Assembly (NCBI RefSeq): GCF_003403315.2
Contig: NZ_CP048407.1
Coordinates: forward strand, 1,116,001 to 1,180,000
Source of the DNA: Thermaerobacter sp. PB12/4term
Lineage (GTDB): Bacteria > Bacillota > Sulfobacillia > Thermaerobacterales > Thermaerobacteraceae
Length of the DNA: 64,000 bases
Direction: 5' to 3'
Shown here: positions 1-64,000 of the stretch, piece by piece
Position numbering within the stretch: position 1 is the first letter of the stretch
How the letters are laid out: each line of letters opens with the position of its first letter
Notes under the pieces: generated by a model
The model's database searches: none
What the model saw: only the letters and a program-made list of their open reading frames with translations
What the model was told of the DNA's origin: nothing
Program-made: the position numbers and the translations under genes

Positions 1-1121
1 CCGGCCTGATCGGTCTGATGGACCCGCCCCGCCCCGAGGTGCCCGCGGCCATCGCTCGCTGCCGGCAGGCGGGCATCCGGCCGGTGATGGTCACCGGCGA
101 CCACGCCCGCACGGCGGCGGCCATCGGCCGGGAGCTGGGCCTCCTGGCCGGCGGCGACCCGGTGCTGGAGGGGCGGGACCTGGACGAGCTGGACGACGAG
201 CAGCTGGCCCGCAGGGTGGGCCAGGTGGCCGTCTTCGCCCGGGTGGCGCCGGAACACAAGCTGCGGATCGTCCGCGCCCTCAAGCGCCAGGGCGAGGTGG
301 TGGGAATGACGGGGGACGGGGTGAACGACGCCCCCGCCCTCAAGGAGGCCCACATCGGCATCGCCATGGGCCGCACGGGCACCGATGTGACCCGGGAGGC
401 GGCGGACATGATCCTGACCGACGACAACTTCGCCTCCATCGTCGGCGCCGTGGAGCAGGGCCGGGCCATCTACGACAACATCCGCAAGTTCATCCGCTAC
501 CTCCTGGCGTGCAACACCGGGGAGATCCTGGTGATGTTCCTCGCCCTGCTGGCGGGCTTGCCTTTGCCGCTGCGCCCGATCCACATCCTGCTGGTCAACC
601 TGGTCACCGACGGCCTGCCGGCCGTGGCCCTGGGCCTGGAACCGGCGGAACCCGACGTGATGAACCGGCCCCCGCGGCACCCCCGGGAAAGCCTCTTCGC
701 GGGCGGCCTGGGGCGGCGGGTGCTGATCCGGGGGGCCGTCATCGGCGTCACCACCCTGGCCCTGTTCGTCCTGGGGTCGGCGGGCGGCGACCTGGAGCGG
801 GGCCGGACCATGGCCCTGGCGGGGCTGGTCCTGAGCCAGATGATCCACGTCTTCGATTGCCGGTCCGAACGGCGATCCGCCTTCGACGTGCCCCTCTCCG
901 CCAACCCCGCCCTGGTGGCGGCTGTGGCCTCGTCGGTGGCCGTGCTGCTGGCGGTGGTCTACTGGGAGCCCCTGGCCCGACATTTCTATACGGTGCCCCT
1001 GCGCCCGGGGGACTGGGTCATGGTGCTGGGCGGGGTCTTGCTGCCCTGGGTGGCGCTGCTGGTGCGCCGGTCGCTGGTGGGAAGCCGGCCCCAGGCCGCC
1101 GTGGGGTCGAGCCGAGCCTAG
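1..1121 (+). CDS. Ca2+-transporting P-type ATPase, C-terminal part
   Basis: Truncated by the window start; the reading frame enters at base 3 with the phrase GLIGLMDPPRPEV, typical of the P-domain of P2 ATPases. The hinge motif TGDGVNDAPALK follows near base 310. M5 carries CNTGEI and M6 carries NLVTDGLPA, which match the SERCA calcium-ligand positions (Asn/Glu in M5, Asn-Thr-Asp in M6), so Ca2+ export from the cytoplasm is the likely role. Four further hydrophobic segments follow, as expected for M7-M10. The phosphorylation site (DKTGT) and the actuator domain lie upstream, outside the window. A related Mn2+/Ca2+ pump cannot be excluded. The gene is followed by a 409-bp gap and is probably not co-transcribed with dapF. 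Confidence 0.93.
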   Translation, partial: GLIGLMDPPRPEVPAAIARCRQAGIRPVMVTGDHARTAAAIGRELGLLAGGDPVLEGRDLDELDDEQLARRVGQVAVFARVAPEHKLRIVRALKRQGEVVGMTGDGVNDAPALKEAHIGIAMGRTGTDVTREAADMILTDDNFASIVGAVEQGRAIYDNIRKFIRYLLACNTGEILVMFLALLAGLPLPLRPIHILLVNLVTDGLPAVALGLEPAEPDVMNRPPRHPRESLFAGGLGRRVLIRGAVIGVTTLALFVLGSAGGDLERGRTMALAGLVLSQMIHVFDCRSERRSAFDVPLSANPALVAAVASSVAVLLAVVYWEPLARHFYTVPLRPGDWVMVLGGVLLPWVALLVRRSLVGSRPQAAVGSSRA

Positions 1122-1530
1122 CGGGGAGCCGGCCGGGATGCGGCAGGGCGCGGGCGCCCCGAGAGGCCTGCGCCCCCTGAGGAGGCTCCGGAGGGGAGGC
1201 AGGGCCGCCAGGCCCGGCGAGCCGGTGGCCTGTGGCCGCCGCTTGGCCGGGGGCGGCCCCTTGCGTTCCCGCTCGGCAAAGCCAGAGTATGTTAACATGA
1301 GGTGGGTGCGACCGCGCCGCGGCCCGGCCCCGTCGCGGCCGGGCCGCGGGCCCCAGGCAGCCGGCCCGTCCCCTGGACCCTGGGGCGCGGGCTCCCCGCC
1401 TGCCGGCGATTCCCCCCGGCCGGCACACCCCGGGTGGGAACCCGAGGCAGGAGCCCGGCCGGAACGGCGGGCCGGCTCCGGCGGCGGCGCTGGCGGCCGC
1501 CTTTTTATTTGCTTTGCGGGGGAGGTGGCC
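1122..1530 (+). other. 409-bp intergenic region and structured dapF leader
   Basis: No convincing gene. An open frame runs upstream of dapF, but it lacks a ribosome-binding site and any recognisable protein similarity. The region holds a 13-bp perfect inverted repeat (1317-1329 with 1337-1349, 7-nt loop) and a terminator-like hairpin at 1480-1509, just before the dapF ribosome-binding site. An AT-richer stretch near 1285-1297 (TATGTTAAC) might be part of a promoter, but no -35 hexamer sits at a normal distance. Confidence 0.5.
1480..1509 (+). terminator. Terminator or attenuator hairpin before dapF
   Basis: GGCGGC (1480-1485) pairs with GCCGCC (1496-1501) across a 10-nt loop and is followed directly by TTTTTATTT. 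It lies only about 20 nt upstream of the dapF start, so if it works it would attenuate dapF transcription rather than only end the upstream transcript. The stem is short (6 bp) and no competing antiterminator was identified. Confidence 0.45.
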
Positions 1531-2415
1531 GTGGTGACGGCACGCCGGCCCATCCGGCTGACCAAGATGCACGGCCTGGGCAACAACTACCTGTTCCTGG
1601 ACGGGCTGGCCGAGCCCGTTCCTCCCGACGACGACCTGCCGGCTCTGGCCCGGGCGGTCAGCGACCGCAACTTCGGCATCGGCAGCGACGGGCTCATCCT
1701 GGTGCTGCCGCCCCGGGATCCCGGGGCCCGGTTCCGGATGCGCATCTTCAACGCCGACGGTTCGGAGGGCGAGATGTGCGGCAACGGCATCCGGTGCCTG
1801 GCCCGGCTGGTCTACGACCGGGGCTACACCCGGGAGACGGAGTTCGTCGTCGAGACGGGGGCGGGGCCCATCCGGCCCCGGCTGCACCTGGACGGAAACC
1901 GGGTCACGGGCGTCACCGTGGACATGGGCGTGCCCCGGCTGGAGCGGGGGATGATCCCCATGGCGGGACCGGCCGGGGAGCAGGCCGTAGAGGTGCCCCT
2001 GGAGGTGGAAGCCGGCGGGGAGCGGAGCGTGTTTACCGTCACCGCCCTCTCCATGGGCAATCCCCATTGCGTGGTCTTCGTCGACGACCCGGACGCCGTC
2101 GATCTGGAGCGCCTGGGGCCCGCCTTCGAGCACCATCCCGCCTTCCCCCAGCGGGTCAACACCCACTTCACCCGGGTCCTGAACCCCGAGCGGGTACGGG
2201 TCCGGGTGTGGGAGCGGGGTTCCGGTCCCACCCTGGCCTGTGGAACGGGCGCCTGTGCCGTCGCGGTGGCAGGCGTTCTGACCGGCCGCACCGGCCGCCG
2301 GGTCACGGTGGAACTGCCCGGCGGGCCCCTGCAGATCGAGTGGGCCGGGGACGGCCACGTCTACATGACGGGACCCGCCGCTTATATCGGGGACGTGGTC
2401 TACGATCCCCACTGA
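1531..2415 (+). CDS. dapF: Diaminopimelate epimerase
   Basis: Converts LL-diaminopimelate to meso-diaminopimelate for lysine and peptidoglycan synthesis in the cytoplasm. It opens with TKMHGLGNNYLFLDG, the family N-terminus. The two catalytic cysteines are in MCGNGIRC (about residue 83) and ACGTGAC (about residue 237). Length of 294 residues is normal. GTG at 1531 is chosen because GGGGGAGG lies 5 nt upstream; GTG at 1534 is equally possible. The open frame continues upstream to 1138, but that segment has no family similarity. It is followed after 27 bp by dapL, which makes its substrate, so the two are probably co-transcribed. Confidence 0.95.
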   Translation: MVTARRPIRLTKMHGLGNNYLFLDGLAEPVPPDDDLPALARAVSDRNFGIGSDGLILVLPPRDPGARFRMRIFNADGSEGEMCGNGIRCLARLVYDRGYTRETEFVVETGAGPIRPRLHLDGNRVTGVTVDMGVPRLERGMIPMAGPAGEQAVEVPLEVEAGGERSVFTVTALSMGNPHCVVFVDDPDAVDLERLGPAFEHHPAFPQRVNTHFTRVLNPERVRVRVWERGSGPTLACGTGACAVAVAGVLTGRTGRRVTVELPGGPLQIEWAGDGHVYMTGPAAYIGDVVYDPH

Positions 2416-2442
2416 AGCACGCGCCACAGGAGGTGCAGCCCC

Positions 2443-3612
2443 ATGGTGCAGCCGGCACGGCGGCTGGAGCGCATCCCACCCTACCTGTTCGCCGAGCTGG
2501 ACCGCCTGCAGGCGGAAGCAGCGGCTCGCGGTGTGGACGTGATCAGCCTGGGCATCGGGGATCCCGATCAGCCCACGCCGCCCCACATCGTGGAAGCCTT
2601 GCAGAAGGCCGCGGCCGATCCCGCCAACCACCCCTACCCCAGCTACGCGGGCTCCCGGCGCTTTCGCCAGGCGGTGGCCCGCTGGTTCGAAGGCCGCTTC
2701 GGGGTTCGCCTGGACCCCGAGGGCGAGGTGCTGGCCCTGATCGGATCCAAAGAAGGGCTGGCCCACGTGATCTGGGCCTACGTGGACCCGGGCGACATGG
2801 TGCTGGTGCCCGATCCAGGGTACCCCGTGTACAAGGCCCACACCCTGCTGGCGGGCGGCGAGCCTTACGTCCTGCCCTTGCGGGAGGAACGGGGCTGGCT
2901 GCCCGACCTGGAACAGGTTCCTGCGGACGTGGCGCGGCGGGCCAAGCTGCTCTTCCTCAACTACCCCAACAACCCCACCGGCGCGGTGGCCACGCTGGAG
3001 TTCTACCGCCAGGTGGTGGAATTCGCCCGCACCTACGACCTGCTGGTGATCCAGGATGCGGCCTACACGGAGGTCGGGGAGCCGGGTTACCGGGCTCCCA
3101 GCATCCTGCAGGCCGAAGGGGCGCGGGACGTGGCCCTGGAGTTCCACAGCCTGTCGAAGCCCTTCAACATGACGGGCTGGCGCATCGGCTTTGCCGTGGG
3201 CCAGGCCGGCCTGCTGCGGCCCCTGGCCACGCTGAAGACCAATACCGACTCCGGCCAGTTCACCGCCATCCAGGAGGCAGCCGTGGTCGCCCTGGAACAG
3301 ACCCCGCCCGCCTGGTTCCAGCGCCTGGCGCAGCTGTATGAGGCCCGCAAGGAGCTGGTGCTCACGACCCTGCAGGAGGTGGGCATTGCCGCCACGCGCC
3401 CCCGGGCCACCTTCTATGTCTGGGCGAGGGTGCCCGAGCGGTTCTCCAGCGACGGCGACTTCGCCGCCTTTCTGTTGCGGGAGGCGGGCGTGGTGGTCTC
3501 TCCGGGTTCGGCCTACGGCGACCACGGGGCGGGGTACTTCCGCATCTCCCTCACGGTGCCGGACGACCGCCTGGCCGAGGCCATGGACCGCTTGCGGCGG
3601 GTGCTGGCTTGA
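2443..3612 (+). CDS. dapL: LL-diaminopimelate aminotransferase
   Basis: PLP-dependent class I/II aminotransferase, 389 residues. DapL converts tetrahydrodipicolinate to LL-diaminopimelate in one step using glutamate. Visible features: the N-terminal RRLERIPPYLFAELD block typical of DapL, ISLGIGDPD, the NYPNNPTGA signature, and the PLP lysine in HSLSKPFNMTGWR. A good ribosome-binding site (AGGAGGTG) precedes the ATG. Adjacency to dapF supports the DAP-aminotransferase branch over the succinylase or acetylase routes. A generic aminotransferase is the alternative, but the match to DapL is strong along the whole length. Confidence 0.92.
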   Translation: MVQPARRLERIPPYLFAELDRLQAEAAARGVDVISLGIGDPDQPTPPHIVEALQKAAADPANHPYPSYAGSRRFRQAVARWFEGRFGVRLDPEGEVLALIGSKEGLAHVIWAYVDPGDMVLVPDPGYPVYKAHTLLAGGEPYVLPLREERGWLPDLEQVPADVARRAKLLFLNYPNNPTGAVATLEFYRQVVEFARTYDLLVIQDAAYTEVGEPGYRAPSILQAEGARDVALEFHSLSKPFNMTGWRIGFAVGQAGLLRPLATLKTNTDSGQFTAIQEAAVVALEQTPPAWFQRLAQLYEARKELVLTTLQEVGIAATRPRATFYVWARVPERFSSDGDFAAFLLREAGVVVSPGSAYGDHGAGYFRISLTVPDDRLAEAMDRLRRVLA

Positions 3613-3661
3613 CACGCTGGGGCGCCCGCCGGCGCGGCGGGTTGGATGGGCGGGGTTGGGG

Positions 3662-4582
3662 ATGAACGGGCCTGCGCGGCCCGGCGCGGGTGGCGGCGGC
3701 GCTCCGGTGCCGGGCCCTTTCGGAGGGGAGGCCGGCCCGGTACCGGGACGGACCCGGCCGGTGCGGGTCGAGGCCTGGCTGGCCACAGGCCGGCTGAAGG
3801 CCACCTGGGACGGGATGCTGGCCGCGGGGCCGGGATGGTGGGCCGTCGCGGCCCTGTGGTCCCGGGGACCGGTGGCCGCCGGGCCCCTGACCTTCGCGCC
3901 GGGCGACCGGCTGCTGGAGATATACTGGGCCGAGCGCTGGTACAACGTGTTCCGGGTTCTGGCGCCGCCGGCCCCGCCGGCGCCCGGCCCCCGGGAGGGG
4001 CACCAGGCGGGTGGGCAAGGGCGGGCCGGGGAGGGGGAGGCGGATGCCGCCGGAGAAGAGCCGGGTGCCTCCGGCCGCCTGCCGGGGCAGGCCGGTGGAC
4101 CGCACCCCCGGGCGGGATCCCGCGTTTGGCGCCCGGCCGGGTATCGCCTGAAGGGGTATTACGTCAACCTGTCGACCCCGGCCCGGATGCTGGAAGAAGA
4201 CGGCCTGCCCCGCGGCCGGGAAGCGGAGGCGGCCGCGCCGCAGGCCACCCGGCCCGTTCGCCTGGCCTACGTGGACGGCGTGCTGGATGCGGTGGTTCTG
4301 CCGGACGGCAGCTGGCAGTGGCTGGATCAGGCGGAGTTCCGGCGGATGGTGCAGGGGGCGGGCCGGGGGTCCGGGATCGCGGGTCCTGCCGCCGCAGATC
4401 GGGTCCCGGAGGGGGAACGGGCCGGTGCCCCCCTGCCGCTGCCCGGGCCGGCCGCGTGGCGGCAGGCGGCGCGCCACCTGGCAGCGGGCCTGGCGGCGGG
4501 GGCGGGCCCCTTCGTGGAGAACCTGGTCCCCTGGGATGACCTCGAAAGGATGCTGTTCCCGGCCCCGGCCGGCGAGGGCTAG
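3662..4582 (+). CDS. DUF402 family protein with disordered insertions
   Basis: The frame contains LEIYWAERWYNVFRV, then KGYYVNLSTPARM, then RLAYVDGVLDAVVLPDGS, the core strands of the DUF402 (FomD/NtdP-like) barrel. Some members hydrolyse nucleoside di- and triphosphates; whether this one does is unknown. The barrel is split by Gly/Pro/Ala-rich inserts, one of about 55 residues between FRV and GYRLKG, and others before and after the DVVLPDG strand. The family is normally about 150-180 residues; this frame is 306. The start is uncertain: ATG 3662 has only a weak GGGG-type site, and GTG 3761, at the beginning of recognisable sequence, is also possible. Confidence 0.7.
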   Translation: MNGPARPGAGGGGAPVPGPFGGEAGPVPGRTRPVRVEAWLATGRLKATWDGMLAAGPGWWAVAALWSRGPVAAGPLTFAPGDRLLEIYWAERWYNVFRVLAPPAPPAPGPREGHQAGGQGRAGEGEADAAGEEPGASGRLPGQAGGPHPRAGSRVWRPAGYRLKGYYVNLSTPARMLEEDGLPRGREAEAAAPQATRPVRLAYVDGVLDAVVLPDGSWQWLDQAEFRRMVQGAGRGSGIAGPAAADRVPEGERAGAPLPLPGPAAWRQAARHLAAGLAAGAGPFVENLVPWDDLERMLFPAPAGEG

Positions 4583-4612
4583 CCGGCACACCGCGTAGCG
4601 GGGAGGATGGGC

Positions 4613-5488
4613 GTGGTCCGCAGCATGACGGGATTCGGGCACGCCGGTGCCCAGTCGGCCGAACACCGGCTGGCGGTGGAGGTCCGCACGGTCAACCACC
4701 GGTTTCTCGACGTGGCGGTGCGGCTGCCGCGGGAATACGGCGCCCTTGAAGATCGGATCCGGCGTGCGGTAACGCAGCACATCGAACGGGGGCGTGTGGA
4801 CGTCACCGTTCGTATAGATCGGCTTACATCACCCGTCAGGGGCGTTCACGTTGACACCCATCTGGCCCACGCGTATTATGAGGCGTTGAAAGAATTGCGC
4901 CGGGTTCTGCGCCTGCCGGGCAGCATCGACGTGGACATGCTGCTCGATCTCCCCGACGTGCTGCGGGTGGAACAGGCCGAGGAGGACCTGGACGCCCTGT
5001 GGGCGGCGCTGGCGCCGCTCCTGGATGCGGCTCTCCGCCAGGTGGTGGCCATGCGGGAGGCGGAAGGGGCCGCCCTGGCCCAGGACCTGGCCCAGCGGGC
5101 CGCCCGTGTCGAAGCCCAGGTGGAGGCCGTCGCCGGCCGGGCGCCGGAGGTTGTCCAGGCCTACCGGCGGCGGCTGGAGGGCCGGCTGGCGGAATGGGGG
5201 GACCTGGCGGTCGACCCCCAGCGGGTGGCGGCGGAAGTGGCCCTGATGGCGGAGCGCAGCGACATCAGCGAGGAATGCGTCCGCCTGCGCAGCCACTGCC
5301 GCCAGTTCCGGGAGCTGCTGGCCCAGGGCGGGCCGGTGGGGCGGCGGCTGGACTTCTTGCTGCAGGAGATGCACCGCGAGATCAACACCATCGGCGCCAA
5401 GGCGGCCGACCTGGACATCGCCGGCCGGGTGGTGGAGGTCAAGGCGGAGCTGGAAAAGATGCGGGAGCAGGTGCAGAACGTGGAGTAG
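4613..5488 (+). CDS. yicC: YicC/YloC family endoribonuclease
   Basis: Matches the YicC/YloC family from its first residues (VRSMTGFG) through [13 protein letters not shown] and the C-terminal block [20 protein letters not shown]. Members are cytoplasmic endoribonucleases implicated in RNA turnover and stationary-phase physiology. GTG 4613 is preferred over ATG 4607 because GGGGAGG ends 6 nt before 4613 but directly abuts 4607, and because the family usually starts M-(I/V)-(K/R)-SMTGFG. About 291 residues, normal length. Located immediately before remA-gmk-rpoZ, the same order as in Bacillus subtilis (yloC-remA-gmk-rpoZ). Confidence 0.9.
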
Positions 5489-5570
5489 GTATGGCGGCCC
5501 GCCGGCTCCGTGGCGGGCGGGGAAGCCGGCCCGCCGGGGCGGGCAGGGCTGCCGGGAAGGGGCGGGTTCC

Positions 5571-5825
5571 GTGGACATCAAGCTGGTGAACATCGGGTTC
5601 GGCAACATCGTCTCTGCCCACCGGATCGTGGCCATCGTCAGTCCCGAGTCGGCCCCCATCAAGCGGATGATCAGCGAGGCCCGGGACGACGGGCGCCTGA
5701 TCGATGCTACCTACGGCCGCAGGACGCGGGCGGTCATCATCGCCGACAGCAACCACATCATCCTGTCGGCCGTCCAGCCCGAAACGGTGGCCCACCGCCT
5801 GCTCAGCACGCGGGAGGGCGAGTGA
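5571..5825 (+). CDS. remA: RemA-type DNA-binding regulator (DUF370)
   Basis: An 84-residue protein with the complete DUF370 signature ([11 protein letters not shown], then APIKR, then [12 protein letters not shown] and HIILSA). In Bacillus subtilis RemA is a DNA-binding activator of matrix genes and osmoprotection; in other Firmicutes it is encoded next to gmk as here. GTG start, with a modest GGGGCGGG upstream. The stop overlaps the run-up to gmk by a few bases, so it is probably co-transcribed with gmk and rpoZ. Confidence 0.93.
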
Positions 5826-5833
5826 GGGATCCC

Positions 5834-6523
5834 ATGGAAGCTGGACAACCCGATGCCGCCCGCACCGCTGCCGAGCGCCGGCCGGTTCCGGCGGATTCCC
5901 GGTCATGGCCGGGCCTGATGATCGTGCTCTCCGCTCCCTCGGGAGCCGGCAAGGGGACCATCCGGGAGCGCCTCCAGAAGCGGCTGCCGGGTCTGGTGTA
6001 CGCCGTCTCCGTCACCACCCGTCCCCGGCGCCCCCACGAGGTGGACGGCGTGGACTACCACTTCGTCTCTCCCGAGGAGTTCCAGCGCCGGGTGGAGGCG
6101 GGGGAACTGGTGGAGTGGGCCCGCGTGTACGGGAACTATTACGGAACCCCCCGGGAGCCCATGGAGACGTGGTTGCGGGAAGGCCGCGACGTGATCTGCG
6201 AGAAGGACGTGCAGGGTGCCCTCAAGCTGATGGACATCTACCCCGATGCCGTGTATATCTTTGCCATGCCGCCTTCCCTGGAAGAGCTCGAGCGGCGGCT
6301 GGAGCGGCGCGGCACCGAATCGGAGGAGGCGCGCCGCCAGCGGCTGGCCAGCGCCGACTTCGAGATGGCCTGTGTCGACCGCTATGATTACGTGGTGGTG
6401 AACGACGACCCGGACCGGGCGGCCGACGACATCGTCGCCATCATCCGGGCGGAAAAGCTCCGGGCCCGCCGCCGCCGCCACCTGGTCGAACGGGTGCGCG
6501 CCGGCGGGCGCATCGGCGGCTGA
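5834..6523 (+). CDS. gmk: Guanylate kinase
   Basis: Phosphorylates GMP/dGMP to GDP/dGDP. The P-loop is SAPSGAGKGT, followed by SVTTRPRRPHEVDGVDYHF and the NYYGTP GMP-binding element. The usual EIDVQGA is EKDVQGA here. ATG 5834, 8 nt after the remA stop, gives 229 residues with a 28-residue extension before LMIVLSAPSG; ATG 5918 would give the classical length. The extension is Pro/Arg-rich and likely disordered. Confidence 0.95.
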   Translation: MEAGQPDAARTAAERRPVPADSRSWPGLMIVLSAPSGAGKGTIRERLQKRLPGLVYAVSVTTRPRRPHEVDGVDYHFVSPEEFQRRVEAGELVEWARVYGNYYGTPREPMETWLREGRDVICEKDVQGALKLMDIYPDAVYIFAMPPSLEELERRLERRGTESEEARRQRLASADFEMACVDRYDYVVVNDDPDRAADDIVAIIRAEKLRARRRRHLVERVRAGGRIGG

Positions 6524-6564
6524 CGGCCGGCCGGTCCCGCCGCGGGGAGAGGCACGAGGGGGCG

Positions 6565-6801
6565 ATGGGCATGGAGAAGCAGAGGAAGGCCGAAGCGCCG
6601 CGGGTCACCCTGGACGTGCTGCTGGACAAGGTGGACAGCAAGTACACCCTGGTGGTCCTGGCGGCCCGCCGCGCCCGCCAGCTGGTGGACGGCGCCGAGC
6701 CGGTGATCGAGCCGCGGGCGGCCAAGCCCGTCACCGTGGCGCTGGAAGAACTGGCGGCCGGAAAGCTGTCCTACGTGCCCGGCAAGGCGGGCATCAAGTG
6801 A
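6565..6801 (+). CDS. rpoZ: DNA-directed RNA polymerase omega subunit
   Basis: A 78-residue protein with the omega fold signature: TLDVLLDKVDSKYTLVVLAARRARQL, followed by AKPVTVALEELAAGKLSY. It supports assembly and stability of RNA polymerase. ATG 6565 follows an AGGGGGCG-type site; ATG 6571 is 6 nt further in and possible. It sits between gmk and coaBC, the conserved Firmicutes arrangement, and its stop is 1 nt before the coaBC start. Confidence 0.93.
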   Translation: MGMEKQRKAEAPRVTLDVLLDKVDSKYTLVVLAARRARQLVDGAEPVIEPRAAKPVTVALEELAAGKLSYVPGKAGIK

Positions 6802-6802
6802 G

Positions 6803-8182
6803 ATGACGCCGGGTGCCGTGGAGCCGGGCACGGCTCGTCCCCTTGAGGGGCGCACCGTGATCCTGGGGGTGTCCGGCGGCATCGCCGCCTACAAGGCGGC
6901 CGAACTGGCCCGCCGCCTGGGGGAGCGGGGGGCCCGGGTGGTCACCATCCTGACCGCCGGGGCCGCCCGCTTCGTCACGCCCCTGACCTTCGCCGCCCTG
7001 ACCCACCAGCCCGTCTACACGGCCGGCGATCTGTGGGCGCCCCGGGCCGGGGTCGAGCACATCCGCCTGGCCGATTCCGCCGACCTGGTGGTGCTGGCAC
7101 CGGCCACGGCCCACCTGCTGGCCCAGCTGGCAGCAGGCCTGGCGGGCGACCTCCTGACCACCGTGGTGCTGGCCACCGGTACCCGGGTGCCCGTGCTGGT
7201 GGCTCCCGCCATGAACACCCACATGTGGCGCCACCCCGCCACCCAGGCCAACGTCCAGCGACTGCGGGCCTGGGGCTACCACGTCATGGAGCCCGAGGCC
7301 GGACCCCTGGCGGAAGGGTATTCCGGCGTGGGCCGCCTTCCCGAGCCGGAAACCATCGCCGCCCGGGCCGCGGCGCTGCTGGCGGGGCGGCGGAGCCTGG
7401 AAGGCGTGACCGTGCTGGTCACCGCCGGCCCCACCCGGGAACCCCTTGATCCCATCCGGTTCCTCAGCAACCGCTCCTCGGGGAAGATGGGCTACGCCCT
7501 GGCCGAAGCGGCCCGGGACCGGGGGGCGCGGGTGGTCCTGGTGAGCGGTCCCGTCCACCTGCCCGACCCGCCCGGCGTGGAGGTCGTCCGCGTGGAGACG
7601 GCGGCGGAGATGCTGGAGGCCGTCCTGCAACGGGCCGCCACCGCCCAGGTGGTCATCAAGGCGGCGGCGGTGGCCGATTTCCGGCCGGCCCGGCCGGCGG
7701 CCCACAAGATCAAGAAGGACACCGCGGCGCCCCTGGTGGAACTGGCACCCACCGTGGACATCCTGCGGGAACTGGGCCGGCGCAAGCGGCCGGGACAGGT
7801 GCTGGTGGGTTTCGCCGCCGAAACCCACGACCTGCTGGACAACGCCCAGCGCAAGATCCGGGAGAAGAACCTGGACTTCATCGTCCTCAACGACGTCACC
7901 CAGCCCGGTGCCGGCTTCGAAGTCGACACCAACATCGTCACCCTGGTCTATCCCGATGGGCGCCGCGAATCTCTGCCGGCCATGTCCAAGCGGGCGGTGG
8001 CCGAGGCCATTCTAGACCGGCTGCCCCGGTGGGGGGAGGACCAGTCGCAGGCGGCCCACCGGCCGGAGGAAGGGGCCTCCGGACCCGGCGCCAGCGGTGC
8101 GGTAGCAGGGGCCAGGGATCCCGACGTCCGCCCCGGCGTGGTGCCGGGGGACGGCGTCCACCGCGGGGGCGAGGCCGAATGA
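6803..8182 (+). CDS. coaBC: Bifunctional phosphopantothenoylcysteine decarboxylase/phosphopantothenate-cysteine ligase
   Basis: Two consecutive steps of CoA biosynthesis in one chain. The N-terminal CoaC flavoprotein domain has GVSGGIAAYKAAELARRL and the PAMNTHMW substrate-recognition motif with its conserved Asn. The CoaB domain starts near residue 200 (VTAGPTREPLDPIRFLSNRSSGKMG) and carries KIKK, required for ligase activity. The last 45 residues or so (from about base 8035) are low-complexity and look like a disordered tail. The stop overlaps the priA start as ATGA, suggesting coupling. Confidence 0.95.
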   Translation: MTPGAVEPGTARPLEGRTVILGVSGGIAAYKAAELARRLGERGARVVTILTAGAARFVTPLTFAALTHQPVYTAGDLWAPRAGVEHIRLADSADLVVLAPATAHLLAQLAAGLAGDLLTTVVLATGTRVPVLVAPAMNTHMWRHPATQANVQRLRAWGYHVMEPEAGPLAEGYSGVGRLPEPETIAARAAALLAGRRSLEGVTVLVTAGPTREPLDPIRFLSNRSSGKMGYALAEAARDRGARVVLVSGPVHLPDPPGVEVVRVETAAEMLEAVLQRAATAQVVIKAAAVADFRPARPAAHKIKKDTAAPLVELAPTVDILRELGRRKRPGQVLVGFAAETHDLLDNAQRKIREKNLDFIVLNDVTQPGAGFEVDTNIVTLVYPDGRRESLPAMSKRAVAEAILDRLPRWGEDQSQAAHRPEEGASGPGASGAVAGARDPDVRPGVVPGDGVHRGGEAE

Positions 8183-10821
8183 CCGGGAGCGGCTCCGGTC
8201 ACCCGGGCATCGACCAAGAACCGGGCGACCCGGCGCCGGCCCGGCCGGCGGGGCACGGTGCAGCGGCCACCCCGGCGGCTTTGGCCAGAGGCGGCGCACT
8301 GGCCCGGGGCGACCGCACGGCGGGCCAAGGACCGCAGGCCACCGACGGGCAGGATGCCGACAGGGGAGAGCCCGTCGGGGATCCCGCCGGAGCGGCCGCC
8401 GGGATGCCGGTGGCGGAAGTCGTCGTCGACATCGCCGCCCAGGATGTAGATCGAGTGTTCCATTTTTTGGTTCCCCCGCAGCTGGTTGGCCGCTTGCAGG
8501 TGGGCCACCGGGTGACCGTCCCCTTTGGCCCCCGCCGGGTGGAGGGGACCGTGGTGGGGTTTGCCCCCGTCCCCGAGGTGCCGCCCGAGCGGTTGCGCCC
8601 CATCCTGGCCCTGCGGGATCCCATCCCCGTTCTGACCCCCGCGCTGATCGACCTGGCCCGCTGGATGGAAGAGCGCTACCTCTGCCTGTTCGTCCAGGCG
8701 CTGAGGGCTATGCTGCCGCCGGGTGCCCGCGGCGACCGGGTGAGCCCGGCACCTCGCCGCTGGGTTCGCCTGGCCGTCGATCCGGCCGAGGCCCGGGCCC
8801 GCGCCCGGGAACTGGCCGGCCGGGCGCCCCGCCAGGCGGCCGTTCTCGAGCGGCTGGCCCGGTCCGGCGCCGCCGGCGGGCTGCCCCAGGCCTTCTTGCT
8901 GCAGCAGGCCGCCGCAGGCCCCGAGGTCATCAAGGCCCTGGAACGGAAGGGCTGGGTGGTGGTGGAGGAGCGGGTACCGGTCCTGGACGAACCGGCCGCG
9001 GCGGCGGAGCCGGCCGGCCCGCTGCCTCCCCTGACGCCCGAGCAGGCGGCGGTGTGGCGGAAGCTGGAGCCGGCCCTCCGGGCCGCCGGAAGCGGGGACG
9101 ACCCCGGTGCCGGCGGGACGGCGCCCGGCAGGCCGCAGGAGGGGGACCAGGGCTCCCCGGCCTCCACCCGGGCGGGGGAGCCGGCGGGCGCCCCGCCGCC
9201 CCGGTGCGGGGCCGGGGTCCCGGCCCCGGCCGGCGGCGGAGCCGCTCCGCAGGCCTTCTTGCTCCACGGCGTGACGGGAAGCGGCAAGACGGAGATCTAC
9301 CTGCGGGCCATTGCCGCGGTCCTGGCCCGGGGGCAGGGTGCCATCTGCCTGGTGCCCGAGATCGCCCTGACGCCCCAGACGGTGGCCCGTTTCCGCGCCC
9401 GGTTCGGCAACCGGGTGGCCGTGCTGCACAGCGCCATGACGCCGGCCCAGCGGCTGGCCGCCTGGCGGGCCATTCGCACGGGGACGAAGCCGGTGGTGGT
9501 GGGCGCCCGCTCGGCGATCTTCGCGCCGGTGCCGCGCCTGGGACTCATCGTGGTGGACGAGGAGCACGAGACCAGCTACAAGCAGGAGGAAACTCCCCGC
9601 TACCACGCCCGGGAGGTGGCCCTGGCCCGGGCCCGGCTGGAAGGGGCGGTGGTGATTCTGGGCAGCGCCACCCCCTCGGTGGAGACCTACCACCGGGCGC
9701 TGGCGGGTGAGCTCGGCCTGCTGGAGCTCAGCCGGCGGGTAGGGGAGCGCCCGCTGCCTGCCGTCGAGCTGGTGGACATGCGCGAGGAGTTCGAGGCGGG
9801 CCACCGCTCCATCTTCAGCCGGCGGCTCCTGGAGCTCATGCGGCAGCGGCTGGAGGCGGGCCAGCAGGTGCTGTTGTTCCTCAACCGCCGCGGGTACCAC
9901 ACCGTGCTCCTCTGCCGGGAGTGCGGGTTCGTCCTGCGCTGTCCCCACTGCGACGTGTCCCTGACCTTTCACCAGCTGGCCTCGGGGCGCCTGGTCTGCC
10001 GCTGCCACTACTGCGAGCACCGGCAGGTCCCGCCCGCCACCTGCCCGCGCTGCGGCGGGGTCGCGCTGCACCCCTTCGGCCTGGGTACCCAGAAGGTCGA
10101 GGAGGCCGCGCGCCAGCTCTTCCCCGGCGCCCGCATCCAGCGGATGGACGCCGACGTGACCGCCCGCCGGGGGGCCCATGAGGCCATCTACCGCCAGTTC
10201 GCCGCCGGGCGCATCGACATCCTTATCGGGACCCAGATGATCGCCAAGGGCTGGGACGTGCCCGGGGTGACCCTGGTGGGGGTGGTTTCCGCCGACACCG
10301 CCCTGCACATGCCCGACTTCCGCCGCCAGGAGCGGACCTTCCAGCTCCTGGAGCAGGTGGCCGGGCGGGCCGGCCGCGGGTCCGACCCCGGGCAGGTGGT
10401 GATCCAGACCTACAGCCCCGACCACCCCTGCCTGCGGGCCGTGGCGGATCACGACTACCGCGCCCTCTTCGACCTCGAGTCGGCGGCGCGCCGCGAGCTG
10501 GGCTTTCCACCCTTCGGCCACCTAATCCGGGTGGTGGTGGCGGGAGCCGAGCGCCCGCCGGTGGAACGGGCGGCCGCCCGGCTGGCGGCAGCTTGGCGCG
10601 CGGCCCTGGCGGAAGCCGGGGTGGAGGGCGGCTCCGTCACCCCCGCCGCGCCGGCGCCCATCGAGCGCCTGCGGGGCCGCTGGCGATGGCACGTGCTGGC
10701 GCGGGCCGCCGACGGGCCTGCCTTGCGGGAGGCCACCCGGGCGGCCCTGGCCTCCTTGCGCCCCCACTGGCCCCGGGACGTGCTGGTGCAGGTGGATGTC
10801 GACCCCTACAGCATGCTGTAG
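8179..10821 (+). CDS. priA: Primosomal protein N' (PriA helicase)
   Basis: 3'-5' helicase that restarts stalled replication forks. Helicase motifs: GVTGSGKTEIY (Walker A, about residue 364), VVDEEHE, and SATPS. A zinc-binding block (CRECGF..CPHC..CRCHYC..CPRCGG) follows. The ATG at 8179 overlaps the coaBC stop. The first 75 residues or so are low-complexity; ATG 8404 begins the classical PriA N-terminus (MPVAEVVVDIAAQDVDRVF), so the true start could be either. A Gly/Pro-rich insert of about 50 residues (bases 9079-9249) lies directly before Walker A, where other PriA proteins have a short link. Confidence 0.94.
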   Translation: MTGSGSGHPGIDQEPGDPAPARPAGHGAAATPAALARGGALARGDRTAGQGPQATDGQDADRGEPVGDPAGAAAGMPVAEVVVDIAAQDVDRVFHFLVPPQLVGRLQVGHRVTVPFGPRRVEGTVVGFAPVPEVPPERLRPILALRDPIPVLTPALIDLARWMEERYLCLFVQALRAMLPPGARGDRVSPAPRRWVRLAVDPAEARARARELAGRAPRQAAVLERLARSGAAGGLPQAFLLQQAAAGPEVIKALERKGWVVVEERVPVLDEPAAAAEPAGPLPPLTPEQAAVWRKLEPALRAAGSGDDPGAGGTAPGRPQEGDQGSPASTRAGEPAGAPPPRCGAGVPAPAGGGAAPQAFLLHGVTGSGKTEIYLRAIAAVLARGQGAICLVPEIALTPQTVARFRARFGNRVAVLHSAMTPAQRLAAWRAIRTGTKPVVVGARSAIFAPVPRLGLIVVDEEHETSYKQEETPRYHAREVALARARLEGAVVILGSATPSVETYHRALAGELGLLELSRRVGERPLPAVELVDMREEFEAGHRSIFSRRLLELMRQRLEAGQQVLLFLNRRGYHTVLLCRECGFVLRCPHCDVSLTFHQLASGRLVCRCHYCEHRQVPPATCPRCGGVALHPFGLGTQKVEEAARQLFPGARIQRMDADVTARRGAHEAIYRQFAAGRIDILIGTQMIAKGWDVPGVTLVGVVSADTALHMPDFRRQERTFQLLEQVAGRAGRGSDPGQVVIQTYSPDHPCLRAVADHDYRALFDLESAARRELGFPPFGHLIRVVVAGAERPPVERAAARLAAAWRAALAEAGVEGGSVTPAAPAPIERLRGRWRWHVLARAADGPALREATRAALASLRPHWPRDVLVQVDVDPYSML

Positions 10822-11079
10822 GCCGGCTCTGCACCGCCCGGATACACGGCCGCGGCGCGCCGGCACGCTCGCTGCCCGCCGGGCCTCCATGCCGGGCCGG
10901 CGGGCGGCGGTCATGTCGCTGCCACGGGGTGGTGGTGCCATGCCCATGCCGCGGCCGCGCCGGGCCCGGCGGCGGGCGATCCGCCGGGCCGGGTGGATCG
11001 CCCCGCTAGGCCGCCGGCCCCTGCTGCCCCCTTGCCCGCGCCCAGGTAAAATGAGATCAGAACGACGGGAGGGATGCCC

Positions 11080-12702
11080 ATGGCCGGGAGCCCGCGGCGG
11101 CGGGGCCGGCAGGACCGGGCGCGCCGGGCCCGGCCGCAGGCGGAGCCGCTGCCCATCGTCAAGGGGGCGGACGAACCGGTCCTGCGCACGCCGGCCCAGC
11201 CCGTGGCCCGGGTGACCCGGGAAATCCGCCAGCTGCTGGACCGGATGGCGGCCACCATGTACGCCGCCGATGGGATCGGCCTGGCGGCTCCCCAGGTGGG
11301 CGTGTCGAAACGCGTCATCGTCGTCGACGTGGGCGACGGGCTGATCGAACTGATCAATCCGGAGATCGTCCGGCGGGGTGAGGAGGTGGAGGCTGCGTAC
11401 GAGGGCTGCCTCTCCCTGCCCCGCCTGCTGGCGGAGGTCGAGCGGCCCACCTCGGTGCAGGTCACCGGCCTGGACCGCCGCGGCCGGCGCATCTGGATCG
11501 AGGGCGAGGGCGTGCTGGCCCGCTGCCTGCAGCACGAGATCGACCATCTGGACGGGGTGCTGATCACCGACCGGGCGCGCAAGGTGGTCGAGCTGCCGCC
11601 GGAGAGCGACCTGCGGGTGGTCTTCATGGGCACCCCGGCCTTTGCCGTGCCCAGCCTGGAGGAACTGCTGCAGCGCCAGGTGCGGGTCGTGGGCGTGGTG
11701 ACCCAGCCCGACCGGCCCCAGGGGCGCGGCCTGGCGCCGGCGGCCCCGCCCGTCAAGGCGCTGGCCCAGGAGTACGGCATACCCGTGCTCCAGCCCGAGA
11801 GGCTGGACGAGCAGGTGGTGGAGCAGCTTCAGGCCTGGCGGCCCGACCTGCTGGTGGTGGTCGCCTACGGCAAGATCCTGCCCCCGGCGGTGCTGGCGGT
11901 ACCACGCCTGGGGGCGATCAACCTTCACGCCTCCCTGCTTCCGCGCCACCGCGGGGCGGCGCCGATCCAGCACGCCATTCTGGCCGGGGACACCGTCACG
12001 GGTGTCACCACCATGTGGATGGACGAGGGGCTGGACACGGGCGACATCATTTTGCAGCGAGAGATTCCGCTCGATGAGCAGACCACCGCCGGCCAGCTCC
12101 ATGACCGGCTGGCGCGGCTGGGGGCCCAGCTGCTGGGCGAAACCCTGCGCCTGGTGGCCGAGGGCAAGGCGCCGAGACAGCCCCAGGACGGGGCCCGGGC
12201 CACCATGGCGCCCAAGCTTCGCCCTGAGGACGAGTGGGTGAACTGGGCGGACGATGCGACCCGGGTGGCCCGCCGCATCCGGGCGCTGGACCCGCGGCCC
12301 GGCGCCCGGACCACCTGGCGCGGGCAGGTGCTCAAGCTCTTCGGTGCGGGCACCGTCCCGCCCCAGGCCGCCGGCCCGGACCTCCCCCACCAGGAGGAAC
12401 CGGCCCCCGGCGGAGGGGGCGGGGAGGGCAGCCTGCCCCCCGGCGAGGAGGGCGGCGCGCCGGTGCCCCCGGGCACCGTGGTGGCCATCACCCCCCAGGC
12501 CGTGGCCGTCCGCTGCGGCTCGGGCCTGGTGTGGATTCGCCGGCTGCAGCCCGCGGCCCGGCGACCCATGACGCCGCTGGAGATGGTCAACGGCTACCGC
12601 CTGGAGGTGGGCGAGCGACTGGGCGACCCCCCGGCCGGCACCTCCGCTGCGCCGGCCGGGGGTGGCGCAGGCGCACCGCAAGGCCAGCGGGCACAAGCCT
12701 GA
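11080..12702 (+). CDS. def-fmt: Peptide deformylase-methionyl-tRNA formyltransferase fusion
   Basis: One uninterrupted frame encodes both enzymes. The N-terminal deformylase has all three metal/catalytic motifs: GIGLAAPQ (residue 65), EGCLS (108) and HEIDH (152-156). Only about 20 residues later formyltransferase begins (LRVVFMGTPAFAVPSL, from residue 178), with NLHASLLPRHRG (Asn281, His283) and LDTGD (Asp319) intact, followed by the OB-type C-terminal domain. That domain contains a Pro/Gly/Glu-rich insert (bases 12360-12475). In most bacteria def and fmt are separate adjacent genes; here the deformylase C-terminal helix is absent or replaced by the linker. ATG 11080 is preferred to ATG 11074 because GGGAGGG ends 6 nt upstream. 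Cytoplasmic; Fmt formylates Met-tRNAi and Def removes formyl from nascent chains. Confidence 0.93.
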   Translation: MAGSPRRRGRQDRARRARPQAEPLPIVKGADEPVLRTPAQPVARVTREIRQLLDRMAATMYAADGIGLAAPQVGVSKRVIVVDVGDGLIELINPEIVRRGEEVEAAYEGCLSLPRLLAEVERPTSVQVTGLDRRGRRIWIEGEGVLARCLQHEIDHLDGVLITDRARKVVELPPESDLRVVFMGTPAFAVPSLEELLQRQVRVVGVVTQPDRPQGRGLAPAAPPVKALAQEYGIPVLQPERLDEQVVEQLQAWRPDLLVVVAYGKILPPAVLAVPRLGAINLHASLLPRHRGAAPIQHAILAGDTVTGVTTMWMDEGLDTGDIILQREIPLDEQTTAGQLHDRLARLGAQLLGETLRLVAEGKAPRQPQDGARATMAPKLRPEDEWVNWADDATRVARRIRALDPRPGARTTWRGQVLKLFGAGTVPPQAAGPDLPHQEEPAPGGGGGEGSLPPGEEGGAPVPPGTVVAITPQAVAVRCGSGLVWIRRLQPAARRPMTPLEMVNGYRLEVGERLGDPPAGTSAAPAGGGAGAPQGQRAQA

Positions 12703-12834
12703 ACGAGCGGCCCCGCCGCGGACCGCGGGCCCGGCGGGCCCCGCGGGCTCCGGCTGCCGGCAGGTGCGCAGGCGGGGCACGGCCCGCAAAGGCGGAGCAA
12801 CCACCATTCGGAGGGGGAAAGGAGGGCGACGGCG

Positions 12835-13518
12835 GTGTTCTACTTCGATCCGCTGTACTTTCTCTTTGTCGGCCCGGCCCTGCTGCTGGCCCTCTGGGCC
12901 CAGAGCAAGGTGAGTTCGGCCTACGAGACCTACTCCCGGGTGCGGGCCTCCAACGGCCTGACCGGCGCCGATCTGGCGCGGCAGCTGCTGCGGCAGGCGG
13001 GTCTGGATGACGTGCGGGTCGAGCCCATCGGCGGCCGGCTGACGGACCACTACGACCCCCGCAGCAAGGTGGTCCGCCTGTCCGAGGGCGTCTATTACGG
13101 CTCGACGGTGGCGGCCCAGGGGGTGGCGGCCCACGAGGTGGGTCACGCCCTTCAGCATGCCACGGGCTACGTGTGGCTGGGGCTGCGCAACGCCATCATC
13201 CCCGTCACCCAGTTCGGGTCCCAGCTGGCGTTCCCGCTGTTCTTCCTGGGCCTGATCATGAACCTCGCCTCCCTGCAGAATCTGGGCATCCTGCTCTTTA
13301 GCCTGGCCGTGCTGTTCCAGGTCATCACGCTGCCTGTGGAGTTCAACGCGTCCAGTCGTGCCCTGGCCACCCTGGCGGGCGGCGGCTACCTCCGAGGGGA
13401 GGAGGTGCGGGGCGCCCGGAACGTCCTACAGGCGGCAGCGCTGACCTACGTGGCCGCCATGGTGATGGCGGTGATGCAGCTGCTTTACCTGCTGGCCTTG
13501 CGCGGGCGCCGCGACTGA
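12835..13518 (+). CDS. YugP-type membrane zinc metallopeptidase
   Basis: A 227-residue integral membrane protein of the neutral zinc peptidase family (YugP). The metal-binding motif is HEVGH at residues 100-104, with further helices at about 120-145, 150-170 and 205-222, and an N-terminal anchor (residues 1-22). The helix after HEVGH and the EFNASSRAL segment, which supplies another ligand in the family, are present. GTG 12835 follows AAAGGAGGGCGAC. Substrate unknown. The same position, after fmt and before rsmB, is common in Clostridia. Confidence 0.88.
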   Translation: MFYFDPLYFLFVGPALLLALWAQSKVSSAYETYSRVRASNGLTGADLARQLLRQAGLDDVRVEPIGGRLTDHYDPRSKVVRLSEGVYYGSTVAAQGVAAHEVGHALQHATGYVWLGLRNAIIPVTQFGSQLAFPLFFLGLIMNLASLQNLGILLFSLAVLFQVITLPVEFNASSRALATLAGGGYLRGEEVRGARNVLQAAALTYVAAMVMAVMQLLYLLALRGRRD

Positions 13519-13521
13519 ACC

Positions 13522-15033
13522 ATGGCTGGAACCGGTGAGGGTGACCGGGGGGCGCCGCGCCGGCGCCCCCTTGCCGTGCCGGTGCGGCGGGCGGGAGGCC
13601 GCAGCGGCCGGCCGCGGGCCGGCCGGATCCGCCCGGCGGGAGGCCGCAGCGGCCGGCCGCGGGCCGGCCGGATCCGCCCGGCGGGAGGCCGGGAGGCGGC
13701 CTTCCTGGCCCTGCTGGCTGCGGAAACCGGACCCGTGTACGTCGACCAGGCCCTGGCCCGGCTGCTGGAAGGAAGCGGCCTGCCCGCCCGGGAACGGGCC
13801 CTGGCCACGGAGCTGGCTTACGGGGTGGCCCGGCGCCAGGGGAGCCTGGACTGGGCTCTGGCCCGGTGGGCCCGGCGGCCGCCCGAGCGGCTGGACCCGC
13901 CGGTGCGGGTGGCGTTGCGCCTGGGCGCCTACCAGCTGTGGCACCTGGACCGGATCCCCGACCACGCCGCGGTGGCGGAGTCGGTGGAACTGGTCCGGCG
14001 CCACGGCCCCGGCTACGCCGCCGGGTTCGTCAACGCCGTCCTGCGCCGGGCGGCGCGCCACGGCTTCCCCCACGAGGTCGTGCCCGCCGCCGCGGAGGAT
14101 CTGGAGGCGCACCTGGCGCTGACCCTGGCTCATCCCCGCTGGCTGGTGCGGCGGTGGCTGGAGCGCCTCGGCCCCGAGGAGACCCGCCGGCTCCTGGAGG
14201 CCAACAACCGCATTCCGCCCCTTTCCGCCCGGGTCAACATGCTTCGGGCCGATCCCCGGTCCCTGGCGGCAGCCCTGGCCGCCCAGGGGGTGGCGGTGGA
14301 GCCGGGCCGGTTCCTCCCGGAAGCCCTGCGCCTGGGCCATGGGGTGAGCCCGGCGGAGCTGGAGGCCTTCCAGCAGGGGGCCTTGACCTGGCAGGACGAG
14401 AGCTCCATGCTGGCGGTGCATGTGCTGGACCCCCGGCCCGGCCAGCTGGTGCTGGACGTGGCGGCCGCCCCCGGCGGCAAGTCGACCCACATGGCGGAGC
14501 GCATGGGCGACCGGGGGCGGGTGGTGGCCTGCGATGTCGACCCGGGCCGGCTGGAGAAGGTGCGGGCGGCGGCGCGGCGGCTGGGCCTGCAGTCGGTCGA
14601 GCCCCTGGCTCTGGACGGCCGGCTGCTGCCCCAACGCTTCGCCGGTCAGGCCGACCGGGTGCTGGCCGACGTCCCCTGTAGCGGCCTGGGGGTCATCGCC
14701 CGGCGGCCCGATTTGCGCTGGCGCAAGGCGCCAGAAGACCTGAAGGCGCTGGCGGCCCTGCAGGGGGAGCTCCTGCGCGCGGCGGCGGCCTGCCTCAAGC
14801 CGAGCGGCGTGCTGGTCTACAGCACCTGCACCACCGAGCCGGAGGAAAACCAGCAGGTGGTGGAGGGGTTCCTCCGCGAAGCGGGGGACCGCTTCGCGGC
14901 CGTCGACCTGCGGCCCCGCCTGCCGGCCCCTCTCCGGGACGAGCCGGGCACCGAGCGGGGCTGGCTGCAGCTCTGGCCCCATCGCCATGGAGTCGACGGT
15001 TTCTTCATCGCCTGCCTCCAGCGGCGGCGGTGA
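13522..15033 (+). CDS. rsmB: 16S rRNA (cytosine967-C5)-methyltransferase
   Basis: SAM-dependent m5C methyltransferase. The NusB-like RNA-binding domain starts near residue 57 (REAAFLALL). The catalytic domain has VAAAPGGKSTHMA (SAM loop), DVPCSGLGVI (motif IV Cys) and YSTCTTEPEENQQVV (motif VI Cys). The first 55 residues are Arg/Gly-rich and are encoded by a perfect 45-bp tandem repeat; they are unlike RsmB elsewhere. A 10-bp hairpin (13548-13570) sits just inside the 5' end. The ATG at 13522 has no clear ribosome-binding site, so a downstream start within the repeat region is possible. Confidence 0.92.
   Translation: MAGTGEGDRGAPRRRPLAVPVRRAGGRSGRPRAGRIRPAGGRSGRPRAGRIRPAGGREAAFLALLAAETGPVYVDQALARLLEGSGLPARERALATELAYGVARRQGSLDWALARWARRPPERLDPPVRVALRLGAYQLWHLDRIPDHAAVAESVELVRRHGPGYAAGFVNAVLRRAARHGFPHEVVPAAAEDLEAHLALTLAHPRWLVRRWLERLGPEETRRLLEANNRIPPLSARVNMLRADPRSLAAALAAQGVAVEPGRFLPEALRLGHGVSPAELEAFQQGALTWQDESSMLAVHVLDPRPGQLVLDVAAAPGGKSTHMAERMGDRGRVVACDVDPGRLEKVRAAARRLGLQSVEPLALDGRLLPQRFAGQADRVLADVPCSGLGVIARRPDLRWRKAPEDLKALAALQGELLRAAAACLKPSGVLVYSTCTTEPEENQQVVEGFLREAGDRFAAVDLRPRLPAPLRDEPGTERGWLQLWPHRHGVDGFFIACLQRRR
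13591..13690 (+). repeat. 45-bp perfect tandem repeat inside rsmB
   Basis: Two identical 45-bp units (13591-13635 and 13636-13680) plus the first 10 bases of a third. Because 45 is a multiple of three the frame is kept, giving the peptide AGGRSGRPRAGRIRP twice. Each unit also contains a 9-bp perfect hairpin built on GGCCGGCC. Confidence 0.97.
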
Positions 15034-15053
15034 GGGCGAGGGAGGTGAGGGCC

Positions 15054-16115
15054 GTGTCCACCCGGGACTGGGTCGGGCTTTTGCCGGAGGAACTGGCTCG
15101 CGAGCTGGAAGCCTGGGGCCAACCGGCCTACCGCGGGCGCCAGATCTTTGCCTGGTTCCACCGGCGGGGGGTTACCCGCTTCGCCGCCATGACGGACTTG
15201 CCCCGCCAGCTGCGGGAGCGGCTGGCGGAGCAAGGCGATCCGGCCGTGCCCGCCGTGCGGAGGCTGCAGGTCGACCCGGAGGACGGCACCCGCAAGTACC
15301 TGCTGGAGCTGGCCGACGGCCAGCTGATCGAGACGGTGCTGATGCGCCACCGCTACGGCCTGAGCTTGTGCGTGTCCAGCCAGGTGGGCTGTGCCATGGG
15401 CTGCCGCTTCTGTGCCTCCACCCTGGGCGGGCTGGTGCGCAACCTGACCGCGGCGGAGATGGCGGGCCAGCTGCTGGTGGTCAACCGGGACCTGGCCGAA
15501 CGGGGCGAGCGGGTCAGCCATCTGGTGGTCATGGGCATCGGCGAGCCCCTGCAGAACCTGGATGCCACCCTCCAGTTCCTGCGGGTGGCCCACCATCCCC
15601 TGGGTGCGGCAATCAGCTACCGGCACATGACGGTGTCCACCTCGGGGCTGGTGCCGCGCATCCGCCAGCTGGCCCGGGAGGGGCTGCCCATCACCCTGGC
15701 CGTCTCCTTGCACGCGCCCAACGATGCCCTGCGCAGCTGGCTCATGCCCGTCAACCGGCGCTGGCCCATCGCCGAGCTGATGGCGGCCTGCCGCGAGTAC
15801 GGGGAGGAGACGGGCCGCCGCATCACCTTCGAATACGTTCTCATTGAGGACGTCAACGACCGCCCGGAGCACGCCCGGGAGCTGGCCCAGCTGGTGGCGC
15901 CCCTGCACGCCCACGTCAACCTGATCCCGTGGAACCCGGTCAGCGAGCGGCCCTTCAAGGCCCCGTCGCCCGAGCGGGTGCAGGCCTTTGCGGCGGAGCT
16001 GCGCAGGCAGGGCGTCAACGTCACCGTGCGGCGGGAACTGGGCCAGCGCATCGAGGCGGCCTGCGGGCAGCTGCGCCGCCGCGCGCTGGAGGAGGCCGGA
16101 GCCGCCCGCCCATAG
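15054..16115 (+). CDS. rlmN: Dual-specificity 23S rRNA/tRNA adenine-C2 methyltransferase
   Basis: Radical-SAM enzyme that methylates A2503 of 23S rRNA and A37 of some tRNAs. The CxxxCxxC cluster motif is CAMGCRFC (residues 113-120). GEPLQN, VSLHAPND and the C-terminal VTVRRELG block with the catalytic cysteine region are present. 353 residues, normal length. GTG 15054 is chosen because GGGAGGTGAGG ends 3 nt upstream with its core 8 nt away; the frame is open back to a GTG overlapping the rsmB stop. Confidence 0.95.
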   Translation: MSTRDWVGLLPEELARELEAWGQPAYRGRQIFAWFHRRGVTRFAAMTDLPRQLRERLAEQGDPAVPAVRRLQVDPEDGTRKYLLELADGQLIETVLMRHRYGLSLCVSSQVGCAMGCRFCASTLGGLVRNLTAAEMAGQLLVVNRDLAERGERVSHLVVMGIGEPLQNLDATLQFLRVAHHPLGAAISYRHMTVSTSGLVPRIRQLAREGLPITLAVSLHAPNDALRSWLMPVNRRWPIAELMAACREYGEETGRRITFEYVLIEDVNDRPEHARELAQLVAPLHAHVNLIPWNPVSERPFKAPSPERVQAFAAELRRQGVNVTVRRELGQRIEAACGQLRRRALEEAGAARP

Positions 16116-16488
16116 GGGCGCAGGGCGGGCTGCCGTCCCCGGGGAGCGGGCAAGGCGCCTCCAGAGGTGCATCAGGGCCGGTGGCGGGGATCCGGGGGCC
16201 TGACCGGCGGTCCGGGGTTCCCTCCGGTCCGGGGCTTTGCCAGGATTTGCCGGCCGGGATGGCCCCGGGCGGGGGATGGCCCCGGGCGCAGCCCGGGGCC
16301 CCGCGACGGTGCCAGGGAAACCGGTCGGGGCCGGCGAACTGTATCTTGTTCAGGAGTCCAGCGCCGTTCATCGGGAGGCCGCCCGCCCCACCCAGAGCCC
16401 GCCACCCGTCTTCAGGGAATGGCCGGAAAGGCGTGGCAGGCGGCGGTCACGGGCCCGGGTCCCATCGCCCGGGCGGGGGGAGAGGAAC
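16116..16488 (+). other. 373-bp region upstream of the phosphatase-kinase pair
   Basis: No gene is supported. The phosphatase frame stays open upstream to 16237, but the extension is compositionally noise and has no ribosome-binding site. A 10-bp perfect hairpin (16278-16287 with 16291-16300, loop GCA) is present, and its left arm sequence recurs at 16261-16271. No convincing promoter seen. Confidence 0.5.
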
Positions 16489-17223
16489 ATGCCGGTCTTG
16501 CGCCTTGCCGCCCGCACCCATCCAGGCTGGGTGCGGGAGAACAACGAGGATGCCTACCTGGCCGAAGCATTGCCCGGCGACGGGGGCTGGCTGCTGGCCG
16601 TCGCCGACGGCATGGGGGGCCACCGGGCGGGCGAGGTGGCCAGCTGGCTTGCCCTGCGCACCCTCCGGGAGTGCGTGGTGGCGGGGCTGCCCCTGGCCCA
16701 GGCGGTGGTGGCCGCCAACCAGGAGGTGTTCCGGCGGCAGGCCGGCGATCCTGACCTGAGCGGCATGGGCACCACCCTGACGGTGGCCGTCATCGGCCGG
16801 GGCGGGGCGGTGGAGCTCTGCCACGTGGGGGATTCCCGGGCCTACCTCTTGCGCCAGGGCCACCTGGAGCGGCTCACCCAGGACCACTCCCTGGTGGAAG
16901 AGTTCGTGCGCAACGGGGCCCTGACGGAGCAGGAGGCCCGCCGCCATCCCCAGCGCAACCTGCTGACCCGCGCCATCGGCACCGACGTCTCGGTGCCCGT
17001 GGACGAGACCACCGTCCAGCTGGAGCCGTCGGACGTGCTGCTGCTCTGCAGCGACGGGCTGAGCGAAGCCCTGCCCGACAGCCGCCTGGCGGACCTGCTG
17101 GCCGCCGCCGGACCCGGCGACGTGGCCCTCCAGGTCGAGGCGCTGATCGAGGCTGCCCTGGCGGCAGGCGGGTCGGATAACATCACCGCCGTGCTGGCCT
17201 GGTGGGACGGTGACGCCCCGTGA
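16489..17223 (+). CDS. prpC: PP2C-family Ser/Thr protein phosphatase
   Basis: Metal-dependent phosphatase that reverses PrkC phosphorylation. Motifs: R-E-N-N-E-D-A-Y near the start (metal-binding Asp), VADGMGGHRAGE, GMGTTLTVAV, HVGDSRAYLL, and the final GGSDNITAVL. 244 residues, normal for bacterial Stp. ATG 16489 follows GGGGGGAGAGG. The stop overlaps the kinase start (GTGA), so phosphatase and kinase are likely made together. Confidence 0.95.
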   Translation: MPVLRLAARTHPGWVRENNEDAYLAEALPGDGGWLLAVADGMGGHRAGEVASWLALRTLRECVVAGLPLAQAVVAANQEVFRRQAGDPDLSGMGTTLTVAVIGRGGAVELCHVGDSRAYLLRQGHLERLTQDHSLVEEFVRNGALTEQEARRHPQRNLLTRAIGTDVSVPVDETTVQLEPSDVLLLCSDGLSEALPDSRLADLLAAAGPGDVALQVEALIEAALAAGGSDNITAVLAWWDGDAP

Positions 17224-19955
17224 TCGGTACCGTGCTGGCCGGGCGCTACCGGGTCACCGGCCTGCTGGGGGGCGGCGGCATGGCGGTGGTGTACAAAGCC
17301 ACCGACCAGGTGACCGGCGAAACGGTGGCCGTCAAGGCGCTGCGTTCGGAGTACGTGGCCGACGGCGCCTTCCTGCGCCGCTTGCGGCGGGAGGCGGAAG
17401 CGGTCCGGCGGCTCTCCCACCCCGGCGTGGTGGCCGTGCTGGATGTGGGAGAGGATGCCGGTCAGCCCTTCCTGGTGCTGGAGTACGTCGAGGGGATCAC
17501 CCTCAAGCAGTACATCCGGGAAAGGGCACCGCTGCCGCTGAAGGAAGCGGTCCACATCGCCTGCCGGGTGCTGTCGGTGCTCCAGCACGCCCACGAAAAC
17601 GGCGTGATCCACCGGGACGTCAAGCCGCAGAACATCCTGATCACCTCCGACGCCCGGGTCATGGTGACGGACTTCGGCATTGCCCGGGCCAGCGGCACCA
17701 CCACCACCGTGGTCGACCAGGGCGCCATGGTGGGCACGGCCCAGTACTTCGCCCCCGAACAGGCCCGGGGCATGCCGGCCAGCGAGCGGTCCGACGTCTA
17801 TGCGGTGGGCATCATCCTGTTCGAAATGTTGACGGGCCGGCTGCCCTTTGATGGGGACACGCCGGTGGCCGTTGCCATGCAGCACCTGGGCCAGGAGCCG
17901 CCCCTGCCGTCGGCCCTCAATCCCCAGGTGCCGCGGGTCCTGGAAGCCATCGTGCTCAAGGCCCTGGAGAAGAACCCCGACCGGCGCTACCCGTCGGCGG
18001 GGGCCATGCTGGACGACCTGGAGAACTTCCTGGCCGGGCGACCCGTCGCGGCCCTGGCCCGGCCGCCGGTGGAGGACACCCTGGTGGCAGGCCCGTGGAA
18101 CGGTACGGCCGGCGCCTCGCGCGGCGCGGGCCGGGGCCGCGGCCGCACCCGCTCCGGGGACCGGGCAACGGCCCCGGCGGGCGGAACCGGTCCCCTGGGC
18201 GGCGCGCCCGGCGCCGCTTCTCCGGGCGGCGCCCTGCCCCTGCCCGCCGGCGCGGTGGAGGACGCCGCCCGGGCGGCGGGCAGGACGGTGCGGCCGGGTG
18301 AGGGGGCTGGGGGCGGCGCGGCCGGAGGGCCGGTCGGCGAGCAGGAGCGGGCCGCGGCTGCCGGCGTCCCCGGGGCACCTGCAGGAGCCGGCGCCCGGCG
18401 CGGAAGCGCCCCGGCCGCCGGGGGCCGCGGGGGGGCCGGGGGGCGGGGCCACGCCGGCGGCGGGACCCTGGCCGGGCCCTCCGGTGCCGGGCGGGACGCC
18501 GCCGGTCCAGGCGGCGATGGCCTGATGGCGGCCGGCGGGCCCCGGCGGGGGCGCCTGCCCGCACCGGCGGGGTCGGCAGAGGCGGGCCCCCGGCCCGCCG
18601 CCGCCCGGCAGGCGGGTGCCCGGCAGGCCCGGGAGGCCGGCCCCCGCCCGGAAGCCGGTGCCCCGGAGCCGCTGGTGCTGGCCGGCGCGGTGGCCGTGCC
18701 CGCGCCGGCCGATCCGGGCCCGGGCGACCCGGATCGGCCGGCGGCCGGCCCCCCCCGGCCGCCGTCGCGGCCGGGGGAGGCGCGCCCCGGGCGTCCGGGG
18801 CGCCGGGGGAGGCGCCCCGGACGCCCCGGCAAGCCCCGCGGGCGGCAGCCTGGGCTGGCGGGCGGGAGAGGCCGGGCGAGGCCCGCGGTGGCGGGCTCCC
18901 CGGCCGCCGCAAAAGCCGGCGCCCGGCGGCGCCGGCTTTTGCGGGTGGCGCTGGCCGTGTTCCTCCTGCTGGTCCTGGCCGTGGGGGCAGGTGCCGCCAC
19001 CCGGTGGTGGCTGCAGCCGCCGGTGGTGACGGTGCCCGCCGTGGAGGGCCTGCCGCTGATCGAGGCCCAGAGCCGGCTGGAGCAGGCCGGCCTGCAGTGG
19101 GAGATCCTCGAGGAGCGGCACGACAACAGCGAGGTCAACACGGTGATCGAGCAGCGGCCCGCGGGCGGCCAGCAGGTGCGCATGGGACAGACGGTGCAGC
19201 TGGTGGTCTCCAAGGGACCCCGGTGGCTTTCCGTGCCTGACGTGCGCGGGCTGGAGGAGCGGGACGCCCGCCTGCGCCTGGAGAACCAGGGGCTGGTGGT
19301 GGAGCTGCGCTACCGGCACGCCGGCGAGGCCGAGGGTACGGTGATCGACCAGGATCCGGGGCCGGGCAGCCCCATCCAGGCCGGCATGACCGTCTACCTC
19401 ACCGTTTCCCAGGGCCCGGAGAGCCGGCCCGTGACGGTGCCGTCCCTCTTCGGCCTGAGCGTGGCCGATGCCCGGGCCGAACTGGAGGCGGCGGGGCTGG
19501 TGGCCGGGCAGGTGACCGAACAGTACAGTCCCTATCCCGCGGGCACGGTGATCGGCCAGGATCCGGCGGCTGCGGCGGCGGTGGAGAAGGGAACCGCGGT
19601 GAACCTGGTGGTGAGCCGGGGGCCGGAGCCGGCCGTCACGGGGGACCACCAGGCCACGCTGGTGGTCGACCTGCAGGGGGACGGCCAGCATTTGCTGCGG
19701 GTCGAGGTGCAGGACCAGGCGGGGCGCCGGGTGGTCTACGAGCAGGCCCACCAGGGCGGCGAGCGGGTGGAGGTTCCCGTCACCTGGCAGGGCGATCAGG
19801 CCAGGGCCTTCATCTACGTCGACGGCCGGCTGGCCGGCGAGCAGGAGCTCAAGGTGCCGGGCGGCCGCGGCAAGGACAAGGGCGGGTCCGGCGAAGGCGG
19901 CGCCGGCAGCGGCAGCCCGGGCGGCGGGGAAGGCCAGGACGGGAACGGCGATTGA
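17220..19955 (+). CDS. prkC: PASTA-domain Ser/Thr protein kinase
   Basis: Transmembrane kinase that senses muropeptides in relatives and controls dormancy exit and cell-wall metabolism. Kinase domain residues 1-280: VAVK (Lys39), HRDVKPQN (131-138), DFG (151-153), a Thr-rich activation segment (TTTT, 160-163) and APE. A very long Gly/Pro/Ala/Arg linker follows (about residues 285-570), then a single TM helix (about 575-597), three PASTA repeats (about 600-805) and a C-terminal beta-rich domain. At 911 residues it is much longer than the roughly 650 of B. subtilis PrkC, almost entirely because of the linker. Bases 18703-18944 inside the linker contain three perfect 16-17 bp hairpins. Confidence 0.94.
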   Translation: MIGTVLAGRYRVTGLLGGGGMAVVYKATDQVTGETVAVKALRSEYVADGAFLRRLRREAEAVRRLSHPGVVAVLDVGEDAGQPFLVLEYVEGITLKQYIRERAPLPLKEAVHIACRVLSVLQHAHENGVIHRDVKPQNILITSDARVMVTDFGIARASGTTTTVVDQGAMVGTAQYFAPEQARGMPASERSDVYAVGIILFEMLTGRLPFDGDTPVAVAMQHLGQEPPLPSALNPQVPRVLEAIVLKALEKNPDRRYPSAGAMLDDLENFLAGRPVAALARPPVEDTLVAGPWNGTAGASRGAGRGRGRTRSGDRATAPAGGTGPLGGAPGAASPGGALPLPAGAVEDAARAAGRTVRPGEGAGGGAAGGPVGEQERAAAAGVPGAPAGAGARRGSAPAAGGRGGAGGRGHAGGGTLAGPSGAGRDAAGPGGDGLMAAGGPRRGRLPAPAGSAEAGPRPAAARQAGARQAREAGPRPEAGAPEPLVLAGAVAVPAPADPGPGDPDRPAAGPPRPPSRPGEARPGRPGRRGRRPGRPGKPRGRQPGLAGGRGRARPAVAGSPAAAKAGARRRRLLRVALAVFLLLVLAVGAGAATRWWLQPPVVTVPAVEGLPLIEAQSRLEQAGLQWEILEERHDNSEVNTVIEQRPAGGQQVRMGQTVQLVVSKGPRWLSVPDVRGLEERDARLRLENQGLVVELRYRHAGEAEGTVIDQDPGPGSPIQAGMTVYLTVSQGPESRPVTVPSLFGLSVADARAELEAAGLVAGQVTEQYSPYPAGTVIGQDPAAAAAVEKGTAVNLVVSRGPEPAVTGDHQATLVVDLQGDGQHLLRVEVQDQAGRRVVYEQAHQGGERVEVPVTWQGDQARAFIYVDGRLAGEQELKVPGGRGKDKGGSGEGGAGSGSPGGGEGQDGNGD
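18703..18944 (+). repeat. Cluster of three long perfect inverted repeats within prkC
   Basis: Hairpin 1: 18703-18718 pairs with 18728-18743 (16 bp, 9-nt loop). Hairpin 2: 18789-18804 pairs with 18811-18826 (16 bp, 6-nt loop). Hairpin 3: 18907-18923 pairs with 18928-18944 (17 bp, 4-nt loop CGGC). The arm sequences differ from one another. Hairpin 3 contains an inner GC stem followed by TTTT on its right arm, resembling an intrinsic terminator embedded in coding sequence just before the TM-helix codons. Confidence 0.95.
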
Positions 19956-19991
19956 CCTTGCTCCAGCGGCCGGAGGTGAGAACCTACGCCC

Positions 19992-20906
19992 ATGGCGTCG
20001 CTACGCACGGGAACCGTGGTCAAGGCGCAGACGAACCTCTACGAGGTCCGCCTGGACGGCGAAGAGCAGGTGATCCTGTGCGCCCTGCGGGGCCGCCTGC
20101 GGCGGCAGGCGGGCGATGTCCTGACCGGCGACCGGGTGGAGGTCGCCCTTCAGGACGGCGGGGCTGCCATCGAGCGGGTCTTGCCCCGGCGCAACCGCCT
20201 GGTGCGGCCGCCCATCGCCAACGTGGACCGGGTGCTGCTGGTCCAATCCCTGCAGGAGCCCGATCCCGTACCCATCCTGATGGACCGGGTGATCGTCCAG
20301 GCCGAGGCCATGGATTTGCCCGTGGTGATCGCCTTCACCAAGCTGGACCGGGTGGCCCGCGCTCCGGAGGACCCCCTGCCGGGCTGGGCGGCCCGGCTGG
20401 TGGAAGGCTATCGCCTGGCGGGCTACCCGGTTCACCTGCTGGCGGCGCCGCGGGGCTGGGGCGTGGAAGGCCTGGCCGCGGCGCTGCGGGAAGGCGTCAC
20501 CGTGGTGGCGGGTCCCAGCGGGGCAGGGAAGTCGACCCTGCTCAACGCCCTGCAGCCGGGCCTCAACCTGGCCACGGGCGAGGTGAGCCGCAAGCTGGGC
20601 CGCGGGCGCCACACCACCCGGTTCGTCGAGCTCCTGCCCCTGGCGGGAGGGGGATGGGTGGCCGACACCCCCGGCTTCAGTAAGGTGGAACTGCCCGAGC
20701 TGGAGCCGGAGGAGCTGGGCGACCTCTGGCCGGAGATCCGGCGGGCGGCGCCCGGGTGCCGGTTTCGAGGCTGCCTGCACCGGAGCGAGCCGGGCTGCGC
20801 CGTCCGGACGGCCCGGGATCAGGGGCAGATCGCCTCCTGGCGGTACCAGAACTACCTGGTGCTCCTGTCGGAAGTGGAGGAGCGCTTGGCCGAACGCTAT
20901 CGTTGA
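19992..20906 (+). CDS. rsgA: Ribosome small-subunit GTPase RsgA
   Basis: Circularly permuted GTPase acting late in 30S maturation. Order: N-terminal OB fold, G4-type TKLD (about residue 116), then G1 GPSGAGKSTLLN and G3 DTPGFSK, and a C-terminal zinc site with CRFRGCLHRSEPGC. 304 residues, normal. GGAGGTGAGAAC precedes the ATG. It lies in the conserved prpC-prkC-rsgA-rpe order. The stop codon falls within the first copy of a 17-bp repeat. Confidence 0.95.
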   Translation: MASLRTGTVVKAQTNLYEVRLDGEEQVILCALRGRLRRQAGDVLTGDRVEVALQDGGAAIERVLPRRNRLVRPPIANVDRVLLVQSLQEPDPVPILMDRVIVQAEAMDLPVVIAFTKLDRVARAPEDPLPGWAARLVEGYRLAGYPVHLLAAPRGWGVEGLAAALREGVTVVAGPSGAGKSTLLNALQPGLNLATGEVSRKLGRGRHTTRFVELLPLAGGGWVADTPGFSKVELPELEPEELGDLWPEIRRAAPGCRFRGCLHRSEPGCAVRTARDQGQIASWRYQNYLVLLSEVEERLAERYR

Positions 20907-20951
20907 AGGGCCGCGAGCGTTGAAGGTCCGCCATCGTTGAAGGGCCGGCAT
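20901..20951 (+). repeat. Three 17-bp tandem repeats across the rsgA stop
   Basis: CGTTGAAGG recurs at 20901, 20918 and 20935 with a strict 17-bp period; units differ at a few positions. The rsgA TGA (20904-20906) is inside the first unit. Further short doublets follow (CCCAGGG.CG.CGCCC at 20957 and 20975; CACGACAC at 20997 and 21009), so the whole 20901-21020 stretch is repeat-derived. Confidence 0.9.
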
Positions 20952-21037
20952 GCGTCCCAGGGTCGGCGCCCGACCCAGGGCCGTCGCCCGGCCCGGCACG
21001 ACACTAGGCACGACACCGCAAAGGGGAAGGAGAGGCC

Positions 21038-21901
21038 ATGGCCGGCGGTCACCACGCAAACCGGGGCGGCGGCACCACAGACCTCGCCGCCCGGGGGGAG
21101 AACCCGGCCGGGCCGGCGGCCGGCGGGACCGCCGCGGCGCCGGCCGGTACGCCACGGGAACCCGCGCCCCGCGCCCTGGGCTGGCCGGAACCCGGTGCAG
21201 GTGCGGTGGTTCTGCCGTCCCTGCTGTCCGCCGATTTCACCCGCCTGGCGGAGGAGGTCCGGGCAGCCGAGGCCGGCGGGGCTGCCGGGCTGCACCTCGA
21301 TGTGATGGACGGCCGGTTCGTCCCCAACCTGACCTTCGGGCCGATGATCGTGGCGGCGGTGCGCAAGCTGACCCGCCTGCCCCTGGACGTGCACCTCATG
21401 GTGGAGCGGCCCGAAGCCCTGCTGCCGGCGGTGGCCGAGGCGGGGGCCGATGTGATCACCGTCCACGTGGAGGCCACGCCCCACGTGCACCGGGCCGTCC
21501 AGATGATCCGCGCCCTGGGCTGCCGGGCGGGCGTGGCCCTGAACCCCGGCACGCCGGCGGTGGCGGTGGAGCCGCTGCTGGGTGAGGTCGACCTCATCCT
21601 GGTGATGAGCGTCAACCCCGGCTTCGGCGGCCAGGCCTTTCTGCCCCAGGCCCTGGACAAGCTGCGGGCGGTGCGGGCCATGCTGCCCGCCGCCGGCCCG
21701 CGGCCGTGGCTGGAGGTGGACGGCGGCATCGACCCCGCGACGGCACCTTTGGCCGCGGCCGCCGGGGCAGACCTGCTGGTGGCCGGCTCCGCGGTGTACA
21801 ACCAGCAGGCGCCGGTGGGGACGAACCTGCACCGCCTCCGCCAGGCGCTGGCTGCCGCCTCGCCGCCGGCTCCTGCGGCCCCGGACGGCCGGGCTCCCTG
21901 A
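21038..21901 (+). CDS. rpe: Ribulose-phosphate 3-epimerase
   Basis: Pentose phosphate pathway enzyme interconverting ribulose-5-P and xylulose-5-P. TIM-barrel signatures: PSLLSADF, HLDVMDGRFVPNLTFGP, VHLMV, VMSVNPGFGGQAF, VDGGI and the terminal GSAVY. The metal and catalytic residues (His and Asp of HLDVMDG, His of VHLMV, final Asp of VDGGI) are present. The first 55 residues are an Ala/Gly/Pro-rich extension not found in most Rpe proteins. ATG 21038 has AAGGGGAAGGAGAGG upstream, which supports translation of the extension. Confidence 0.94.
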   Translation: MAGGHHANRGGGTTDLAARGENPAGPAAGGTAAAPAGTPREPAPRALGWPEPGAGAVVLPSLLSADFTRLAEEVRAAEAGGAAGLHLDVMDGRFVPNLTFGPMIVAAVRKLTRLPLDVHLMVERPEALLPAVAEAGADVITVHVEATPHVHRAVQMIRALGCRAGVALNPGTPAVAVEPLLGEVDLILVMSVNPGFGGQAFLPQALDKLRAVRAMLPAAGPRPWLEVDGGIDPATAPLAAAAGADLLVAGSAVYNQQAPVGTNLHRLRQALAAASPPAPAAPDGRAP

Positions 21902-21957
21902 AGGCCAGGCACCCGGCCGGGGTTCCGCCGAATAGCCTGGGGCGGGAGGGAATGCCC

Positions 21958-22038
21958 ATGGCTGTTCGTGTCATCGTGGTGCGCCTGCCCGGCTTTCTGG
22001 GCCGGATCTTCCGCCGGGGGCGGCGCGGCAACGCCTGA
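21958..22038 (+). CDS. spoVM: SpoVM spore morphogenetic peptide
   Basis: A 26-residue peptide, MAVRVIVVRLPGFLGRIFRR followed by GRRGNA. It aligns with B. subtilis SpoVM (also 26 residues) around the KLPKFLGGI core, keeping the Pro that breaks the amphipathic helix (Pro11 here, Pro9 there). SpoVM localises to the curved forespore surface and anchors SpoIVA for coat and cortex assembly. Position after rpe and before the oppositely oriented rpmB and yloU is the same as in B. subtilis. GGCGGGAGGG lies 7 nt before ATG 21958; an in-frame ATG at 21952 is less well placed. Below usual gene-finder cutoffs. Confidence 0.85.
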   Translation: MAVRVIVVRLPGFLGRIFRRGRRGNA

Positions 22039-22377
22039 ACGACCTGGGATTTCTTGACGCCGGAGGGGCGCGCCGGCCCGAAACTGGCCGGCGCCACGCT
22101 TTTCAGCCGCCTGCCAGGGGTCCTTGCCGCAGGGGCCAGGGTGCACGACGCCGTCCCTCGGCCCGTCCTGGCGGCGGCTCCCAGCCGTTGCGGGCGGGGG
22201 CCGCGGCCCCTGCTGCCGTGGCGGGGGTGTTTGTGGCAACATGATGAGCGCTGTGGACTCGACCCCGCCGCGCCCCCCGGCGCCCCGGGCCCACCGGGCG
22301 GTGGGCCGCCAGGCGGTGACCCGGCCTGCTCCCGCGCCGGCGACCCCGGGGCCGGGGGCCGCATGGGATGGTGAAGG
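22039..22377 (+). other. 339-bp gap between spoVM and hslO
   Basis: Holds the spoVM terminator candidate (22070-22104). Beyond it I see no gene, no clear promoter hexamers and no RNA element; the open frames across it have no ribosome-binding sites. An AT-richer patch at 22229-22243 (TTTGTGGCAACATGA) could contain part of a promoter for hslO. Confidence 0.45.
22070..22104 (+). terminator. Terminator candidate after spoVM
   Basis: GCGCCGGCC (22070-22078) pairs perfectly with GGCCGGCGC (22086-22094) across a 7-nt loop, then CACGCTTTTC. Strong stem, short and slightly displaced T run. Confidence 0.5.
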
Positions 22378-23382
22378 ATGGAACGGAAACGGGACCAAGA
22401 ACGCGAGCGGGACCATGGTGCCGCCGGTCTTGCCGGCGGCGGGGACGGCGATTACCTGGTGCGGGCGGTGGCCGGCGATGGCCTGGTGCGCGCCCTGGCC
22501 TGCCGGACCACCCGCCTGGTCGAAGAGGCCCGGCGGCGGCACGACACCTGGCCCACGGCCACGGCGGCCCTGGGCCGCGTGCTGACCGCCACGGCCCTGC
22601 TGGCCGCCCAGCTCAAGGATGACGCCACCGTCACCGTCCGGGTGGCGGGAAGCGGTCCCCTGGGGGCCATCCTGGCCACCGGCGAGGCGACCGGGACGGT
22701 GCGCGGCTACGTCCGCAACCCCCACGTGGACCTGCCCTTGCGGCCCGACGGCAAGCTGGACGTGGGGGGTGCCGTGGGGCTGCCGGGGTTCCTGCACGTG
22801 ACCCGCGACCTGGGCCTGGGCACGCCGTACACCGGAAGCGTGCCGCTGGTTTCAGGGGAGATCGGCGACGACGTGACCGCCTTCCTGGTCCAGTCGGACC
22901 AGACGCCCTCGGTGGTGGGACTGGGGGTGCTGGTCGGCTCCGGGGGTAGCGTGCGGGCTGCGGGCGGGTTCATGCTGCAGCTGCTGCCGGGTCATCCGGA
23001 GGGGTGGGCCGAGCGGCTGGAACAAAACCTGCAGCAGCTGCAGGGCATCAGCCGCCTGATCGATGCGGGCCTGACCCCCGAAGCGATGATCGAGCGCGGC
23101 TTGGCCGGCCTTGCGCCGCGCATCCTGGACCGCCAGCCCCTGGCCTTCCGCTGCCGCTGCGACCGGCAGCGGGTGGAGCGGGCGCTGATCAGTCTCGGTC
23201 CCGAGGAACTGGAGACCATCCTGCGGGAAGACGGCGGCGCCGAGCTGCGCTGCCACTTCTGCGGTACCACCTACCACCTGAGCGGCGAGGAGCTGGAGGC
23301 GCTGGTGGCCGCCGCCCGGCAGGGCCGCCCGACCCGCCGGGCCGGGCAGGAGGGGGAGTCCCGCCAGGACGGATCGACCTAA
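22378..23382 (+). CDS. hslO: Redox-regulated chaperonin Hsp33
   Basis: Holdase chaperone activated by oxidation. The N-terminal domain has DYLVRAVAGDGLVRALA, TATAALGRVLTA and PYTGSVPLVSGEIGDDV. The C-terminal redox switch keeps all four zinc cysteines as CRC (about residue 259) and CHFC (about residue 299). The first 25 residues and last 20 are low-complexity. The ATG at 22378 is nearly adjacent to GGTGAAGG, so the exact start is uncertain. Hsp33 is not part of the B. subtilis spoVM-rpmB interval, so it is an addition here. Confidence 0.93.
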   Translation: MERKRDQERERDHGAAGLAGGGDGDYLVRAVAGDGLVRALACRTTRLVEEARRRHDTWPTATAALGRVLTATALLAAQLKDDATVTVRVAGSGPLGAILATGEATGTVRGYVRNPHVDLPLRPDGKLDVGGAVGLPGFLHVTRDLGLGTPYTGSVPLVSGEIGDDVTAFLVQSDQTPSVVGLGVLVGSGGSVRAAGGFMLQLLPGHPEGWAERLEQNLQQLQGISRLIDAGLTPEAMIERGLAGLAPRILDRQPLAFRCRCDRQRVERALISLGPEELETILREDGGAELRCHFCGTTYHLSGEELEALVAAARQGRPTRRAGQEGESRQDGST

Positions 23383-23406
23383 AACAAAGGCCGGCCCCTG
23401 GCCGGC
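23381..23406 (-). terminator. rpmB terminator
   Basis: On the minus strand GCCGGCC-AGG-GGCCGGC forms a 7-bp stem followed by CTTTGTTTT. The T tract overlaps the hslO stop codon on the other strand. On the plus strand the same hairpin lacks a T tail, so it most likely ends the rpmB transcript. Confidence 0.75.
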
Positions 23407-23516
23407 GCTTCGCCACCACGCATGCAGGTGCTGGGAGGACGGCCGCCGGTGGCGGCCGGCGCGGGCCGCTACCGGCCCGCGATACCGGAGGCCCCGGTGG
23501 CCGGGCGGTACCGGCC

Positions 23517-23708
23517 TCAGACGGCGCGCGCCACCCGGCCCGACTTCAGGCAGGTGGTGCACACGCGGATGCGGCGCACGCCCTGGGGCGTCACGGCGCG
23601 CACCCGCTGCAGGTTGGGGACCCAGATGCGCCGCGACTTGCGGTTGGAGTGGCTGACCTGGTTGCCGTAGTCCACGCCCTTGCCGCAGATCTCACAACGA
23701 CGGGCCAT
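23517..23708 (-). CDS. rpmB: 50S ribosomal protein L28
   Basis: A 63-residue protein starting [11 protein letters not shown], with [16 protein letters not shown] and the C-terminal [12 protein letters not shown]; it is the zinc-ribbon form with CxxC pairs. GGAAGGAG precedes the ATG. It is on the strand opposite its neighbours, exactly as in B. subtilis between spoVM and yloU. A strong promoter lies about 270 nt upstream, so the mRNA has an unusually long leader. Confidence 0.96.
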
Positions 23709-24082
23709 ATCGATTCTCCTTCCACTGTCCGCGGCCCCCTTGGGGCGCCGGGCCGGCCGCCCCCGGGGCCCGGCCGGCGGGACGTGCCGCCGCGCCGCGG
23801 AGCGGGCCTCCCGGCCGCTGGACACGCCACGGGGCCGCTCCTGTGGCCGCCGGGCCGGCCAGGGCCGCGGGGTGAACGATCAAGCCATGCCGCCGGCTCC
23901 CGCCGCGGGGACGGCCTCCACGGCGCCGGCATCGGGGGCGCTCATGGAACGTCCCTTGCATGGAGCCCGAATCACGCAGCCGATTCTACCACAGGCCCCA
24001 CAGGGCGGCAAGGAATGGGGCGGCCACCGGCGAAGGGGAATGTCCGAGACCCGGCATGGGCCGGAACGGGGAAGCGGGGGGC
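23709..24082. other. Divergent region between rpmB and yloU
   Basis: Contains the rpmB promoter (23983-24011, minus strand). The 268-nt stretch between that promoter and the rpmB ribosome-binding site holds no recognised gene or known leader family. No plus-strand promoter for yloU is apparent. Confidence 0.5.
23983..24011 (-). promoter_or_regulatory. Promoter of rpmB
   Basis: Minus strand: -35 TTGCCG (24011-24006), 17-bp spacer, -10 TAGAAT (23988-23983), with TGG directly before the -10 giving an extended -10. Strong for this GC-rich genome. Confidence 0.8.
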
Positions 24083-24568
24083 ATGGGGTTGCTGGAATTC
24101 CAGACCGATCACGGCCGGATTGCCATCAGCGACGAGGTGATCGCCGGCATCGCCGGCACGGCCCTGGCCCAGTGCGAGGGCGTGGTGGGCACGGTGCCCC
24201 GGGGCTGGCGCCAGGGACTGGCCGGCCTGCTGGGTACGGAGGCCCACGGGCGCGGTGTCGAGGTGTCAGGGGGCGACGACGGCCTGGAGCTGACGGTGCG
24301 CATCGTCGTAGCGTACGGCGTGCCCATTCCCGAGGTCGCCCGCGCGGTGATGCGGCGGGTGGGGGAGGCCGTGCGCCGGGCTGTGGGAGAAGAGCGGGTG
24401 CGGGTGAACGTCCACGTGGCCGGCGTGCGGGTGCCGGCGGGCACCTTGCCTGGACCCTCCGGGCCGGCGGCGCCAGGGGCTGCGGGCTCCCCAACGGTGG
24501 CAGGGCCGGGCGGATCCGGCGAGCTGCGGCCGGGCCCGGGGTCCCGCGGCACGAACCTGCGCGGGTGA
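24083..24568 (+). CDS. Asp23/Gls24 family protein (YloU-like)
   Basis: The Asp23 fold is visible from GRIAISDEVIAGIAGTALAQCEGVVG through LTVRIVVAYGVPIPEVARAVMRRVGEAVRR and VNVHVAGVRV. Members include alkaline-shock and membrane-associated envelope stress proteins. The last 45 residues are low-complexity. ATG 24083 begins just before the conserved domain. The B. subtilis neighbour yloV (fatty-acid kinase FakA type) is absent here; recG follows directly, 4 nt after the stop. Confidence 0.85.
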   Translation: MGLLEFQTDHGRIAISDEVIAGIAGTALAQCEGVVGTVPRGWRQGLAGLLGTEAHGRGVEVSGGDDGLELTVRIVVAYGVPIPEVARAVMRRVGEAVRRAVGEERVRVNVHVAGVRVPAGTLPGPSGPAAPGAAGSPTVAGPGGSGELRPGPGSRGTNLRG

Positions 24569-24572
24569 GGCG

Positions 24573-27500
24573 ATGGTCGGAATGAGGGCCGGTGCGGGGG
24601 AGGACATGGCGGCCCGGCGGGAGGGAGGCCCCCCGGAGCCCAGGCCGCACGGAACGCCTGCCGCGGCCGGCGGCGCCGGGCACGGCCCCGACCCAGGGCC
24701 CGCGGCCGCGGGGGCGGGAAGAGGGCATGCCCGCCCGGAGCGGCTTGCGGGTGCAGGGGAGCAAGGGGCCGCACGGCAAGGGACGCCCGGGTCCGGCCAG
24801 CCTGCGGGTGCCTGGGCCGAGCTGGCGGCGGCTCTGCAGCGGGCCGGCGACTTGCCGCCCATGTTGCCTGCCGCCGGCGCGGCAGCCGAGGTGCAGAGGG
24901 CCCTGGAAGCCGCTGCCCGGACCCTGCCCCCGGACCAGAGGGGACCCTTGCGGGAGGCCTACCGCCTGTTCCGCGACTTTGACCGGCTGCCACCCGGCCA
25001 GCGGGCGGAGCGGGTCGCCCGCGCCGTGGACCTGGTCGCCCGGGCCGCCGCGCCGGCGGCGGGGGAGTCCCCTGGGCGCCGGATCCCGCTCAACGGGGAA
25101 CTGGCGCCCGCTGGGGCGCCTTCGCAGGGCCGGCCGCTTCCTCCGGGCGGGCAACCGGCTCCGTCCCCGGTGGCCCCTGCCAGCGGCCCTTCCGCAGCCG
25201 CCGGCACGGCTCCCGCGCCGGCCGCGGGGGCCGGGGCCTCCGCGCCCTCGGGACGGCGGTCGCCCCTGGCCGGCAGCGGTGCAGGGGAGATCACGCCGGC
25301 CACGCCCCTGGGCCGCCTGCCCGGCGTGGGCCGCCGGCAGGCCCAGCGCCTGGCCCGGCTCGGCCTTCACACCGCCGGGGACCTGCTCTGGCACCTGCCC
25401 CGGCGTTATGAAGACCGCTCCACCTGGAAGCCCATCGCCCGGCTGGTGCCCGGTGAGGTGGCCACCGTCCAGGGCGTGGTGGTGGCCGCCCAGCGCGTGC
25501 CCACCCGCACCCGGCGGGCCGTGGTGCGGGTGACGGTAAGCGACGGCAGCGGCCGGCTGGACGCCGTGTTCTTCAACCAGCCCTTCCGGCTCCAGCAGCT
25601 GTCCCCCGGCCGCGCGGTGCGGCTGAGCGGGCGGGTTGAGGCCGGCTACCGGGGATGGCAGATGGACCACCCGGAGGTGGAGCTGCTGGAAGGCGAGGGC
25701 GACGAACCGGTCCACACCGCGCGGATCGTCCCTGTCTATCCCGCCACCGAGGGCCTTCACCAGCGCTGGCTGCGCCAGCTGGCCTGGCAGGTGGTGGGCG
25801 CCCTGGCGGGGCGGGTGCCCGAGATCCTGCCCGAGGAGCTGCGGCGGCAGCTGAACCTGGTGGAACGGGCCCAGGCCCTGCGGGACATCCACTTCCCGCC
25901 CGATGCCGAAGCCTGGCAGGCCGCGCGCCGGCGCCTGGCCTTCGAGGAGTGGTTCGTCATGCAGGTGGCCCTGGCCCGGGTGCGCAGCCAGCAGCAGCAA
26001 GAACCCGGCCGGGCCCACCGGCCCGACGGCCCCCGGGTGGCCCGCTTCCTGGCGGGCCTGCCCTTTGAACTCACCCCTGCCCAGCGCCGCGTGCTGGACG
26101 AGATCCGGGCCGACATGGAAGCGCCGCGGCCCATGCGGCGGCTGGTCCAGGGCGACGTGGGCTCGGGCAAGACGGTGATCGCGGCCTGGGCCATGGTGAA
26201 GGCGGTGGAGAGCGGTGCCCAGGCGGCCTTGATGGCGCCCACGGAAATCCTGGCCGAGCAGCACGCCCGGCGGCTGCAGCAGCTGCTGGCCCCGGCCGGC
26301 ATTCCCGTGGTGCTGCTGGTCGGCAGCCAGCCGGCGGCCGACCGGGAGCGGGTGCTCCAGGGACTGGCCACGGGCCAGTGGCCGGTGGTGGTGGGGACCC
26401 ACGCCCTGATCCAGGAGAACGTCCGCTTCCGCGACCTGGGCCTGGTGGTCATCGACGAGCAGCATCGCTTCGGTGTCCGCCAGCGGGCCCTGCTCCAGGA
26501 CAAGGGCCGGCTGCCGGACCTGCTGGTCATGACGGCCACGCCCATTCCGCGGACGCTGGCCCTGACCCTCTACGGCGACCTGGACGTGTCGGTCATCGAC
26601 CAGTTGCCTCCGGGGCGCCAGCCCGTGCGCACCGTGTGGCTGCGGGGGCGCCAGCGCCGCAAGGCGTACGACCTTCTGGCGGCCCGGGTGGCGGCCGGCG
26701 AGCAGGGATACGTGGTCTGCCCGCTGGTGGACGACCCCGCCGCCGGGCCGGACCGGAACCCCGCCGGCGCCAGCACCACCGGCACCAGCGGGGCGCGCCG
26801 GGATGCGGCCGGAGCCGGCGGGCCGATCGGGGGGGCCACGGGTGCGGCTCCGGGCGGGCCATCAGGCAACGGCGCGGCCAGCGGCCGGCCGGCAGGCCAC
26901 GGCCAGGGCTCCGGCGGCCAGGGCCCGGGCGGGGAGGAGCCGGCGGCAGGACCCGGAGGGGCTCCGGAGGATGCGGAGCACAAGGCGGTCACCACCTGGG
27001 CCGAGTACGTGGCCCGGCGCTATCCCCGGCTGCGCGTGGGGATCCTCCACGGCCGGATGCCCGGACCCGAAAAGGAAAGGGTCATGCGGGCCTTCGAGCG
27101 CCGGGCGCTGGACGTGCTGGTGGCCACCACGGTCATCGAGGTCGGGGTCGACGTCCCCAACGCGACGGTCATGATCATCGAAGGGGCCGACCGCTTCGGG
27201 CTGGCCCAGCTGCACCAGCTGCGGGGCCGGGTGGGGCGGGGATCCAAGGAGTCCCTGTGCATCCTGGTGGCCGACCCGGCCAGCGCCGAAGGCCAGATGC
27301 GGCTGGAGGCCCTCTGCCGCAGCCAGAGCGGGTTCGACATCGCCGAGTTCGACCTCCAGCTGCGGGGGCCGGGCGACTTCTTCGGCACCCGCCAGCACGG
27401 CCTGCCCGCCCTGCGCATCGCCGACCCGGTGAAGGACGCGGGCCTGCTGCGCCTGGCCCGGGAGGCCGCCCGCCGCCTGCTGGAGCGGGACCCGGGCCTG

Positions 27501-27587
27501 GACGAGCCGGCCCACCGCCCCCTGCGGGAGGAAGTGGTGGCCCGTTACGGTGACTTCCTGGCCGAGGCCCGGGCCCTCTGGAGCTAG
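24573..27587 (+). CDS. recG: ATP-dependent DNA helicase RecG with insertions
   Basis: Branch-migration helicase for fork and Holliday junction processing. From residue 243 onward it has the wedge (PLGRLPGVGRRQAQRLARLG), Walker A GDVGSGKT (about residue 529), DEQHRFG (about 629), TATPIPRTLAL, and the C-terminal QLRGRVGRG and HRPLREEV. Two departures: a 240-residue N-terminal extension with a helical stretch (about 75-155) flanked by low complexity, and a Gly/Ala/Pro insert of about 78 residues (bases 26731-26980) in helicase domain 2 between YVVCPLVDD and HKAVTTWAEYV. At 1004 residues it is some 300 longer than typical. Confidence 0.95.
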   Translation: MVGMRAGAGEDMAARREGGPPEPRPHGTPAAAGGAGHGPDPGPAAAGAGRGHARPERLAGAGEQGAARQGTPGSGQPAGAWAELAAALQRAGDLPPMLPAAGAAAEVQRALEAAARTLPPDQRGPLREAYRLFRDFDRLPPGQRAERVARAVDLVARAAAPAAGESPGRRIPLNGELAPAGAPSQGRPLPPGGQPAPSPVAPASGPSAAAGTAPAPAAGAGASAPSGRRSPLAGSGAGEITPATPLGRLPGVGRRQAQRLARLGLHTAGDLLWHLPRRYEDRSTWKPIARLVPGEVATVQGVVVAAQRVPTRTRRAVVRVTVSDGSGRLDAVFFNQPFRLQQLSPGRAVRLSGRVEAGYRGWQMDHPEVELLEGEGDEPVHTARIVPVYPATEGLHQRWLRQLAWQVVGALAGRVPEILPEELRRQLNLVERAQALRDIHFPPDAEAWQAARRRLAFEEWFVMQVALARVRSQQQQEPGRAHRPDGPRVARFLAGLPFELTPAQRRVLDEIRADMEAPRPMRRLVQGDVGSGKTVIAAWAMVKAVESGAQAALMAPTEILAEQHARRLQQLLAPAGIPVVLLVGSQPAADRERVLQGLATGQWPVVVGTHALIQENVRFRDLGLVVIDEQHRFGVRQRALLQDKGRLPDLLVMTATPIPRTLALTLYGDLDVSVIDQLPPGRQPVRTVWLRGRQRRKAYDLLAARVAAGEQGYVVCPLVDDPAAGPDRNPAGASTTGTSGARRDAAGAGGPIGGATGAAPGGPSGNGAASGRPAGHGQGSGGQGPGGEEPAAGPGGAPEDAEHKAVTTWAEYVARRYPRLRVGILHGRMPGPEKERVMRAFERRALDVLVATTVIEVGVDVPNATVMIIEGADRFGLAQLHQLRGRVGRGSKESLCILVADPASAEGQMRLEALCRSQSGFDIAEFDLQLRGPGDFFGTRQHGLPALRIADPVKDAGLLRLAREAARRLLERDPGLDEPAHRPLREEVVARYGDFLAEARALWS

Positions 27588-27630
27588 GCCCGTCCAGGGG
27601 GATCCAGGGGCGGCGGGCGCCGGCCGGGCG

Positions 27631-29049
27631 TCAGGGCCGGCCGGCGGCCCGGGGCCCGGGCGACCGCGCCAGGAGGGCCGTGACCATGCCCAGGGTCCCG
27701 GCGCCGGCCAGAACCCCGTACATCACGGAAAACGACCAGGTCTCCAGGACCCAGCCCAGCATCGCCAGCCCGGCGCCGACCCCCAGGTCGATGGCATTGG
27801 CCAGCCATCCCGCCGCGAGGCCGCGGCGGTGGGCCGGAGCCCCGCCCACCGCCGCAGCCACCAGCGCCGTGTGGGCGATGCCGTAGCCCGCCGCCAGGAC
27901 CGCCGCGGCGCCATAGACCGCCGTCACCGGTGCTGCTGCGGCCAGCGCCCCTTCCCCCGCTGCCATCAGGCCAAAGCCGAGGACCAGCAGGCGATGGGCC
28001 AGGGACGGCGTGGCAGCGTCCAATCCCCCGCCGCCGGCCCGTCGGTCGAGCCAGCTGCCGGCAGCGTAGCGTGCCCCCATGGCCACCAGGGCGAAGAGGG
28101 CCAGCCAGCCGCCCGCCCAGAAGCCGGCCCCCTGGGCATGGAGCACGGTCAGGTTCAGGGCGGCGCCGAAGATCACGCCGGTCAGGGTGCCCAGTACGAG
28201 AAAGGATCCAGGCAACGGCAGCCGCCCGGCGCGGGTGGCTGCCCCGCCGGTCGCGACCACCGGTGCGGCGGTGACCGCCGGTGGCCGCCGGGCGTCCCTG
28301 GGGGAGGCAGGCCTGGTATGGGCGGCCGGTTGCCCGGCGCCGGCCGCCCGGGACGGGGGCCCCTCCGGCCCGGCGCCCCCGCCGGCCGCGGGGGAGTGGG
28401 CCGAGGGGGTAGGACCTGACCCGCCGGCGACGGGAACGGGCGGCCCCCCGGCGGCGGCAGCCCGGTGGCCCGGGCGGCGCTCCGCCGGGTTCCCGGGCTC
28501 CGGCCGGCTGCGGGCCGAGCCGGCCAGCGCCAGCAGCAGGGCCATGGCCACGGCCGCTGCGGTACCGGCAAACAGGCCGGTTCGTCCCAGGTGGTGCCAC
28601 GCCCACTCGCCCAGGTTGGTCCCGGCCAGGACGCCGCCGGTGTCGGCCAGCCCCTGCAGGGCCAGGGCCCGGGCGCGCTGGGCCGGTGGGGCCAGCGCCG
28701 CCATCAGGGCCTGGCTGGACACCACCAGGCCCGCCAGGGAGGTGCCCTGGAGGGTGCGGGCGGCGAATTCGGCGGCGGGGTGGCGGGAGACGGCGAAGAG
28801 AAGGGCGCCGGCCAGCCCTGCCGCCAGGCTGGCCAGAAGCAGCGGCCGGTGGCCGCGGCGATCGCCCCAGGCGGCCAGGAAGGGCCGCTGCAGCATGGCG
28901 GACAGGCCCATCCATCCCACCAGGAAGCCGATCCAGCTTTCGCCGGCCCCGCCGGCGGCCAGGGCCAGCGGCAGGCCGGTGGCCAGCATGTCCAGGGAGA
29001 TGAAGTACAGCCAGGCGACGGCGGCAATGACGTAGACGGCTGCTGGCAA
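27631..29049 (-). CDS. Major facilitator superfamily transporter
   Basis: Membrane transporter with about 12 hydrophobic segments. The loop 2-3 signature is present as AAWGDRRGHRPLLL. A Gly/Pro/Ala-rich cytoplasmic loop of roughly 90-100 residues separates the N and C halves. Substrate unknown; resembles drug or sugar exporters. The start is unclear: TTG 29049 has GGAGGTGG at ideal spacing, GTG 29058 overlaps that site, and an upstream ATG at 29175 gives a non-hydrophobic leader. Convergent with recG, with 43 bp between the stops and no obvious terminator. Confidence 0.8.
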   Translation of the reverse strand: MPAAVYVIAAVAWLYFISLDMLATGLPLALAAGGAGESWIGFLVGWMGLSAMLQRPFLAAWGDRRGHRPLLLASLAAGLAGALLFAVSRHPAAEFAARTLQGTSLAGLVVSSQALMAALAPPAQRARALALQGLADTGGVLAGTNLGEWAWHHLGRTGLFAGTAAAVAMALLLALAGSARSRPEPGNPAERRPGHRAAAAGGPPVPVAGGSGPTPSAHSPAAGGGAGPEGPPSRAAGAGQPAAHTRPASPRDARRPPAVTAAPVVATGGAATRAGRLPLPGSFLVLGTLTGVIFGAALNLTVLHAQGAGFWAGGWLALFALVAMGARYAAGSWLDRRAGGGGLDAATPSLAHRLLVLGFGLMAAGEGALAAAAPVTAVYGAAAVLAAGYGIAHTALVAAAVGGAPAHRRGLAAGWLANAIDLGVGAGLAMLGWVLETWSFSVMYGVLAGAGTLGMVTALLARSPGPRAAGRP

Positions 29050-29255
29050 GAGGGCCACCTCCGGCAAACATCCGCCCACGTTCGCTGCCGCCGTGCCCGG
29101 ATCCTGCCGGCGCCCGCTGCGGCCCGAGGGGTGGTGGATCCCGCGACCAGGGGTGGGTTCGGCAAACCAGTGCACGCCGGCCGGTCTACTGCGTCGTTGC
29201 GAGGTGGCGGGCCCTGCGACCCGGGGGTGGGCATGGCAGCCCCCTCCCGGCGCGC

Positions 29256-30446
29256 TCAGGCGAAGACGGGGGAGAGGTCGATTTCGTCGATCCGCGGGTG
29301 CAGGGCGGCGTTGAGGCCGCTGGCCACCACCGTGGCCATCTCTTCGACGAAGACGTCGATCTCCTTGGGGGTCACCATCAGGTCGCCCACGGCCGGTCCC
29401 AGCACCTCTTCGATCAGCCGCCGCTTGTCGGCCTCGGGCATCTGCCCCAGGGTGCGGAAGAGGGTGGACTGGGATTGCAGGGACCGGGTCAGGGCGTCCA
29501 GGGTGTCGTAGGCGATGGTGTGGGCGTGGACCACCGTGGGCACCCCGATGGCGATGACCGGGATGCCTAGGGTTTCCCTGGTCACCGCCGCCCGGTGATT
29601 GCCCACCCCTGAACCGGGGTGGATGCCCGTATCGGCGATCTGGATGGTGGTCATGATCCGCTCGATGTTGCGGGCGGCCAGGGCGTCCACGGCGATCACC
29701 ATGTTGGGCCGGATCTGCTGCACGATGCCCCGGATGACGTCACCCGTCTCGATGCCCGTCAGCCCCAGCACGCCAGGAGCCAGGGCGGCCACGGAGCGCA
29801 GGCCGCCCTTGAGATCTTCCGGCACGTACTCCTGGAGGTGGCGGGTGACCAGCAGGCGGTGGACCACCTCAGGCCCCAGGGAATCGGGCGTGGCGTTCCA
29901 GTTGCCCAGGCCGACGACAAAGAAGGAGGCATCGGGCCGGTCCGGCAGCATAGCCGCCAGCTCCCGGGCCAGCACGTTGGCGACCCGCCCCTGCAGTTCC
30001 CGGTCCCGTTTGCGAAAGCCCGGTGATTCGATGGTGACGTACCGGCCGGGGGGCTTGCCCAGGCGGCGCGCCGCCTCGGGGCTCGTGACCGTGACCCGGG
30101 TGACCAGGTAGCCCTGGCCGCGCTCTTCCTCCACCTGGACCCCGGGCATGGGATGGGAGGTGCCGATGGCCTCCAGGGCCAGGTCGGTGCGGACGAACCC
30201 GGCCAGGTTGCCGGCTCCGCCGGCGCTAAGGGGTGGGGCCGCCGGCCGCGCGTCCCCGGCCGGCGTGCCGGTGGCCGGTGGGGCTGCCCGGGCCGGGCCT
30301 GCCGCCATCCCTGGGCCGCTGCCACCCCAGGGTGCCCCGCCCACCCCCGGGCGGGCCGGGTTCCAGCCCGCACCGCGCCGCCGTTCGGCCATCCGCTCCA
30401 GGTTGCCGCGTTCACCCTGGACCCTTCTGTCCCGCGGTCCCGTCAC
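29256..30446 (-). CDS. gpr: Germination protease (GPR endopeptidase)
   Basis: Degrades small acid-soluble spore proteins at germination. The conserved core begins at NLAGFVRTDLALEA (about residue 80) and includes RYVTIESPG, VVGLGNWNATPDSLGP and DTGIHPGSGVGNHR, and continues through GIPVIAIGVPTVVHA. GTG 30446 has GGAGGG 8 nt upstream. The first 75 residues are low-complexity, longer than the usual short propeptide. A sigma-F-like promoter sits just upstream. Direct evidence that the host makes endospores. Confidence 0.93.
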   Translation of the reverse strand: MTGPRDRRVQGERGNLERMAERRRGAGWNPARPGVGGAPWGGSGPGMAAGPARAAPPATGTPAGDARPAAPPLSAGGAGNLAGFVRTDLALEAIGTSHPMPGVQVEEERGQGYLVTRVTVTSPEAARRLGKPPGRYVTIESPGFRKRDRELQGRVANVLARELAAMLPDRPDASFFVVGLGNWNATPDSLGPEVVHRLLVTRHLQEYVPEDLKGGLRSVAALAPGVLGLTGIETGDVIRGIVQQIRPNMVIAVDALAARNIERIMTTIQIADTGIHPGSGVGNHRAAVTRETLGIPVIAIGVPTVVHAHTIAYDTLDALTRSLQSQSTLFRTLGQMPEADKRRLIEEVLGPAVGDLMVTPKEIDVFVEEMATVVASGLNAALHPRIDEIDLSPVFA

Positions 30447-30474
30447 CGGGCCATCCCTCCGTTTCCGCCTCTTT

Positions 30475-30504
30475 AAGGTCTCCCGGGGTCACGGGCCCTT
30501 ATCC
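30475..30504 (-). promoter_or_regulatory. Putative sigma-F/G promoter of gpr
   Basis: Minus strand: GGATA (30504-30500), 16-bp spacer, GGAGACCTT (30483-30475). This fits the B. subtilis sigma-F pattern GYATA-N16-GGNNANNHT except for one base in the -35. gpr is a sigma-F/G gene in Bacillus. The gpr ribosome-binding site follows about 20 nt downstream. Confidence 0.45.
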
Positions 30505-30913
30505 CGGCCCGTCCTGGTTGGGCCCCGCGTCGCTGGGCACGGGGCGCCGGGCCGGGCGGCGCCAAGCCGGCTCCGGGGGAGGAAGACGGCGCCCCAGGGG
30601 CCACGGCGCGCGGCGGCCTGCTGCGGGCTCGCCGCCCGGCGCCCCGGATGCCCCGCCTGCAGGCCGAGGGGCCGCATGGAGCGCGGGAGCGCCGCCTTGA
30701 AGCGGACCCGCCGCCCGGGGCACGAGCGTGCCGTGCGGGGCGAGGGCGCCAGGCCCGATCGGCTCCCCACGTTCCCGCTGTGGGCCCTGCGGTCTCCCGC
30801 TATGGGTCTGTGCCCGCGGTCTGGACGCCGTGCCAGAGGGTGGCGTGCCACCCGCCAGAACCGCCGGGCAGACTATGCCCGTTGATGGGCGGTCGCCACC
30901 GGCCGCTTCTTGT

Positions 30914-30960
30914 TGCGGGCAGCCTGCCCGCAGCCGCTGGCGGGGAGCCTGCCCGCCAGC
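30914..30960 (+). repeat. Twin hairpins with a repeated core
   Basis: Hairpin A: 30914-30921 with 30925-30932 (8 bp, loop GCC). Hairpin B: 30936-30944 with 30952-30960 (9 bp, 7-nt loop). The 15-nt cores CGGGCAGCCTGCCCG and CGGGGAGCCTGCCCG differ by one base and are spaced 25 nt apart, 80-125 nt upstream of the transporter start. Confidence 0.85.
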
Positions 30961-31041
30961 CGCGCCCCTGGCGGGCGGCAAGCCAGCGACCGTGACGGCG
31001 GCCGCCGCCGCCGGCCGTGACCGGGAAGGGAGGTGAGACCG

Positions 31042-32628
31042 GTGCAGAAGCGCTTGGGCCTGGCCTTTGCCGTCCTGTGCAGCGTGCCCTTCGTCATGGT
31101 CCTCAGTAATTCCATGCTGATCCCCGTGCTGCCCATGATGCGCGAGGCCATGGACCGGACCCTGTTCCAGATTGGGCTCATCATCACCGCCTTCTCCGTG
31201 CCGGCGGGGCTGTTCATCCCCATCGGCGGCTACCTTTCGGACCGGTGGGGCCGCAAGACGGTGATGATCCCCGGCCTGGTGGGGTTCGGCCTGGGTGGCC
31301 TGGTGGCCGGCCTGGCGCCCTTCTTCACCCGCGATCCCTACGGGTGGATCCTGGCGGGCCGGGTGCTGCAGGGCCTTTCGGCCGGAGGGATGTATCAGGT
31401 GGCGCTGGCGGCGGCGGGCGACATGTTCCAGGGGGGTGCCCGTACCCGGGCCATGGGCATCATGGAGGCCAGCAACGGGCTGGGCAAGATCGCCAGCCCC
31501 ATTCTGGGGTCGGCCCTGGCGCTGCTGGCCTGGTATGCCCCCTTCTTCGCCTACCCGGCCCTGGCCACCCTCTCCGCCCTGGGCCTGTGGTGGCTGGTGC
31601 CCGAACCGCAGCGCCAGGGAGAAGCGCCGGCGCCGGGGCCCTACCTGCGGCGCATGGGCCGGATCTTCCAGGCCAAGGGTGCTTCCCTGGCCGTTTCCTT
31701 TCTGGCCGGCTTCACCGCGCTGTTCATGCTCTTTGGCCTGCTCAGCGTGTATTCCGACTTGCTGGAACGGCCCTTCGGCATCCGGGGATTCGTGAAGGGC
31801 CTGGTGGTGGCGATCCCCGTGGCGGTGGCGACCATCACCGCCTACGTGAGCGGCATCGTCCTCCAGGAGAGGCTATCCCGGTACCTCAAGGCGGTGGTGG
31901 TGACGGGGCTGGCGATCCTGGCGTTGGGGACGGGGGCCCTTTTCCTGACCCGCCAGCTGGTCCCCATGGTGGTGGCCATCAGCGTCATGGGCCTGGGGTA
32001 CGGCCTGGCGCTACCCGCCCTCAACACCATGATCACCAGTTCGGTGGAGTCGGCGGAGCGCGGGGGGGTGACCGCCCTCTACGGCACCGTTCGCTTCTTC
32101 GGAGCCGCTCTGGGCCCGCCCGCCTTCGGCTTGCTGCTCCCTCTGGGCCGGGCGGCCATGTACCTGGGGAGTGCTGCAGCTGTCGCCGCCGTGCTGGGGC
32201 TGGTGGCCGCGTTCCTGCGCCAGGACGTGCTGCTGCAGCCGTTGCCGGCCCGGGCAGGCGACGGGCCCGCAGAGGCCCGAGCCCGGGATGGGGCCCTGCA
32301 GCCTCGGGCGGGAAGGCCCCCCCTGGGGGACGGCCGGCCGGCGGTCCGCCCGGGCGGCGTCGGGCCCGGGGTGATGTCCCGGCCCGTCGTGTCTCCGGCC
32401 CGCCATGGGCCTGACCCCGCCTCTGGTGCTGGTACGGCGGCGGTGTCCGGACGCGACGGCCTGGCCACGGCCGCGGCCCCCGGCGGCGGGGGGACAGGCC
32501 ACGCGATACCATCAGGGGTCCCACGCCGCGGGACGGGACGGGGCGGGATCCCGCCCATCCCCCTGGGGCCATGGAGCCGGGTACGCAGCTCCTTTCCGCC
32601 CCGGGAGGGGATGAGCCCCGCTTCATGA
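31042..32628 (+). CDS. Major facilitator superfamily transporter
   Basis: Twelve-TM transporter; loop 2-3 signature GGYLSDRWGRKTVMI (about residue 70), and a motif C-like region near GIMEASNGLGKIASPILGSAL suggests a drug:H+ antiporter type. The transmembrane part ends near residue 400; the remaining 125 residues are Gly/Pro/Arg-rich and likely a disordered cytoplasmic tail, or the true stop may have been lost. GTG 31042 is favoured by GGGAGGTGAG; GTG 31033 overlaps that site. Substrate unknown. Confidence 0.85.
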   Translation: MQKRLGLAFAVLCSVPFVMVLSNSMLIPVLPMMREAMDRTLFQIGLIITAFSVPAGLFIPIGGYLSDRWGRKTVMIPGLVGFGLGGLVAGLAPFFTRDPYGWILAGRVLQGLSAGGMYQVALAAAGDMFQGGARTRAMGIMEASNGLGKIASPILGSALALLAWYAPFFAYPALATLSALGLWWLVPEPQRQGEAPAPGPYLRRMGRIFQAKGASLAVSFLAGFTALFMLFGLLSVYSDLLERPFGIRGFVKGLVVAIPVAVATITAYVSGIVLQERLSRYLKAVVVTGLAILALGTGALFLTRQLVPMVVAISVMGLGYGLALPALNTMITSSVESAERGGVTALYGTVRFFGAALGPPAFGLLLPLGRAAMYLGSAAAVAAVLGLVAAFLRQDVLLQPLPARAGDGPAEARARDGALQPRAGRPPLGDGRPAVRPGGVGPGVMSRPVVSPARHGPDPASGAGTAAVSGRDGLATAAAPGGGGTGHAIPSGVPRRGTGRGGIPPIPLGPWSRVRSSFPPREGMSPAS

Positions 32629-32681
32629 CGCGTGCGCGGCACCCGTCACCCAGACCAAACCACGGTGGAGGAGGAAGGCTC

Positions 32682-33299
32682 GTGCTCAGCCAGAAGGAGC
32701 TTCTCAACCTGCCTGAGCTGCTGAATGCTCACGCGGCCATGATCGAGAAGGCGGAAGCGGAGCAGGCCATGTGCCAGGACGAGCCGCTGCGCCAGATCCT
32801 GCAGCGCCACAGCCAGGTCTACCGGCGCCACTACGGGCAGCTCCAGTGGATGCTGGATCGGGCGCGGGGCCAGGGCGCGGCCCGGCCCCCCGCCGGTCAC
32901 TACCACGGCGATGCCCGCTGGGTTCATGGCAACGGTCAGGCTACCCAGGGCTTCCAGTCCTTTGAACCGTACCGGCCGCCGGCGCCCCAGGGCCACCGGG
33001 TCAGCGACCGCACCCTGGCGGTGGGTTGCCTGGAGATGAACAAACACGCCTGCCTGGCGGCCACCTGGACGGCCCTGGAAGCAGCCCACCCCGAGGTCCG
33101 GCGGGCCCTGCTGGACATCGCCCGGGATCATGCCGAGATGGCCTTCGAGCTGTTTCAGTACCTCCAGCAGCGCAACTGGTACGCGGTCCCCCAGGCCCCG
33201 GTGGACATGGCGCGCCAGGTGGCCCAGGGCTTCCCGGGGGGCTATGCGGGTGCCGCTGCGCCGGGGGCCCCCCGCCCGGCGGGCGCCTGGGCGCGGTAG
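32682..33299 (+). CDS. CotF-type spore coat protein
   Basis: A 205-residue protein with two helical segments, LLNAHAAMIEKAEAEQAMCQ and MNKHACLAATWTALEAAHPE, separated by a linker, then YLQQRNWYAVPQAP near the end. This two-helix-bundle arrangement, ending in a WYxxP motif, is characteristic of CotF/coat F domain proteins. GGAGGAGGAAGG precedes GTG 32682. A strong terminator follows 50 bp downstream. Confidence 0.78.
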   Translation: MLSQKELLNLPELLNAHAAMIEKAEAEQAMCQDEPLRQILQRHSQVYRRHYGQLQWMLDRARGQGAARPPAGHYHGDARWVHGNGQATQGFQSFEPYRPPAPQGHRVSDRTLAVGCLEMNKHACLAATWTALEAAHPEVRRALLDIARDHAEMAFELFQYLQQRNWYAVPQAPVDMARQVAQGFPGGYAGAAAPGAPRPAGAWAR

Positions 33300-33350
33300 G
33301 CGCCCAGGGGGAGGCGCGGCCACGCCCAGCGAGTCCAGTACATGGAAGGA

Positions 33351-33383
33351 GAGGCTGCCGCCGGAGCGGGCGGCAGCCTCTTT
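33351..33383 (+). terminator. Terminator after the coat protein gene
   Basis: GAGGCTGCCGCC (33351-33362) pairs perfectly with GGCGGCAGCCTC (33369-33380) across a 6-nt loop, followed by TTTCCT. Strong stem, short T tract. Confidence 0.75.
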
Positions 33384-33434
33384 CCTGCCGCGGCCCGCCC
33401 GCGCGGGCGCCGGCCCGGACACCCCGGTACAAAG

Positions 33435-33469
33435 CAAGCGGCGGGGCGCTGGCGCGTCCCCGCCGCTTG
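33435..33469 (+). repeat. 12-bp perfect inverted repeat
   Basis: CAAGCGGCGGGG (33435-33446) pairs with CCCCGCCGCTTG (33458-33469) across an 11-nt loop. There is no T tract on the plus strand and a weak one (CTTTG) on the minus strand. Confidence 0.85.
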
Positions 33470-33519
33470 CCGGGAGAGGAGAAACCGGAGGAAGAGCCTT
33501 GGGGAGGATCCGTGACGGA

Positions 33520-33549
33520 TTGGCCTCCGCAGCTCTTGCAGTCGATAAT
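33520..33549 (+). promoter_or_regulatory. Promoter candidate for rsmD-coaD
   Basis: TTGGCC (33520-33525), 18-bp spacer, GATAAT (33544-33549), in a locally AT-richer patch about 75 nt upstream of the rsmD start. Confidence 0.45.
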
Positions 33550-33622
33550 ATGGAGGAGCCGGGCGGCCCTTATTCACCGCAGGACGGGCGCCGGCCCATG
33601 GCAATTTCAGGGAGGACGGGCG

Positions 33623-34222
33623 GTGCGCGTCACGGGAGGCCGCTGGCGCGGCCGGCTCCTCAAGGTCCCGGCCGGGCGGCAGGTTCGTCCCACCACGGAC
33701 CGGGTGCGCCAGGCGCTGTTCAACATCCTGGGGCCGGCGGTGGAAGGGGCCCGGGTCCTCGATCTCTTTGCGGGGACCGGCAGCCTGGCCATCGAAGCCC
33801 TGAGCCGGGGGGCACGGGAGGCTCTGTGCATCGAGTCCGATCCCCGGGTGGTGGCCGTCCTCAAAGCGAACCTGCGCGCCGTGGGCGCGGGCGCCGACGC
33901 CGGCGTGTGGCGGCAGGATGTCTTTGCCGCCGTTGCGAAACTTGCGGGCGGTTCCCGGGTCTTCGATCTGGTCCTGGCCGATCCGCCCTATCGCCAGGGA
34001 CTGGCGGCCCGGGTGGTGGCCGCCGTGGGCGGTGGCCGGCTGCTGGCGCCCGGCGGCCGGCTGGTGGTGGAGCACGACCCCCGGGAAGCCCTCCCGGACC
34101 GGATCGCCGGGCTGGAACGCGCCGACCGGCGCCGGTACGGCGACACCGCCCTGAGCTTCTACCTTGCGCCTGCCAGGAAAGGAGAGTCCCATGACCATCG
34201 CCCTTTGCCCGGGGAGCTTTGA
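33623..34222 (+). CDS. rsmD: 16S rRNA (guanine966-N2)-methyltransferase
   Basis: Methylates G966 in the 30S decoding region. Starts [11 protein letters not shown], then [16 protein letters not shown] motif [18 protein letters not shown] and catalytic LADPPY. GTG 33623 follows GGGAGGACGG. 199 residues; the usual C-terminus ends near base 34185 and the last residues run into coaD, overlapping it by 32 nt in another frame. The pairing with coaD is conserved in Firmicutes. Confidence 0.94.
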
Positions 34223-34682
34223 CCCGATCACCAACGGGCATCTGGACATCATCGAGCGGGCCAGCCGCCTGTTCGACCAGGTGCTGGTCACCGTGTTCAT
34301 CAACTCGTCCAAGCAGCCCTGGTTCACGCCGGAAGAGCGGGTCGAGCTGGCCCGCCAGGCGACGGCCCACCTGCCCAACGTGTCCGTCGATGCCTATGAC
34401 GGGCTGCTGGTGGAGTACGCCCGCCGCAAAGGGGCGCGGGTGATCGTCAAGGGGCTGCGGGCGGTCTCGGACTTCGAGTACGAGTTCCAGATGGCGCAGA
34501 TCAACAAGCAGCTGGCCGGGGAGCTGGAGACCCTGTTCATGATGACCCGGCCTGAGAATGCCTACCTGAGTTCCAGCATCGTCAAGGAACTGGCCCGTTA
34601 CGGGGTGGATCCGGTGGGCCTGGTCCCTGACGTGGTGCGGCCGGCCTTGGCCGCCCGGGCCGCCGTGCGGAGGAGGCGATGA
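34191..34682 (+). CDS. coaD: Phosphopantetheine adenylyltransferase
   Basis: Penultimate step of CoA synthesis, transferring AMP to 4'-phosphopantetheine. Nucleotide-binding [14 protein letters not shown] at residues 8-21, [12 protein letters not shown], and [11 protein letters not shown] near the C-terminus. 163 residues. AAAGGAGAG lies just upstream of ATG 34191, inside the end of rsmD. The stop overlaps the next start as ATGA. Confidence 0.96.
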
Positions 34683-35275
34683 CGGTGGCGGATCACGAGC
34701 CCGCCCCGGAACGGGATCTGTACGTGCTCATCCGCGACTTCGAGCAGTTCGTGCATCATGCCAGCCGGGTGCCCCTGACGGGCAAGGTGATCCTGGACGA
34801 GGATGACGTCTACTCGTTCCTTGACCACCTGCGGCGCCTGGTGCCGGAGGAGATCGACCGGGCCCGCCGGCTGCTGGCCGACCGGGACCGGCTGCTGGAG
34901 CAGGCCCGGGCCGAGGCGGAGGCCATGGTGAAGCAGGCCAGCAGCTACGTGGAGCGCATGGCCCGGGAATCGGAGATCACCCGCAAGGCGGAAGAACAGG
35001 CCCGGCGGATGCTGGCCCAGGCGGAGGCCCGCTCGCGGGAGGTGCGGGCCTCCGCCAATGCCTACGCCGCCGACGTCCTGGACCGGCTGGAAGGGATCCT
35101 GCGCAAGGCGCTGGCCGCCGTGGCCGAGGGCCGGCAAGAACTGCAGGCCACCCTGCGGGCCGCGGCCCACCCCTCCGGGACGGCGGCCCGGGAAGCGGCT
35201 CCCACCCGGGAGGAGGCAGGGGTGGAGGATCCGGACGGCCAAGGGGCCGGCTGGGACGAGGAGGGCGGCGACTAG
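34679..35275 (+). CDS. Coiled-coil protein of unknown function
   Basis: A 198-residue protein beginning with a short conserved region ([43 protein letters not shown] is the segment encoded by 34720-34850), followed by a long predicted coiled coil rich in Ala/Glu/Arg (about residues 55-150) and an acidic tail. Similar proteins next to coaD in Clostridia are annotated as ATPase-like or F-type b-subunit-like because of the coiled coil; there is no nucleotide-binding motif here. A DivIVA-like cytoskeletal or envelope scaffold role is possible. Translationally coupled to coaD. Confidence 0.75.
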
Positions 35276-35365
35276 GCGACGACGCCGGTGCAGCCACGGC
35301 GGATCCGCCGCACCGGAGTCGCCGTGACGGGGCGGCCGGCGCCGGACCCGGTGCGGCCCCGGGCG

Positions 35366-36577
35366 TCAGCGCTGGCCCGACACGGTCCGGGCGCGCAACA
35401 GCTGGGTTACCGCAGCCAGGGCAGCGAGACCGCCCACCGCCACCAGGAAGTGGAAGGCTCCCGCCAGCAGCCGGCCCAGCCACGGCAGGGGGCCCGGTGC
35501 CGCCCAGGCCAGGGCCGGCAGGAAGGCGGGCGCGGCTACGGGAAACCAGGCCAGCCACAGGGCGGTCAGGGCCCCGGCGGCGACGGCATGGAAGGCCCGC
35601 GCCGCGATGTAGGGGCCGATGCTCAAGCCGGTGCCCTGGATGATGGCCGCCACCTGGGCGTGGACGGAAAGCCCGCTCCAGGCGATGACGGCACCGGCGA
35701 TGACCAGGCGGTCGAAGAGGGGCGCCGGGGCCTGGGCGGCGGCCTGGGTGCCCAGGGTCAATTCGAACAGGCCGCTGATCAGGGACCGGGTCAGGGAAGG
35801 ATCCAGGCCCAGGGGGTGCAGGACCAGCAGGAACAGGCCGCCTACCGCGGCCAGGATGCCGGCCCGGTCCAGCACCTGGATCACCACCGACATCAGGATG
35901 ATCAGCCCGCCCACCAGAAGCAGCGTATTGATGGAATCGCGGACCGCGTCCCCCAGCACCTGGCCGAAGGGGCGGCCGTCTTCCTGGCGGGCGCGGACCA
36001 TGGCGCGCCAGGCCCGGGCCAGCAGCCACCCTTCCTCCCCTGCCAGGGCTTCGCTGCGGTCGCTGCCGCCGCGCCAGAAGCGCAGGGCCAGGCCGGTGGC
36101 CAGCGCGCCCAGGTAGTGGCCCGCCATGATGGGTCCCGCCACGGCCGCCGTGCCGAACATGCCCACGGCCACGGCTCCTGCCATGAACAGCGGGTCGGCG
36201 GTGTTGCTGAAGCTCATGAGCCGCTCGGCCTCGGTCTTGCTGAGCAGCCCCTGCTGGCGCATCCGGGCCGTGATCACCGCGCCCAGGGGGTAGCCGCTGG
36301 CCAGGCCGACGGCGACGACGAAGGCTCCCGTGCCGGGAACGTTGAACAGCGGGCGCATGAAGGGCTCCATCAGCACGCCCATGAAATGGACCACGCCCAG
36401 GGCCATGAGGATCTGGGCGCCGATGAAGAAGGGCAGCAGGGCCGGGAAGACCACGTCCCACCAGACCTTGAGTCCGGCCACGGCGGCCGCGAAGGCCGTC
36501 TCGGGATACACCACCATGGCGACCACCAGGCCCACCACGGCGGCCACCAGCAAATGGGTAAGGGGTGACTGGCGCAC
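35366..36577 (-). CDS. ylbJ: Sporulation integral membrane protein YlbJ
   Basis: About 403 residues, highly hydrophobic, nucleoside-transporter/gate-domain type. Conserved segments include WWDVVFPALLPFFIGAQIL, SGYPLGAVITARM and MSFSNTADPLFM. In B. subtilis ylbJ is a sigma-E gene needed for spore cortex formation. GTG 36577 with GGGGGAG upstream gives the family N-terminus (VRQSPLTHLLVAA). It is convergent with the coaD cluster and divergent from the Lon-type protease, and a sigma-E-like promoter lies about 170 nt upstream. Confidence 0.88.
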   Translation of the reverse strand: MRQSPLTHLLVAAVVGLVVAMVVYPETAFAAAVAGLKVWWDVVFPALLPFFIGAQILMALGVVHFMGVLMEPFMRPLFNVPGTGAFVVAVGLASGYPLGAVITARMRQQGLLSKTEAERLMSFSNTADPLFMAGAVAVGMFGTAAVAGPIMAGHYLGALATGLALRFWRGGSDRSEALAGEEGWLLARAWRAMVRARQEDGRPFGQVLGDAVRDSINTLLLVGGLIILMSVVIQVLDRAGILAAVGGLFLLVLHPLGLDPSLTRSLISGLFELTLGTQAAAQAPAPLFDRLVIAGAVIAWSGLSVHAQVAAIIQGTGLSIGPYIAARAFHAVAAGALTALWLAWFPVAAPAFLPALAWAAPGPLPWLGRLLAGAFHFLVAVGGLAALAAVTQLLRARTVSGQR

Positions 36578-37006
36578 GGGCACTCCCCCGTACCGGACCC
36601 GCCCCACTCCCTTGCGCACGGCCCCCCGGGAGCGGAACTGCCGCCGGCGGCCCCGCCGGCAGGACGGGACCGGGATGCCGGCCGGGCCGCCTGCGGGTTC
36701 CTCCGGCAACGGGCCCGGGCATGCCCTGAGGTGGGGCGCACCAGCATGTATATGGACGGCCCGGAGGCGGTATACCGGGGTGCCCGGGGGCCCGGCGCGG
36801 GACCGGCGAGGGATCCCCGGCGGCGCCGGCGGCCGCGCCTTCACGCCGTTCGGGCCTGCGGGACCGGCGGGCGGGGATCCCGGCCCGGGAAGGCAGGGCG
36901 CGGTACAGCCGGGCCGGCCTGGGGGGCCGGCGGGAGCGGGGGCACCGGCGCCGCTACAGACCGACTACAACCCGGATGGAGGAGACGGGCGCGACGGAGG
37001 CCACGG
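36578..37006. other. 429-bp divergent region, ylbJ / Lon-type protease
   Basis: Includes a sigma-E-like element on the minus strand (36746-36776). The rest is GC-rich with open frames lacking start signals; nothing else is supported. The protease frame is open back to 36731, but that part has no family similarity. Confidence 0.45.
36746..36776 (-). promoter_or_regulatory. Sigma-E-like promoter candidate for ylbJ
   Basis: Minus strand: GGTATAC (36776-36770), 15-bp spacer, CATATACAT (36754-36746). It resembles, imperfectly, the sigma-E pattern of an ATA-containing -35 and a CATACA-type -10; a rare AT-rich patch here. Confidence 0.3.
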
Positions 37007-38014
37007 ATGCAGACGGAGGCGACGGGTGCAGTGGACGGAAAGCCGGCGCCCGGGGGCCGCCCCCAGGGCGGGTCCGGCCGGCAACGGGACGGCGGCGGCC
37101 GGGAACCCGGCGGGCCTGCCGCGCTGCCTGGCGTCTCCGGCCCGGGGCCGGGCGGCCGCGGCGGGAGGCCGGTCGATCCCGGCGGCGGGCAGGGCCGTGC
37201 CGGTGGGGGAGAGGGCCTCACCGGCGGCCCGGCAGGCCACCCGGGGCCGGCGGCGGCCGGGCCCGGCCCGGCCGGGCCCGCGCCGGTGCCGCGGTTCGTC
37301 CCCAGGCTGGGGCGACTTCTGGCCGCCCTGGCCGTGGCCGGCCTGATGGGGTTTTTGGCCGCCCGCCTGCCCACCCCCTGGCTTCTGGTGGAGCCCGGCC
37401 TGGCCGTGCCGGTGCCCGTGCAAGTGGTGCGGCCCCCAGGCACGCGCCCGGTGGTGACGACCCCCTTCTGGCTGGTCACCGTGGCGGCCCGCCCGGCCCG
37501 GCTGGGCGACGCCTGGACGGTGCTGCGCGATCCCGGGCGCAGCCTGGTCACGGCCCGGGCCCTGGGCGGGGGTTCCCTGGACGAGGTGATGGCCGCCCAG
37601 CGCGCCGCCCTGGCCGCCAGCAAGGAGGCGGCCGCCGCTGCGGCCGCGGAGCTCATGGGGGTGGAACCCGGCGCCGTGGCCGGGTTCCCCCTCCCCCCGG
37701 CCATTGCCGGTCCCTCCGGAGGCCTGGCCATGGGCCTGGCGGCGGTGGACGCCCTTGCTCCCGGGGACCTGGCCGGCGGGCGGCGGGTGGGCGCCACGGG
37801 CACCCTATCTCCCGACGGCCGGGTGGGGCCCGTGGAAGGGGTGGAGCAGAAGTGGCGTGCGGCGGCCATGGCGGGCCTGGACGTGCTGTTCGTGCCGGCT
37901 CGGGGACCCGGCCCGGCGCCGGGCAGCGCGCCCATGGTGGTGCGGGTACCGAGCCTGGCGGCCGCCGTGGCCTGGCTTTGCCAGCAGGGGGGCCAGGGCC
38001 CGCCGTGTGACTGA
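37007..38014 (+). CDS. Lon-type serine protease (YlbL-like, no PDZ)
   Basis: A membrane-anchored protease: low-complexity N-terminus (residues 1-100), a TM segment (LLAALAVAGLMGFLAARL, about 105-122), a short extracytoplasmic region, then a Lon proteolytic domain. The Ser-Lys dyad is visible as GPSGGLA (catalytic Ser) and GPVEGVEQK (catalytic Lys). The B. subtilis relative YlbL has a PDZ domain between TM and protease; here the corresponding stretch is only about 130 residues, with VTARALGGGSLDEVMAAQ leading into the protease, and no PDZ motif is seen. ATG 37007 with GGAGG upstream. The position near coaD/ylbJ/yceD matches YlbL. Confidence 0.78.
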   Translation: MQTEATGAVDGKPAPGGRPQGGSGRQRDGGGREPGGPAALPGVSGPGPGGRGGRPVDPGGGQGRAGGGEGLTGGPAGHPGPAAAGPGPAGPAPVPRFVPRLGRLLAALAVAGLMGFLAARLPTPWLLVEPGLAVPVPVQVVRPPGTRPVVTTPFWLVTVAARPARLGDAWTVLRDPGRSLVTARALGGGSLDEVMAAQRAALAASKEAAAAAAAELMGVEPGAVAGFPLPPAIAGPSGGLAMGLAAVDALAPGDLAGGRRVGATGTLSPDGRVGPVEGVEQKWRAAAMAGLDVLFVPARGPGPAPGSAPMVVRVPSLAAAVAWLCQQGGQGPPCD

Positions 38015-38113
38015 AGGGCAAGCGAAACGCGATGAAGGGGGAACCAGGAGGGCCGGCCCCCACCCTGTGAACCGCGCACCCTGTGGACCGGCAGCACCGG
38101 GCGCACCGGCCTT

Positions 38114-38142
38114 TTGACACCCCTGCCGCGCCTTTCTATAAT
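38114..38142 (+). promoter_or_regulatory. Consensus sigma-A promoter for yceD-rpmF
   Basis: TTGACA (38114-38119), 17-bp spacer, TATAAT (38137-38142): perfect consensus at both hexamers and spacing, 31 nt before the yceD start. The strongest promoter in the window. Confidence 0.95.
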
Positions 38143-38172
38143 GATCCCGTTGTGTAGCGAGGGACGAGGAAC

Positions 38173-38757
38173 ATGGCCGATCCGCTGGTCATCGATGTGG
38201 AAGCCCTGACCCGCCAGCGCGGGCTGCAGTCGACGGGCACCGTGGTGGCGCCCATCGAGCCCATTCCCGTGCCGGGCGGCGACATCGCCGCCCATGGGCC
38301 CATCCGCTTGCAGTACCGGCTGACCCACACCGGCGAGGGCCGCATCTGGCTGGAAGCGGACCTGGCCGCCAGGGCCAGGCTGACCTGCGATCGCTGCCTG
38401 GACTCCTTCGAGGCGAACCTGCACACCCGCTACGAAGAGGAGTTCCTGCCCCGGCCGGCGGGTGCCGGCGCCGGGGAGGAACCCGAGGACGCGGGCGACA
38501 CGCGGGTCGCCTACTACGACAACCACCAGGTGGACCTGCGGGAGGGGATCCGCCAGAACCTGATCCTGGCGGTGCCCGCCAAGCAGCTCTGCCGGTTGGG
38601 ATGCCGCGGCCTCTGTCCCCGCTGCGGCAAGAACCTGAACGAAGGGCCCTGCGACTGCCGGGATGAGGATCTGGATCCCCGGCTGGCGGCCCTGGACCAG
38701 TGGTTGCGCGAGCACGGCAAGGGGGAGGAAGGGGACCATGGCGGTTCCGAAGCATAA
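38173..38757 (+). CDS. yceD: DUF177 / YceD family protein
   Basis: A 194-residue protein with the family signature [14 protein letters not shown] and the C-terminal cysteine-rich block [17 protein letters not shown]. YceD proteins are almost always encoded just upstream of rpmF; in plants and some bacteria they are linked to 23S rRNA accumulation. The cysteines suggest metal binding. It overlaps rpmF by 20 nt and is driven by the consensus promoter upstream. Confidence 0.92.
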
Positions 38758-38917
38758 GACGTCCAAGTCCCGCCGGGACAAGCGGCGGACCCACTGGAAG
38801 CTGCAGGCCCCGGCAGTGGTGGAGTGCCCGCAGTGCCACCAGCCGAAGCGGCCGCACCGGGTGTGCCCCAACTGCGGCTACTACGACGGCCGGGTGGCGG
38901 TGCAGAAGGAATCCTGA
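38738..38917 (+). CDS. rpmF: 50S ribosomal protein L32
   Basis: A 59-residue protein starting [20 protein letters not shown], with a zinc ribbon made of CPQC and CPNC. GGGGGAGGAAGGGG is a strong ribosome-binding site. It ends in a strong terminator 67 bp downstream, so yceD-rpmF form a two-gene operon. Confidence 0.97.
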
Positions 38918-38983
38918 CGCCGGACGGACCCAGGATCCTGACCGGAGCCGCAGGCGGCCTGGGCCCGGGCTTCCAGGGCCAAG

Positions 38984-39022
38984 CCGGATGGGCCGGTGGG
39001 TGCCATCCGGTTTTGTTTTTTC
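38984..39022 (+). terminator. rpmF terminator
   Basis: CCGGATGG (38984-38991) pairs with CCATCCGG (39003-39010) across an 11-nt loop and is followed by TTTTGTTTTTTC. Clear intrinsic terminator. Confidence 0.95.
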
Positions 39023-39099
39023 TTAAGGGTGGTCGTGACCGGGTGGTCGTTACCGGGTTGCCGCCGGGCGGCGCCGGCGCCTGGAAGCCATTTCCCGGC

Positions 39100-39128
39100 T
39101 TGGCATGGCCGGTGGCCTCGCGTATACT
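39100..39128 (+). promoter_or_regulatory. Promoter of the fapR-fab operon
   Basis: TTGGCA (39100-39105), 17-bp spacer, TATACT (39123-39128). One mismatch from consensus in each hexamer; about 57 nt upstream of the fapR start. Confidence 0.85.
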
Positions 39129-39147
39129 GGCGGTGGTTTTGTCCGGG

Positions 39148-39166
39148 TTATAAGGGCAGGTATTAA
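39148..39166 (+). promoter_or_regulatory. Candidate FapR operator
   Basis: TTATAA (39148-39153) and TATTAA (39161-39166) form an imperfect AT-rich inverted repeat; the right part AGGTATTAA resembles the AGGTACTAA half of the Bacillus FapR box. It lies about 20 nt after the -10, where binding would block transcription. Similarity is partial. Confidence 0.35.
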
Positions 39167-39185
39167 AACCGGAGGTTATGACCAG

Positions 39186-39950
39186 GTGCGAAACACGCGG
39201 CCGCCCCTCAGCTTGACGGTGCCCTCCGGTTCGTCCGGGTCCCCGCCGGAAACCCCGGCCGGGTCCCCGCGCCGCGGGCTGCCCGGATCCGCAGGCGGCC
39301 GCGACTCCCGCGCCACGCGGCAGGCCCGGCTGGTGCAGGTTCTTCAGGAGAACCCCTTTCTGACCGACGAGGAACTGGCCGAGCGCTTTCACGTCAGCGT
39401 GGCCACCATCCGCCTGGACCGCATGCGCCTGGGCATTCCCGCGGTCCGGGAGCGGGTTCGGGCGGTGGCGGAACGGGTCCACGGCCGGGTCCGCGCCCTG
39501 CCCCTCCAGGAGATCGTCGGCGAGCTGGTCGACCTGGAACTGGGCAAGTTCGGCATCTCCATCCTGCAGACCACCCCTGAGATGGCCTTTGCCCGCACCC
39601 GCCTGGTCCGCAGCCAGTACATCCTGGCCCAGGCCGATTCCCTTGCCCTGGCCGTGGTGGACGCCGAGCTGGCCTGCATCTCCGTCGCCAACATCAAATA
39701 CAAAAAGCCCGTCCAGGTCGGCCAGCGCCTGGTCGCCAGGGCCGTGGTGCTGCGCCACCGGCGGGACGGGGAGCCGGTGGTGCTGGTGCAGACCCGGGCC
39801 GGGGACGAGACGGTCTTCCGAGGCAAGTTCGTCGTCCAGGTGCTGGCGGGTCCGGGGGCCGGGCCCCGCGCGGCCGGGCCCCAGAAGTCCGGGGAGGAAC
39901 CTGCGGGCGGCGCCGCCACCGGTGACGGGCGAGGGGAGGTGGAGCCATGA
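39186..39950 (+). CDS. fapR: Fatty-acid biosynthesis transcriptional repressor FapR
   Basis: DeoR-type HTH at about residues 50-75 (LTDEELAERFHVSVATIRLDRMRLGI), a linker helix, and a hot-dog ligand domain (about 90-220) where malonyl-CoA or malonyl-ACP is sensed in Bacillus; VANIKYKKPVQVGQRLVARA and FRGKFVVQV match the family. The first 45 residues are Pro/Ser-rich and extra. GTG 39186 with GGAGG 10 nt upstream. First gene of the plsX-fab operon, consistent with autoregulation. Stop overlaps plsX as ATGA. Confidence 0.9.
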   Translation: MRNTRPPLSLTVPSGSSGSPPETPAGSPRRGLPGSAGGRDSRATRQARLVQVLQENPFLTDEELAERFHVSVATIRLDRMRLGIPAVRERVRAVAERVHGRVRALPLQEIVGELVDLELGKFGISILQTTPEMAFARTRLVRSQYILAQADSLALAVVDAELACISVANIKYKKPVQVGQRLVARAVVLRHRRDGEPVVLVQTRAGDETVFRGKFVVQVLAGPGAGPRAAGPQKSGEEPAGGAATGDGRGEVEP

Positions 39951-41002
39951 CGGGGACGGATCCGGGGATCCCGCGCCGGTGGCGGGTGGCCGTGGACGTC
40001 ATGGGCGGCGACGGCGCGCCCTCGGTGCCCGTGGCGGCCGGCCTGGCGGCCGCAGCCCGGTGGCCGGTGGACATCCTCTGGCTGGGCCCCCAGGAGCGGG
40101 TGGCGGCGGAGCTGCGCCGCCAGGGCGCAGGCTCGCCACCGCCCGGCCGGATCGTCCACGCCTCCCAGGTGATCGAGGCCGGCGATTCGCCGGTGGCGGC
40201 CCTGCGGCGCAAGCAGGACTCGTCCATCGCCGTGGGCATGCGCCTGCTGCGGGAGGGGGAGGCCGACGCCTTCGTCTCGGCGGGCAGCACCGGTGCCCTG
40301 ATGGCCGCCGGCAAGCTCATGCTGGGGACCCTGCCGCGGGTGGCACGCCCTGCCCTGGCGGCCGTGCTGCCCACCCTGGACGGCCGCGGTTTCCTCATGC
40401 TGGATCTGGGCGCCAGTGCGGAAGCCGATCCCGAGCAGCTGGTCCAGTACGCCGTCATGGGCGCCGTCTATGCGCGGGAGGTGCTGGAGCGGCCCTCCCC
40501 GCGGGTGGCCCTGCTGAACATCGGCAGCGAGGCCGGCAAGGGGAACCGGCTCTACCGCGAGACCTATGAGCGCCTGGCCTCCAGCGGGCTCCACTTCGCC
40601 GGCAACGTGGAGGCCCGCGAGCTCTTCGCTGGCAAGGCTGATGTGGTGGTTTGCGACGGTTTTACCGGCAACGTCGCCCTCAAGGCCATGGAGGGTGCAG
40701 GAGAGGCCTGCTGGAAGCTGCTCAAGGCCGAGGTGGCGCGCCGGCCTCTCGCCCGGGTCGCCGCCCTGCTGCTGCGCCCCGTCCTTCTGGGCGTGCGCCG
40801 GCGGCTGGATTACGGCGAGTACGGGGCGGCGCTCTTCCTGGGCCTTGACGGCCTGGTGTTCAAGTGTCACGGCTCGTCGGACACCCGGGCCTTTGCCAAC
40901 GGCATCGGGGTGGCGGTGAAGGCGTGCCAGGGACGCCTGCTCCACCGCATCGGCGAGTCCATCGGCAAGGAGGACGGTGAAGCCCTTGGTCGCGGCCGGT
41001 AG
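39947..41002 (+). CDS. plsX: Phosphate acyltransferase PlsX
   Basis: Makes acyl-phosphate from acyl-ACP, the first committed step to phosphatidic acid in Gram-positives. Motifs: VAVDVMGGDGAP, SAGSTGALMA, LLNIGSEAGKGN, VVCDGFTGNVALK and HGSSDTRAF. 351 residues. Coupled to fapR (ATGA) and overlapping fabH by 26 nt. Peripheral membrane protein in relatives. Confidence 0.96.
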   Translation: MTGTDPGIPRRWRVAVDVMGGDGAPSVPVAAGLAAAARWPVDILWLGPQERVAAELRRQGAGSPPPGRIVHASQVIEAGDSPVAALRRKQDSSIAVGMRLLREGEADAFVSAGSTGALMAAGKLMLGTLPRVARPALAAVLPTLDGRGFLMLDLGASAEADPEQLVQYAVMGAVYAREVLERPSPRVALLNIGSEAGKGNRLYRETYERLASSGLHFAGNVEARELFAGKADVVVCDGFTGNVALKAMEGAGEACWKLLKAEVARRPLARVAALLLRPVLLGVRRRLDYGEYGAALFLGLDGLVFKCHGSSDTRAFANGIGVAVKACQGRLLHRIGESIGKEDGEALGRGR

Positions 41003-42209
41003 AGGGGTGACCATCGCCGGCATCGGCGCCTGCGTGCCGCCGGTGGTGGTGACCAACGACCACCTGGCTGAGGTGGTGGAGACGGACGACGAATGGATCC
41101 GCACCCGCACGGGGATCCGCCAGCGGCGGGTGGCCGATCCGGACACCGCCACGTCCGACCTGGCGGAGGTGGCGGCCCGGCGGGCCCTGGAGGAGGCCCA
41201 GGTCCGCCCGGAGCAGGTGGACCTGATCATCGTCGCCACGGTGACGCCGGACATGCCCTTCCCGTCGACGGCCTGCCTGCTGCAGGACCGCCTGGGCGCC
41301 ACGCGCGCCGCCGGGTTCGACCTGGAAGCGGCCTGCTCGGGATTCGTTTATGCCCTGGCGGCGGGAGCCCAGTTCGTGGCGGCGGGCCTCTACGACACCG
41401 TGCTGGTGGTGGGGGCCGAGACCCTGTCCAAGATCATCGACTGGAGCGACCGGCGCACCTGTGTGCTGCTGGGTGACGGCGCGGGCGCGGCGGTCTTGCG
41501 CCCGGCGGCTCCCGGCGAGGGCATCCTGGGCCTCTACCTGGGCGCCGACGGCTCGGGGGGAGACCTGCTCAAGCAGCCGGCCGGCGGGTCGCGCCTCCCG
41601 GCGTCGCCCGAGACGGTGGCCCGGGGCCTCCACTACGTGCAGATGAACGGCCGGGAGGTCTTCAAGTTCGCGGTCAAGACGATGGGCGACGCCGCCCAGG
41701 CCGCCCTGGCCCAGGCCGGCCTGCGCTTTGAGGACGTGGACCTGTACATACCCCACCAGGCCAACTACCGCATCATCGAATCGTCGGCCCGGCGGTTCGA
41801 CCTTCCCCTGGACCGGGTGGTGGTGAACATCGACCGCTACGGCAACACCTCGGCGGCTTCCATCCCGGTGGCCCTGGACGAGGCCCTGTCCGCAGGCCGC
41901 GTGCGGGCGGGGCAGACGGTGCTGCTGGTCGCCTTCGGCGGCGGCCTGACCTGGGGGGCCGCCGTCGTCCGCTGGGGCTATGACCGGCCCGCGGCCCGGC
42001 CGCTGGAGATGCCGGGCCGGCAGCCCGAGTACGGCCTGCCCGCCTGGATTCGCGAGCAGGCGGCCCGGGGCCGGGCGCGGCTGGACGGGACGAACCCGGC
42101 CCGGCCGGCCGTCGCTCCACCGGCAGCCGGCGCAGCCCTGGACCCGGCGGCGGCCGCCGCCGGCGGGTCCGGGTTCCGACCGGCCCCGGGGGGTGAGCAG
42201 GCGCCATGA
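40977..42209 (+). CDS. fabH: 3-oxoacyl-ACP synthase III
   Basis: Initiates fatty-acid synthesis by condensing acyl-CoA with malonyl-ACP. Catalytic Cys in EAACSGF (about residue 119), His in PHQAN (about 259) and Asn in GNTSAAS (about 290). AAGGAGG precedes GTG 40977 within the end of plsX. The enzyme fold ends near residue 335 (GGGLTWGAAVVRW); the remaining 70 residues or so form a Pro/Ala-rich tail not usual in FabH. Confidence 0.95.
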   Translation: MKPLVAAGRGVTIAGIGACVPPVVVTNDHLAEVVETDDEWIRTRTGIRQRRVADPDTATSDLAEVAARRALEEAQVRPEQVDLIIVATVTPDMPFPSTACLLQDRLGATRAAGFDLEAACSGFVYALAAGAQFVAAGLYDTVLVVGAETLSKIIDWSDRRTCVLLGDGAGAAVLRPAAPGEGILGLYLGADGSGGDLLKQPAGGSRLPASPETVARGLHYVQMNGREVFKFAVKTMGDAAQAALAQAGLRFEDVDLYIPHQANYRIIESSARRFDLPLDRVVVNIDRYGNTSAASIPVALDEALSAGRVRAGQTVLLVAFGGGLTWGAAVVRWGYDRPAARPLEMPGRQPEYGLPAWIREQAARGRARLDGTNPARPAVAPPAAGAALDPAAAAAGGSGFRPAPGGEQAP

Positions 42210-43159
42210 GCGGCACCGCCGTGGTGTTCCCCGGGCAGGGCGCCCAGTACGTGGGCATGGGCAAGGACCTCTACGAGCAGTTCCCCGAGGCCCGGGAGGT
42301 CTTCGCGGAGGCTTCGGCCGCCGCCGGCTTCGACGTGGCCCGTCTCTGCTTCGAAGGTCCGGAGGACCAGCTGCAGCTGACCGAGTTCCAGCAGCCCGCC
42401 CTGCTGGCGGTGGGCGTCGCCTGCTGGCGGGTGCTGGCCGCCCGCGGGCTGGAGCCCGCCATGGCGGCAGGCCTCTCCCTGGGCGAGTACGGGGCCCTGG
42501 TGGTGGCGGGGGTGCTGGAGCTGGCCGATGCGGCCCGGGTGGTGCGGCTGCGGGGCAAGTTCATGCAGGAGGCGGTCCCGCCGGGCGAAGGGGCCATGGC
42601 CGCCCTGCTGGGCCTGGAGGCCGGCACCGTGGAGGACATCTGCCGCCAGGTGATGGACGCGGGCGCCGGGGTGGTGGAACCCGCCAACTACAATTGCCCC
42701 GGCCAGATCGTGGTGGCCGGCCAGCGGGCCGCCGTGGAGGCGGCGCTGGAGCGGGCCCGGGCGGCCGGAGCCCGCCGGGCGGTGCTCCTGCCCGTCAGCG
42801 CGCCCTTCCACTGCCGGCTGATGGAACCGGCCGCCCGGCGGCTGGCCGGCGTCTTGGCCGAGGTGCCCTTCCGGCCGGCCCGCATCCCGGTGGTGGCCAA
42901 CGTGACGGCCGAGCCGGTGACGGACCCGGAGCGGATCCGGGAGCTTTTGGTCCAGCAGGTTTACCACCCTGTGCGCTGGGAGCAGTCGGTGCGCCGGATG
43001 CAACGGGAAGGGATCACGCGGCTGGTGGAGATGGGGCCCGGCAAGACCCTGACGGGTTTCGCCCGGCGCATCGACAAGCACCTTGACGCCGTCGCCGCCG
43101 GCACTGCGGAGGAAATCCTGGCGCTGGTTGCCCGTCCGGAAGGGGGTTTGCTAGCATGA
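42206..43159 (+). CDS. fabD: Malonyl-CoA:ACP transacylase
   Basis: Loads malonyl onto ACP. Contains VFPGQGAQYVGMGKDL, the nucleophile elbow GLSLGEYGAL (catalytic Ser), FMQEA with the conserved Arg region, and AP-F-HC-LM with the catalytic His. 317 residues. ATGA overlaps on both sides (fabH and fabG) indicate tight coupling. Confidence 0.96.
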   Translation: MSGTAVVFPGQGAQYVGMGKDLYEQFPEAREVFAEASAAAGFDVARLCFEGPEDQLQLTEFQQPALLAVGVACWRVLAARGLEPAMAAGLSLGEYGALVVAGVLELADAARVVRLRGKFMQEAVPPGEGAMAALLGLEAGTVEDICRQVMDAGAGVVEPANYNCPGQIVVAGQRAAVEAALERARAAGARRAVLLPVSAPFHCRLMEPAARRLAGVLAEVPFRPARIPVVANVTAEPVTDPERIRELLVQQVYHPVRWEQSVRRMQREGITRLVEMGPGKTLTGFARRIDKHLDAVAAGTAEEILALVARPEGGLLA

Positions 43160-43905
43160 ACCTTGATCGCCGGACGGCCCTGGTGACGGGTGGCTCCCGC
43201 GGCATCGGGCGGGCCATCGCGGAGGCGCTGGCCGCGGCGGGGGCCCGGGTCGCCCTCAACTACCGGTCCTCGGCGGCCGCCGCCGAGGAGGTGGTCGCCG
43301 CGATCCGGGACCGGGGCGGCGAAGCCGTGGCCTTCCAGGCGGACGTGGCCGACGGGGATCAGGCCACGCGCCTGGTGGAGCAGGCGGCCGATGCCTTCGG
43401 TGGGCGCCTGGACATCCTGGTCAACAACGCCGGCATCACCCGGGACGGCCTGATCCTGCGGATGAAGCCGGAACAGTGGGACGAGGTGCTGAACACCAAC
43501 CTGCGCAGCCTGTTCTTCACCTGCAAGGCGGCGGCGCGGGTCATGCTGCGGCAGCGCTCGGGGCGGATCATCAACATCACGTCGGTGGTGGGCCTGACCG
43601 GCAACGCTGGCCAGGCCAATTACGTGGCGGCCAAGGCGGGGGTCGTGGGCCTGACCAAGGCCCTGGCCCGGGAGCTGGGGTCCCGCGGCATCACCGTCAA
43701 CGCCATCGCCCCGGGCCTGATCGCCACCGACATGACGGGCGAGCTGGCGCCGGAGTACCGGGACGCCCTCGCCCAGCGCATCGCCCTGGGGCGGCTGGGC
43801 ACGCCGGAAGACGTCGCTCACGCCGCCGTTTTTCTGGCTTCCGATGCGGCCGCCTATATCACCGGACAGGTGCTGGTGGTGGACGGCGGCCTGTCCCTGG
43901 GGTGA
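43156..43905 (+). CDS. fabG: 3-oxoacyl-ACP reductase
   Basis: NADPH-dependent short-chain dehydrogenase reducing 3-ketoacyl-ACP. [15 protein letters not shown] (cofactor loop), [10 protein letters not shown], and the catalytic Ser/Tyr/Lys in ITSVVG and ANYVAAKAG. 249 residues, normal length. Ends 112 bp before acpP. Confidence 0.96.
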
Positions 43906-44017
43906 GCCGGCCGGGAGCCCTGCCCCGCGCACCGCGGCGCCGGCAGCGGCGCCCGTCCGGGCCGTCCCGCCGGGCTGCGGTGCCCCCGGCACCGGGGAGG
44001 GGAAAGGAGGTGGCAAC

Positions 44018-44257
44018 ATGGCGGACGAGGCCCTTTTCCAGCGGGTCAAGGCCATCATCGTGGAGCAGCTGGGGGTCGATGAAGCCAGCGTGACGCCCGA
44101 AGCCCGGTTCATCGAGGATCTGGGCGCGGACTCGCTGGACATCGTGGAGCTGATCATGGCCCTCGAAGAGGAGTTCGACCTGGAGATCCCCGACGAGGAT
44201 GCCGAGAAGATCGCCACCGTGGGGGATGCGATCCAGTACATCGAGTCCCACAAGTGA
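44018..44257 (+). CDS. acpP: Acyl carrier protein
   Basis: A 79-residue acidic protein with the phosphopantetheine attachment Ser in [23 protein letters not shown] is a near-perfect ribosome-binding site before ATG 44018, fitting its need for high expression. Placed between fabG and fabF, the standard cluster order. Confidence 0.97.
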
Positions 44258-44347
44258 CCACGCCGGGTCGCATCCCCGCGGCGGCCGGTGCGCCCCGCCC
44301 TGCGCGGGCGGGGCGCCCGCCGGCCGGAAAGGAGTGGAGGAGCCTTT

Positions 44348-45610
44348 ATGCGGCACCGCGTGGTGATCACCGGTGTCGGGGCCATCACGCCCCTGGGCGT
44401 CGGCGTGGAGGCCCTGTGGGAGGGGGTCCTGGCCGGCCGCTCCGGGATCCGGCGCATCAGCCGGTTCGACCCGTCCCCCTTCCCATCCCAGATTGCGGGC
44501 GAGGTGCCCGACTTCGATCCCACCGCCTTCATCGACCGCAAGGAAGCCCGGCGCATGGACCGCTTCACCCAGTTCGCCATGGCCAGTGTGGCCATGGCCC
44601 TGGCAGACGCCGGCATCGACCCGGCAGCCATGGACGGGCGGCGGCTGGGCGTGGTGATGGGGACGGGCATCGGCGGCATCGAGACCTTCGTGGAACAGGC
44701 CGCGGTGATGGCCGAGCGGGGCCCGGACCGGGTCAGCCCCTTCTTCATCCCCATGATGATCGCCAATATGGCGGCCGGCCAGGTGGCCATCCGCTACGGT
44801 GCCCGCGGGCCCAACAGCACCCTGGTGACGGCCTGTGCGGCCTCGGCCCACGCCGTGGGCGAGGCTTTCCGGATCCTCCAGCGGGGCGAGGCCGACGTGA
44901 TGATCACCGGCGGTGCCGAGGCGGCCATCGTGCCCCTGGGACTGGCCGGGTTCTGCGCCATGAAGGCCCTCTCCACCCGCAACGATGCGCCGGAGGCCGC
45001 GTCCCGGCCCTTTGATCGCGGCCGCGACGGGTTCGTCATGGCGGAGGGGGCGGGGGCCCTGATCCTGGAAACCCTGGAGCATGCCCGGAAGCGGGGCGCC
45101 CGCATCTATGCCGAGATCATCGGTTACGGCACGACGGCCGACGCCCACCACATCACCCAGCCCGCCCCGGGCGGGGAAGGCGGGGCCCGGGCCATGGAGG
45201 CGGCCATGGCCGACGCCGGCGTCGACCCCGGGGACGTGGACTACATCAACGCCCACGGGACCTCCACGCCCCAGGGGGACGTGGCGGAGACCCAGGCCAT
45301 CAAGCGGGTCTTTGGGGATCACGCCTACCGGCTGGCGGTCAGTTCCACCAAGTCCATGACGGGCCACCTTCTGGGCGCGGCGGGAGCGGTGGAGTCCATC
45401 CTCACCGTCCTGGCCCTGCGGGACGGCGTGCTGCCGCCCACCATCAACCTGGACGATCCTGACCCGGAGTGCGACCTGGACTACGTGCCCAACCGGGCCC
45501 GGCCCCGGGCCATCCGCGTGGCGCTGTCCAATTCCTTCGGCTTCGGGGGTCAGAACGCGTGCCTGGCCTTCCGGCGCTACGAGGCGGGGGCGGAGGAACG
45601 TGGCGCTTGA
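44348..45610 (+). CDS. fabF: 3-oxoacyl-ACP synthase II
   Basis: Chain-elongating condensing enzyme. Catalytic Cys in VTACAASAH, His in NAHGTSTPQGD and His in STKSMTGHLLGAAG; closes with NSFGFGGQNACLAF. 420 residues. ATG 44348 with GGAGTGGAGGAG upstream. Its last codons overlap the GTG start of rnc. Confidence 0.96.
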   Translation: MRHRVVITGVGAITPLGVGVEALWEGVLAGRSGIRRISRFDPSPFPSQIAGEVPDFDPTAFIDRKEARRMDRFTQFAMASVAMALADAGIDPAAMDGRRLGVVMGTGIGGIETFVEQAAVMAERGPDRVSPFFIPMMIANMAAGQVAIRYGARGPNSTLVTACAASAHAVGEAFRILQRGEADVMITGGAEAAIVPLGLAGFCAMKALSTRNDAPEAASRPFDRGRDGFVMAEGAGALILETLEHARKRGARIYAEIIGYGTTADAHHITQPAPGGEGGARAMEAAMADAGVDPGDVDYINAHGTSTPQGDVAETQAIKRVFGDHAYRLAVSSTKSMTGHLLGAAGAVESILTVLALRDGVLPPTINLDDPDPECDLDYVPNRARPRAIRVALSNSFGFGGQNACLAFRRYEAGAEERGA

Positions 45611-46586
45611 TCGCCCGCAGGATGGGTCCACCGCCCCGGCCGGTGGGGCCGGTGCCCCTGTTGCCGGTTCGGCCGCGCCCGCCGGCGCTGCGGACGCCGG
45701 CCGGCCGGCCGGGACGGCGCGCGGCGGCGGGATGAACCCGGCCGGGCCGGCGCTGGCCGGCGAGCCCTTCCCTGGGGGAGGGCAGGCGCCCCCCGCGGGG
45801 GCGGCGCGGGCGGACGGCGGAGAGACCCGGTTCCCGCGGGCAGGAGACCCGGGCTGGGTGGAGGCCGTGGCCGCCTTGACGGGGGTGGCGCCGGCCCGGC
45901 CCGATCCCTTCCTGGAGGCGCTGACCCACGCCTCCTACCGGGCCGAGCATCCCGATACGGCCGGGCCCGACAACGAGCGGCTGGAATTCCTGGGGGACGC
46001 CGTGCTCAATCTTTGCGTGACGGACTACATCTTCCGCACCTACCCCCAGCGGCCAGAAGGGGAGCTCAGCAAGCTGCGGGCGGCGGTGGTCCGGGCCGAG
46101 ACCCTGGCCGCCACGGCGCAGCGCCTGGGCCTGGGGGAACTGCTGCGCCTCGGGCGGGGCGAGGAGGCTACGGGAGGCCGGCAGCGGCCGTCGGTGCTGG
46201 CCGACGCCTACGAGGCCATGGTGGCCGCGGTCTACCTGCAGGAGGGGCTGGAGGGCGCCCGGGCCTTCATCCTGCGCACCCTGGGCGACGACATCCGGCG
46301 CCTGGCGGAGAGCTCAGGGGCTTGTGACGACCCCAAGACGGCCCTGCAGGAGCTGTCCCGCCGCCTGGGCCTGGGGGAACCGACCTACCGGGTCATCGGT
46401 GCGGCCGGCCCCGAGCACGACCCGCGCTACACCGTGGAAGTGCGGGTGGGCGGCCGGCCCCTGGCCCAGGCCGTCGGGCGGAGCAAGAAGGTGGCCGAGC
46501 GGGAAGCGGCCCGCATTGCCCTGGCCGGGCTGGAAGAGCCGGCCGGCCCCGGGGGCGCCGCCCCGGAGCCGGAGGGGACCGCCTGA
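45600..46586 (+). CDS. rnc: Ribonuclease III
   Basis: Double-stranded RNA endonuclease for rRNA and mRNA processing. Catalytic signature NERLEFLGDAVLNL, then ADAYEAMVAAVYLQ with the second acidic pair, and a C-terminal dsRBD (DDPKTALQELSRRLG onward). GTG 45600 overlaps the fabF end. The first 80 residues are Gly/Ala/Pro-rich and unlike RNase III elsewhere. fabF-rnc-smc-ftsY is the Bacillus order, but spoVS is inserted before smc here. Confidence 0.94.
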   Translation: MALDRPQDGSTAPAGGAGAPVAGSAAPAGAADAGRPAGTARGGGMNPAGPALAGEPFPGGGQAPPAGAARADGGETRFPRAGDPGWVEAVAALTGVAPARPDPFLEALTHASYRAEHPDTAGPDNERLEFLGDAVLNLCVTDYIFRTYPQRPEGELSKLRAAVVRAETLAATAQRLGLGELLRLGRGEEATGGRQRPSVLADAYEAMVAAVYLQEGLEGARAFILRTLGDDIRRLAESSGACDDPKTALQELSRRLGLGEPTYRVIGAAGPEHDPRYTVEVRVGGRPLAQAVGRSKKVAEREAARIALAGLEEPAGPGGAAPEPEGTA

Positions 46587-46933
46587 CCTCGAGCCGGCAC
46601 CTGCGGTCCGGGACCGGGCACCGGCCGGAGTGCCCGCCGGTGGCGCCTGCGGCCCGCCTTCGGCCCCGAAGGAGGCAGGGCCGGGTTCCCGTGCGGCCCG
46701 GCGGGGTCGCCTGCCCCGCACCCGGCCGGCCCCGAACCACCGGAGTCAGGTGCCGGGCGGGACCCGGTACTGGTGGAGCGCCTTTCGGGCCCCTGCCGCC
46801 GGAGTGGCGGAAGGAACCCCCTCCCATCCCGCCGAAACATCCTCCGAGACCTGCCTGCGACGAGGGTCGCCTGCGTTGCATCCGTTCAAGCACAGCCGTT
46901 TCCATGGCTCACTCTGGGGGAGGAGTCGCCGTG
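46587..46933 (+). other. 347-bp region between rnc and spoVS
   Basis: No gene is supported. The spoVS frame is open upstream to 46640, but that segment has no similarity and the ribosome-binding site lies at 46917-46925. A weak sigma-H-like arrangement (AAGGAACC near 46811, CGAAA near 46834) is too poor to call. No terminator for the fab operon is evident. Confidence 0.45.
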
Positions 46934-47194
46934 GTGCAGGTGCTGAGGGTCTCGGCCAACTCGCGGCCCAAGGCGGTTGCCGGGGCGCTGGCCGCGGTGC
47001 TGCGGGAAGACGGTGCCGCGGAGGTGCAGGCTATCGGGGCGGGGGCCGTCAACCAGGCGGTCAAGGCCATCGCCATCACCCGGGGGTATGTGGCGCCCAA
47101 CGGCATCGACCTCGTGGTGATCCCGGCCTTTGCCGACATCGAGATCGACGGCCAGCAGCGCACGGCCATCAAGTTCATCATCGAGCCCCGCTAG
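46934..47194 (+). CDS. spoVS: Stage V sporulation protein S
   Basis: An 86-residue protein, the same length as B. subtilis SpoVS, and close to it throughout: VLRVSANSRPKAVAGALA, AEVQAIGAGAVNQAVKAIAI, VVIPAFADIEIDGQQRTAIK. Alba-like fold; affects septation and coat assembly during sporulation. GTG 46934 gives the canonical N-terminus; GTG 46931 and ATG 46904 are in frame, but GGGGGAGGAG at 46916-46925 argues against the latter. Ends in a strong terminator. Confidence 0.95.
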   Translation: MQVLRVSANSRPKAVAGALAAVLREDGAAEVQAIGAGAVNQAVKAIAITRGYVAPNGIDLVVIPAFADIEIDGQQRTAIKFIIEPR

Positions 47195-47243
47195 CTATCG
47201 CCCGGTGCCCCGGGGCCGCGCCCGGGGCCGGGTTCGTCCTACG

Positions 47244-47283
47244 ACCTGCCCGTTGGACCCGGTGCCACGGCAGGTTTTTTTCT
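47244..47283 (+). terminator. spoVS terminator
   Basis: ACCTGCC (47244-47250) pairs with GGCAGGT (47269-47275), followed by a run of seven T. It ends only about 15 bp before the smc start. Confidence 0.9.
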
Positions 47284-47298
47284 GTCGGGGAGGCGGCC

Positions 47299-50200
47299 AT
47301 GTACCTGAAACGGCTGGAGCTTTACGGGTTCAAGTCCTTCGCCGACCGCACGCGGCTGGAGTTCGGCCCGGGGATCACGGCCATCGTCGGCCCCAACGGC
47401 AGCGGCAAGAGCAACCTGGTCGACGCCGTGCGCTGGGTCCTGGGGGAGCAGAGCGCCCGCCAGCTGCGCGGCAGCAAGATGGAGGACGTGATCTTCGCCG
47501 GCACGGCCACCCGCAAGGGAGTGGGGCTGGCCGAGGTGGTGCTCGTCCTGGACAACGAGGACGGCCGGCTGCCCATCGATTACACCGAGGTGACGGTGGC
47601 GCGGCGGGTCGACCGGGCCGGGGGCAGCGACTACCTGCTCAACGGCCAGCGGGTGCGCCTGCGGGACGTGCAGGAGCTGCTCTACGACACCGCCATCGGC
47701 CGGGAAGCCTACTCGGTGGTGGGGCAGGGCAAGATCGACGAGATCCTCAGCGCCCGGGACGAGGACCGCCGCGGGCTGCTGGAGGAGGCGGCGGGCATCA
47801 CCCGCTTCAAGGTGCGCAAGAAGGAGGCGCTGCGCCGGCTGGAAGACGCCGAGCACCGCCTGCTCCGCCTGGGGGACATCCTGCGCGAGCTGGAAGACCG
47901 CCTGGACGGCCTGACAGAGCAGGCCCGGCGGGCCCACCTCTACCGGCAGTGGCGGGACGAGCTGGTCGACCTGGAGGCCCGCATGGTCACGGCCCAGGCC
48001 GTCCAGGCCCAGCGGCGCCTGGCGGAACATGCCCGGCGGCTGGAGGCCGTGCGGCAGCAGGTGGCCGGCGCCCGCCGGCGGCTGGAGGAGGCGGAGGCGG
48101 CCCGGGACGGCCTGCGCGCCCAGGCCCGGCACCAGGAGCAGCAGGTGGAGGCGGCCCAGGCGGCCCTGGCCGAGGCCGAGCGGGCCCTGGAGGCGGTGCG
48201 CACCCGCCTGGCCGTGCTGGATGAGCGGGCCGCCCAGCTGGCGAGCCGGGAGCAGGAGCTGGGCCGGCGGGCGGAGGAACTGGCGGCCCAGCGCCAGGCG
48301 GGGGCTGCGGGTGCCGAGGAGGCTGCTCGCCGCCACCAGGCTCTGCTGGCCGAGCTGGAGGCGGCACGGCAGGCGGAGCAGGAAGCCCGGGCCGCGGTGG
48401 CGGAAGCGGGGGCGGCCGTGGCCCGGGCGGAAGGGGCGCTGGCTGCGGCCCGGGAGGCGCACCTGGAGGCCTTGCAGGAACTCAGCCGGCTGCGCAACGA
48501 GCAGCAGGCCCGCCAGCGGGAACAGGCCCAGGCTGCCCAGCGGGCCGAGCGGCTGCGCCAGCGCCTGGAGGGGCTTGAGGCCGAGGCCCGGCGCCTGGCC
48601 GAGGAGGAGGCCGGCGTCGAGGCGGAGCTGGAGCGCCTGGCGGCGGCCGCCGCGGAGGCCGCCCGCCGGGAGGAGGTGGCGCGCCGCGCCCTGGAAGCGG
48701 CCCAGGCGGAGGCCCGGGCCGCCGGCCGGGAGGCCCAGCAACTGCGCCAGCAGGCGGGGGAGGCCTCGTCCCGGCTGCGGGTGCTGGAGGAGATGGAACG
48801 GGAGCACGAGGGGTTCTTCGCCGGCGTCCGGGCCGTGCTGGCCGGTCGGGATGGAGGCGATCCGGCTTACCGGGAGGTCATCGGCGCCGTCGCGGAGCTG
48901 ATCCAGGTGGAGCCGCGCCTGGAGCGGGCGGTGGAGGTCGCCCTGGGGCCGGCCCTGCAGCACCTGATCACGCGGACGGCGGCGGGGGCCGAGGCGGCCA
49001 TCGAGGCGCTGAAGCGCGCCCGGGCCGGGCGGGCCACCTTCCTGCCCCTGGACACCATCCGCCCCTCGGCCCCGGCCGACGCCGATCGCCAACTGGACCG
49101 CCAGCCGGGCGCTGTGGCCTGGGGCATCGACGCGGTCCGGTTCGACCCGGTCCTGCGCCCCGCCCTGGCCAACCTGCTGGGCCGGATCCTGATCGCGGAA
49201 GACCTGCCCGCAGCCCGGCGGCTGGCGGCAGCCAGCGGCTACCGGTACCGGATCGTCACCCTGGAAGGCGACGTGATCCATCCCGGCGGTGCCATGACCG
49301 GCGGCCATGACAGCCGCCGGCAGGAGTCCGCCGGCCTTCTGGCCCGGCGGCGTCAGGTGGAGGCCCTGCGGCAGCGGGTCCAGCAGCTGGCCGGCGCCCT
49401 GGCCCAGGTGGAAGACCGCCGGCGCAGGGCGGAGGACGCGGCCGCCCGGGCCGCTGCAGACCTGGAGGCCGCGCGCCAGCAGCGGCAGCAGGGGGCGGTA
49501 AGCCGGGCCCGGCTGGAGCAGCAGCGCCAGGCCGCCGCCCAGCAGCGGCAGCGGCTGGAGCGCACCATGGCCGACGTCCAGGACGAGCTGGAGGAACTGG
49601 CCGTCCCGGCAAGGGACGGTGACGGGCTGGCTCCGGAACAGGTGGAAGCGGCCGAGGCCCGGGCCCGGGAGGCCGCCGCGGCGGTGGCCGCAGCGGAAAC
49701 GGCCCTTCAGCAGGCCCGGGCCCGGCGGGACCAGGTGACCGGCGACCTGGTCCGGGCCACGGCCCGGGTGGAGGGCCTTACCCGGGAAGGGAGGCTGCTG
49801 GCCGAGCAGCTGGAGCGGGCGCGCCAGGAGGCCCGGCGCCTGGAACTGGACGAAGACCGGCGCCGGGAGGAGGCGGCCCAGCTGGCCCGGGAACAGGCTG
49901 AGGTGGCCGCCCAGCGGCAACGGCTCCAGGCGGCGGTGGCGGAGGGCGAAGCCCGGGTGGCCGCCTGCCGCCAGGCGCTGGCCGAAGCCCGGGACGCCCG
50001 GGCCCGGCTGGCGGCCCGGCTGGACGCGGTGGAAGGGGAGTCGGTCGCCGCCCGGGCCGAGCTGGACCGGCTGTCGGACGAGCTGCGGCGGCTGGAGGTG
50101 GAGGCGGCCCGGCTGGAGAGCGAGCGGGACCGGCTGGTCGCCCGGCTGGCCGAGGACTTTGGCGTCCAGGAGGTGCCCGACGAACCCCCGGCGGGCTGGC

Positions 50201-51027
50201 AGGAAGGGGAGCGACGGGTGGCCGAGCTGCGCCGGCGCATGGCGGCCCTGGGCGAGGTCAACCTGGCGGCGGTGGAGGAACACGAGCGGGTTTGCCAGCG
50301 GTACGCCTTCCTGGAGCGCCAGTACCGCGACCTGCAGCAAGCCCGCGAGGCGCTGCGCGCCGTCCTGGCCGAGATGGACCGGGAGATGGAGCGCATCTTC
50401 CGGGTGACCTATGAGCGGCTGCGGGCGGAGTTCCGCCAGGTGTTCCGGGAGCTCTTCGGCGGTGGCCACGCCGACCTGATCCTGGGCGAGGGGGACGCCC
50501 TGGAGGCCGGGGTCCAGGTGGTGGCACAGCCGCCGGGCAAGAAGCTGCAGCACCTGTCGCTGCTCTCCGGCGGCGAGCGGGCCCTCACCGCCATCGCCCT
50601 CTTGCTGGCGCTGATCCGGGTGAAGCCCACGCCCTTCTGCCTTCTGGACGAGATCGACGCCGCCCTGGACGACCGCAACGTGGACCGGTTCGCCCGTTAC
50701 CTGCGGCGGTTCACCGGCACGCAGTTCATCGTGATCACCCACCAGAAGGGGACCATGGCCGCTGCGGATACCCTCTATGGGGTGACCATGCCCGAGTCGG
50801 GGGTGTCGCGGGTGGTGTCGGTCCGCTTGGCCGAGGTGGCCGCCGCGGGCGAGGGCGAAGGGCGCGGGGCGGTTCCTGGTGCGGCCGGGAGCGAGAGGGA
50901 AGCCCGCCGGCCGCCCGGTGCCGAGGACCAGGCCGGCGGGACCGCCGCGGGCCGGGGGGAGGCGGGTCGAGGCCGGAGCCCCGCGGGTGCGGCCCGCCAG
51001 GAAGCCATGGAGGCCGCGGGGGATTGA
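47299..51027 (+). CDS. smc: Chromosome segregation ATPase Smc
   Basis: Condensin core. MYLKRLELYGFKSFADRT and Walker A GPNGSGKSN at the N-terminus, a coiled coil (about residues 170-510), the hinge (about 517-678, ending in GGAMTGG), a returning coiled coil, then LSGGERAL (about residue 1090) and Walker B LLDEIDAALDD. 1242 residues; the last 60 or so after the ATPase are a low-complexity tail. GGGGAGG precedes ATG 47299. A strong terminator directly upstream means smc needs read-through or a promoter I could not identify. Confidence 0.97.
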   Translation: MYLKRLELYGFKSFADRTRLEFGPGITAIVGPNGSGKSNLVDAVRWVLGEQSARQLRGSKMEDVIFAGTATRKGVGLAEVVLVLDNEDGRLPIDYTEVTVARRVDRAGGSDYLLNGQRVRLRDVQELLYDTAIGREAYSVVGQGKIDEILSARDEDRRGLLEEAAGITRFKVRKKEALRRLEDAEHRLLRLGDILRELEDRLDGLTEQARRAHLYRQWRDELVDLEARMVTAQAVQAQRRLAEHARRLEAVRQQVAGARRRLEEAEAARDGLRAQARHQEQQVEAAQAALAEAERALEAVRTRLAVLDERAAQLASREQELGRRAEELAAQRQAGAAGAEEAARRHQALLAELEAARQAEQEARAAVAEAGAAVARAEGALAAAREAHLEALQELSRLRNEQQARQREQAQAAQRAERLRQRLEGLEAEARRLAEEEAGVEAELERLAAAAAEAARREEVARRALEAAQAEARAAGREAQQLRQQAGEASSRLRVLEEMEREHEGFFAGVRAVLAGRDGGDPAYREVIGAVAELIQVEPRLERAVEVALGPALQHLITRTAAGAEAAIEALKRARAGRATFLPLDTIRPSAPADADRQLDRQPGAVAWGIDAVRFDPVLRPALANLLGRILIAEDLPAARRLAAASGYRYRIVTLEGDVIHPGGAMTGGHDSRRQESAGLLARRRQVEALRQRVQQLAGALAQVEDRRRRAEDAAARAAADLEAARQQRQQGAVSRARLEQQRQAAAQQRQRLERTMADVQDELEELAVPARDGDGLAPEQVEAAEARAREAAAAVAAAETALQQARARRDQVTGDLVRATARVEGLTREGRLLAEQLERARQEARRLELDEDRRREEAAQLAREQAEVAAQRQRLQAAVAEGEARVAACRQALAEARDARARLAARLDAVEGESVAARAELDRLSDELRRLEVEAARLESERDRLVARLAEDFGVQEVPDEPPAGWQEGERRVAELRRRMAALGEVNLAAVEEHERVCQRYAFLERQYRDLQQAREALRAVLAEMDREMERIFRVTYERLRAEFRQVFRELFGGGHADLILGEGDALEAGVQVVAQPPGKKLQHLSLLSGGERALTAIALLLALIRVKPTPFCLLDEIDAALDDRNVDRFARYLRRFTGTQFIVITHQKGTMAAADTLYGVTMPESGVSRVVSVRLAEVAAAGEGEGRGAVPGAAGSEREARRPPGAEDQAGGTAAGRGEAGRGRSPAGAARQEAMEAAGD

Positions 51028-51098
51028 CCCTGGGAGACGGGGGACGCGAACCCCCACGGGGCCTGGAAGAACGCGTCTTCAGAGAGGAAGGTCGGACC

Positions 51099-52034
51099 GT
51101 GATCTGGAGCAAGCTCAAGGCGGGCCTGGCCCGGACCCGGGAGCAGCTGGCCGGCCGGATCCGGGCCGTGGTCCAGGGGGCGGCCCTGGATGAAGCCCTG
51201 TTTGAAGAGCTGGAGGCCGTGCTGATTACCGCCGACGTGGGGGTGGCCACCACCCAGCGGCTGCTGGAGCGGCTGCGGGAGCGGGTGCGGGCGGAGGGGG
51301 TGCGGGATGCCGCCGCCGTGCCGGGACTCCTGGCCGAGGAGATGCGGGGCATGCTGGAAGCGGTGGCCGCCCCGCCCGCGGCGCCGGGCCGTCGCGCCGG
51401 TCCCCTGGTGATCCTGGTAGTAGGGGTCAACGGCAGCGGCAAGACCACCACCGTGGGCAAGCTGGCGGCCCGTTATCGCCAGGAGGGGTGGAAGGTGGTG
51501 GTGGGAGCGGCCGACACCTTCCGCGCCGCGGCCATCGACCAGCTGGAGCGCTGGTGCCAGCGGGCGGGGGCCGACCTGGTGCGCCAGCACCCGGGAGCGG
51601 ATCCGGCGGCGGTGGCCTTCGACGCCCTGCAGGCGGCCCAGGCCCGGGGTGCCGACGTGCTGCTGGTCGACACGGCCGGCCGGCTCCATACCCGGGTCAA
51701 CCTGATGGAAGAACTCCGCAAGACGCAACGGGTCCTGCAGCGCCTGGATCCCACGGCGCCCCATGAGGTGCTGCTGGTGCTGGACGCCACCACGGGCCAG
51801 AACGCCCTGGCTCAGGCACGGCACTTCACCGAGGCCGTGGGCGTGACCGGCATCGTCCTGACCAAGCTGGACGGAACGGCGCGGGGCGGCATGGTGGTGG
51901 CCATCGCCGACCAGTTGCGGCTGCCGGTGAAGTGGGTGGGCACCGGTGAGGGGGCCGACGACCTGGCGCCCTTTGACCCGGCGGAGTTCACCCGGGCCCT
52001 CTTCGAGGGCACGCCGGCCGGCGCGGAGGCCTGA
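51099..52034 (+). CDS. ftsY: Signal recognition particle receptor FtsY
   Basis: SRP GTPase at the membrane that receives Ffh-ribosome complexes. N domain (residues 1-95), then G domain with GVNGSGKTTTVGKLA, DTFRAAA, DTAGRLH, TKLDGTARGG and GTGEGADDLAPF. 311 residues; lacks the long acidic A domain of E. coli, as in most Gram-positives. GTG 51099 with GAGGAAGG upstream is preferred over the TTG overlapping the smc stop. Confidence 0.95.
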   Translation: MIWSKLKAGLARTREQLAGRIRAVVQGAALDEALFEELEAVLITADVGVATTQRLLERLRERVRAEGVRDAAAVPGLLAEEMRGMLEAVAAPPAAPGRRAGPLVILVVGVNGSGKTTTVGKLAARYRQEGWKVVVGAADTFRAAAIDQLERWCQRAGADLVRQHPGADPAAVAFDALQAAQARGADVLLVDTAGRLHTRVNLMEELRKTQRVLQRLDPTAPHEVLLVLDATTGQNALAQARHFTEAVGVTGIVLTKLDGTARGGMVVAIADQLRLPVKWVGTGEGADDLAPFDPAEFTRALFEGTPAGAEA

Positions 52035-52093
52035 GGGCTCCAGGACAGCCCGGCAGGGGCGGCCTCACGGCCCGTCAGGCCTGTCGGGGGTGT

Positions 52094-52113
52094 GTCAAGG
52101 ATTTTTGCTTGAC
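52094..52113 (+). promoter_or_regulatory. Inverted repeat overlapping the ylxM promoter
   Basis: GTCAAG (52094-52099) and CTTGAC (52108-52113) form a perfect 6-bp dyad with an 8-bp AT-rich spacer. The right half includes most of the -35 TTGACG, so a bound protein would occlude the promoter. Confidence 0.5.
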
Positions 52114-52137
52114 GCGTCGCAGGGCGTGGCGTACCAT
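52109..52137 (+). promoter_or_regulatory. Promoter of ylxM-ffh
   Basis: TTGACG (52109-52114), 17-bp spacer, TACCAT (52132-52137). Start codon of ylxM is about 50 nt downstream. Confidence 0.65.
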
Positions 52138-52188
52138 GGCTGGCGGTGCAGCCACCGGTTCGGCCCAGGTCGACGAGGAGGCGCGATC

Positions 52189-52806
52189 ATGCCCGACGCC
52201 AGGGCTCCGGGCCGCAGGCCCCGATCCACCGGCGGGACGAACCCGGCGGCCGCTGGGGGAGCAGGCTCGGCGGAGCCGGCGCCGCCAGCGGCGGGCCCGG
52301 CAGGGGCAGGCGCCGGTGAACGGGCCGGCTGCTGCGGGCCTTCACCGGGCGGAGCGGTAGCCGGTTCCCTGGAGCCCCTGGAGCGGACCTTGCGCCTGCA
52401 CCGGCTCTACGACCTCTACCGCGGGCTGCTCACGCCGCGCCAGCAGGACGTCTTCGAGCTGTACCACTGGCAGGACCTCTCCCTGGGGGAGGTGGCCGAG
52501 CACCTGGGCATCTCCCGCCAGGCGGTGCACGACCTGTTGCGGCGCAGCGAGGCCCTGCTGGAGGAAACGGAAGGCGCCCTGGGGCTGGGAGTGTGGCGGG
52601 AGCGGGCGGCCGGCCACCTGGACCGCCTGGAGGCCGCTCTGGGTGCCGCCGCGGCGGCGGCTGGGGCGGGTGGACCGGCCGGGAGGCCTCTTGAGGAGGC
52701 GCTGGCCATCGTGAGGGCGCTGCGCCGCGAGCTGGAGGCGGGGCCGGCTCCTCCCGGTGCGAAACCGGGCGGGGCGGAACGGCCGGGGCCGGCACCGGCG
52801 AGGTGA
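52189..52806 (+). CDS. ylxM: YlxM family HTH protein
   Basis: Sigma-70 region-4-like helix-turn-helix (LTPRQQDVFELYHWQDLSLGEVAEHLGISRQAV is encoded by 52430-52530), characteristic of YlxM/p13, an SRP-associated protein always encoded before ffh. The family is about 110 residues; here 60-odd extra low-complexity residues precede it and a Pro/Ala-rich stretch follows, for 205 in total. ATG 52189 with GAGGAGG upstream. Confidence 0.88.
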   Translation: MPDARAPGRRPRSTGGTNPAAAGGAGSAEPAPPAAGPAGAGAGERAGCCGPSPGGAVAGSLEPLERTLRLHRLYDLYRGLLTPRQQDVFELYHWQDLSLGEVAEHLGISRQAVHDLLRRSEALLEETEGALGLGVWRERAAGHLDRLEAALGAAAAAAGAGGPAGRPLEEALAIVRALRRELEAGPAPPGAKPGGAERPGPAPAR

Positions 52807-52815
52807 GGTGTGATC

Positions 52816-54153
<1,338 letters not shown>

Positions 54154-54298
54154 CGGGTCCGGTGCCGCCGGGGCCGGGGACCGGGCCATGGCCCGTCCGG
54201 CCGGCTGCGCCGGGGCGCCGGAAGCTGCTCCCGTCCAACCGGCCCTGCCGGGGTGACGGAGCGAGCCGAATCCAAGCGTTGCTGCGAGGTGATGCTGC

Positions 54299-54571
54299 GT
54301 GGCGCTGCGCATGCGCCTGCGCCGGATGGGCGCCAAGAACAATCCCTTCTACCGCGTGGTGGTGGCCGACGCCCGCTCGCCGCGGGACGGCCGGTTCGTC
54401 GACGAGATCGGGTATTACAACCCCACCACCGATCCGGCCACCATCAAGATCAACGAGGAGAAGGCCATCGAGTGGCTGCGCAAGGGAGCTCAGCCCACGG
54501 ACATGGTCCGGGTGCTCCTGAAGCGCACGGGCGTGCTGGAGAAGTGGCAGCAGCGGCGGGCCGGTGCCTGA
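54299..54571 (+). CDS. rpsP: 30S ribosomal protein S16
   Basis: A 90-residue protein: [20 protein letters not shown], then [12 protein letters not shown] and [23 protein letters not shown] 54299 with GAGGTGAT upstream, giving three residues before MRLRR. Order ffh-rpsP-khpA-rimM-trmD-rplS is conserved in Firmicutes. Confidence 0.97.
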
Positions 54572-54689
54572 CAGGCGGATGCCGCCGGGCCGGCCGAAGG
54601 GCGCGGGCGCTCCAGGTGAGCTCCGGCAGCAGGGTTCATCCCCTGCGGCGGGGCGGCCAGGGCCCGGGAGGCGATCGAGGTGACGCAGG

Positions 54690-54947
54690 ATGAAGGAACT
54701 GGTGGAGTTTCTCGTCCGCTCCCTGGTGGACGATCCCGACCAGGTACGGGTCAACGAGGTGGCGGGCGAGCAGACGGTGATCCTCGAGGTGCGGGTGGCC
54801 CCGGAGGACGTGGGCAAGATCATCGGCAAGCAGGGCCGTATCGCCCGCGCCATCCGCACGGTGGCCCGGGCCGTGGGCGCCCGCGCCGGCAAGCGGGTGG
54901 AAGTGGAGATCCTGGACGGGGACGGGCGGGGGACGGCCGCCCGGTAA
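54690..54947 (+). CDS. khpA: KH-domain RNA-binding protein KhpA
   Basis: An 85-residue protein with a single KH domain and the GKIIGKQGRIARAIR loop. In Streptococcus and other Firmicutes KhpA pairs with KhpB (Jag/EloR) to bind RNA and influence cell elongation. The stop TAA lies inside the region where rimM should begin, so rimM is probably translated by re-initiation. Confidence 0.93.
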   Translation: MKELVEFLVRSLVDDPDQVRVNEVAGEQTVILEVRVAPEDVGKIIGKQGRIARAIRTVARAVGARAGKRVEVEILDGDGRGTAAR

Positions 54948-54949
54948 CC

Positions 54950-55447
54950 CTGGCCGCCATCCTGGCGCCCTGGGGCATCCGCGGCGAGGTCAAGGTCGAC
55001 CTGCTGAGCGACGACCCCCAGCGCCTGCAACCCGGTTTGGAGGTGCTGGTGGCGCCGCCGGATGGCGGGCCGTTGCGGCCCGAGCGGGTGGAATGGGCAC
55101 GGCCCCAGGGCCGGTTCTGGCGGGTGAAGCTGGCCGGCTGCCCCGATCGGACGGCGGCCGAGGCGTTGCGGGGCGGGCGGCTGCAGGTGCCGGAGGACCA
55201 GGTGCCGCCCCTTCCGCCCGGCCAGTATTACGTCTTCCAGCTGGTGGGGCTCGACGTGGTGGACCCCGGTGGCCGGAAGGTGGGCCAGGTGCGGGATGTG
55301 CTGCGCTATCCGGCCAACGACGTCATCGTGGTGGATGGGGACGGGGGACGGGAGTTTCTGATCCCCGCCATCCGCCAGGCCGTGGCGGCCGTCGACCTGG
55401 AGCGCGGGCGCCTGGTCTTGGGCGACCTGCCCGGCCTGCTGGACTAG
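54950..55447 (+). CDS. rimM: Ribosome maturation factor RimM
   Basis: Binds S19 and assists 30S head maturation. RimM N-terminal barrel begins at LAAILAPWGIRGEVKV; the PRC-barrel C-terminal domain has QLVGLDVVDPGG, VLRYPANDVIVV and LIPAIRQAVAAVD. No ATG, GTG or TTG is available in frame between 54680 and about 55035. I place the start at CTG 54950, 2 nt after the khpA stop, which gives 165 residues; GTA 54944 would fit the family N-terminus slightly better. A start at GTG 54680 would overlap all of khpA and add 90 unrelated residues. Confidence 0.85.
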   Translation: MAAILAPWGIRGEVKVDLLSDDPQRLQPGLEVLVAPPDGGPLRPERVEWARPQGRFWRVKLAGCPDRTAAEALRGGRLQVPEDQVPPLPPGQYYVFQLVGLDVVDPGGRKVGQVRDVLRYPANDVIVVDGDGGREFLIPAIRQAVAAVDLERGRLVLGDLPGLLD

Positions 55448-55498
55448 CGAGAGTCCCGGCCCCGGCCATGCGGTCCCGGCACGGCAAGGAGGCGCGGC

Positions 55499-56266
55499 GT
55501 GCGCATCGACGTGCTCACCCTGTTCCCGGAGATGGTGCGGGCGCCCCTGGAGACCAGCATGATGCGCAAGGCCCGGGAGCGGGGCGCGGTGCGCCTGTTC
55601 GTCCATGACCTGCGGGACTGGGCGGAGGGCAAGCACCACGTCACCGACGACCGGCCCTTCGGGGGCGGCCCGGGGATGGTGCTGAAGCCCGAGCCCATCT
55701 TCAGGGCGGTGGACGACCTGCTGGGTCCCGGCGGGGCCCGCAGCCGCGGCCCGGGGGTGGAGTTCATCCTGCTGGCCCCCCAGGGCCGGACCTTGACCCA
55801 GCAGGTGGCGGCCGACCTGGCCCGGCGGCACTGGCTGGTCCTGCTCTGCGGCCACTACGAGGGCGTGGACGAGCGAGTGCGCCAGGCCCTGGTCACCGAC
55901 GAGATCTCCATCGGCGATTACGTTCTGACCGGGGGCGAGCTGGCGGCGCTTGTGCTGATCGACGCCGTGGTCCGGTTGCTGCCCGGGGTGCTGGCGGAGG
56001 GTGCCGCGGAGCAGGACTCCTTCGCCAGCGGGCTGCTGGAGGGCCCCCAGTACACCCGCCCGCGGGTGTACCGGGGCATGGCGGTGCCCGACATCCTGCT
56101 GACGGGGGACCACGGGGCCGTGGCCCGCTGGCGGCGGGAGCAGGCGCTGCTGCGGACCCTGGAGCGCCGGCCCGACCTGCTGGAGAGGGCCGAGCTCACC
56201 TCCGAAGACCGGCGGTTTCTCGCCCAGGCGGCCGCGCGGCTGGGGAGGAACCGGCCGCCGGTGTGA
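55499..56266 (+). CDS. trmD: tRNA (guanine37-N1)-methyltransferase
   Basis: SPOUT-class enzyme making m1G37. [41 protein letters not shown] and [16 protein letters not shown] form the knotted SAM site. 255 residues. AAGGAGGCG precedes GTG 55499. The stop overlaps an extended -10 promoter for rplS. Confidence 0.97.
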
Positions 56267-56272
56267 TATAAT
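56264..56272 (+). promoter_or_regulatory. Extended -10 promoter before rplS
   Basis: TGATATAAT: a consensus -10 with the TGn extension, overlapping the trmD stop codon. No good -35 at the expected position. It would leave a leader of roughly 95 nt before rplS. Confidence 0.65.
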
Positions 56273-56372
56273 CCCGCCGTGATCGACGCCGCCGTGCCGG
56301 CGCTTGAGCGGCAGGGCGGCAGGTCCATGGACAGGGTGGCAGTTTCACAAGCGGGTGAAGGAGCGAGACGGG

Positions 56373-56714
56373 ATGGACCTGATCAAGAGCCTGCAGCAGG
56401 AGTACATGAAGCAGGACGTGCCCGATTTCGGTCCGGGCGATACGGTGCGGGTGCATTTGAAGGTGAAGGAAGGCGGCCGCGAGCGGATCCAGGTCTTTGA
56501 GGGCACGGTGATCGCCCGGCGGGGGGGTGGGCTGGACGAGACCTTCACCGTCCGGCGCATCGCCTCCGGGGTCGGCGTGGAGCGGGTGTTCCCCCTGCAC
56601 TCGCCGGCCATCGAGCGGATCGAGGTCACCCGGCGCGGCAAGGTGCGGCGGGCGCGGCTCAACTACCTGCGCCAGCTGCGGGGCAAGGCGGCGCGGATCA
56701 AGGAGAAGCGGTAA
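56373..56714 (+). CDS. rplS: 50S ribosomal protein L19
   Basis: A 113-residue protein: [46 protein letters not shown]-type [12 protein letters not shown] 56373 with GAAGGAG upstream. Followed by a strong terminator. Confidence 0.97.
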
Positions 56715-56742
56715 CGGTCGCCGCGGCGGCCGGTTCATCCAG

Positions 56743-56773
56743 GGACTGGGTATCCAGTCCTTTTCTCATTTTT
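56743..56773 (+). terminator. rplS terminator
   Basis: GGACTGG (56743-56749) pairs with CCAGTCC (56754-56760) around a 4-nt loop, followed by TTTTCTCATTTTT. Confidence 0.92.
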
Positions 56774-56826
56774 GACCGTCCAGGCTTGGCATCCCCCGGT
56801 GCAGGGTCGGGGGCGGGCGGAGAGGA

Positions 56827-57360
56827 GTGACCCCCCAGGTGGCGTCGCGGGGAGGCGCCGCCCGCGAGGTCGTGCAGACCTTGCTGGTGGCGCTGGTGCT
56901 GGCGCTGGTCATTCGCGGGTTCGTCATCGAATCCTTTCTGGTGGACGGCATCTCCATGGAGCCTACCCTGCACGACGGCGAGCGCCTGCTGGTGGACAAG
57001 TTGACCTACCGCTGGCACCCGCCCCAGCGCTTTGACATCGTCGTCTTCCGCTATCCGCTGGACCCGGCCCGGGATTTCGTCAAGCGGGTGATCGGCCTGC
57101 CGGGCGAGACGGTGGAGATCCGCCAGGGACAGGTCTACGTCGATGGGCGCCCGCTGGAGGAACCCTATCTGAAACAGGCGGGCGAGGATTTCTACCCGCC
57201 CACCACGGTGCCGCCGGGCCACGTCTTCGTGCTGGGGGACAACCGCCCCCATTCCGATGACAGCCGCAGCGGGTGGACGGTGCCCGTGCGGGATATCATC
57301 GGCCGGGCCTGGCTGGTGTACTGGCCGCCGGCGGAGGCGGGGCTGGTTCCCCACCCCTGA
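56827..57360 (+). CDS. lepB: Signal peptidase I
   Basis: Membrane-bound serine protease that cleaves secretory signal peptides. One N-terminal TM segment (VVQTLLVALVLALVIRGFV), then Ser in DGISMEPTL, Lys in FVKRVIGLPGE, and GDNRPHSDDSR. 177 residues. GTG 56827 abuts the AGAGGA site; GTG 56839 gives better spacing and loses four residues. Between rplS and rbgA as in Bacillus. Confidence 0.94.
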   Translation: MTPQVASRGGAAREVVQTLLVALVLALVIRGFVIESFLVDGISMEPTLHDGERLLVDKLTYRWHPPQRFDIVVFRYPLDPARDFVKRVIGLPGETVEIRQGQVYVDGRPLEEPYLKQAGEDFYPPTTVPPGHVFVLGDNRPHSDDSRSGWTVPVRDIIGRAWLVYWPPAEAGLVPHP

Positions 57361-57636
57361 AGGGGGGTGCCCGACCTCCGGGGGCGCGGAGCGGCAGGTC
57401 TCCGGGCCGGCAGGCCCCTTGGAAACCGGCGGGGTCATGGCCCCCGCGGTAGGGACCGCGCCGGCCGGCGGGCCACCGGCACGCGCATGGGGGCCGCTCC
57501 CGGCACGGGCACGGGGTGCGCTGGACCGGCGAGGGGTACCCGGCGGTGGCAAGCCGCCACCGGGAGGGCGCTCGGACCCGAACGCGGGAGGGAGCCCTAT
57601 GGGCGCTTCCTCCGGTCCCGGGAAGGGGGGGTTGGG

Positions 57637-58623
57637 GTGGCCGAGGGCGGTGCACTGAAGGGGCATATGGCCCGGGCGCTGCGCCAGGTACGGCGCTACC
57701 TGGAGGCGGTGGACGCCGTGGTCGAAGTGGCGGACGCCCGGGCTCCCTTTACCTCCCGTTCCCCCCAGCTGGCCGCCATGATGGAGGGCCGGCTGCACCT
57801 GCTGGTCCTGTCCCGGGGTGACCTGGCCGATCCCGCCACCACCCGGGCCTGGGTCGACTGGTTTTCGTCCCAGGGCATTGAACCCTACGTGGGCGAGGGG
57901 CCGGGCGACGCCCGGCTGGTGAGCCGGCTGCGCCGGCGGCTGGCCCGGGCGCCGGCGGCCTTCAAGCCGCGGGTGCTGGTGGCGGGCCTGCCCAACGTGG
58001 GCAAGTCGACCCTGCTCAACGGCCTGGCGGGGCGGCGGCGGGCGCGGGTGGGCGCCCAGCCGGGGGTGACCCGGGGCAAGCAATGGGTCGACCTGGGCTC
58101 CTTCTGGCTGATGGACACGCCCGGCGTGCTGCCGCCGCGCCTGGGCGGCACCCGGCGGCTGGTGCTGGGCGCCCTGGGGCTGGTCGGCCCCGAGCTGGCG
58201 GGGCCGGAAGAGGTCACCGCCTTCTTGCTGGAGCGCCTGGGCGGCGCGCCGGCGTTCCGGCAGGCTCTGGCCCGCTGGGGGGTGGAAAGTCCCCGGTCGC
58301 CGGCTGCCGGGCCTGGGCAGGTCCCAGGCGGCCCGGGGCAGAACGGGGAGTCGCCTGCCGCCGTGGCAGGGCCGGGCCCTGGGCGGCCCGCGGCCGGGCG
58401 CACCTCGGCCGCCGGCGGGGCGGCAACGGGCGCCGATGGGCGGGTTCTGGCCCAGGTGGTCCTTGAGCAGGTGGCGCGGCAGCGGGGCCTGCTGGGGCCG
58501 GGCGGGCAGCCCGATGTGCACCGCGCCGCCGCGGTGCTGGTGGCCGCCTTTCGCGCTGGGGAGTTGGGCCGGTTTTCCCTGGAGCACCCCAGGATGCTGG
58601 CCGGTACGGGACAGGGCCCGTGA
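57637..58623 (+). CDS. rbgA: Ribosome biogenesis GTPase RbgA (YlqF)
   Basis: Circularly permuted GTPase for late 50S assembly. Starts VAEGGALKGHMARALRQV, corresponding to the PGHMAKA start of YlqF; VDARAPFTSRSP, G1 GLPNVGKSTLLN and G3 DTPGVLPP are conserved. The G4 element, normally NKxD, reads LSRGDL here. The C-terminal domain is interrupted by a Gly/Pro insert of about 50 residues (bases 58285-58440). GTG 57637 follows GGAAGGGGGGG. 328 residues. Confidence 0.9.
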   Translation: MAEGGALKGHMARALRQVRRYLEAVDAVVEVADARAPFTSRSPQLAAMMEGRLHLLVLSRGDLADPATTRAWVDWFSSQGIEPYVGEGPGDARLVSRLRRRLARAPAAFKPRVLVAGLPNVGKSTLLNGLAGRRRARVGAQPGVTRGKQWVDLGSFWLMDTPGVLPPRLGGTRRLVLGALGLVGPELAGPEEVTAFLLERLGGAPAFRQALARWGVESPRSPAAGPGQVPGGPGQNGESPAAVAGPGPGRPAAGRTSAAGGAATGADGRVLAQVVLEQVARQRGLLGPGGQPDVHRAAAVLVAAFRAGELGRFSLEHPRMLAGTGQGP

Positions 58624-58729
58624 AGGCAGTCCTCCGGGAACCGGGAGGCCGGCAGCCCGCCTCCCGCGGCTGGCAGCTGGACGCCTGCAGCCGGTGGTCG
58701 CCACCGCCGGAAAGGGGCGGGCGGCAGGA

Positions 58730-58758
58730 TGGACCCATCGCCCGGCGAAGACTAGAAT
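58730..58758 (+). promoter_or_regulatory. Promoter candidate for rnhB-yraN
   Basis: TGGACC (58730-58735), 17-bp spacer, TAGAAT (58753-58758), in an AT-richer patch of about 25 bp. Confidence 0.5.
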
Positions 58759-58881
58759 TGGATAAACATGGAGAACGTTGGATTCGGAATGGAATGCCCA
58801 TGGCCTCGGGATGGCCATGCAGCGAACATGCAGCCAACGGGACGTGACGGGAGGTGGGGCGATGGGGAGGGCAAGCCCGGC

Positions 58882-59697
58882 GTGAGAGCTGGTAGCCAGG
58901 ACCGCCGGCCGGTGCGCCACCCCGCGGCCGCGGAGGGCAGGGTGCCCCTGGCCCGGCTGGCGGCGCGGCTGGAGGAGCTGGAGGATGAGCAGTTGCCCGC
59001 CCTGATCCGCCAGCTGGAGTCCGACCCCCGGGCAGGGGCCCGGGTCCTGCTACACCGGGCCCGGCGACGGTGGCTGCGCTGGCAGCAGGCGCGGGCACGG
59101 TGGGCCGAGCTGGCGGCGGCCCAGGACCAGGTAGCCGGCGGCCTGCAGGTTGCGGGCGTAGACGAGGTGGGGCGCGGCTGCCTGGCGGGCCCGGTGGTGG
59201 CCGCCGCCGTGATCCTGCCTGCCGGTGCCCACCTGCCGGGCCTGGACGATTCCAAGCGCCTGACCGCCGCCGCCCGGGAGCAACTGGCCGCCCGCATCCG
59301 CCAGCAGGCCGTGGCCTGGGCCGTCGGACTGGCCACGCCCCACGAGATCGATGCCCTCAACATCTGGCATGCCACCCGCCTGGCCATGCGCCGGGCGCTG
59401 GACGCCCTGGCGGTGATGCCCCAGCGGGTGCTGGTCGACGGCCGCCGGCCGGGGGACCTGGGGTATCCCCTGGACGCCCTGGTCGACGGCGATGCGCGGT
59501 ATGCGGCCATCGCCGCCGCCTCGGTGGTGGCCAAGGTTTACCGTGATGCCTGGATGAGCCGGCTTGACCGGGAATACCCCGCCTACGGGTTCGCCCAGCA
59601 CAAGGGGTACGCCACCGCCGCCCACCGCCGGGCCCTGGCGCGGTTCGGCCCGTGTCCCGAACACCGCCGCAGCTTTCTGGGGGCGGCGGGACGATGA
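58882..59697 (+). CDS. rnhB: Ribonuclease HII
   Basis: Removes ribonucleotides from DNA and RNA primers. Long-form N-terminal helical domain (LARLAARLEELEDEQLPALI), then catalytic GVDEVGRGCLAGPVV, LDDSKRLT and VDGRRPGD with the acidic residues, and AAASVVAKVYRD. GTG 58882 is preferred because GGGGAGGG lies about 10 nt upstream and the promoter candidate leaves ATG 58768 near the transcription start; ATG 58768 would add 38 low-complexity residues. Confidence 0.93.
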   Translation: MRAGSQDRRPVRHPAAAEGRVPLARLAARLEELEDEQLPALIRQLESDPRAGARVLLHRARRRWLRWQQARARWAELAAAQDQVAGGLQVAGVDEVGRGCLAGPVVAAAVILPAGAHLPGLDDSKRLTAAAREQLAARIRQQAVAWAVGLATPHEIDALNIWHATRLAMRRALDALAVMPQRVLVDGRRPGDLGYPLDALVDGDARYAAIAAASVVAKVYRDAWMSRLDREYPAYGFAQHKGYATAAHRRALARFGPCPEHRRSFLGAAGR

Positions 59698-60341
59698 CGG
59701 GGCCGGTTCGTCCGCCGGAAATGGGCGGGGTGCCCGGAAGGGACCGGGATCCCGGGGAAGCCGGTGGCCGTGGGGCCGTGGGGATGCCCGGGGAGGGCGG
59801 GGGGCCGGAAGGCCCGCCAAGGCCCGTGGCCGGCGGGCCGTGGCGCCCGGAAGGCGAAGCCGCGGCCCCGGACCTGGGGGCCGGCTGCGGGCGGCCCGTC
59901 CGGGGGCAGGCGCCGGGTGCGGCGCCTAGCGGCCGCCCGGTGCGGGAGAACCGCCGGGAACTGGGGCGCCGGGCCGAAGAGCTGGCGGCCCGGCACCTGG
60001 CCGCCCTGGGCTACCGGATTGTCGCCCGCAACGTGCGCTGCCCGGCGGGCGAGGCCGACTTGATCTGCCGGGAAGGGGGCGAGTGGGTGGTGGTGGAGGT
60101 GCGATCCCGCCGCCGCCCGGCCCGGGGCGAGCCGTCCTTCGGCACCCCTGCCCAATCGGTGGACGACCGCAAGTTCCGCCGGCTGGTAACGGCCGGCCAG
60201 TGGTTCCTCGCCCGGGCGGGCGTGCCCGAGGCGCCGTGGCGGATCGACCTGGTGGCCGTGACCTGGCCGAGTACGCCGCAAGCCGCGGAAGTCCCGGAGA
60301 TCACCGTGTTCCGCCGGCTCGAGGGCGGCGCCCAGCGCTGA
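59694..60341 (+). CDS. YraN/UPF0102 family putative endonuclease
   Basis: The conserved domain occupies residues 85-205: RRELGRRAEELAARHLAALGYRIVARNVRC, GEADLICREGGEWVVVEVRSR (the E-D-E-K-like nuclease core, with VEVRSR in place of VEVKxR). The family resembles Holliday-junction resolvases; biochemical function is unsettled. The first 85 residues are low-complexity. ATGA overlap with rnhB. Order rnhB-yraN-comM is conserved in Firmicutes, though comM is inverted here. Confidence 0.86.
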   Translation: MTGPVRPPEMGGVPGRDRDPGEAGGRGAVGMPGEGGGPEGPPRPVAGGPWRPEGEAAAPDLGAGCGRPVRGQAPGAAPSGRPVRENRRELGRRAEELAARHLAALGYRIVARNVRCPAGEADLICREGGEWVVVEVRSRRRPARGEPSFGTPAQSVDDRKFRRLVTAGQWFLARAGVPEAPWRIDLVAVTWPSTPQAAEVPEITVFRRLEGGAQR

Positions 60342-60498
60342 TGCACCCGCAGGTCCCGGGAGGGTTCCGGGCGGGACTCCCGACGGGGCCGGGTGCCTGC
60401 GGCCGGTGGAGCAGGGTGAGGGCCGGTCCCGCCGGCCGGAGCCGGCCGGGCAGCCGGCCTGCCGGCACGGGGGCCACGGGGCCGGGCCGGGCCGGGCT

Positions 60499-62139
60499 TC
60501 ACCATCCCGGTGGAAAGCGGAACTCCGCAGCCAGTTCGATATCACCCACCGTCACCTCGTCGCGGCCCTCCAGGTCCGCCGCGGTGCGGGCCACGCGGAG
60601 AACCTTGACCAGCCCCCGGCTGGAGAGGCCAAGGCTCGCATCCCGGTAGAGGGTGTCCAGCAGGCGCCGGGCCGCCGGTCCCATGGGGGCCCAGCGCGCC
60701 GCGTCGCCCGCTTCCAGCCAGCGGTTGACCGGCGGCTGTCCTGGCGGGTGGCTCAGACCCAGCCGGTGGAACCGGAGGGCCTGAAGCTGTCGCGCCGCCT
60801 CGACCCGCTCCCGCACGGTCTGGGAGTCCTCCCTCGGGGCGGCGGCCGTGGAGGGCAGGGCAGCACGCCGGACCCGGACCTGCAGGTCGATGCGGTCCAG
60901 CAGGGGGCCCGACAGGGCCTGCCGGTACCGGGCCAGCTGCCGCTCCGAGCAGTGGCAGCGGTCACCGGGCTGGCCGCAGGGGCAGGGGTTGGCCGTGGCG
61001 ACCAGCTGGAAGGCGGCGGGGAAGCGCTCGGCCCCGGCCAGCCGAGCCACGGTGACATAGCCCGCCTCCAGCGGCTCCCGCAGAGCCTCCAGGGTCTCCC
61101 GGCGGAATTCGGCCAGTTCGTCCAGAAGCAGCACGCCCCGGTGGGCCAGGCTGGCTTCTCCGGGCCGGGGGACCTTGCCCCCGCCCACCATGGCGGCCAC
61201 CGGAGTGGCATGATGGGGTGCGCGCAGCGGCGGGCGCTGGATCAGGCCGGCGCCGGGCGGGAGCTGGCCGGCCACCGAGTGGATGGCCGTCACCTCGATG
61301 GCCGCCTCGCCGTCCAGCGGCGGCAGCAGGCCGGGCAGGCAGGAGGCCAGCAGCGTCTTGCCGGCCCCGGGCGGGCCCAACAGCAGCAGGTGATGGCCAC
61401 CGGCGGCGGCCAGTTCCAGGGCCCGGCGGGCGCAGGGCTGGCCCCGCACGGACGCCAGATCGGGCAGGGGCGCGGGTGGGCCTAGAGCGCCGGGATCGTC
61501 ACCGGCTTCCGGTAGCGGTACCGGCGGAGGCAGGCCCGGGCCGGCCAGCCAGTCCAGCAGGTCGTCCAGGCGCCGGGCGGGCAACGGCCGGATCCCGGGC
61601 AAGAGGGCCACCTCCCTCGCGTTGGCGGCGGGGCAGACCAGGTGGGTCACGCCCTGCTGGCGGGCCGCCACGGCCATGGACAGGGCGCCCCGCACCGGCC
61701 GCACGGATCCATCCAGCCCCAGCTCGCCGAAGACGGCCCATCCCGGCGGGGGCGCCGGGGCCTGCCCGCTGGCCGCCAGCAGTCCCAGGGCGACGGCCAG
61801 GTCCAGGGACGTGCCTTCCTTGGGCAGGTCGGCGGGGCTCAGGCTGACGGTGATGCGGTGGAGGGGGAAGCGCCGGCCCGACGCGCGGACGGCAGCCCGG
61901 ACCCTCTCTCGTGCCTCCCGCACCGCCGTCGAGGGCAACCCCACGACGACAAAGTGGGGAAGGCCGCGGTCGACCACGGTCTCGACCAGCACGGGCATGG
62001 CGCGCCAGCCGGTGCACACCAGACCCAGGATGGTGGATGCGCCACAGGCCCAAGACGACGGAGGGCCGCCGCCCTCCCCGGCCTCCGGCAACCGCCGGCT
62101 CTCTGGGGCGGGGAGCACCGCCTCCTCCGTATCCGGCAC
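60499..62139 (-). CDS. comM: YifB/ComM family Mg-chelatase-like AAA+ ATPase
   Basis: N-terminal Lon-like chelatase domain (TILGLVCTGWRAMPVLVE, HRITVSLSPADLPKEG, GELGLDGSVRPVRG), then AAA+ with Walker A LGPPGAGKTLLA and Walker B VLLLDELAEF, plus the cysteine motif NPCPCGQPGDRCHC. ComM proteins drive branch migration during natural transformation. GTG 62139 has GGGGAGGTGAGG upstream; ATG 62172 is also in frame and lies 1-2 nt from the predicted transcription start, so it could only be used as a leaderless start. Confidence 0.92.
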   Translation of the reverse strand: MPDTEEAVLPAPESRRLPEAGEGGGPPSSWACGASTILGLVCTGWRAMPVLVETVVDRGLPHFVVVGLPSTAVREARERVRAAVRASGRRFPLHRITVSLSPADLPKEGTSLDLAVALGLLAASGQAPAPPPGWAVFGELGLDGSVRPVRGALSMAVAARQQGVTHLVCPAANAREVALLPGIRPLPARRLDDLLDWLAGPGLPPPVPLPEAGDDPGALGPPAPLPDLASVRGQPCARRALELAAAGGHHLLLLGPPGAGKTLLASCLPGLLPPLDGEAAIEVTAIHSVAGQLPPGAGLIQRPPLRAPHHATPVAAMVGGGKVPRPGEASLAHRGVLLLDELAEFRRETLEALREPLEAGYVTVARLAGAERFPAAFQLVATANPCPCGQPGDRCHCSERQLARYRQALSGPLLDRIDLQVRVRRAALPSTAAAPREDSQTVRERVEAARQLQALRFHRLGLSHPPGQPPVNRWLEAGDAARWAPMGPAARRLLDTLYRDASLGLSSRGLVKVLRVARTAADLEGRDEVTVGDIELAAEFRFPPGW

Positions 62140-62180
62140 GGGCCTCACCTCCCCGTTGACCACGGTGCTCATGCGATGTA

Positions 62181-62209
62181 ATTATATGGATTGAAGGTAA
62201 AAATTGTAA
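62181..62209 (-). promoter_or_regulatory. Promoter of comM
   Basis: Minus strand: TTACAA (62209-62204), 17-bp spacer, TATAAT (62186-62181). The most AT-rich stretch of the window (62175-62210). Confidence 0.85.
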
Positions 62210-62290
62210 ACCCAGGCGCGGTGGAAAGGGGCCGGGGCATGGGGAGGTACGGGAGGGCGTATACATGCCCCGGCGGCGGAGGTGGGATCC

Positions 62291-63886
62291 ATGGCGCCGG
62301 GGCGCTGGCGGTGGACGCTGGCCATGGCGGTGGTACTGCTCTTTGCCCTGGCCTGGTGGGGCGGGGGCCCGGCCCAGCCCGCAGGCCGGCGGCCGCCCGG
62401 GCAGCCTGGCGGCCGCTGGGTGGAGAGCGTCCCTGCTCTGCCCGCCTCCCTCGATCCGGCCCGCGCCCGGTCCGAGGTGGAGGTCCGGGTGGCCTCCCTG
62501 CTCTATGAGGGCCTGGTCCGCCTGGGACCCGACGGGAAGATCCGGCCGGCCCTGGCGCGGCGCTGGGAAGTGCGCGACGGCGGCCGGCGGTACGTCTTCT
62601 GGCTTCGCCCCGGCCTGCGCTTCCACAACGGGAGACCGCTGACGGCGGCGGATGTGGTCTTCAGCCTGACACGGCTGGCCGATCCCAGGCATCCTGCGCC
62701 GCGGGCCTGGGTCCTGGAAGGGGTGGAGGGGGTTTCTGAATACCGGCTGGGGCAGGCTCCCGCCATCCGCGGCATCCGGGCGCTGGGGCCCGATCGGGTG
62801 GAAATCCGCCTCAGCGGGCCCCGGCCGGCCTTTCTCTACCGCCTGGCCACGCCGGGGGCCGCCGTCCTGGATGCCGAGATCGTCCGGGCGTCCGGCCGCG
62901 GTGCCTTCGCACCGGTGGGGGCGGGCCCCTTCCGGCTGGTGGCGCAGGAGGGCCGGGAGCTGCGGCTGGCGGCCTTTCCGGACTACTACAGGGGCCGGCC
63001 GTACCTGGACGAGGTGCGGCTGGTGGCCGGCGGTCCCCGTTCCCAGGTCCTCGGCGCCTTCGCCGCCGGCCGGCTCTCCGCCATCCGGCTGCTGCCCCAC
63101 GAGGTGCGGGAGCTGGCGGCCCGCGGGTGGGCAGGACCCCAGTGGCCGGCAAACCTGCCGGCCACGGTCTGGATCGACGTCAACGGGACCCGGCCGCCCC
63201 TGGACCGGCCCGCTGTGCGGCAAGCCCTGGCTTATGCCACCGACCGCGAGACCCTGATCGCCGGCCTGGCTCCCGGAGGCTACCGCCTGGCCGAAGGCTG
63301 GCTGCCGCCCGGCTGGCCGGGATTCCGGCCCACGCCGGTGCTACCGCCCTACCGGGTTCTGGAGGCCCGGGCCGCCCTGGAGCGGGCCGGCCTGAAGCCC
63401 GGCACCACCCTGCGCTGGCTCCAGCCCGGCGATCCCTTCTGGGCGGCGGTGTCGGGGCGCCTGGACTACTTGCTGGGCCGGGTGGGCCTGGAACTGGATG
63501 TGGCCACCGTGGCCTACGCCGACTTTCCCCTGACCGGAGGCCGGCGGGCACCCTATCACCTGGCACCCCGGACCCTGTGGGCCGAGTATCCCGACCCGGA
63601 GGCCGTCTTCCTGCCCTGGCTGCTCGGGGCGGAGGGCGGGCCGGCCGCGGCGCAGGATCCGGCGGTCCGGCAGGCGCTGGGTGAGCTGCTGACGGCTTCG
63701 GGAGGCCGGCGGGGCGAAGCGGCTGCACGGCTCGACCGCGCCCTGCTGGAGGCGATAGCGGGCCTGCCCCTCTACCACCCCGTGGCGGTCTGGGCGGTGC
63801 AGCCGGGAGTGCGCGGGTTCGTCCCCTCGCCCTTCCCGCAGGGGGCCGATCTCTGGGCCGTCTCCCTGGAAGAACCGGCCCGGTAG
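62291..63886 (+). CDS. Extracellular solute-binding protein, family 5
   Basis: ABC-type peptide/nickel substrate-binding protein fold (SBP_bac_5): LLYEGLVRLGPDGKIRPALA, YVFWLRPGLRFHNGRPLTAADVVFSL, VRQALAYATDRETLI. It has an N-terminal hydrophobic segment (RWTLAMAVVLLFALAWWG) but no lipobox cysteine, so it may be TM-anchored or secreted. 531 residues. ATG 62291 after GGAGGTGGGATCC; GTG 62282 overlaps that site. No permease or ATPase genes are within the window; they could lie downstream. Confidence 0.88.
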   Translation: MAPGRWRWTLAMAVVLLFALAWWGGGPAQPAGRRPPGQPGGRWVESVPALPASLDPARARSEVEVRVASLLYEGLVRLGPDGKIRPALARRWEVRDGGRRYVFWLRPGLRFHNGRPLTAADVVFSLTRLADPRHPAPRAWVLEGVEGVSEYRLGQAPAIRGIRALGPDRVEIRLSGPRPAFLYRLATPGAAVLDAEIVRASGRGAFAPVGAGPFRLVAQEGRELRLAAFPDYYRGRPYLDEVRLVAGGPRSQVLGAFAAGRLSAIRLLPHEVRELAARGWAGPQWPANLPATVWIDVNGTRPPLDRPAVRQALAYATDRETLIAGLAPGGYRLAEGWLPPGWPGFRPTPVLPPYRVLEARAALERAGLKPGTTLRWLQPGDPFWAAVSGRLDYLLGRVGLELDVATVAYADFPLTGGRRAPYHLAPRTLWAEYPDPEAVFLPWLLGAEGGPAAAQDPAVRQALGELLTASGGRRGEAAARLDRALLEAIAGLPLYHPVAVWAVQPGVRGFVPSPFPQGADLWAVSLEEPAR

Positions 63887-64000
63887 CCGGAACGCACGCA
63901 CCGGCGCCGGGGCGCAGGCCGGCCGCGGGGACAAGCCCCATGACACCCGGCCGGAAAGATCCGCCAACCCGGCAAGATCCGCCAGCCCGAGGAGGAATCG
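63887..64000 (+). other. Window end with an 18-bp doublet and a ribosome-binding site
   Basis: AAGATCCGCCAACCCGGC-type sequence occurs twice with an 18-bp period (63956 and 63974). GAGGAGGAA at 63989-63997 is a strong ribosome-binding site whose gene starts beyond the window. Confidence 0.6.

Follow-up and report, generated by a model that had tools for sequence, protein, structure and literature searches.

A def-fmt gene fusion in Thermaerobacter sp. PB12/4term, old in its class, probably encodes a bifunctional enzyme

The window analyzed here, a 64,000-nucleotide stretch of the genome of Thermaerobacter sp. PB12/4term, contains a gene whose product is very probably a genuine bifunctional enzyme joining peptide deformylase (Def) and methionyl-tRNA formyltransferase (Fmt). 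The fusion is genuine and old in the class to which Thermaerobacter belongs. Judging from the sequence, the product would have both enzyme activities and would remain a single, uncleaved chain. The open frame extends without interruption from position 11074 to 12702 on the plus strand and comprises 542 codons from its first ATG. A Shine-Dalgarno-like GGGAGGG abuts this ATG and is spaced 6 nt from a second, in-frame ATG at 11080; since this spacing suits the second ATG and the first Met is absent from a relative, G004, the start at 11080 appears the likelier one. The gene is preceded by what we take to be a priA-like frame and followed by genes that we recognize as presumably encoding a zinc-peptidase-like protein, rsmB and rlmN, all in the same direction. 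Near-identical repeats (GRSGRPRAGRIRPAGG) occur at 13570-13690, in the part of the open frame that precedes the rsmB core, and are perhaps a tandem repeat ahead of rsmB's true start. The features of the fused gene are as follows:

11067 to 11073, plus strand: GGGAGGG, Shine-Dalgarno-like, 6 nt upstream of the ATG at 11080
11080 to 12702, plus strand: def-fmt fusion gene, 540 aa, 57.8 kDa (calculated)
11155 to 11583, plus strand: peptide deformylase domain (PF01327) with GIGLAAPQ, EGCLS and HEIDH
11584 to 11613, plus strand: junction between the Pfam domains, VVELPPESDL, AlphaFold pLDDT about 94-96
11614 to 12141, plus strand: Fmt catalytic domain (PF00551) with N283, H285 and D321 (residue 1 being the ATG at 11074)
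12214 to 12600, plus strand: Fmt C-terminal domain (PF02911), split by a disordered Pro/Gly-rich insert
12376 to 12429, plus strand: Pro/Gly/Glu-rich insert within the Fmt C-terminal domain, residues 435-452 with pLDDT <50

The initial annotation had described a complete Def followed by a complete Fmt in one chain, and this was confirmed by the single frame, by Pfam and NCBIfam matches and by the motifs. Pfam placed Pep_deformylase at residues 28-170, Formyl_trans_N at 181-356 and Formyl_trans_C at 381-509. The NCBIfam models for def (TIGR00079, 147.6 bits against a cut-off of 103.95) and fmt (TIGR00460, 285.9 bits against 201.5) both scored above their cut-offs. The Def half thus combines peptide deformylase motifs I-III (GxGxAAxQ, EGCLS, HExxH) with PF01327 and TIGR00079 matches above cut-off, and the Fmt half combines the TIGR00460 match with the catalytic N, H and D and with PF02911; GIGLAAPQ, EGCLS, HEIDH, NLHASLLPRHRG and LDTGD are all intact. 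The residues expected to be catalytic in Def (E110, C112, H154, E155, H158) and in Fmt (N283, H285, D321), likewise counted from the ATG at 11074, were invariant in all 25 fused proteins compared, and both halves are under purifying selection. By comparison, a wider segment around the insert (12352-12470) evolves fast, with a dN/dS of about 0.6-1.2, and varies in length among species.

The AlphaFold model of the fusion (pLDDT 88.8, pTM 0.82) shows an ordered junction, in which Def's last strand (170-173) is followed by a short helix (176-179) and by Fmt's first strand (181-186). A Foldseek search with the model returned the Fmt structures 4iqf and 2fmt as top PDB matches, with the deformylase 4dr9 ranked lower. 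It had also been claimed that the Def C-terminal helix used for ribosome binding in E. coli was either missing or replaced by Fmt. In the model, a basic helix of the E. coli type is indeed absent from the Def part of the fusion. Replacement by Fmt did not hold up: such a helix was likewise not found in any of 26 unfused Defs from within and outside the class, whose tails are short or acidic. The lack of the helix in unfused Defs indicates that its absence predates the fusion and that Fmt did not displace it. Peptide deformylases differ by type, and the E. coli-type C-terminal helix is not a defining trait of them all.

The host genome, a single contig of 2,820,915 bp that is 99.99% complete, was searched for any further def or fmt gene and none was found, so that the fusion is its sole Def and its sole Fmt. 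PF01327 matched once, in the fusion gene, and PF00551 matched twice, in the fusion and in PurN. The second Formyl_trans_N protein was ruled out as an Fmt, as it reached only 65.5 bits with TIGR00460 (cut-off 201.5), and was identified as PurN by TIGR00639 (199.9 bits, cut-off 150.1). No second PF01327 match was present in 58 of the 72 fused genomes of the class described below; one was present in most of family f6 and in a few other fused genomes. A relative in the class, G058 (92% complete), had neither a deformylase nor an Fmt match, which would reflect either contigs that are missing or a complete loss of formylation in that lineage.

One-chain Def-Fmt proteins, which the initial annotation had proposed to look for in relatives, proved to be widespread. 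Within the host's class, a stop-free fusion is present in 72 of 154 genomes, which belong to 25 of 48 families. In 69 of them the entire junction was found with a junction profile in one stop-free frame; three more (G007, G068, G148), with both domains in one open frame and a longer linker, were added by direct reading. Eight other class genomes (G008, G043, G054, G078-G080, G116, G144) have one in-frame stop at an otherwise whole junction. As the class also includes unfused lineages, among them those with a single in-frame stop at the junction, the fusion is not obligatory. A 1707-aa open frame in G039 suggested a giant PriA-Def-Fmt chain, which was rejected because no domain other than Def and Fmt gave a match. 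Beyond the class, no fusion was found among the best-scoring matches listed for a 398-genome sample of the phylum, in which each spanning match listed contained at least one stop. A contig scan added 80 loci, mostly from other phyla, none of which was fused where the motif check gave a reading (some gave none).

In the RpoB tree, a 17-genome clade with SH-aLRT support of 100 takes in all Thermaerobacteraceae of the tree and is fused throughout, and the Def+Fmt tree recovers a similar fused clade. The spacing from HExxH to FMG is always 30 codons in this clade, and the fixed 30-codon junction with its PPE-like motif extends over about ten families. Outside the main clade the fused state is scattered, with linkers from 28 to over 70 codons. 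The distribution requires 7 changes of state on the RpoB tree and 8 on the Def+Fmt tree, against about 20 with shuffled labels; these are quick trees in which the class is not cleanly rooted, and the starred branches alone force just 2 changes. From the 7-8 changes it follows that fusion or fission recurred, and the history likely consisted of one old fusion and several later fusions or fissions, their number not being fixed. An origin of the fusion in the adjacent order of def and fmt, as had been suggested, is supported. In many unfused Bacillota the two genes are in the same frame and only one stop separates them, a state one mutation short of fusion. Six unfused loci of the class (L012, L031, L174, L179, L180, L181) show this arrangement.

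These same observations bear on whether the fusion is of any use to the cell. It is quite possible, though less likely than not, that the fusion is real but neutral, the loss of the stop having been hard to undo and having brought no functional benefit. The frequency of single-stop def/fmt pairs in unfused Bacillota, the repeated changes of state and the variable linkers beyond the main clade are all in keeping with neutrality; the concentration of fusions in one class and the fixation of the 30-codon junction with its PPE-like motif over about ten families argue against it. An advantage from coupling Def and Fmt is our inference, and the same picture would result if the stop had been lost neutrally and could not easily be regained.

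Under the favored reading of a functional bifunctional enzyme, the def stop and the fmt start would have been lost in an operon in which both genes were often in the same frame, giving a chain with Def at the N-terminus, Fmt at the C-terminus and a short, ordered junction between them. The Fmt half would transfer the formyl group from 10-formyl-tetrahydrofolate onto Met-tRNA(fMet), and the Def half would later take it off nascent chains. Def acts on nascent chains, whereas the substrate of Fmt is free Met-tRNA; no intermediate is therefore passed between the two sites, and the gain would probably lie in coupled supply rather than in channeling. With a fused gene, Fmt would never be made without a matching Def, and the harmful state, formylation without deformylation, would thereby be avoided. 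A formate-tetrahydrofolate ligase (FTHFS) was searched for in the host genome and was absent, so that the freed formate is not recycled by that route. Coupled supply is the simplest possible benefit, with neutral stop loss a serious alternative.

A separate question is whether the gene gives rise to two products, namely the full fusion together with Fmt alone, the latter produced by initiation within the gene, at the junction, or by cleavage of the chain there. We consider this unlikely, and the related proposal, that the Thermaerobacter junction hides a translation signal and that internal initiation sets the ratio of Def-Fmt to free Fmt, is similarly improbable. What speaks for an internal start is that, across four Thermaerobacteraceae genomes, the gene's minimum of synonymous divergence falls on codons -10 to +11 around FMG (11593-11658), with an observed/expected ratio of 0.23 and a permutation p of 0.001 for the gene-wide minimum. 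This segment ranked third among the non-overlapping windows of 80 genes (200-kb region, three genomes), but in that comparison it sits in the tail of a continuous distribution. Furthermore, a GGAG lies 6 nt upstream of a CTG at the former Fmt start, but CTG is seldom used as a start, and G004 lacks the GGAG. The mRNA at the junction is not unusually open, in contrast to that at the real start, and five other fused groups gave no signal of low synonymous change. The idea that an internal start codon for Fmt is conserved across the class was rejected, as the former Fmt Met position holds ATG, GTG or TTG in just 4 of 42 rows (one row, G007, was misread by the motif), and fused relatives have not kept a start codon there. 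The low synonymous change at the junction was seen only in Thermaerobacteraceae and could mean an internal start.

A sequencing or assembly error that deleted the stop codon, an idea that draws on the usual state of def and fmt as adjacent, separate genes, has a negligible probability and was rejected because 72 genomes carry the fusion: the stretch from 11560 to 11640, which the initial annotation had proposed to re-sequence, contains neither a stop nor a frameshift, and the junction is uninterrupted in 71 further class genomes, including G002 of the same genus, for a total of 25 families.

The Def-Fmt arrangement is unusual but not unprecedented. In the only report on such a fusion that we found in the literature (PMC12690207, Mol Biol Evol 2025, msaf311), def and fmt are fused in four Exiguobacterium genomes, and an E. 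coli def-fmt mutant was complemented by the fused gene. The same report found fmt and def co-localized in 58% of species, and described a second, catalytically complete PDF alongside the fusion in each Exiguobacterium genome; fusions were reported for these four genomes only, and the main text does not mention Thermaerobacter (PMC12690207). In both organisms def and fmt form one uninterrupted coding sequence. Unlike Exiguobacterium, the Thermaerobacter genome studied here has the fusion as its sole Def (one PF01327 match) with no second active PDF, and fusions like it occur in numerous families of a single class. Compared by its published description, the Exiguobacterium fusion, which belongs to a different order of Bacillota, is most likely independent in origin.

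Relative to the separate enzymes, the Def half shares all three catalytic motifs of def and passes the curated cut-offs (PF01327, TIGR00079), but runs on into Fmt; in lacking an E. coli-type basic helix it resembles its unfused relatives. The Fmt half has both domains, the catalytic residues and the predicted fold of fmt (TIGR00460), as in 4iqf and 2fmt, but has no start of its own, carries Def at its N-terminus and contains the disordered insert in its C-terminal domain. ArnA and HypX, which were among the Foldseek matches, likewise have a formyltransferase domain fused to another enzyme, but differ in the partner enzyme, domain order and substrate.

A functional Def-Fmt fusion was therefore already known; new are a range wider than reported and its presence as the sole copy. 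Taken as a whole, two enzymes with opposed roles in the formyl cycle have been fused for a long time, commonly in one class, and in most cases the cell has no other source of the two activities, so that one protein must do all formylation and deformylation. These cells work without E. coli-type ribosome docking of Def, and they offer a test case provided by nature for the question whether Def can function only when it is free or when its helix docks it at the exit tunnel.
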